Source: a virus
DNA length: 21,849 nt
IMG/VR virus record: IMGVR_UViG_3300010938_000142
Location: 1 to 21,849 of that record
Reading direction: 5' to 3' (one strand)
The notes under the pieces: generated by a model
The model's database searches: none
Told to the model about the DNA's origin: nothing
The model's input: the letters and a program-made list of their open reading frames with translations, nothing else
Part shown: positions 1 through 21,849 of the stretch, piece by piece
Numbering within the stretch: position 1 is the first letter of the stretch
Layout: every line of letters starts with the position of its first letter
Translations under genes and position numbers: made by a program

Positions 1-270
1 CCGGTACACTCAGTAGACCCGGTACATCCAGTAGACCCGGTACACTCAGTAGACCCGGTACACTCAGTAGACCCGGTACACTCAGTAGACCCGGTACACT
101 CAGTAGACCCGGTACACTCAGTAGACCCGGTACACTCAGTAGACCCGGTACATCCAGTAGACCCGGTACACTCAGTAGACCCGGTACACTCAGTAGACCC
201 GGTACACTCAGTAGACCCGGTACACTCAGTAGACCCGGTACATCCAGTAGACCCGGTACACTCAGTAGAC
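1..270 (+). repeat. Fifteen perfect-length 18-bp direct repeats (iteron-like)
   Basis: The unit is CCGGTACACTCAGTAGAC, repeated head to tail fifteen times with no spacers. Copies 2 (19-36), 9 (145-162) and 14 (235-252) carry the same two-base change (CT to TC), which keeps His but turns Ser into Pro; the other twelve are identical. The array starts at the window edge, so more copies may lie to the left. It is read in frame as a hexapeptide repeat and lies just upstream of a replicative helicase gene, so it is a candidate origin iteron array. Exact copy number may be affected by assembly. Confidence 0.95.
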
Positions 271-1479
271 CGGGGGGAGGTCTACCAATTAGACCGGGGG
301 GAGGTCTACCAATTAGACCGGGTTGATGGGTTTCCCCCTACTACCCCCTTCCCTGGTATTAACCCTATTAACCCTGGGTACCCTGGGTACCCTGGGAAAG
401 AAGAAAAAGAAGAAAAAGAAGAAAAAGAAGAAAGACCAGAGGGACCAGACGTGGGTCATCTGGTAGTCGAAGAGAATGAGAACGTTCGAGAGGGTCGTGG
501 CGTATCGGAGGGGGTCGAGAGACCCGACACCAATTCGGAAGTCAAAACCGCTTTCGGTACGGCCGAAGAGGAGTCAGAGCCCTTTCGTAATTCTCTTCAG
601 TCCTCGGACCAGGGCCCAGAAAACATTAGAGAAGGGCGGTCGAAAGAAGGAGACGAAGAGGAGGCCTCCTTTGACTCGAAATCGAGTGGACTATCGGCTG
701 AAGGTACGGGCGAGTACTCTTCCGCCTCGAATGCGTCTGAGCCAACGGTAGAACAAGATTCAACTTCCGCCGCCGCCGTGCCGCCCGCGCCCGCCGCTTC
801 GTCCGCGCCTGCTGCGCCTCGCCGACGCGGAAAGAGACGAAGCATTCCCTATGCTGAGCGACTCTGGAACGAGTGGCAAGCTCGGTTCCTTCCATCAGAG
901 CGGCGCGCCTTTGGTCTGACGCACACGCTCAAAGAATCCGAAACGATTCTTGCCCTGAGGGAGATAGAGAAAAGCGGCGTCCCGTATAAGAACCTTTCCG
1001 ACGTCCTCCAGCAGGCGTTGGGGAACTATGACATCAACAAGAACCCAATGAGGATGCCCGTAAAGCACTTCAACTACTTCCACAACTTTTTCGTCAACAC
1101 CGCCGATAGGTATCATCACATAACACGAGCGCTATCAAACCTCGGCACTCCTTATCGTGACGGCCACCGGCGAGAACGCGTGATTCTCGACTACGAGGCC
1201 GAAGCCTACCCAAAAGAAAAAAGTCAGTTCGAGGAGTTCCTTCTCGCAATCCACGACGATTTCGGCCTAACGGATGCAATACTCGAAGACCCCGACCTCC
1301 GTAACCATGTGGCACGAATCGCCGTGAACCATTTCGGACACGACCGGACACAAATCCAAGACATCAATCGTTACATTGCCAACTTCCTCCACGGACTGAA
1401 AGGAGACTCCAATGAGGAACATCAGAAAGAAGAGCACCATGTCCAAGCCGTTGCGCAAACCCAACATACCCAACACTGA
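1..1479 (+). CDS. Repeat-bearing putative replication initiator / helicase-loader protein, 5' partial
   Basis: Frame 1 is open without a stop from the first base to TGA at 1477-1479 (492 codons), so the gene probably begins left of the window; no ATG, GTG or TTG occurs in frame before GTG 451. Visible order: fifteen hexapeptides PVHSVD or PVHPVD (residues 1-90), two RGEVYQLD units (91-106), a Pro/Gly stretch ending NPINPGYPGYPG (121-132), four KEE units (133-144), a long acidic Ser/Glu-rich region, an Ala/Pro-rich linker followed by RRRGKRR (about 270-280), then a helical, probably globular C-terminal domain ending in a His/Gln-rich tail. All repeat periods (18, 24, 9, 9 bp) are multiples of three, and the other two forward frames hit stops, which favours coding. 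It overlaps the helicase start by 68 bases. Position suggests an initiator or loader; no named family was recognised. The conservative alternative is a 342-aa protein from GTG 451, whose ribosome site is poor. Confidence 0.6.
   Translation, partial: PVHSVDPVHPVDPVHSVDPVHSVDPVHSVDPVHSVDPVHSVDPVHSVDPVHPVDPVHSVDPVHSVDPVHSVDPVHSVDPVHPVDPVHSVDRGEVYQLDRGEVYQLDRVDGFPPTTPFPGINPINPGYPGYPGKEEKEEKEEKEERPEGPDVGHLVVEENENVREGRGVSEGVERPDTNSEVKTAFGTAEEESEPFRNSLQSSDQGPENIREGRSKEGDEEEASFDSKSSGLSAEGTGEYSSASNASEPTVEQDSTSAAAVPPAPAASSAPAAPRRRGKRRSIPYAERLWNEWQARFLPSERRAFGLTHTLKESETILALREIEKSGVPYKNLSDVLQQALGNYDINKNPMRMPVKHFNYFHNFFVNTADRYHHITRALSNLGTPYRDGHRRERVILDYEAEAYPKEKSQFEEFLLAIHDDFGLTDAILEDPDLRNHVARIAVNHFGHDRTQIQDINRYIANFLHGLKGDSNEEHQKEEHHVQAVAQTQHTQH
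271..318 (+). repeat. Two 24-bp direct repeats, each with a hairpin
   Basis: Units 271-294 and 295-318 are identical. Each holds the inverted repeat GGTCTA-CCAAT-TAGACC (279-295 and 303-319). The arm GGTCTAC is the reverse complement of GTAGACC, found at every junction of the neighbouring 18-bp repeats, so both repeat types share a core in opposite orientations. In frame they encode RGEVYQLD twice. Confidence 0.9.
361..396 (+). repeat. Four 9-bp imperfect repeats (NPI/NPG/YPG)
   Basis: Units at 361, 370, 379 and 388 (aaccctatt, aaccctggg, taccctggg, taccctggg) encode NPI-NPG-YPG-YPG. They contain the palindrome GGGTACCC. This short Pro/Gly stretch links the 24-bp repeats to the following Lys/Glu repeats. 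Confidence 0.85.
397..432 (+). repeat. Four AAAGAAGAA repeats in a 42-base purine tract
   Basis: Four exact 9-bp units encode (KEE)4. They lie in an unbroken purine run at 394-435, which is also mirror-symmetric. A-rich and strand-asymmetric, it could serve as an easily melted element next to the iteron-like array. That role is inference; the repeat itself is directly visible. Confidence 0.9.
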
Positions 1480-2812
1480 CTTATTGCCGGCGGAGATGAG
1501 TGAATCCGAATACCTAATCGAAATGGCAATCCTCAGCTGTTGCCTCCATTCCGAAGAGCACCTGACCATTGCTGAGGCGGGATTGCCAACTTCAGGACGG
1601 GTGTTCCGGCTGTCCAAAAACCAGATAATCTGGGAAGCGATAAAGGAACTACATCAACTGGGGATTCCCATTGACCTCTTTTCCATGACAAAACACTTGA
1701 AAGAAAAGGGGCTTCTTGACAAGGCGGGCGGGCTGGAATACCTGTACCACCTAACGGACGTGTATCTCTGCGGGGAAAACCTAGAATGGTATCTCTCTCA
1801 ACAAGTAGAGGTTTCCAAACGCATGTCCTTGATAGAGCTAGGAGGTAGCATCGCAGAAGGCGCCTTGAACTGGGAACTCTCTATGGAAGACCTCGAAGAG
1901 AGAGTCGAACTACTAATCCGCCGGGTTGAAGAAAAATCCCCCGCATCCGCCACGAACACGAACACGGCGCAGCAGATTGCCACCACCATCGCTCAAACGA
2001 AAGAACTTATTCACCGTGGAAACCTCGGGGGCGTCCCTACGGGACTTCCCTCCCTTGATTACCTTATTGGTGGTCTGGTTCCTAGGCAAATGATGATTGT
2101 GGCGGGACGCCCATCAATGGGCAAATCCGCGTTGGCCTTTCAAATAGCCACTCACGTTGCCCTGCGTGAGAATGAAGGCGCGATTATCTTTTCCTGCGAG
2201 ATGAACTACGCCGACGTATGGAGGCGAATTATCTGCGGCGAAGCCAAAATCAATGCCCACCAACTCCTCATGGGCGACCTAGACCATCGTTGGGATGACT
2301 TTGAAACTACCGCAACCGCGCTCGCTAACACGCCACTCATCGTGGACGACTCCGCCAATATCACCATATCTTATATCGAGGCTACATGCCGAGCCCTTAT
2401 CCAAAAGAGATTTCCTCTGAAACTGGTCGTGGTGGACTATATCCAATATATGATTCCAGAGGGACAACGTAATATAGAGCTGCGAGAACGTGAAATCGCC
2501 GAGTTCTCACGCTCCCTCAAGCACATCGCCAGCGAGCTCAACGTCTCCCTGATTGCTGTCTCCCAACTCAATCGAAGCGTCGAATCCCGCGCCACCAAAC
2601 GACCTCTCCTCTCCGACCTACGCGAATCCGGCGCCATAGAGCAAGACGCCGACATAGTACTAGCCATCTACCGACCCTCATACTACGAATACAATTCCCC
2701 AGACGAACCCGACGAAATCATCGTCCTCAAACACCGCAACGGACCCGTAGGAACTGCAAAAGTCAGGTTCAACCCCAATCTCGGTCGCTTCTTTGAGCTG
2801 GATGCCTTCTAA
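1412..2812 (+). CDS. dnaB-like: Replicative DNA helicase, DnaB family
   Basis: A hexameric 5'-3' helicase that unwinds DNA ahead of the fork. The 466 residues match the usual DnaB length. An N-terminal helical domain (about 30-170) is followed by a RecA-like ATPase core: Walker A GRPSMGKSA at 232-240, SCEM at 261-264 (motif H1a), Walker B LVVVDYIQYM at 338-347, SQLNRSVESR at 384-393, and LRESGAIEQDADIV at 403-416. The conserved C-terminal HRNGPVGT (441-448) is present. ATG 1412 is chosen because AAAGGAG at 1399-1405 sits six bases upstream; ATG 1439 is in frame but has a weaker site. The start lies inside the 3' end of the preceding gene, implying translational coupling and joint use in replication. 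All key motifs look intact. Confidence 0.97.
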   Translation: MRNIRKKSTMSKPLRKPNIPNTDLLPAEMSESEYLIEMAILSCCLHSEEHLTIAEAGLPTSGRVFRLSKNQIIWEAIKELHQLGIPIDLFSMTKHLKEKGLLDKAGGLEYLYHLTDVYLCGENLEWYLSQQVEVSKRMSLIELGGSIAEGALNWELSMEDLEERVELLIRRVEEKSPASATNTNTAQQIATTIAQTKELIHRGNLGGVPTGLPSLDYLIGGLVPRQMMIVAGRPSMGKSALAFQIATHVALRENEGAIIFSCEMNYADVWRRIICGEAKINAHQLLMGDLDHRWDDFETTATALANTPLIVDDSANITISYIEATCRALIQKRFPLKLVVVDYIQYMIPEGQRNIELREREIAEFSRSLKHIASELNVSLIAVSQLNRSVESRATKRPLLSDLRESGAIEQDADIVLAIYRPSYYEYNSPDEPDEIIVLKHRNGPVGTAKVRFNPNLGRFFELDAF

Positions 2813-2823
2813 AACGCACAAAA

Positions 2824-2899
2824 TTGACCGTAGGGGCGTTCCAACACGTCCCCTCGTACCCCAAGTATCCCGAACCCCTCCGAACGTCTCTACGGTCAA
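2824..2899 (+). repeat. 18-bp inverted repeat downstream of the helicase gene
   Basis: Arms 2824-2841 and 2882-2899 pair over 18 positions as RNA: ten perfect pairs (TTGACCGTAG with CTACGGTCAA), then two G-U wobbles mixed with Watson-Crick pairs, around a 40-base loop. A run of five T occurs nine bases after the stem, which is too far for a standard terminator. It may be a structured 3' end, a processing site or a protein-binding site. Confidence 0.7.
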
Positions 2900-3005
2900 A
2901 TACGTGCGTTTTTGACCCTGGTGTAACGAGTCAATGCCCAACGTCGTCTCTATATCCCAAGAGAATGCAAACCACCATGGTATTCTCTGCCTCACATTTC
3001 CTTCC

Positions 3006-3042
3006 GCCCCATGACGCGAGTCCCAGTTGCATGGGGCTTTTT
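3006..3042 (+). terminator. Intrinsic terminator after the helicase gene
   Basis: Stem GCCCCATG (3006-3013) pairs perfectly with CATGGGGC (3030-3037) across a 16-base loop and is followed directly by TTTTT (3038-3042). It is 193 bases after the helicase stop and likely ends the replication transcript. Confidence 0.75.
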
Positions 3043-3148
3043 CTGTAACGAATCTAGTCCCGGCAGCGTAAATTACTCTCGTAGTGCCTTAACTAAGGGA
3101 GACACTACACGGGGGTTGTTTTCCCCGCTATGCCATGTCTGCTGCTCC

Positions 3149-3190
3149 TGCCTCGCGCTGAGACCGTCCCCCTCAGCGCGAGGCATTTTT
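3149..3190 (+). terminator. Strong intrinsic terminator
   Basis: A perfect 14-bp stem, TGCCTCGCGCTGAG (3149-3162) with CTCAGCGCGAGGCA (3172-3185), has a 9-base loop and is followed by TTTTT (3186-3190). It is the second rightward terminator in 150 bases and probably insulates the sigma gene promoter from replication-operon read-through. Confidence 0.85.
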
Positions 3191-3346
3191 AATCTCTGCC
3201 ATTAACATGGACCTTTCACGCGCGTATATGAACGTCAGCCGTTAATATACGCACGCCAACTCAGGGCCCGGGCAGAGCCTTCGAGGATAGACTGCGGCTA
3301 GATGAACTAAAAAGCCCCTGAAGAGTCGTCTCTAGAACAAGTTCTC

Positions 3347-3375
3347 TTGACAATGAAACGTCCTTGACTTATCTT
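3347..3375 (+). promoter_or_regulatory. Sigma70-type promoter for the phage sigma factor
   Basis: A consensus -35 TTGACA (3347-3352) is separated by 17 bases from the -10 TATCTT (3370-3375), which has four of six consensus bases. Transcription would start near 3382, leaving a leader of about 80 bases before ATG 3463. The inverted repeat AGAAC-AA-GTTCT (3334-3345) lies directly upstream and could be an operator. A host-type promoter would allow early expression by host polymerase. Confidence 0.65.
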
Positions 3376-3429
3376 ACGTAGTATGTAGTGAGCTTATTGA
3401 AAGAGCCTTTGGCGTAGACGAACTCTATT

Positions 3430-3449
3430 GGCGGCAATCGCCGCCTTTT
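3430..3449 (+). promoter_or_regulatory. Attenuator-like hairpin in the sigma gene leader
   Basis: GGCGGC (3430-3435), a 4-base AATC loop and GCCGCC (3440-3445) are followed by TTTT (3446-3449), ending 13 bases before ATG 3463 and just upstream of the ribosome site AAGGAAGG (3453-3460). It resembles a weak intrinsic terminator between promoter and gene, so partial termination or control of ribosome access is possible. The U-run is short, so efficiency is uncertain. Confidence 0.5.
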
Positions 3450-3462
3450 CCGAAGGAAGGGA

Positions 3463-4083
3463 ATGATAGTGTCAAGGAGTAGCGCGGCGGCTAGCTTGGA
3501 TGGCAAAGTATCAGAATACGTGGGTCGTATTCTGGAGGGGGATGAGACGGCGTTTGAGGGTTTGTACGTAACACTCAAGCCGTTGGTTCTTCAGAAAGCC
3601 CTTCGAGTTCTGAAGAACCGTCCCGATGCGGAAGATGTCGTCCAGCTCGTGTTCATGCGAGTCTGGACGTGCATTGGTCAATGGAATCCAGCCCGAGGAG
3701 CCTTTATGGGCTGGTTCAATGAAATAACGAAGAACATCATTATAGATGTTCTCAGAAAAAATAAGAGACAACAGGATAGGTACCTGTTTCAAAACGAGAT
3801 TCTTGACGAAGAATTTCGTGAGAATCTCGTGTTTGAGACGAAAGAACGCGTCGTGGCCTCTCCACATGAAGAAGTGGAGAGAAAGGAAATCATCGAAAGG
3901 GTTATGGAGACGGTCGAAGGATTCGTGGATTCGCGGAAGCGACCGTGGAAAGCACGATACCTGGACCATCTCAATGTCCGCGAAGTAGCGGACTTAGAGG
4001 GGAAGAATGAAAATACGGTGAAGGTGGTGCTTCACCGTACGAATCAGACTATTAGAAATAAGCTTGATTACCTTTGGGTTTAG
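3463..4083 (+). CDS. ECF-type sigma70-family RNA polymerase sigma factor
   Basis: This would bind host core RNA polymerase and redirect it to phage promoters. The 206 residues hold only the two domains typical of ECF sigmas. Sigma-2 spans about 25-102, with DAEDVVQLVFMRVW (55-68, compare the family DAEDLVQETFLRAW) and FMGWFNEITKNIIIDVLRKNKR-like promoter-melting and -10 recognition sequence (81-102, cited here only as a family resemblance). Sigma-4 spans about 158-200, with the helix-turn-helix around NVREVADLEGKNENTVKVVL (171-190) followed by HRTNQTIRNKL. The linker (103-157) is long and charged. ATG 3463 follows AAGGAAGG (3453-3460). The gene stands alone, with its own promoter, a leader hairpin and a bidirectional terminator downstream. 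Target promoters were not identified. No anti-sigma gene is adjacent. Confidence 0.9.
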   Translation: MIVSRSSAAASLDGKVSEYVGRILEGDETAFEGLYVTLKPLVLQKALRVLKNRPDAEDVVQLVFMRVWTCIGQWNPARGAFMGWFNEITKNIIIDVLRKNKRQQDRYLFQNEILDEEFRENLVFETKERVVASPHEEVERKEIIERVMETVEGFVDSRKRPWKARYLDHLNVREVADLEGKNENTVKVVLHRTNQTIRNKLDYLWV

Positions 4084-4116
4084 GTGGGTTTAGGCTCTTC
4101 TTCCCGCCGAAAAGAA

Positions 4117-4151
4117 AAAGCCGATGGAAAAGTTCATCGGCTTTATTTTTT
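4117..4151. terminator. Bidirectional intrinsic terminator between convergent genes
   Basis: AAAGCCGATG (4117-4126) pairs perfectly with CATCGGCTTT (4135-4144) across an 8-base loop. On the plus strand ATTTTTT follows; on the minus strand the same stem is followed by TTCTTTT. It can end both the rightward sigma transcript and the leftward lipoprotein transcript, whose stop is at 4167. Confidence 0.9.
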
Positions 4152-4166
4152 GCGATTCCTCCAAGC

Positions 4167-4703
4167 CTATTTTATCACAACGCCCTCTTCCTTTACATCC
4201 ATAGGAGATATTTCTTTTGCGGTTATCATGATGCGATATGTAAATCCATAGAACAAAGATTCGTCCGTAAAATATTCCTGCCACCAAGCAAACGTCCCTT
4301 GTTGACCCGCGGCGAGAACCTTAGGATAGTACACTCCAAAGGAACCCAACTCAGGATTTGGAGATAAAGGCGTTGACGATTTAATCGGCTCAACAGACAT
4401 TGAGAACTCTTCAATCTTATAATTCTTTGTGGCCCTCATTACGCCCTCGAAAACTACACCAAATATAATATTTCCATTTGCTAGCGGTTGTGTATAAATT
4501 CCATCGCGTTGAATCTCAATATATAGCGGAGACCCTAAAAGGTCTAGTTTTAATGTTGCAATCTTGATTTCATTGGGGATGGTCGTAGTCACTGTTACGG
4601 AAGGTTTTTCCGCCGTTGGTAGCGTAGGGGGACTATCGTCTCCGCAACCCAGTAGAAGCCACAAGGAAAATATACCTAAGGTTGCATGAGTAAATCGCCT
4701 CAT
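4167..4703 (-). CDS. Lipoprotein, candidate outer-membrane spanin subunit
   Basis: The 178-aa product begins with a lipoprotein signal: MRRF, a hydrophobic stretch (about residues 8-19) and lipobox LLLG-C with Cys20. The residue after Cys is Gly rather than Asp, so inner-membrane retention is not expected. A short Pro-rich segment (DDSPPTLPTAEKPS) follows, then a probably beta-rich domain. Its start overlaps the stop of the upstream TM/coiled-coil gene by four bases, as o-spanin genes often follow or overlap i-spanin genes. Spanins join inner and outer membranes at the last step of lysis in Gram-negative hosts. It is longer than lambda Rz1 (60 aa), so a superinfection-exclusion or lysogenic-conversion lipoprotein is an alternative. 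The lipoprotein call is firm; the spanin role is inferred. Confidence 0.7.
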   Translation of the reverse strand: MRRFTHATLGIFSLWLLLGCGDDSPPTLPTAEKPSVTVTTTIPNEIKIATLKLDLLGSPLYIEIQRDGIYTQPLANGNIIFGVVFEGVMRATKNYKIEEFSMSVEPIKSSTPLSPNPELGSFGVYYPKVLAAGQQGTFAWWQEYFTDESLFYGFTYRIMITAKEISPMDVKEEGVVIK

Positions 4704-4984
4704 CGAGAAGCCCTCCCGTCTATTTTGTTGTCAATAGCGTCAATCTTAGATTCGATTCTTTCAAGACGCTGGAGGAGAGCTGAGTAGTTTGCTTCTGTGA
4801 TTGCAATCTTCTTATTGAGTTCGCCGACAGAGGCTATAAATTCCGCTTTCGATACTGAGTTTTGGCTTGTAGACCATGATAGGATTACCGCGCTGATTAA
4901 CGCGATAATTCCTGCCGAAATAAGAGTCCTCAGCAGAGTCGTATCGAACCAATTGTCCTTTTCGGATTCTCGTTTATTCTCCAT
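4700..4984 (-). CDS. Small membrane protein with coiled coil, candidate inner-membrane spanin
   Basis: The 94-residue product has a charged N-terminus (1-13), one membrane helix (about 19-37, LISAGIIALISAVILSW) and a charged heptad-like helix (about 45-90). Topology with the N-terminus inside and coiled coil outside fits i-spanins such as lambda Rz. It is the first gene of a minus-strand pair, overlapping the lipoprotein gene by ATGA (4700-4703). No classical strong ribosome site precedes ATG 4984; GGGAAACTCCT is only weak. The neighbouring plus-strand gene encodes a holin-like protein, which supports a lysis role. XhlA-like proteins are less likely because they carry the membrane helix at the C-terminus. 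Confidence 0.65.
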   Translation of the reverse strand: MENKRESEKDNWFDTTLLRTLISAGIIALISAVILSWSTSQNSVSKAEFIASVGELNKKIAITEANYSALLQRLERIESKIDAIDNKIDGRASR

Positions 4985-5010
4985 AGGAGTTTCCCTTTCA
5001 GATTGAGATG

Positions 5011-5065
5011 CCTCTTATATAATTGTAATGATTGAACCGTGCTATAGCATTACAAGTAATAGAGG
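5011..5065. promoter_or_regulatory. Inverted repeat in the divergent intergenic region
   Basis: The 112-base gap between the minus-strand cassette (start 4984) and the plus-strand holin-like gene (start 5097) carries TTGTAATG (5023-5030) and CATTACAA (5048-5055), flanked by outer arms CCTCT (5011-5015) and AGAGG (5061-5065). The centre holds the palindrome GCTATAGC (5041-5048). The region is A/T-rich and must hold at least a leftward promoter. The symmetry suggests an operator for a dimeric regulator. Exact -35/-10 boxes could not be assigned. Confidence 0.5.
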
Positions 5066-5096
5066 GGTCGGTTTCTTTGAGTGAAGGAGGCTTATT

Positions 5097-5357
5097 ATGT
5101 CCGCACGATTCACCCTAGACAAGAAGGACTTCAAGAAGATTTTGCGCGGCGCAGCGGTTGCCGCAGTGGGGGTTATTTTGACTGGAACAACGGAACTCGT
5201 GCTGAAGACTGATCTTGGCAACTGGACTCCTTACGTGGTTGCAGGATGGTCTGTTGTTGCCAATGCAGTTCGTAAGTGGATTTCCAATGAACCTGAGACG
5301 GGGAGTAAATCCAAGGATGTCTTGGAATTTCCTCCCCAAGACGTAAAGAAACCATAG
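5097..5357 (+). CDS. Holin-like small membrane protein
   Basis: The 86-residue product has two hydrophobic segments, about 17-36 (LRGAAVAAVGVILTGTTELV) and 43-61 (around WTPYVVAGWSVVANAVRKW), separated by a short polar turn, with a charged N-terminus and a polar C-terminal tail (62-86). That is the size and topology of class II holins, which form inner-membrane lesions at a set time. AAGGAGG at 5084-5090 sits six bases before ATG 5097. It is immediately followed by the large terminase gene, an arrangement seen in T7-like phages, and faces the spanin-like pair on the other strand. No endolysin is in the window. A structural or unrelated membrane role cannot be excluded. Confidence 0.55.
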   Translation: MSARFTLDKKDFKKILRGAAVAAVGVILTGTTELVLKTDLGNWTPYVVAGWSVVANAVRKWISNEPETGSKSKDVLEFPPQDVKKP

Positions 5358-5363
5358 AGGCAC

Positions 5364-7292
5364 ATGATCAATCGAGATATTCTCGTTACGCCGGATGAAG
5401 AAATAGTCTCATTCTTCAAAAAGGCGTATACCCAGTTTTATCGTCTATCCAGTGAGGTAGAACCAAGTAAAGTTGAGCTAGCTACAAAAGCTCAGGAAGC
5501 GATTCGGAAACGTAAAATTTACTTTTTCGAGAACTGCCTTTGGATTCGTACCAAAGAGGGCGGGAGTCAACAATTACTTATATTGAAATCATCTCAAATA
5601 AAGTTCCACGAGGAACTGAAGAAGCAAAAGAAAGCCGATGAGCCATTACTAATAATCTGCTTGAAGGCGAGGCAGATGGGAATATCAACTTATATCGCCG
5701 CGGATTTCTTTACGGACGTTATTACAGAACGGAATGTTCGAGCTTGTATTATGGCTCATGACAAGGCGACGGGTTCCCTCTTGTACAACATCTACCGGTT
5801 CTTTTACGATAGTCTTGAAGAGGAACTTAAGCCGGTAATGGGAACAGGTCGTCGAGAGGGGACTCGGCTTGTATTTAGAGAAGGTTCTGATAGACGTAAA
5901 GGGTTGAACTCGGAGATTGAGGTGCTTGTTCCTCAGGAGGCGTCCAATGATGCGACTGGTAGTTTGGGTCGTGGCATGACGTCTCATTACCTTCACATTT
6001 CAGAACTTGCCTTCTGGTCAAATCCTTCGGCTTCTCTTACGTCGCTTCTGCAATCATTTGCAGACAAGCCAAACTCTAAGTGCATCATTGAATCCACGGC
6101 TAGGCAGGCAGGGGATTACTTTCACGTGGAGTGGGAACGCGCCTGCGAGGGAAAGTCCGATTATCATCCGATATTTCTGCCGTGGTTTACGGACGATACT
6201 TATACGCGCCCCTTTAGAACACCAGAAGAGCGAGATAAATTTGAGAAAGATTTACGTCAAGAATATGACTCGGAATACGGTAATGAATGCGCCATTATGG
6301 AGCAATACGGACTCACCCTAGAACAGATGAACTGGAGACGTAGAGTAATCCGAAACAAATGCAATGGGGATAAAAACATATTCTTTACCGAGTATCCGTC
6401 GAATCCCGAAGAGGCGTTCCAGCATGCCAAGGGGAATTATTTGAGTGGTAGCCGAATGAGTATCTTTATCAAGAAAGCGTTTCCTCCCACAGCGACAGGG
6501 GATTTTGTTGTTGGTGGGATGGTATCTAAGCCCTACTTGAAGCCGGTAAGGCATCCCCTTGTCGCGATATGGAGCAGGAAAGGCGAGGAGGAACCGTTTC
6601 AGTATGCCGAGTACATTATTGGCGTGGATGTATCAGAAAACCTACCTTCTGGAGACTACAGCGCCGCGGTAGTACTGAGAAGGATGCCTCTACGTGTTGT
6701 GGCCAGGCTTCGTGGGAATGACCATAGGAAACCCTTAACAGAAGAGTTCTGTGAGCAACTCGCCCTTATGGGCAAGTACTTTAACAACGCCAAGATTTTG
6801 ATTGAATGTAACTCTATTGGCCAAGAGGTTATAAGGCGCGTCCGAGATATTGAGGGTTATACTAGACTTATTACCTTGCAGGAGCTTCATCCCGAACTGA
6901 ATCGCCCGGTTATTCAGTATGGATTGAGAACAAGTACAACAACTAGAAGGCAGCTTGTTGATAGCTTTAAAGAGATTTTTGAAGGGAAGGAGGATTTTGA
7001 ATGCCCCGATGAAATACTCTTGAAAGAGTGCATGGCGCTTGCCCCAAATGAGCATGGGAAAGTAGAAGCACCTAAGAAGGGGCGACCTCGCGCGAAGACG
7101 GAACCGGAGGTAGGCTATTATGATGACCTTGCATTTGCGCTTGCAATTGCTTATTACGCCCACCTTAGGTTGCCTGCTCCAAGAACACAGGAGCAACTTC
7201 GTTTTGACATGGAAAAACGAGAGTCTATACTGTACGAGAGAACACATGAGGAACTCCGGCACCCAGATTACGCCTATCTTGATTACGTTTGA
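5364..7292 (+). CDS. terL: Terminase large subunit (packaging ATPase and nuclease)
   Basis: This motor pumps DNA into the prohead and cuts it at the start and end of packaging. The 642-aa protein has both domains. ATPase: a Walker A-like KARQMGIST (101-109), Walker B YLHISELAFW (209-218) with acidic Glu214, and coupling motif ESTA (243-246). RNase H-like nuclease: IIGVDVSENLPSGDY with Asp422 (418-431), ILIECNS with Glu481 (478-484), and YYDDLAFA with Asp587/588 (585-592). The three acidic metal-binding positions are all there. ATG 5364 is six bases after the holin-like stop, with TAGAGG just upstream. No typical small terminase precedes it. The next gene starts nine bases after its stop. Confidence 0.95.
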   Translation: MINRDILVTPDEEIVSFFKKAYTQFYRLSSEVEPSKVELATKAQEAIRKRKIYFFENCLWIRTKEGGSQQLLILKSSQIKFHEELKKQKKADEPLLIICLKARQMGISTYIAADFFTDVITERNVRACIMAHDKATGSLLYNIYRFFYDSLEEELKPVMGTGRREGTRLVFREGSDRRKGLNSEIEVLVPQEASNDATGSLGRGMTSHYLHISELAFWSNPSASLTSLLQSFADKPNSKCIIESTARQAGDYFHVEWERACEGKSDYHPIFLPWFTDDTYTRPFRTPEERDKFEKDLRQEYDSEYGNECAIMEQYGLTLEQMNWRRRVIRNKCNGDKNIFFTEYPSNPEEAFQHAKGNYLSGSRMSIFIKKAFPPTATGDFVVGGMVSKPYLKPVRHPLVAIWSRKGEEEPFQYAEYIIGVDVSENLPSGDYSAAVVLRRMPLRVVARLRGNDHRKPLTEEFCEQLALMGKYFNNAKILIECNSIGQEVIRRVRDIEGYTRLITLQELHPELNRPVIQYGLRTSTTTRRQLVDSFKEIFEGKEDFECPDEILLKECMALAPNEHGKVEAPKKGRPRAKTEPEVGYYDDLAFALAIAYYAHLRLPAPRTQEQLRFDMEKRESILYERTHEELRHPDYAYLDYV

Positions 7293-7301
7293 GGAGGACA
7301 T

Positions 7302-7634
7302 ATGGATATTCCCGTGTCAAATGAAAGAACTCCCGGCAAGGATGAACTTCTAGAAGGCGCTCAAATACAAGAAATGGTTATTGGACTTGCGGATATTTTG
7401 GAGGACTATTTCAATTTGTTGCGCTTGTCTGATGTAGGTCGTTTAGATAAAGATGAAGTTGCTCGTTTATATCTTTATAGGAACGCGTTGAATGAGATTC
7501 GTATAACAATAAAAAAACCAAAGCCAAAGAGGGCGCCGTTTGTTATAACGGACAGGAAGGCTTCTGAAGTCGAATACGAAGAGCGTATGGAAGCAAAACT
7601 CGATGGTGAATCAAAACGAACAGGAGCTTGGTGA
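7302..7634 (+). CDS. Conserved-context hypothetical protein between terminase and portal
   Basis: The 110-aa product is mostly helical and charged, with an acidic/leucine-rich N-terminal half (about 12-45) and a basic segment (IKKPKPKRAP, about 73-82). No family was recognised. The start is well supported by GAGGAGG (7291-7297), which overlaps the terminase stop region. The stop overlaps the next ATG by one base (TGATG), so translation is coupled. Sitting between TerL and portal, it may be a packaging accessory protein, but nothing in the sequence proves this. Confidence 0.75.
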   Translation: MDIPVSNERTPGKDELLEGAQIQEMVIGLADILEDYFNLLRLSDVGRLDKDEVARLYLYRNALNEIRITIKKPKPKRAPFVITDRKASEVEYEERMEAKLDGESKRTGAW

Positions 7635-8209
7635 TGAAGCGCTTTGAATACCGCCGTTTGGAAATACAAGCCCCGTCGCTGTACATATCGAACGAGGCAA
7701 GCTTTTACGTTCGGTTGGACCAAGAACTTTCAAGGTTAGCTAGTGAGGGATGGGTTGTTCAATATAGTTTCTATGAAAAGACGCTACGTTTCCAGAATGG
7801 CGTATATAACTTCTTGTTGTATCGAGAAGTAGGTGATGAAGAGGAACCGAAGCAAACGGAGTCTTCCGAAGGAGAAGAGAGGATGTCGCCGGAGGTACCT
7901 CCGGCGGGACTTAAACGTGCCTATACGCTCGTAGAGATTGCGCGGATACTTGGCATTTCTTCGGAGAATCGTGCGAATCAAAAAAAGCGCGTTCTTGAAC
8001 TAGAGCAACAGGGTCTTGTTATTCGAGACGTGAATGGGGATGCCATTCAGTTAGGGTTGCCACCTAAAACGCGTCGTTATGTAGTGGGGGATGATCTCCG
8101 GCGATTTTTGTCTGAACATCACCCGGACAAGCTTTATGCGTTGGAGGGCAAGTCCTCCGTTGAAGATGAAGTCCCTGAATCTCTTTATTCTAACGGAGAT
8201 GAATCGTGA
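7634..8209 (+). CDS. DUF4177-like domain plus helix-turn-helix-like protein
   Basis: The 191-aa product (from ATG 7634; TTG 7628 is a less likely start) has an N-terminal part, about 1-66, matching the DUF4177 pattern: MKRFEYRRLEI, then LDQELSRLASEGWVVQ and a final FLLYREV strand. An acidic linker follows. The C-terminal part, about 95-160, looks like a winged or MerR-type helix-turn-helix (TLVEIARILGIS, then RVLELEQQGLVIR). AGGAG (7622-7626) sits seven bases before the ATG. It overlaps the portal start by GTGA (8206-8209). A DNA-binding protein between TerL and portal could be an atypical small terminase or a regulator; the role is unproven. Confidence 0.75.
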   Translation: MKRFEYRRLEIQAPSLYISNEASFYVRLDQELSRLASEGWVVQYSFYEKTLRFQNGVYNFLLYREVGDEEEPKQTESSEGEERMSPEVPPAGLKRAYTLVEIARILGISSENRANQKKRVLELEQQGLVIRDVNGDAIQLGLPPKTRRYVVGDDLRRFLSEHHPDKLYALEGKSSVEDEVPESLYSNGDES

Positions 8210-10233
8210 ACGAAGAGCGAGGGTTTGGTAAACGTCGTTCACGTAGACGAACTTTTTCGGCGCCGATGTATCCGCGTCGAAATGCTGATAGTGCATTTGA
8301 CTTATCGAATACGTCCAAGATAGCGAATCTTGACCGAGAGAAGGACGACGAAAAGATAGTCAAGGCAGTAAAAGCCGCTGTTGAGGATGCTGAATCTTCG
8401 ACAAACTACCAACGGTTTGTTCGTCAATTCCTCGAATCGTGGGAGTTTTACAAGGGGCAGCAATGGCTTGACGAAGACTTGGAACCTTCCGAAGCGCCCT
8501 CATGGCGATTCCGGGCAACGCGGAATATCACGTTTTCAACAATCCGGAGCATCGAAGGGCTCTTGATGGACGCTCGACCGGTTCCCTACATTGTGGCGGA
8601 TTTCCGGCAAGGACGAGCGGAAGAGTTCATTCGTGCGCATCAAGCCCAAATGCCGTATCGCCCTAATATTGGGGACAAATTGTCAGATGAATATATTGCC
8701 CGGCGATTGACGGACATTCTTCATGCTGAATATGAACGGCGAGATGAAGAGATTCTGCTTGGCCAAGTGATGTCCGATTGCGTTGTCGCTGGTCTTGGCG
8801 TGCGAAAAATCACTTGGGATACCAAGCGAAATCGTCCTGCTGCTGTGCAGGTATATCCTCCCGATGTGCTAATAGACCCGTACTGTTCCGATCATTTATT
8901 GGACACAGCGAAATATATTGTGTTTCGGAAGACAATGGACGTGGAAGACTTGCAGCACTACTACAACGTGTCCAAATCCCGTATGCGAAAAATTGTGGAG
9001 TCCGCCGGCTATTCAGAATGGGATTATGAAGGAGGGTTATTCGGAGAGAGAAAGTTCAAGTCTCCGTTTCGTGATGGATATGTTCCAAAATCCGCGATGG
9101 CGGACTCAATGAAGCGAATGCGCGTTGATGTTTATGAGATGTGGTTCTTCGGAACGACCCTGTATGAATTAGAACACGAACAAGATGAAGCATTAGAGCA
9201 TCCATTCGGAAGAAATATCATTGTCGCTGGAGACGAACTGCTATTGGACCAACCTAATCCCTATCCTCATGGACTTTTGCCTTTTGTGTTTTTCAGAAAC
9301 TACGGCGATCCAAGAGACCCTTATGGTTTCGGAGATGTGCTCCCGATTCGAGGGGACCAGGTTTCTCTAAACGTAGTGTTATCTCAGATAGTCATGAATT
9401 TGATATTGATGGCAAATTCCCAATGGGTATTTGAAGAAGGCGCATTATTGAGAGATTGGCTTACTAATCAGCCGGGCCTTGCCATCGAAGTGCCTCGCGG
9501 AATGATAAACTCAATCCGTAAAATTGAGGGAACTAGCGTTCCACCGCAGCTATTCCAGCTCGTTCAGTTCTTGGAGCAATCCGTAAAGAATATTTCCAAC
9601 ATCAATGAGACGGTACAAGGGGCAATGCCGCAAACTCATACGCCAGCAATCGCTATCTCGGCATCGCAGAACGCGGCTCTTGTTCGTATTCGAGAAAAGG
9701 CAAAGCTCCAAGAAGCGGCGTACAGAAAGCAAGCTTATATGGAAGTGCGGAACTTGCAGGAATTTGCGGTATTGCTAGACCCACTCAGGACAGGAGAATT
9801 AGACATGGGAGAGTGGCTAGCTTGGGACGAGCGGATGCGTCGTCTCGTTTTTGATATTCAAATCGAAAGCAAAGTAGGGCAACCTGCCAACTTGATGGAT
9901 AAGTTGAACTTTGCGCTTCAGCTGATGCAGACAGGCGCAATGGATGCGTTGGCCCTTATTGATTACGTGGAACTGCCGATAGACGAACGTTATCGCCGGA
10001 AGATGGAAATCGCTGATGAGATTCAAATGCTTCAAGCAGAGTTGATGCGTATCCAGCTTCAAGCGCAGCTTGCCCAAGTTCAGCAGCAAGCCCAACAACC
10101 ACAACCGCAGCAATCGGTTTCTCCTCAGGGTGGTCAGGCACAAGGCGCCCCTCAACAACAAACACCGCCACCATCAATGTCTCCTGAGGAGGCACAACGC
10201 GTAGCTCAGCAATTGTCCGCGCCTCAAGATTAA
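8206..10233 (+). CDS. Portal protein (P22-like)
   Basis: The portal forms the dodecameric ring at the unique capsid vertex through which DNA enters and leaves. The 675-aa product resembles P22-type portals: an N-terminal helical segment with WEFYKGQQW (about 76-84), ATRNITFSTIRSIEGLL (about 105-121), and YPPDVLIDPYCSD (about 216-230) in the clip/stem part, then a long helical C-terminus rich in Gln/Ala (about 600-675) that could form the barrel seen in P22. GTG 8206 overlaps the previous stop by four bases and is preceded by CGGAGA (8194-8199). It lies between packaging and scaffold genes, the standard order. An 88-base gap with a hairpin follows. Confidence 0.9.
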   Translation: MNEERGFGKRRSRRRTFSAPMYPRRNADSAFDLSNTSKIANLDREKDDEKIVKAVKAAVEDAESSTNYQRFVRQFLESWEFYKGQQWLDEDLEPSEAPSWRFRATRNITFSTIRSIEGLLMDARPVPYIVADFRQGRAEEFIRAHQAQMPYRPNIGDKLSDEYIARRLTDILHAEYERRDEEILLGQVMSDCVVAGLGVRKITWDTKRNRPAAVQVYPPDVLIDPYCSDHLLDTAKYIVFRKTMDVEDLQHYYNVSKSRMRKIVESAGYSEWDYEGGLFGERKFKSPFRDGYVPKSAMADSMKRMRVDVYEMWFFGTTLYELEHEQDEALEHPFGRNIIVAGDELLLDQPNPYPHGLLPFVFFRNYGDPRDPYGFGDVLPIRGDQVSLNVVLSQIVMNLILMANSQWVFEEGALLRDWLTNQPGLAIEVPRGMINSIRKIEGTSVPPQLFQLVQFLEQSVKNISNINETVQGAMPQTHTPAIAISASQNAALVRIREKAKLQEAAYRKQAYMEVRNLQEFAVLLDPLRTGELDMGEWLAWDERMRRLVFDIQIESKVGQPANLMDKLNFALQLMQTGAMDALALIDYVELPIDERYRRKMEIADEIQMLQAELMRIQLQAQLAQVQQQAQQPQPQQSVSPQGGQAQGAPQQQTPPPSMSPEEAQRVAQQLSAPQD

Positions 10234-10280
10234 GAATTCTTTGTAATAACTATATCTACCTGGTGCATTATAGAATTATG

Positions 10281-10299
10281 AGAAGCCAGAGTGGCTTCT
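10281..10299 (+). other. Intercistronic hairpin between portal and scaffold genes
   Basis: AGAAGCCA (10281-10288), a GAG loop and TGGCTTCT (10292-10299) make a perfect 8-bp stem with no T-run, so it is not a typical terminator. It ends 22 bases before the scaffold ATG and just upstream of its ribosome site GGGAGG. RNA processing, mRNA protection or translational adjustment is possible. Confidence 0.65.
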
Positions 10300-10321
10300 A
10301 ACGAATGAAAGGGAGGCACTG

Positions 10322-11392
10322 ATGAAAGGTGAGCGAACATCTGGAAATCAGGGTCCTATTCCCGGTACGGAACACTTGAGCGAAACCGCGCAAGCGATGA
10401 TGTCGCAGATAGCGCTTGGAAATATCTCCGGCGACACGGGAACAGCGCCTGCTGAAGAAGCGGGGTCCGATTCCACGTCCACCGCTGTTGATAGCCAAGA
10501 CGCCGAAGAGTATTCCGCTGAACCGGAGGATAGCGATACAGTTTCCGAAGGTGATGATGTCGCGGAAGAAGAGGTGCCCGAGGACCTCGCCGAAATTCAG
10601 CAACAGTACGGGGCTGAGGTCGCGCGCTTGATGGAGCAATATCAGCGCGCTATTCAAGAGCGAGACCAAGCGAAAGCTGATTATCAGCATGCGGTCTCAT
10701 TTGGTACGCGGAAATCGCAGGAAGCAGCGGAAGCACAGCGCCTCATCGAGGCGCTCAATCAACGCATTGCTGCGTTGGAGCAACGAATAACTACTTCCGC
10801 TGTGCAAGCCTCTGTTGAGCAGGGGGCATCCCCGGAAGTGGAGGCACTTTCCGAATTGGGTTTGACTCCGCAAGCCCTTCGGAGTTTGCTTGCACAAACG
10901 CCGGAGTATCAACAGCTTGTCGGTGTTGTGCAACAAATGTTGGCAAGAGAACAGCAACGTGAATATGAATCCCAAGTCTCGGCGAAAACACAAGCCTTGG
11001 TCAACAAGGTGGAAAGTTGGAGCCAAGAACTGTATGGGGTTCCCACCTCTCAGTTGGCTGATTCAAATGCACGACAAGTCCTCACTACCGCTTTGCATCT
11101 TTACGGTACAGGACAGGTTGAAGAGGCCGAACGACTTATTCGCGCGGAATTCGGCCGTCAAGTAGCCGTGAGGGTTGCGACGCGCCAGCAGAAGGCTAAC
11201 TCTGCGGGACTTCGAGCGGTCTCGGAATCTGCTCGTGGCAATTCACCGAAGGGAGGCAAACCGCGTTCCTCCATTCCAGAAGTGGACTTCGGTGAAGATT
11301 TCGCAAGACTTTCTGCGCCGGAAGCATCTGCTCGGCGGCAGGAAGTTATGTTGCGGATGATTGACGCCCTTGGAAAGAAAAGGGCTTCGTAG
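10322..11392 (+). CDS. Putative scaffolding protein
   Basis: This internal protein would guide capsid assembly and leave before or during packaging. The 356-aa product has the expected composition: a disordered acidic N-terminal third (about 30-90, with many Glu/Asp/Ser), a long Gln/Ala/Glu coiled coil (about 88-150), more helices, and a basic Ser/Gly-rich segment (about 290-320) before a C-terminal helix. Scaffold C-termini typically bind the coat protein. It lies between portal and major capsid genes, which is the main support. GGGAGG (10311-10316) is five bases upstream of ATG 10322. No protease motif was seen. Sequence identity is not diagnostic for scaffolds, so the call rests on composition and position. 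Confidence 0.8.
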   Translation: MKGERTSGNQGPIPGTEHLSETAQAMMSQIALGNISGDTGTAPAEEAGSDSTSTAVDSQDAEEYSAEPEDSDTVSEGDDVAEEEVPEDLAEIQQQYGAEVARLMEQYQRAIQERDQAKADYQHAVSFGTRKSQEAAEAQRLIEALNQRIAALEQRITTSAVQASVEQGASPEVEALSELGLTPQALRSLLAQTPEYQQLVGVVQQMLAREQQREYESQVSAKTQALVNKVESWSQELYGVPTSQLADSNARQVLTTALHLYGTGQVEEAERLIRAEFGRQVAVRVATRQQKANSAGLRAVSESARGNSPKGGKPRSSIPEVDFGEDFARLSAPEASARRQEVMLRMIDALGKKRAS

Positions 11393-11399
11393 GCTCACT

Positions 11400-11518
11400 C
11401 TCGGCTCCCGAAGGGATAGGGAGCCGAGCCGATGCCTATATGGCATCGTATCCCTAGTGAGATACATCCCGAACTCCTGCTCTTTTAGAGCACGATCTCT
11501 CTTGCTTCTCTTTTAGAG
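11400..11518 (+). other. Hairpin-rich leader of the major capsid gene
   Basis: Four hairpins are packed between scaffold stop and capsid start: CTCGGCTCCC/GGGAGCCGAG (11400-11409 with 11419-11428, perfect 10 bp), CGATGCC/GGCATCG (11430-11436 with 11442-11448), and two copies of CTCTTTTAGAG (11480-11490 and 11508-11518), each able to form a short stem with a TTT loop. No long T-run follows the strong stems. The layout suggests control or stabilisation of capsid mRNA rather than simple termination. Confidence 0.7.
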
Positions 11519-11541
11519 AGAGCCTGTGAAAGGAGAACGGA

Positions 11542-12567
11542 ATGTCTCTCATTTCCGAACTCAATGCGATTACGCGCACTGCTTGGGTTGCATCCAACAC
11601 CAAGCTGATTGACCGAAACTTTGCTCTGATGAAGATGCTGCTTCAAAGAGCAAAGCGGGATAAGCCCCTCGGTCAAAAAATCGAGTTTGGGCTCTGGACC
11701 AAACGCATTCCTACAGGCGTTTTGGCTAACGCGTACAGCGAATACCAAAGCGCCAATCAAGAATACACCGTTGTTGGAAGCCTCCAGTACGTCACGGCAT
11801 ACGGCGTGATGGAAATCACGGGTCAACAACTGCGCGCTCAGCACGGTGTTGACATTGATGTACTCGAGAACATGGACTCCTTGAGGAGTCTTTCTCGAAA
11901 CGAGCAACTGGTTTTGATTTCTCTTGTGGACGGCCAGATTGACCGTGCCATTGATGACCTTGCGTTCTCCTTGGGGTCGCAAGCCTATAACGGTACAGGA
12001 GCCAGTGGCGCGGAGCTGATTGGGTTGAAAGCCATCATAGACAACTCAACATCTGTTTATGCGGGCTTGGACCCAGCAGACCCCGTATTCACTACGGACG
12101 ATGTAACCGGTAATGGGTGGTGGACTCCACAGGTGGACTCAAACGGCGGCACAAATAGGGAACTCACGCTGGAACTTATCAGCAAGATGTTGAATAAGGT
12201 AAGGCGTGGGAATGAGCGACCAGAGGACGTTATTGTTCTGATGAATAATGACCTCTGGAGTACATTTGAACTCATCCTCGAAGGGCAGCATCCAAAAGAT
12301 AGCCGGCTTGCACAAGTCGGTTTTGATGCGATCGAATGGCATCAGGCTTCGTTCCTTCGTGATGAAATGTGCCCAGCAAACAAGATGTACTTCCTCAATC
12401 TCAACCATCTGTGGCTTCAAGTTCGTCCATCCCAGGACTTCAAGTTCAAAGGATGGAAATGCGTCCCGAAGCAGGATGTAGTGATGGGGGTTGTGCAGAG
12501 TGACCTTCAAATCGTTTGTAATGACCGCCATCGCCAAGGTGTCATTACGGACATCGCCACCATCTAA
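11542..12567 (+). CDS. Major capsid protein (HK97-fold type)
   Basis: The 341-aa product is the probable main coat protein. It starts directly with a mature-like N-terminus (MSLISELNAITRTAWV), carries a beta segment around ANAYSEYQSANQEYTVVGSLQYV (about 63-85), a helix around DGQIDRAIDDLAFSLGSQAYNGTGA (about 130-154) typical of the spine helix and following loop, and a C-terminal beta region with VVMGVVQSDLQIVCNDRHRQGV. Location after the scaffold and before a decoration-like protein is classical. The ribosome site is strong: AAAGGAG (11529-11535), six bases before ATG. A structured leader precedes it. Fold assignment rests on context and general resemblance, so structure prediction would be confirmatory. 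Confidence 0.85.
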   Translation: MSLISELNAITRTAWVASNTKLIDRNFALMKMLLQRAKRDKPLGQKIEFGLWTKRIPTGVLANAYSEYQSANQEYTVVGSLQYVTAYGVMEITGQQLRAQHGVDIDVLENMDSLRSLSRNEQLVLISLVDGQIDRAIDDLAFSLGSQAYNGTGASGAELIGLKAIIDNSTSVYAGLDPADPVFTTDDVTGNGWWTPQVDSNGGTNRELTLELISKMLNKVRRGNERPEDVIVLMNNDLWSTFELILEGQHPKDSRLAQVGFDAIEWHQASFLRDEMCPANKMYFLNLNHLWLQVRPSQDFKFKGWKCVPKQDVVMGVVQSDLQIVCNDRHRQGVITDIATI

Positions 12568-12581
12568 GGAGGGGATGAACG

Positions 12582-13415
12582 ATGTGGGTTGAACTTCAAT
12601 TCCAGCAGGTCTGGGAGCAGTCGGCATCTCCCTCCATGAAAGCTGGGACGATTGGTCGAACTCCAGACGGGCGATTGTGGCGTTACGTGCAAGCGTCTGT
12701 GGCTTTGTCCGCAGGAAATGTCTGCGTCAAAGCCAACAACACCGGGATTGCTATTGATGCCGATGTGGACGCTGCCGCAGCAGCGGATACCATCCGAGTA
12801 ACCGGCACGGGCGATTTTACTGCAACGGCCCTCGAAGATGCTGATTACGAGTCCGGAAACAATCAAGGACTGGGACATCAGTACTTCTTGTGGATTGATG
12901 CAGGGGGATCGCAGGGGCAGGGTGGTATTGTGACCTCTCGTGTGTCCGATAATGTCGTCGAGGTTTACTGGGTCAATTCTGACGATGGTAAAATCAGTAC
13001 GGCATTGACAACGGCGTCGGACTACGTCGTCATGACAGACGCGCGGGTGGCAAAGTCGTCGGCGGCGACCCAGAACGCCGTATGCGTGGCGCAGATTGCG
13101 GTGACTGACGAGTACTGGTTTTGGGGATTGTACTTCGGGAAGGGCATTGTGCTCTTCGACACGGATGACAACCCCGTAAAGACCACGGACTTGGCGTTAA
13201 TCCCGTCTGCAAGCACTGCCGGATATTCGCAGGGAACTACCGCCTCCGGGGCAACAGCAGGAGAGGCGCTCTGTGTATTCGGACGCACTTACATTGACCA
13301 AACAGCAGACGGATTGATTCTGTTCAATGCGAACTGCATGTGGACAGACCCGTCGACAAACATCCTCCTGCCGACGGATGTTGCCTTCGGTTATCCGAAG
13401 ATGTTCCGTCAATAA
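12582..13415 (+). CDS. Capsid-associated structural protein, possible decoration protein
   Basis: The 277-aa product is Ala/Thr/Asp/Gly-rich and probably all beta. It includes a segment typical of small virion domains (GRLWRYVQASVALSAGNVC, about 30-48, then VKANNTGIAIDAD). The C-terminal half has more strands and aromatic residues. It begins 14 bases after the capsid stop with GGAGGGG (12568-12574) seven bases before ATG 12582; another ATG at 12575 is out of frame. Genes directly after the major capsid gene often encode outer-surface decoration or cement proteins. No specific family was identified. Confidence 0.65.
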   Translation: MWVELQFQQVWEQSASPSMKAGTIGRTPDGRLWRYVQASVALSAGNVCVKANNTGIAIDADVDAAAAADTIRVTGTGDFTATALEDADYESGNNQGLGHQYFLWIDAGGSQGQGGIVTSRVSDNVVEVYWVNSDDGKISTALTTASDYVVMTDARVAKSSAATQNAVCVAQIAVTDEYWFWGLYFGKGIVLFDTDDNPVKTTDLALIPSASTAGYSQGTTASGATAGEALCVFGRTYIDQTADGLILFNANCMWTDPSTNILLPTDVAFGYPKMFRQ

Positions 13416-13426
13416 CCCTTTCTTCG

Positions 13427-13456
13427 GCGTGGGATGAGAGCAATCTCGTCCCACGC
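13427..13456 (+). other. Intercistronic hairpin with GNRA tetraloop
   Basis: GCGTGGGATGAGA (13427-13439) pairs over 13 positions, with one U-G wobble, to TCTCGTCCCACGC (13444-13456), closed by a GCAA loop of the GNRA type. No T-run follows, so it is not a typical terminator. It lies 33 bases before the next ATG and could stabilise the upstream mRNA end or set relative expression. Confidence 0.8.
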
Positions 13457-13488
13457 TAGGCGGGAAGGTAGGGAAGAAAGGAAATATC

Positions 13489-14313
13489 ATGTCCACATTC
13501 TATACCGGGAAGGCGCCGGATTTTTCCAGCGATAACGCACGTAAGAATCCAAACATTGTGTTCCTTCGGGAGCATATGTTTGGTGCGGGGCTATCCCAAA
13601 CAACGGGAGACCCTATCTTTTGGGCGCCCATTACGTTTCAACCAAACAGTAACAACGCCGGGGTTGCGGTCACCATAGACCAGACCACGAGCAATGTGGC
13701 CGCCGAAATCAGGCAGTCCACGACTAGCAGCGTGTTGCTCATCAAAAACACGAATGCTGGTGCTACGGGTGCCGTGCTGGACATTAAGCACGACTCTGCA
13801 TCTCCCGCTGTGGACGATGTACACGGTAGAATCCGGTTCATCGCCAACGATAGTTCCGGTGCAGAGGTCGTAGATCAACGCATTGATGCGGTCATTTCTA
13901 CGGCAGCGGCGGCGTCATTTTCTACAAAATTTGTCTTTTGGACATCGGACGCAGGCACGGGAAATGAAGCCTTCCGAATCCTGTCCGAAGGACGAATTCA
14001 AGTGGATGTGGCGTCTGCCATTGCCGGTACCACTGGAACCGCTGATGTCTTTGACGACTTCGACGACATCGCGGTTATTTCAAAGTGGAACAAGAATCCC
14101 GCGATGCGTATCGAGTTCATGAAAGAACTCGAAGCCATGGGTATTGCAGAAAGGAAGAACACGGGCTCCGGGTGGATGCTCAATCTCCAGCGAGCTCTCT
14201 TCCTTGCCTACGGTGGCATTACCCAACTGTATAAAACGATGGACGGGCGGTTGAAGGCAATCGAAGAAAAACTCGGTATCGCTCAGCCGCTTCGCCTCGT
14301 AGACATCGAATAG
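13489..14313 (+). CDS. Virion protein with fibre-like beta region (hypothetical)
   Basis: The 274-aa product has three visible parts: an N-terminal segment (1-45); a beta-rich middle (about 46-175) with tail-fibre-like motifs such as GAVLDIKHDSAS, HGRIRFIANDSSGAEV and EAFRILSEGRIQVDV; and a helical C-terminus (about 195-274, ending in a likely coiled coil, MDGRLKAIEEKLGI). A trimeric head fibre or spike is plausible. It sits among head genes, not with the tail fibre. AAAGGA (13477-13482) is six bases before ATG 13489. No named family was recognised. Confidence 0.6.
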   Translation: MSTFYTGKAPDFSSDNARKNPNIVFLREHMFGAGLSQTTGDPIFWAPITFQPNSNNAGVAVTIDQTTSNVAAEIRQSTTSSVLLIKNTNAGATGAVLDIKHDSASPAVDDVHGRIRFIANDSSGAEVVDQRIDAVISTAAAASFSTKFVFWTSDAGTGNEAFRILSEGRIQVDVASAIAGTTGTADVFDDFDDIAVISKWNKNPAMRIEFMKELEAMGIAERKNTGSGWMLNLQRALFLAYGGITQLYKTMDGRLKAIEEKLGIAQPLRLVDIE

Positions 14314-14324
14314 AAAACCTAGAT

Positions 14325-14349
14325 GGGGCGGTATTCATACCGCCCCTTT
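14325..14349 (+). terminator. Hairpin with short T-run after the fibre-like head gene
   Basis: GGGGCGGTA (14325-14333), loop TTCA and TACCGCCCC (14338-14346) form a perfect 9-bp G/C-rich stem followed by TTTCTT. It starts 12 bases after the preceding stop. It may be a partial terminator that steps down the head operon, or an mRNA 3'-end stabiliser like the other gap hairpins. Confidence 0.55.
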
Positions 14350-14370
14350 CTTAGAAAGGAGAACAACCGG

Positions 14371-14529
14371 ATGAATCGGACTAAAGGTGTTCGGATGCCG
14401 AGGAACATAAAAAGAAAACTATTGCCACCACGAGACGTGGACGTAGCTGCTCCGGCGCAGTCTGCCCTACCAAAGAACTTCAATCTCAATAAGTACTCCG
14501 CTTACCGTATTAAGAAGGGGATGCGTTAG
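14371..14529 (+). CDS. Small basic hypothetical protein
   Basis: The 52-aa product is very basic (MNRTKGVRMPRNIKRKLLPP at the N-terminus and YRIKKGMR at the end). ATG 14371 is chosen because AAAGGAG (14355-14361) lies nine bases upstream; the in-frame ATG at 14323 falls inside a hairpin and lacks a ribosome site. Its stop is one base before the GTG of the next open frame. The charge suggests nucleic-acid binding or a small virion protein, but no family was recognised. Confidence 0.6.
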   Translation: MNRTKGVRMPRNIKRKLLPPRDVDVAAPAQSALPKNFNLNKYSAYRIKKGMR

Positions 14530-14530
14530 T

Positions 14531-14635
14531 GTGTCAACGTTTACATATGATGAGTTGGTCAAAATTATGGACGAATCACTGTCGAAATATTATCTTGGTA
14601 CTAGTCAAGACCAAGCGAGGAAAAACGTATTATAA
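14531..14635 (+). pseudogene. N-terminal fragment of the first glycosyltransferase, cut off by a frameshift
   Basis: GTG 14531, with AAGGGGATG upstream, opens a 34-codon frame ending TAA at 14633-14635. Residues FTYDELVKIMDESLSKYYLG match FTHEELSKIMDESLSKYYFG of the downstream paralogue, and about 84 bases align with some nine substitutions and one missing A. The A-run at 14621-14625 has five A where the aligned frame needs six; the paralogue has seven. A -1 shift there restores RKKRIIN and joins the 14656 frame. It may be a real mutation, a homopolymer sequencing error or a recoding site. Confidence 0.7.
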
Positions 14636-14655
14636 ATGAACAGTACCCTGAGATA

Positions 14656-15291
14656 ATGATTGATGCTAAAATTCTTATAGGAGTCCCATGTAGTCTGGGC
14701 GATGTACCAAAAGAGTTTACGCTTAGTCTTTTCAATTTAGAGAGGCCGTGCCCGTGCCAGTTATATTTTCAGAACGGCTACGAAATATCAACAATGAGAA
14801 ATAATATAGTCGGGCATGCATTATCAGGAGATTATACGCATGTGCTCTTCCTTGACTTGGACATGATATATCCTACAAACATCATTAAGGCTTTGTTGGA
14901 AGCGGATAAGAATATAATATGCTCTTTTTGTGTTAGAAGAGTTCCTCCAAATATACCGTTGTTCTTGTTAGATACAGAAACTCGTTACGTGATGAGACCT
15001 GAATGGCCGCCCGGTATGGGAGTATATGAGGTAGGGGCAATTTCTGCAGGGGGATTATTGGTAAGAACGGAAGTATTTAGAAAAATTAAACCGCCATGGT
15101 TCTCGTACAATAAAAAGGCACCTAACGGGAATATAGTTAGCGAAGACATATATTTCTCGGTTAGAGCAAGAGATGCAGGATTCAAGTTGTGGTGCAGAAC
15201 TGACGTGATTGTCGGTCATATTTCTAAGGTTGTATTGATACCTGTGCTGAGAGAAGGAAGATGGTCATGCGAGTCAATGCAGCTGGTTTGA
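14656..15291 (+). CDS. GT-A-fold glycosyltransferase-like protein (first copy)
   Basis: The 211-aa open frame holds the catalytic part: an N-terminal strand IDAKILIGVPCS (2-13), a helix around ISTMRNNIVGHAL, the DXD-type motif THVLFLDLDMIYP (about 62-74) for metal and nucleotide-sugar binding, RRVPPNIPLFLLD, a glycine-rich AISAGGLLVRTEVF (about 128-141), and SEDIYFSVRARDAGFKLWCRTD (about 162-184 region) resembling the acceptor-side ED motif. It has no strong ribosome site at ATG 14656 and is probably the continuation of the frame starting at GTG 14531. Base composition is A/T-richer than neighbours, with many ATA and AGA codons, a sign of separate ancestry. It overlaps the second copy. The substrate is unknown. 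Confidence 0.75.
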   Translation: MIDAKILIGVPCSLGDVPKEFTLSLFNLERPCPCQLYFQNGYEISTMRNNIVGHALSGDYTHVLFLDLDMIYPTNIIKALLEADKNIICSFCVRRVPPNIPLFLLDTETRYVMRPEWPPGMGVYEVGAISAGGLLVRTEVFRKIKPPWFSYNKKAPNGNIVSEDIYFSVRARDAGFKLWCRTDVIVGHISKVVLIPVLREGRWSCESMQLV

Positions 15292-16163
15292 GAATATCAC
15301 GAACGGATGTACGAGCAACCAACGAACTTAAGAATGATATAAAACACATCATAGAAAGCATTCCAGAGATAGAGAAAGAACAATTACCTGAGGTAAAGTT
15401 TACGCATGAGGAGTTGTCCAAAATTATGGACGAGTCGCTGTCGAAATATTATTTTGGTAATAGTCCAGACCAAGTGAGAAAAAAACGTATTATAGAGGAA
15501 GCGAACGTGCTGATTGCAATCCCGTGCTCTTGGGAATATATGCACGTAGCTTTTGTTAAGTCGTTCTTCGAGTTACGTAAGTTTAACTGGACGTATGGCG
15601 TTTGGGGTAGGGCGCAGTTAGATACGATGCGCAATGAGATGGTCGAAGAGTGCTTGAAGGGCGACTATACTCACTTGTTCATGTTGGATGCGGACATGGT
15701 CTATCCGCCGGATACGATTGTTCAGCTATTACTCTCGGATGTGGATATTGTCGCGGGCTTTTCGGCACGACGGATTCCGCCTCATATTCCGTTGTTTTTT
15801 GTGGATTCAAAAGCAGAAGATTCGTCAGAATGTGAATACCTATGCGATGCGGGATTTCCCGCAGGGAAGCCGGGGCTTTATGAGGTGAAAGCCATAGGAT
15901 CCGCTGGTATGCTCATCAAACGAAAAGTACTTGAATCCATCGAGCCGCCTTACTTTTCGTTCTCCGAACGAACTCCTGAGGGCAAACAGGTAGGTGAGGA
16001 CGTTTACTTTTGCATAAAGGCAAGGAAGGCAGGATTCAAAGTTTATTGCCGTACTGATTTGCCATACGTTCATCTTGTAACGAATGGCATTTGGTATGAG
16101 CCCGCGTTGATGAAACCAGACGGGAATGTTGAGTGGAAGCTTCAATATGGTACGTTCACCTAA
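15267..16163 (+). CDS. GT-A-fold glycosyltransferase-like protein (second copy)
   Basis: The 298-aa protein is intact and paralogous to the preceding gene. It has an N-terminal extension (about 1-75) including FTHEELSKIMDESLSKYYFG, then strand ANVLIAIPCS, DXD-type THLFMLDADMVYPP (about 136-149), ARRIPPHIPLFFVD, AIGSAGMLIKRKVL and GEDVYFCIKARKAGFKVYCRTD-like acceptor motif, then a C-terminal tail. ATG 15267 is preferred because AAGGA (15254-15258) is eight bases upstream; ATG 15261 would be too close. It overlaps the first copy by 25 bases. Lying between head and tail genes, it may modify virion proteins or a host glycan; DNA modification is another possibility. Confidence 0.8.
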   Translation: MRVNAAGLRISRTDVRATNELKNDIKHIIESIPEIEKEQLPEVKFTHEELSKIMDESLSKYYFGNSPDQVRKKRIIEEANVLIAIPCSWEYMHVAFVKSFFELRKFNWTYGVWGRAQLDTMRNEMVEECLKGDYTHLFMLDADMVYPPDTIVQLLLSDVDIVAGFSARRIPPHIPLFFVDSKAEDSSECEYLCDAGFPAGKPGLYEVKAIGSAGMLIKRKVLESIEPPYFSFSERTPEGKQVGEDVYFCIKARKAGFKVYCRTDLPYVHLVTNGIWYEPALMKPDGNVEWKLQYGTFT

Positions 16164-16181
16164 TCATTAAGGGAACGAGTG

Positions 16182-17741
16182 ATGCCTACAACTCTTTTAG
16201 AGCTCCGAACGCGCCTCCGTCGGTATATTGGGGAACCCTACTCCGCAGGGGAGACGTCACTTGACGGAACATGGCTGGACTCTGAGCTTAACGACGACAT
16301 AAATGATGCCGTGCGGGTTGTCTGTTCAGAGTGTATTACTCCTGACAAAAGAGCCCTCCTTCAAAAGACTCACGTTATACGAGCTATACCAAAACAAAGA
16401 GAGTATTTGCTTCCATACGAAGTGGCGGAAGTTCTCTTCGTAGAATATTGGAACAATGGGGTTCGGTATATTCTTCCACAAGACCCTTCGCTGCAGGCAA
16501 TGATTGGCTCTATCACGAATAGCGTGACTACTACGATTCCATACGGCTATCAGGTGTATAGAAGCGGTCGTAGCATTATCACGGAAGGAATTGCGACGGG
16601 TGGGTCGGCTACGACGCTTGTAGACTCAGACAGAACGGGTAGCGCTCAGTACGCTTTTGATGCAGGAAACGCGGTAAAAGACGATGAGGGAGCCGCGCTT
16701 TCCGTTGGAGATATAGTCATCAACGTAACAGATGGGTCGGAAGCGACCATTACTGCTATAACAAATGCTTCTACGTTGATTTTTTCCTCCCTCTCAGGAG
16801 GAACTAGAAATAACTTTGAGAAAGGTGATTACTATCGTGTAGTTCAAAAGGAAGCGAATCGTCCTGTGATGTTCATCAACCCGCCAACTACAAAGGGCGA
16901 TGAAACCACTGCGATTGAGTTCGATGATGCTTCGGATGGAACCTATGCCATTGGAAATATCAGTGGCACGGAGCAAAAGGTTGCCCAATCATTCAAGCTT
17001 ACTCGTGATACAGTCATTCGTTCAGTAAAGCTTTATCTTGGGAAGAAAACCGGTACCCCTCTCGGAAACATAACTGTTCGTATTGAGACGAATAACGGTT
17101 CCATTCCTTCCGGAACGCTTGCGGATTTTTATGCCAAAGCCGCCTTGGATGAGGATTCTGTTATAGAATCCGGTTGGAACCACTTTGTATTTAACAACCC
17201 ATTTCGCTTAGCCGCAAACACTACTTATTGGATAGTAGCGGAAATACCAGCGCAGTCAAATTACTATGCATCACCTAATAACAATTATTGGACATGGGCA
17301 TACGATAGTGGGAACGGATACGAGAATGGAACGGCGGCGCTTTATAATGGGACATCTTGGTCCTCCGTTAGTGCAAACGATATGCTTTTCACGGTGAACG
17401 CGGCTACATCAGATGAATCTATCTACGTCCACTACGCGGCGTTGCCAGCAACGATGTCTTCTGATTCAGATATCTTGGAACTTCCTTATCGTGTGGAGGA
17501 GGTCGTACTTCGGTATGCTATTTGGTTGGCTTTGAGGAAGAGAGGTACCGTAGGCAGTATTGTAGACAACGCCTACCAGATGTATGTACTGGGGCTAGAA
17601 GATTTGAAGCGGTGGGTGCATCGAGAAGGGCAACAAGGTTACTGGGCTGTACGTAATGTCTTGCCAACTGCAGGCAGACGCTTGAATGTACGACAGACCG
17701 CGGACCCTGCCCAATTCAAGTTTCCTCGTACGTTTGGATAG
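16182..17741 (+). CDS. Head-tail connector-like protein with inserted beta domains
   Basis: The ends look like a P22 gp4-type connector that seals the portal: helical N-terminus LLELRTRLRRYIG...TWLDSELNDDINDAVRVV (about 5-48) and PKQREYLLPYEVAEVLFVEY (70-89), and helical C-terminus YRVEEVVLRYAIWLALRKRG...YVLGLEDLKRWV (about 436-479). Between them lie a small beta domain (about 138-222, ATGGSATTLVDSD...LSVGDIVINVTDGSEATITAI) and a jelly-roll-like domain (about 258-408, AQSFKLTRDTVIRSVKLYL...GTPLGNITVRIE...NTTYWIVAE) resembling choice-of-anchor/carbohydrate-binding sandwiches. Numbering is from GTG 16179. ATG 16182 is preferred. At about 520 residues it is roughly three times P22 gp4. Domain names are from pattern memory, not a search. 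Confidence 0.7.
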   Translation: MPTTLLELRTRLRRYIGEPYSAGETSLDGTWLDSELNDDINDAVRVVCSECITPDKRALLQKTHVIRAIPKQREYLLPYEVAEVLFVEYWNNGVRYILPQDPSLQAMIGSITNSVTTTIPYGYQVYRSGRSIITEGIATGGSATTLVDSDRTGSAQYAFDAGNAVKDDEGAALSVGDIVINVTDGSEATITAITNASTLIFSSLSGGTRNNFEKGDYYRVVQKEANRPVMFINPPTTKGDETTAIEFDDASDGTYAIGNISGTEQKVAQSFKLTRDTVIRSVKLYLGKKTGTPLGNITVRIETNNGSIPSGTLADFYAKAALDEDSVIESGWNHFVFNNPFRLAANTTYWIVAEIPAQSNYYASPNNNYWTWAYDSGNGYENGTAALYNGTSWSSVSANDMLFTVNAATSDESIYVHYAALPATMSSDSDILELPYRVEEVVLRYAIWLALRKRGTVGSIVDNAYQMYVLGLEDLKRWVHREGQQGYWAVRNVLPTAGRRLNVRQTADPAQFKFPRTFG

Positions 17742-17750
17742 GAGATAGCC

Positions 17751-18197
17751 ATGCCGTTGATTTCTGCTCTCATCAAGGACTTCGAGAGCACGGATTCTAC
17801 GTCCGTAGAGACTACCTCGGCGGTTCATGTCCCCGGCGGAGTCATCTATGGGGAACTGGAACTAGTCGTTGCGACTACGGTCATCGGTACCGGAGATAAA
17901 CTGGACATCTATGTTCAAAGTGCGAATGAGAACGCATATTTCCGGGACTACGCATGTTTCACTCTTCAGCAGGCTCATACTGCTTCGCCAACGGCTCCTC
18001 TTGTGATTCGGTATCCTATCGTTCCTCCGGCTACGGCAGTTGCTGGTACTGGCGGTTCAGATGGGGCTATGGCGTCGAGCACCGTTTCAACATCATTGAT
18101 GGCGGGTGCTTTCTGGAGGGTGAGAGAGAAAATTGGCACGACCGGCGGGACGTGGAACTATCGGCTAACCCTGTATAGAAGGAAGTATCCTCGATGA
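17751..18197 (+). CDS. Small beta-rich virion protein (hypothetical)
   Basis: The 148-aa product is rich in Val, Thr, Ser and Ala, likely a beta sandwich, with segments VIYGELELVVATTVIGTGDKLDIYV (about 31-55) and a basic end TLYRRKYPR. The pattern is typical of small neck or decoration proteins. ATG 17751 has GGAGA (17741-17745), overlapping the previous stop. Its stop overlaps the next ATG by four bases (ATGA, 18194-18197). No family was recognised. Confidence 0.65.
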   Translation: MPLISALIKDFESTDSTSVETTSAVHVPGGVIYGELELVVATTVIGTGDKLDIYVQSANENAYFRDYACFTLQQAHTASPTAPLVIRYPIVPPATAVAGTGGSDGAMASSTVSTSLMAGAFWRVREKIGTTGGTWNYRLTLYRRKYPR

Positions 18198-18448
18198 GAA
18201 TCTTACTAGAGGGTGAGCAAAAGGCACGTCTTTCTGAGTTAGTTCGCTTGAGGAAGGACTTAGCAGACGAAATTCAAGAGCGAGTAAAAGTTGCTCAAAT
18301 GATGATTGAGTCATTGACGCGTAGGATTCAAGTGGTTGCGTTTGAAATCGCAAACGAAATGGGAATTTCCTCCGATGCTCAGCTGAACATAGACGAATGG
18401 TGCTTCGAGCTACCAGATGAAAAGAAGGAGGACGCAAATGCCAGCTAA
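18194..18448 (+). CDS. Small coiled-coil protein (hypothetical)
   Basis: The 84-aa product is almost entirely charged helix from about 5 to 60 (EGEQKARLSELVRLRKDLAD and onward), then a short acidic C-terminus. It is translationally coupled to the upstream gene by a four-base overlap and overlaps the next gene start by 11 bases. It might be a tail assembly or neck protein; nothing identifies it specifically. Confidence 0.65.
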   Translation: MRILLEGEQKARLSELVRLRKDLADEIQERVKVAQMMIESLTRRIQVVAFEIANEMGISSDAQLNIDEWCFELPDEKKEDANAS

Positions 18449-18611
18449 AAGCAAGGCGCAATTCCGTTTGATGAAGGGGATTGCCGAAGGTGGAATCAAA
18501 CCCCGTAAGGGACTCCCGTCTAAAAAAGAAGCGGCGGAGTTCGTGGAAGGACAATCTCCGAAAGGGCTTCCTGAGAGAGTAAAGAAGCGAAAAAAGAAGT
18601 CCAAATACTAG
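18438..18611 (+). CDS. Small basic DUF3008-like phage protein
   Basis: The 57-aa product begins MPAKSKAQFRLMKGIAEG and contains FVEGQSPKGLPERV followed by a Lys/Arg tail. This layout (PAKSKAQ-R-M...F....PKGLPE) resembles small basic proteins common in phage structural regions and listed as DUF3008-like. ATG 18438 is preferred over 18417 because AAGGAGG (18425-18431) is six bases upstream. Function unknown, possibly virion DNA or protein binding. Confidence 0.7.
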   Translation: MPAKSKAQFRLMKGIAEGGIKPRKGLPSKKEAAEFVEGQSPKGLPERVKKRKKKSKY

Positions 18612-18627
18612 TTGGAGAAATGCTTCT

Positions 18628-20757
18628 ATGCCGATTCTTCGACTGAGAAACTTCCGCAGAGGACTTGTCACAGACCCCGCTTTTGATGGAAAAGGCGGGG
18701 CTGATGATATTCAAAACCTGGAGATTGACCGACATGGAAGACTTATATCTCGTAAAGGATACAAGGTTCTACATACATCTGCCCCTGGTGGCGGGCTTGT
18801 TACTAACTTGTATAGAGGATATTATACGCAGTACACTAGTACGGTGAAAAAAGATTATACTAACGTCATCGTAACAATTGCAGCAACCACGGCATTGCAG
18901 AGAGCCCACGTTACGGAATATTTAGAAATACTTAACTACTCCAAGAGCCCTACTGCTTCTTTCAAGCCGAAACGTATTGAAGACCTATTTTGTGGGGGCC
19001 TTGTCTTTCAGAATAGATTCTTTATCGGTTTTAGTAGTGATGAAGAGAATCCTGCGTGGGTTGACTTGAATAGTACCTCTACGTTAAGGGGATATACATT
19101 GGGAAGAGATGCTCCTACCGACCCAACATTATCTTTGGTTGTAGGAGGAGATTTAAGTACACTATCTTGGTATGGGTTTGCATATACGTTCTATAACAGT
19201 GACTACGGCATAGAAACAAAGCCAACGTCCACTATTGCAATTCAAACAACGGCTTCTGATAAACGGGTGAGAATTACTTTGACAAGAGACGTAGACCGGC
19301 AATGGGATAAGTTCCGAATTTATCGTACTACCGCTCAAACTACGCAGGCTGCTGCTCAAAGTGCATCCATATTCTTCGTTGGTGAAGTTACTCATACTCC
19401 CGGTACGGGAACCGTAACGGTTGATGTAGATGCAACGACTATCGGGGGGGTGTCTTATACGCTAGGTGCTGAGAATGATACGGATGATCACGACCGATTG
19501 ACCCGTCGTTGGGCTTTTGCAAAAGGATATGCTGGTAGGATATGGGCAGTTATTCTTCCGCGTACCATTGTGTTCTCGAAGGTGACTACTACGGGAATGT
19601 TTCCAGATTGGTTCCCGCAAGAGAACAGCATAGAAATAGGCTCTGCATCGGATACTATAACCGGGTTGGAGCTAATCCCCGGCGGTGGGGGATTATTGGT
19701 ATTCACAGAACGACGTATATTTGTATTAAGAGGGGATTCTATTGCTAATATAGACATATCGTCTAATCTGAGTGCCGCAGGGTGCGCTTATCCAAGAACA
19801 ATAGTGGACATGGGCGATTACATATACTACGTTGGAACAGACAATCAGATTTGGAGAACAAATGGTTCCACTGCCGAAGTTATATCTCGACCTATAAACA
19901 ACTTGATTTCTCATTTGCGTCAGTCTTGGAAGTATATTCTTTGCGCTGTAAGGTACAGAAATCAATACTGGTTGTCTTTTCCAAGTGGAACCCCAGTAAC
20001 AGAATCCAGTGCAAATACAACAATTACGTCCACCTCACCAATAATCTTTAGTTCGTTAGGCGGGGCAGGTACTTTTAAAATAAAAGATAATAATGGGTGG
20101 GACTTGTCTAAGGTAAAACCGGGGATGTTTTGTTTTACGTCTTCATCTTCGAGTACGAACCCAGATAATATAGGGATGGTTACTTCAATATCAGATACCA
20201 CAGATGAAATCGTAGTAGAGCAAATATCCTTAAACATAACAAGTGGTATTAAATATTCTATAATATCCAATGATACGTGCTTAGTTTTTGATTCCACGTT
20301 TGGTTACTGGACGAGGTTTAGTAATATTAACGCGTCTTCTTTCATGTGGTGGTATGGCTTTCAGGGTAGTGATAATGTAGATGGTTCAGAAGTCTATGAG
20401 TTTGGCGGGTTGTGGTTTGGGAAATCGGACGGCGGGTTATATAAATACAATCGAGGAACCTCCGATAACGGTTCTGCAATCTCGTGTAAGTACAAAACCA
20501 ATTGGAACATGTGGGATGATGAAACCAAAATAACAGGCGTTCGAGTAATATATGAACAAGGGACTGCTACAACAACGTCCGTCATACTTTACAAGAATTT
20601 CTCTTCTACGTCGGACGTGTCTAAATCGTATCTTCCCGTATTGAACAAGGATTATCGTGTTGGTCTATGGAGTAGGGGACGCGCCCATCAGCTTGAAATA
20701 TCGGGCAATGCGCTAGGGAAAATTCAAGAGATCGTCGTGGAGTACGAGAAGGGATAA
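18628..20757 (+). CDS. Tail tube / DNA-stabilisation-like beta-propeller protein
   Basis: The 709-aa product starts with MPILRLRNFRRGLVTDPAF, then a segment LEIDRHGRLISRKGYKVLH (about 30-48) seen at the start of P22 gp10-like stabilisation proteins and related nozzle/hub proteins. Repeated beta blades follow: LVFQNRFFIGF, RRWAFAKGYAGRIWAVI, TGLELIPGGGGLLVFTERRIFVL, MGDYIYYVGTDNQIWRT, LVFDSTFGYWTRF and LWFGKSDGGLYKYN. A small beta domain interrupts at about 455-540. It follows the connector and precedes the tail fibre, which matches a short-tail hub or stabiliser. GGAG (18614-18617) lies ten bases before ATG. The middle, around 20000-20300, is A/T-richer than the ends. Confidence 0.75.
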   Translation: MPILRLRNFRRGLVTDPAFDGKGGADDIQNLEIDRHGRLISRKGYKVLHTSAPGGGLVTNLYRGYYTQYTSTVKKDYTNVIVTIAATTALQRAHVTEYLEILNYSKSPTASFKPKRIEDLFCGGLVFQNRFFIGFSSDEENPAWVDLNSTSTLRGYTLGRDAPTDPTLSLVVGGDLSTLSWYGFAYTFYNSDYGIETKPTSTIAIQTTASDKRVRITLTRDVDRQWDKFRIYRTTAQTTQAAAQSASIFFVGEVTHTPGTGTVTVDVDATTIGGVSYTLGAENDTDDHDRLTRRWAFAKGYAGRIWAVILPRTIVFSKVTTTGMFPDWFPQENSIEIGSASDTITGLELIPGGGGLLVFTERRIFVLRGDSIANIDISSNLSAAGCAYPRTIVDMGDYIYYVGTDNQIWRTNGSTAEVISRPINNLISHLRQSWKYILCAVRYRNQYWLSFPSGTPVTESSANTTITSTSPIIFSSLGGAGTFKIKDNNGWDLSKVKPGMFCFTSSSSSTNPDNIGMVTSISDTTDEIVVEQISLNITSGIKYSIISNDTCLVFDSTFGYWTRFSNINASSFMWWYGFQGSDNVDGSEVYEFGGLWFGKSDGGLYKYNRGTSDNGSAISCKYKTNWNMWDDETKITGVRVIYEQGTATTTSVILYKNFSSTSDVSKSYLPVLNKDYRVGLWSRGRAHQLEISGNALGKIQEIVVEYEKG

Positions 20758-20791
20758 GTTTGGTCTCTTAAACAGATTCCGTAGGTGAAGC

Positions 20792-21849
20792 ATGCCCGTC
20801 CTTCCTAATCTGTCGCCGAGTCTATCCGATACGAAGCGGATGATACATGCGCTTCAACTCATTTTGTCTGAGATAGAAAAACATATCGTCCCAACCATTG
20901 TAGATATGTTGCCTAGTACAGAGAATGATGACGGCTTCTTCGGCGAACTTCGAGTTACATCGAGCGGATCATATACAAATCTATTTTGGAACCTAATAGA
21001 TAATGATGGGATGTTAAAATGGAAAAGAATTCTCCTTAGAGATGTTGTAGAGCCGTCTACAACGAATGATAATGATGTGCTCGCTTACGATGCATATTCC
21101 GGGGAATGGATTCCACAAAGTGCTCGCGATGCAGGTCTAGTTGGAGGTCCCATCTATTCAACTAACAACGCCGTAGTTCTTTGGGATGGAATAACCGGCT
21201 CCCTTGTAAAAGATAGCAGTATTCTTTCTGGATCAGATACACCAGCAGACAATTATCTATACGGCGAAGGCTCCTCGTTTGGACTCGCTACCGGGATTTT
21301 TACTGGGGATGTGCTTAAGTTGTCTGGATACAATCTTTCCGACGGTACCTGGACAGACTTTCTCACAATTACTGCGAACGCAGCAGCTTCCGCTGATTTG
21401 AACTCATCGGTAACAATTGGTGGGTCTTATATATATCGTACAGGAGGAACGGACGTATCTGTTTCCGACGGCGGAACCGGAGTATCCTACCTCTCAGGGC
21501 TTGTTGTAGGTAATGGAAGCAACCCTTTTACTGCTGTTACGACAAGCGCTGGACTTTCATCCGTAATTACGGATGAAACAGGATCAGGCGCGCTTGTCTT
21601 CAATACATCACCGGGTTTTATAACCGCAGCTAATCCCGCCATAAATGATGGCGCATCTCTTGGAACATCATCGCTTGGATGGAGCGACCTATTTCTAGCG
21701 TCTGGTGCTGTAATCAACTTCGCCAATGGTAACTTTACCGCCACGCATTCTACCGGCATGTTGACCCTAAGCGGCGACTTGTTAGTAGATGGTGGTGACA
21801 TCGGTTTGACTACGGATACCGACCTTCTTGGTCTCGCCGCAAATGCCCT
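20792..21849 (+). CDS. Tail fibre protein, 3' partial
   Basis: From ATG 20792 the frame stays open to the window end (352 full codons and two bases), so the C-terminus is missing. The first 40 residues are helical and probably attach to the tail (MPVLPNLSPSLSDTKRMIHA). The rest is Gly/Ser/Thr-rich beta sequence typical of trimeric fibres: SDGGTGVSYLSGLVVGNGSN (about 228-247) and later SLGTSSLGWSDLFLASGAVI and SGDLLVDGGDIGL, which match common fibre shaft patterns. It starts 34 bases after the previous gene, with a modest site (TAGGTGA). It would contact the host receptor through the unseen end. Confidence 0.8.
   Translation, partial: MPVLPNLSPSLSDTKRMIHALQLILSEIEKHIVPTIVDMLPSTENDDGFFGELRVTSSGSYTNLFWNLIDNDGMLKWKRILLRDVVEPSTTNDNDVLAYDAYSGEWIPQSARDAGLVGGPIYSTNNAVVLWDGITGSLVKDSSILSGSDTPADNYLYGEGSSFGLATGIFTGDVLKLSGYNLSDGTWTDFLTITANAAASADLNSSVTIGGSYIYRTGGTDVSVSDGGTGVSYLSGLVVGNGSNPFTAVTTSAGLSSVITDETGSGALVFNTSPGFITAANPAINDGASLGTSSLGWSDLFLASGAVINFANGNFTATHSTGMLTLSGDLLVDGGDIGLTTDTDLLGLAANA

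Follow-up and report, generated by a model that had tools for sequence, protein, structure and literature searches.

Folded gaps between the head genes

The region 10281–14349 of the 21,849-nt record IMGVR_UViG_3300010938_000142, from an uncultivated phage (the whole 21,849-nt stretch is referred to below as the window), carries head genes: portal, scaffold-like and major capsid genes, followed by the genes 12582–13415 and 13489–14313 and a small ORF at 14371. The initial annotation called the products of the latter two genes "decoration" and "fibre-like"; these names are putative, and structure prediction of both proteins gave a mean pLDDT of 33. The gaps between these genes lie at 10234–10321, 11393–11541, 12568–12581, 13416–13488 and 14314–14370, and four of the five (10234–14370) contain a strong stem on the + strand, the stemless one being just 14 nt long. 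A stem was recovered at each site where the initial annotation had placed hairpins (10281–10299; 11400–11428 with 11430–11448; 13426–13457; 14325–14346). The GNRA loop that it reported at 13427–13456 is GCAA, which fits that class, and its remark that most stems lack T-runs is accurate for three of the four, the exception being 14325–14346, where TTTCTT comes next and the scan marks a terminator-like site. The stems do not, as it had proposed, form a regular series: stem lengths are 8, 10, 14 and 9 bp, loop lengths 3, 9, 4 and 4 nt, and at the second site several helices make up one domain.

The best stem of each gap was compared with those of 400 dinucleotide shuffles of the same gap; the number of shuffles that matched or beat it was 4 for the stem at 10281, 1 for that at 11400, and none for those at 13426 and 14325. 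The stem scores in order along the stretch are 20, 28, 33 and 25, and three of the four are higher than any score obtained from 100 coding chunks of 80 nt (coding maximum 22). The sense-strand folding-energy z-scores of these gaps, in the same order, are -1.66, -4.59, -6.20 (0 of 200 shuffles for this third gap) and -3.16. Hence folding energy lies beyond the shuffles in three gaps and the best stem does so in four of the five; windows of low z are also found inside genes. Rfam gave no matches in the window at the gathering score; with E-values up to 5, the region 10200–14400 matched only SNORA57 (E 0.3, 13417–13487) and RRE (E 2.7, within a gene), both under their gathering scores. As G-U pairs sit on the sense strand, we read the folds as features of the mRNA rather than of the DNA; these pairs and the GCAA loop are meaningful on the message strand only.

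Conservation in a close relative and the nature of the stems

Scans of viral contigs with proteins and DNA patterns recovered a single close relative (~92% DNA identity), besides three contigs with terminase relatives (L006–L008). The latter were the distant relatives available for covariation, but they show 26% identity, one of them (L007) is just 5.9 kb long, and none of the 16 other window proteins tested matches them. When genomes were searched with the portal and the capsid alignment, no relative appeared, and blastn found no match to the head stretch or the capsid leader among phages, or to the leader among plasmids. A covariance model of the three-way junction in that leader, run against 11 sources, matched both of its training sites; its two other hits were antisense at the same place (E 0.11 and 0.37).

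The close relative differs from the window at 2 of 146 paired gap sites versus 35 of 221 unpaired ones (0 of 20,000 within-gap permutations), and at 278 of 1523 fourfold-degenerate sites. The initial annotation had named stem conservation with compensatory changes as a check; in this one relative the paired sites are indeed spared, but the only consistent change is one-sided (U-A to U-G), and no double compensatory change is seen between these two genomes. Taken together, the inter-gene head gaps hold real RNA folds that are kept by the close relative.

The weakest of the four by folding energy is h1 (10281–10299, + strand; 8 bp, loop of 3), between the portal and scaffold-like genes. The relative keeps seven of its eight pairs, the loop-closing A-T having become A-C, and the sparing of this stem is not significant alone (3076 of 20,000 permutations). 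A candidate promoter, TGCATTATAGAAT, sits just upstream of h1; a second copy with up to 3 mismatches is absent from the listed window gaps, and the + strand of the window does not contain the phiEco32-type late motif TAATGTAT. The weak energy, lost top pair and non-significant sparing of h1 are what would be expected of chance or of DNA-level repeats devoid of RNA function; for the set of stems as a whole, such an origin is very improbable in view of the shuffle tests, the bias of substitutions and the message-strand character of the G-U pairs and GCAA loop.

Hairpin h3 (13426–13457, + strand) lies after gene 12582–13415 and has 14 bp, including two G-U pairs, closed by the tetraloop GCAA. It is identical in the relative, but as it lies in a 99-nt identical run, and identical runs of ~100 nt are not rare between the two genomes, its conservation is uninformative. 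It is enclosed by an outer 9-bp helix (13417–13425/13473–13481, + strand), which starts one base past the preceding stop codon and pairs the Shine-Dalgarno sequence of gene 13489; when longer flanks are folded, the 13417–13425 arm pairs instead just upstream of 13473. Hairpin h4 (14325–14346, + strand; 9 bp, loop of 4) lies after gene 13489–14313, and in its gap the relative has changed 0 of 18 paired versus 8 of 39 unpaired sites. Downstream of it, the short inverted repeat CCTTTCT/AGAAAGG (14345–14359, + strand) pairs the Shine-Dalgarno sequence of the small ORF at 14371, and the relative has a comparable Shine-Dalgarno hairpin near this ORF despite a 13-nt insertion.

One explanation of such stems is that h4, and perhaps h3, are leaky intrinsic terminators that end some transcripts, so that expression steps down gene by gene. 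In seven of eight comparators a strong stem lies past the capsid gene, and some of these stems carry T-runs (T7 Tphi, A-1(L)). For h4 the case is borderline: its stem is GC-rich, TTTCTT follows it, and the terminator scan picks it out. However, the equivalent of h4 in the relative is followed by TTCCTTAGACCC, a poorer U-tract with TTCCTT in place of TTTCTT, and the other three stems (h1, the leader hairpin P2 and h3) lack the T-run that accompanies a GC-rich stem in intrinsic terminators, which makes termination an unlikely general account.

The initial annotation had viewed the stems as delimiting processed or stabilised mRNA segments, comparable to the RNase III-processed late mRNAs of T7. 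T7-type RNase III sites are long stems with imperfect pairing that span about two helical turns and contain an internal loop. The segment 13417–13481, with its 14-bp stem, outer helix of ~9 bp, total of about two turns and unpaired stretch on the 3' side, comes closest to this form. In five T7 gaps taken to hold RNase III sites (the T7 record, NC_001604, does not annotate them), the arms measure 18, 25, 13, 18 and 11 bp; two of the five thus have arms of just 11–13 bp, and shortness alone does not exclude such sites. Yet the remaining stems here (h1, P2 and h4) are 8–10 bp, as against 18–25 bp in the other three T7 gaps. Hence cutting of the late message into units at T7-like RNase III sites appears quite improbable. 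What survives of the earlier proposal is the more general part: the folds are beyond chance, belong to the message strand and have paired sites spared, and the T7 head-gene gaps are likewise structured by folding energy, but nothing points specifically to RNase III. A literature search found nothing on-topic for T7 RNase III late mRNA or phage capsid RNA motifs.

The capsid leader

The scaffold-capsid gap (11393–11541) is not a single hairpin; its predicted fold comprises a three-way junction, a pair of small hairpins and a 19-bp helix with imperfect pairing, all on the + strand. The junction is closed by P1 (11394–11399 with 11456–11461), present in the MFE fold of both genomes. In the relative its pair 11399/11456 has changed from U-A to U-G, and the change at 11456 still pairs in the sense RNA but not in the complement. 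Within the junction lie P2 (11400–11428; 10 bp, with the 9-nt loop GAAGGGATA), whose paired sites are unchanged in the relative while two loop bases differ, and P3 (11430–11448; 7 bp, loop of 5), whose loop base 11440 is the sole change. The junction domain (11393–11465) has a z of -5.73 (0 of 200 shuffles). The P2 loop (11412–11418) is also complementary over 7 bp to 11449–11455, a possible H-type pseudoknot that keeps all seven pairs in the relative; shuffled flanks gave at least 7 such pairs in 165 of 20000 cases.

Downstream are the small hairpins hp4 (11479–11491, GCUCU-UUU-AGAGC), in which the relative differs only at loop base 11484, and hp5 (11507–11519, UCUCU-UUU-AGAGA), in which all five pairs are unaltered. 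The imperfect helix P4 (11456–11478 with 11531–11553) is predicted to cover both the Shine-Dalgarno sequence AGGAG and the AUG of the capsid gene, and thus to sequester its start; its region (11455–11556) has a z of -3.45 (1 of 300 shuffles), and the relative keeps 19 of its 19 pairs. P1 and the outer 7 bp of P4 are in competition, and if the upstream coding sequence is allowed to pair, 11465–11479 swaps partners. For the leader alone, the relative differs at 1 of 66 paired versus 11 of 83 unpaired sites (Fisher 0.0073; 138 of 20,000 permutations).

Further candidates were rejected. A long-range helix, 11386–11401/11515–11530 (81% complementary), has four sites in its 3' strand changed in the relative (11522, 11525, 11528 and 11529), which by our reading disrupt it. 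A role of the pseudoknot in frameshifting is contradicted by the capsid frame, which is open only ~4 codons upstream of the ATG (345 versus 341 aa), and one in readthrough by a second in-frame TAG 8 codons past the scaffold stop.

The capsid Shine-Dalgarno sequence has a predicted unpaired probability of 0.20, and 5 of the 17 starts tested, the capsid included, are at 0.20 or lower; its predicted occlusion is therefore unremarkable among these starts. A throttled start is in itself odd for an abundant protein such as the capsid. The position of the 13417–13425 helix, immediately past a stop codon and paired to the AAAGG of the next gene, raises the possibility of termination-coupled translation, in which the helix concealing the next Shine-Dalgarno sequence is opened by the ribosome that terminates on the gene before it. 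We computed predicted Shine-Dalgarno access with a ribosome placed on the upstream stop: for gene 13489 it rose only from 0.43 to 0.52 (0.45 to 0.72 in the relative), for the ORF at 14371 it fell from 0.50 to 0.34 (0.22 to 0.19 in the relative), access at the scaffold gene dropped from 0.56 to 0.46, and that at the capsid gene stayed at 0.20 (0.08 in the relative). Coupling of this kind is accordingly a distinctly improbable account of the folds.

The H-type topology upstream of the capsid start might alternatively reflect a protein operator, with the capsid, scaffold or another phage protein binding the junction or pseudoknot and repressing capsid translation in the manner of gp32. The leader of T4 gene 32 offers a precedent, and PMC3014915 places an A+U-rich tract between domain I of that operator and the start; no comparable tract is apparent by eye in the capsid leader, and this option seems rather improbable. 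More speculative still is a switch in which AGUGAGA (11456–11462) pairs either back into P1 or forward into P4, which spans the capsid start. Capsid synthesis could then be adjusted, and the scaffold:capsid ratio from a single mRNA maintained, by a virion protein on the junction or pseudoknot or by scaffold translation, since a ribosome reaching the end of that gene covers the 5' strand of P1. On the whole, the leader looks like a translation-initiation control element at least as much as a processing signal.

Proposed role and comparison with known systems

The folds exceed what shuffled sequence gives, and differences in the relative avoid their paired sites. We favor, with a probability of roughly 0.5, their interpretation as cis-acting structures of a late polycistronic mRNA: two genes would be followed by hairpins that protect 3' ends, and the leader would bracket the capsid message and restrain it. 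A single late transcript would run across these head genes. The hairpins h3, after the capsid/12582 pair, and h4, after 13489, lie just past stop codons and would most likely protect 3' ends, the protected upstream segments arising by cleavage, decay or leaky termination. The ~160-nt capsid leader would form the 5' bracket and control the frequency of ribosome initiation at the capsid gene. The folds would thus act on decay and initiation, in a direction that we also infer, so that scaffold, capsid and accessory virion proteins might be made in unequal amounts from one transcript. The head-gap folds thus probably help set the amount of each shell protein made. Virion proteins encoded on shared transcripts are needed by phages in widely differing amounts, and folded gaps are a plausible means where T7-like promoters and terminators at each gene are missing; a pseudoknot-like capsid leader would offer a specific example, open to testing, of how protein ratios are controlled in head assembly.

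Inter-gene stem-loops that set protein ratios have a precedent in E. coli operons, through selective RNA processing and stabilisation (PMC10667835). The stems of this phage resemble these in position and, by inference, in a ratio-setting role, but differ in being known from sequence and predicted folds alone.

In T7 and all five distant capsid relatives tested, a strong stem lies right after the capsid gene, and this kind of structure is therefore already known. The T7 capsid gene, gene 10 (NC_001604, gaps 9–10 and 10–11), is likewise flanked by hairpins, one in the leader and one on the 3' side. However, the T7 leader holds a phage promoter and its 3' hairpin is the annotated terminator Tphi, whereas the sigma-70/terminator scan recognises neither at the capsid gene of this phage, only 14 nt separate that gene from the next, and several helices meet in the leader junction.

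Among T4 genes, PMC3014915 describes helices over the Shine-Dalgarno sequence and/or AUG of e, soc, 49 and I-TevI, a likeness to P4, and reports that initiation at late promoters leaves out the 5' strand of the start-sequestering structure of gene e. In this phage the sigma-70 scan lists no site in 11393–11541; the phage encodes its own sigma factor, which may prefer other motifs. The gene 32 leader (PMC3014915) shares the H-type pseudoknot topology upstream of a start codon, but the candidate pseudoknot here is a 7-bp complementarity inside a three-way junction. Unlike the e-type genes described there, the sequestered gene in this phage is that of the major capsid protein. Thus, while hairpins in phage head-gene gaps are commonplace, the complexity of this capsid leader is unusual.

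Stems in the gaps between head genes

In this 21,849-base virus record, PHROG matches identify a DnaB-like helicase (1412-2812), the terminase large subunit (5364-7292), the portal (8206-10233) and the major head protein (11542-12567). For genes 10322-11392 and 13489-14313 no PHROG family matched at an E-value of 0.01 or below, while 12582-13415 weakly matched one family of unknown function; 10322-11392 is called "scaffold" because of its position.

The initial annotation had placed stems in four gaps around these genes (10234-10321, 11393-11541, 13416-13488 and 14314-14370), and all four were located. Their best stems were equalled or beaten by 4, 1, 0 and 0 of 400 dinucleotide shuffles, respectively, with sense-strand folding-energy z-scores of -1.66, -4.59, -6.20 and -3.16. 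Elsewhere, gaps 14530-14655, 18449-18627 and 20758-20791 were unremarkable (94, 350 and 221 of 400 shuffles as good), gap 2813-3010 was intermediate (32/400), and gap 4084-4166 holds a terminator-like hairpin (0/400). A sliding scan (80-nt windows, 210 in all, each compared with 30 shuffles) also found low-z windows within genes (13920, z -6.49; 11600, z -5.01); structure per se is therefore not restricted to gaps. Strong hairpins with T-runs lie past the helicase gene (3149-3185) and past the sigma factor gene (4117-4144), the latter being terminator-like on both strands. The unremarkable segment 14530-14655 repeats, in truncated form, part of the glycosyltransferase-like gene at 15261; this second copy is missing at the corresponding place in a close relative, indicating local duplication here or loss there.

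Both the U-G pairs (in h3, the hairpin at 13426-13457, and in the relative at 11399/11456) and the GCAA loop are consistent with + strand RNA, the sense of the head genes. The sense fold of the h3 gap is also stronger than the antisense (z -4.69); folding energy does not discriminate the strands of the capsid leader, the scaffold-capsid gap (antisense z -4.67).

Sparing of paired sites in a close relative

The one close relative found, contig IMGVR_UViG_3300036768_001410, shows 94-100% protein identity for six query proteins and about 92% DNA identity, with 278 of 1523 fourfold sites differing. Helices were defined on the fold of the window and then tested against the relative, counting one single-base deletion and leaving out a 13-nt insertion near 14346. 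Across the four gaps, with every helix counted apart from P4 and the pseudoknot of the capsid leader, 2 of 146 paired versus 35 of 221 unpaired sites differ (0/20,000 within-gap permutations); for the four initially annotated main stems alone the counts are 1/82 versus 36/285 (37/20,000). Individually, the capsid leader (1/66 versus 11/83; 138/20,000) and the gap of h4, the hairpin at 14325-14346 (0/18 versus 8/39; 747/20,000), show this sparing; that of h1, the hairpin at 10281-10299, is not significant (1/16 versus 15/72; 3076/20,000). A single difference falls in the h3 gap, which lies within a 99-nt identical run, the seventh to eighth longest of the alignment, so conservation there is uninformative. 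As to the compensatory changes sought as support for these stems, one pair changed from U-A to U-G and none on both sides.

The folds and the sparing of their pairs are demonstrated; the favoured reading of them is cis-acting control of late mRNA, in which h3 and h4 would be 3' protectors. Less likely rivals are RNase III processing, the T7-like idea of the initial annotation, leaky termination, translational coupling and protein binding.

An AT-rich block at 10241-10288, entering the 5' arm of h1, has 2 differences in 48 nt between variable flanks; it may be a promoter used by the phage sigma factor, in which case transcripts could start near h1. In the relative, three GC-rich hairpins (55283, 57513 and 58303) lie in the final 5 kb, and ATTATGTAC comes no more than a few bases after each of them; this repeated element is close to two WD40-repeat genes.

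Predicted fold of the capsid leader

Domain I (11393-11465; z -5.73, 0/200 shuffles) is predicted to fold as a three-way junction of P1 (11394-11399/11456-11461), P2 (11400-11409/11419-11428) and P3 (11430-11436/11442-11448). The AGGGAUA of the P2 loop is complementary to UAUCCCU immediately 3' of P3, a complementarity that shuffled flanks equalled in 165 of 20,000 cases. On geometric grounds it is unlikely that P1 and all 7 bp of the pseudoknot can be complete at once.

Domain II (11466-11541), unexceptional on its own (z -1.62, 16/200), holds the small hairpins hp4 (11479-11491) and hp5 (11507-11519), and adds P4 once the capsid start is included (z -3.45, 1/300). P4 (11456-11478/11531-11553) has 19 pairs with small internal loops, spans AGGAG and the AUG, and shares 11456-11461 with P1 in its outer part. 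Forcing P1 over 11393-11570 costs 4.2 kcal/mol (-65.8 versus a free minimum of -70.0) and retains the inner part of P4. With upstream coding sequence free to pair, P1 is dominant (0.75-0.88) and the P4 5' strand pairs upstream; ribosomes translating the scaffold gene would oppose this, though the alternative still marks uncertainty. Predicted access of the capsid Shine-Dalgarno is low (0.20 here, 0.08 in the relative); as the capsid start is one of 5 among 17 that fall at or below 0.20, this is a hint only. In the favoured reading the leader would serve as a 5' bracket with initiation control.

CTCTTTTAGAG has three copies, all on the + strand: two in the leader, at 11480 and 11508, and one at 16192, a short way into the gene at 16179. 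Of these, the relative retains the two leader copies alone, and in one of them the loop is altered.

Comparison with other phages

The literature consulted comprised PMC3014915, PMC10667835 and PMC4281155; among the papers listed by general-term queries of open-licence PubMed Central, one of which gave the best 10 of 76, no title concerned this capsid leader. Eight comparator phages were examined (T7, SU10, A-1(L), Shocker, TM7 phage, BUCT555, ct52p938 and CRP-7), five of them from a capsid search that gave eight records, two being near-duplicates and one unannotated. The post-capsid gap has a stem matched by at most 5 of 200 shuffles in seven of the eight, the exception being SU10 (11/200), and in all five drawn from capsid hits. 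The pre-capsid gap has one in two (T7 and BUCT555) of the six tested, ct52p938 (27 nt) and A-1(L) (5 nt) being left out. It follows that hairpins next to capsid genes are common. Unlike these phages, the window has a bare 14-nt post-capsid gap, with the hairpin placed one gene further on, and a pre-capsid leader of several helices, although the pre-capsid gap of BUCT555 is strongly structured as well (z -4.29). The phage's own sigma factor (3463-4083; phrog_1740, Sigma-70 region 2), paired with a weak, below-cut-off match of its capsid protein to SU10_MCP, recalls the phiEco32-like phages.
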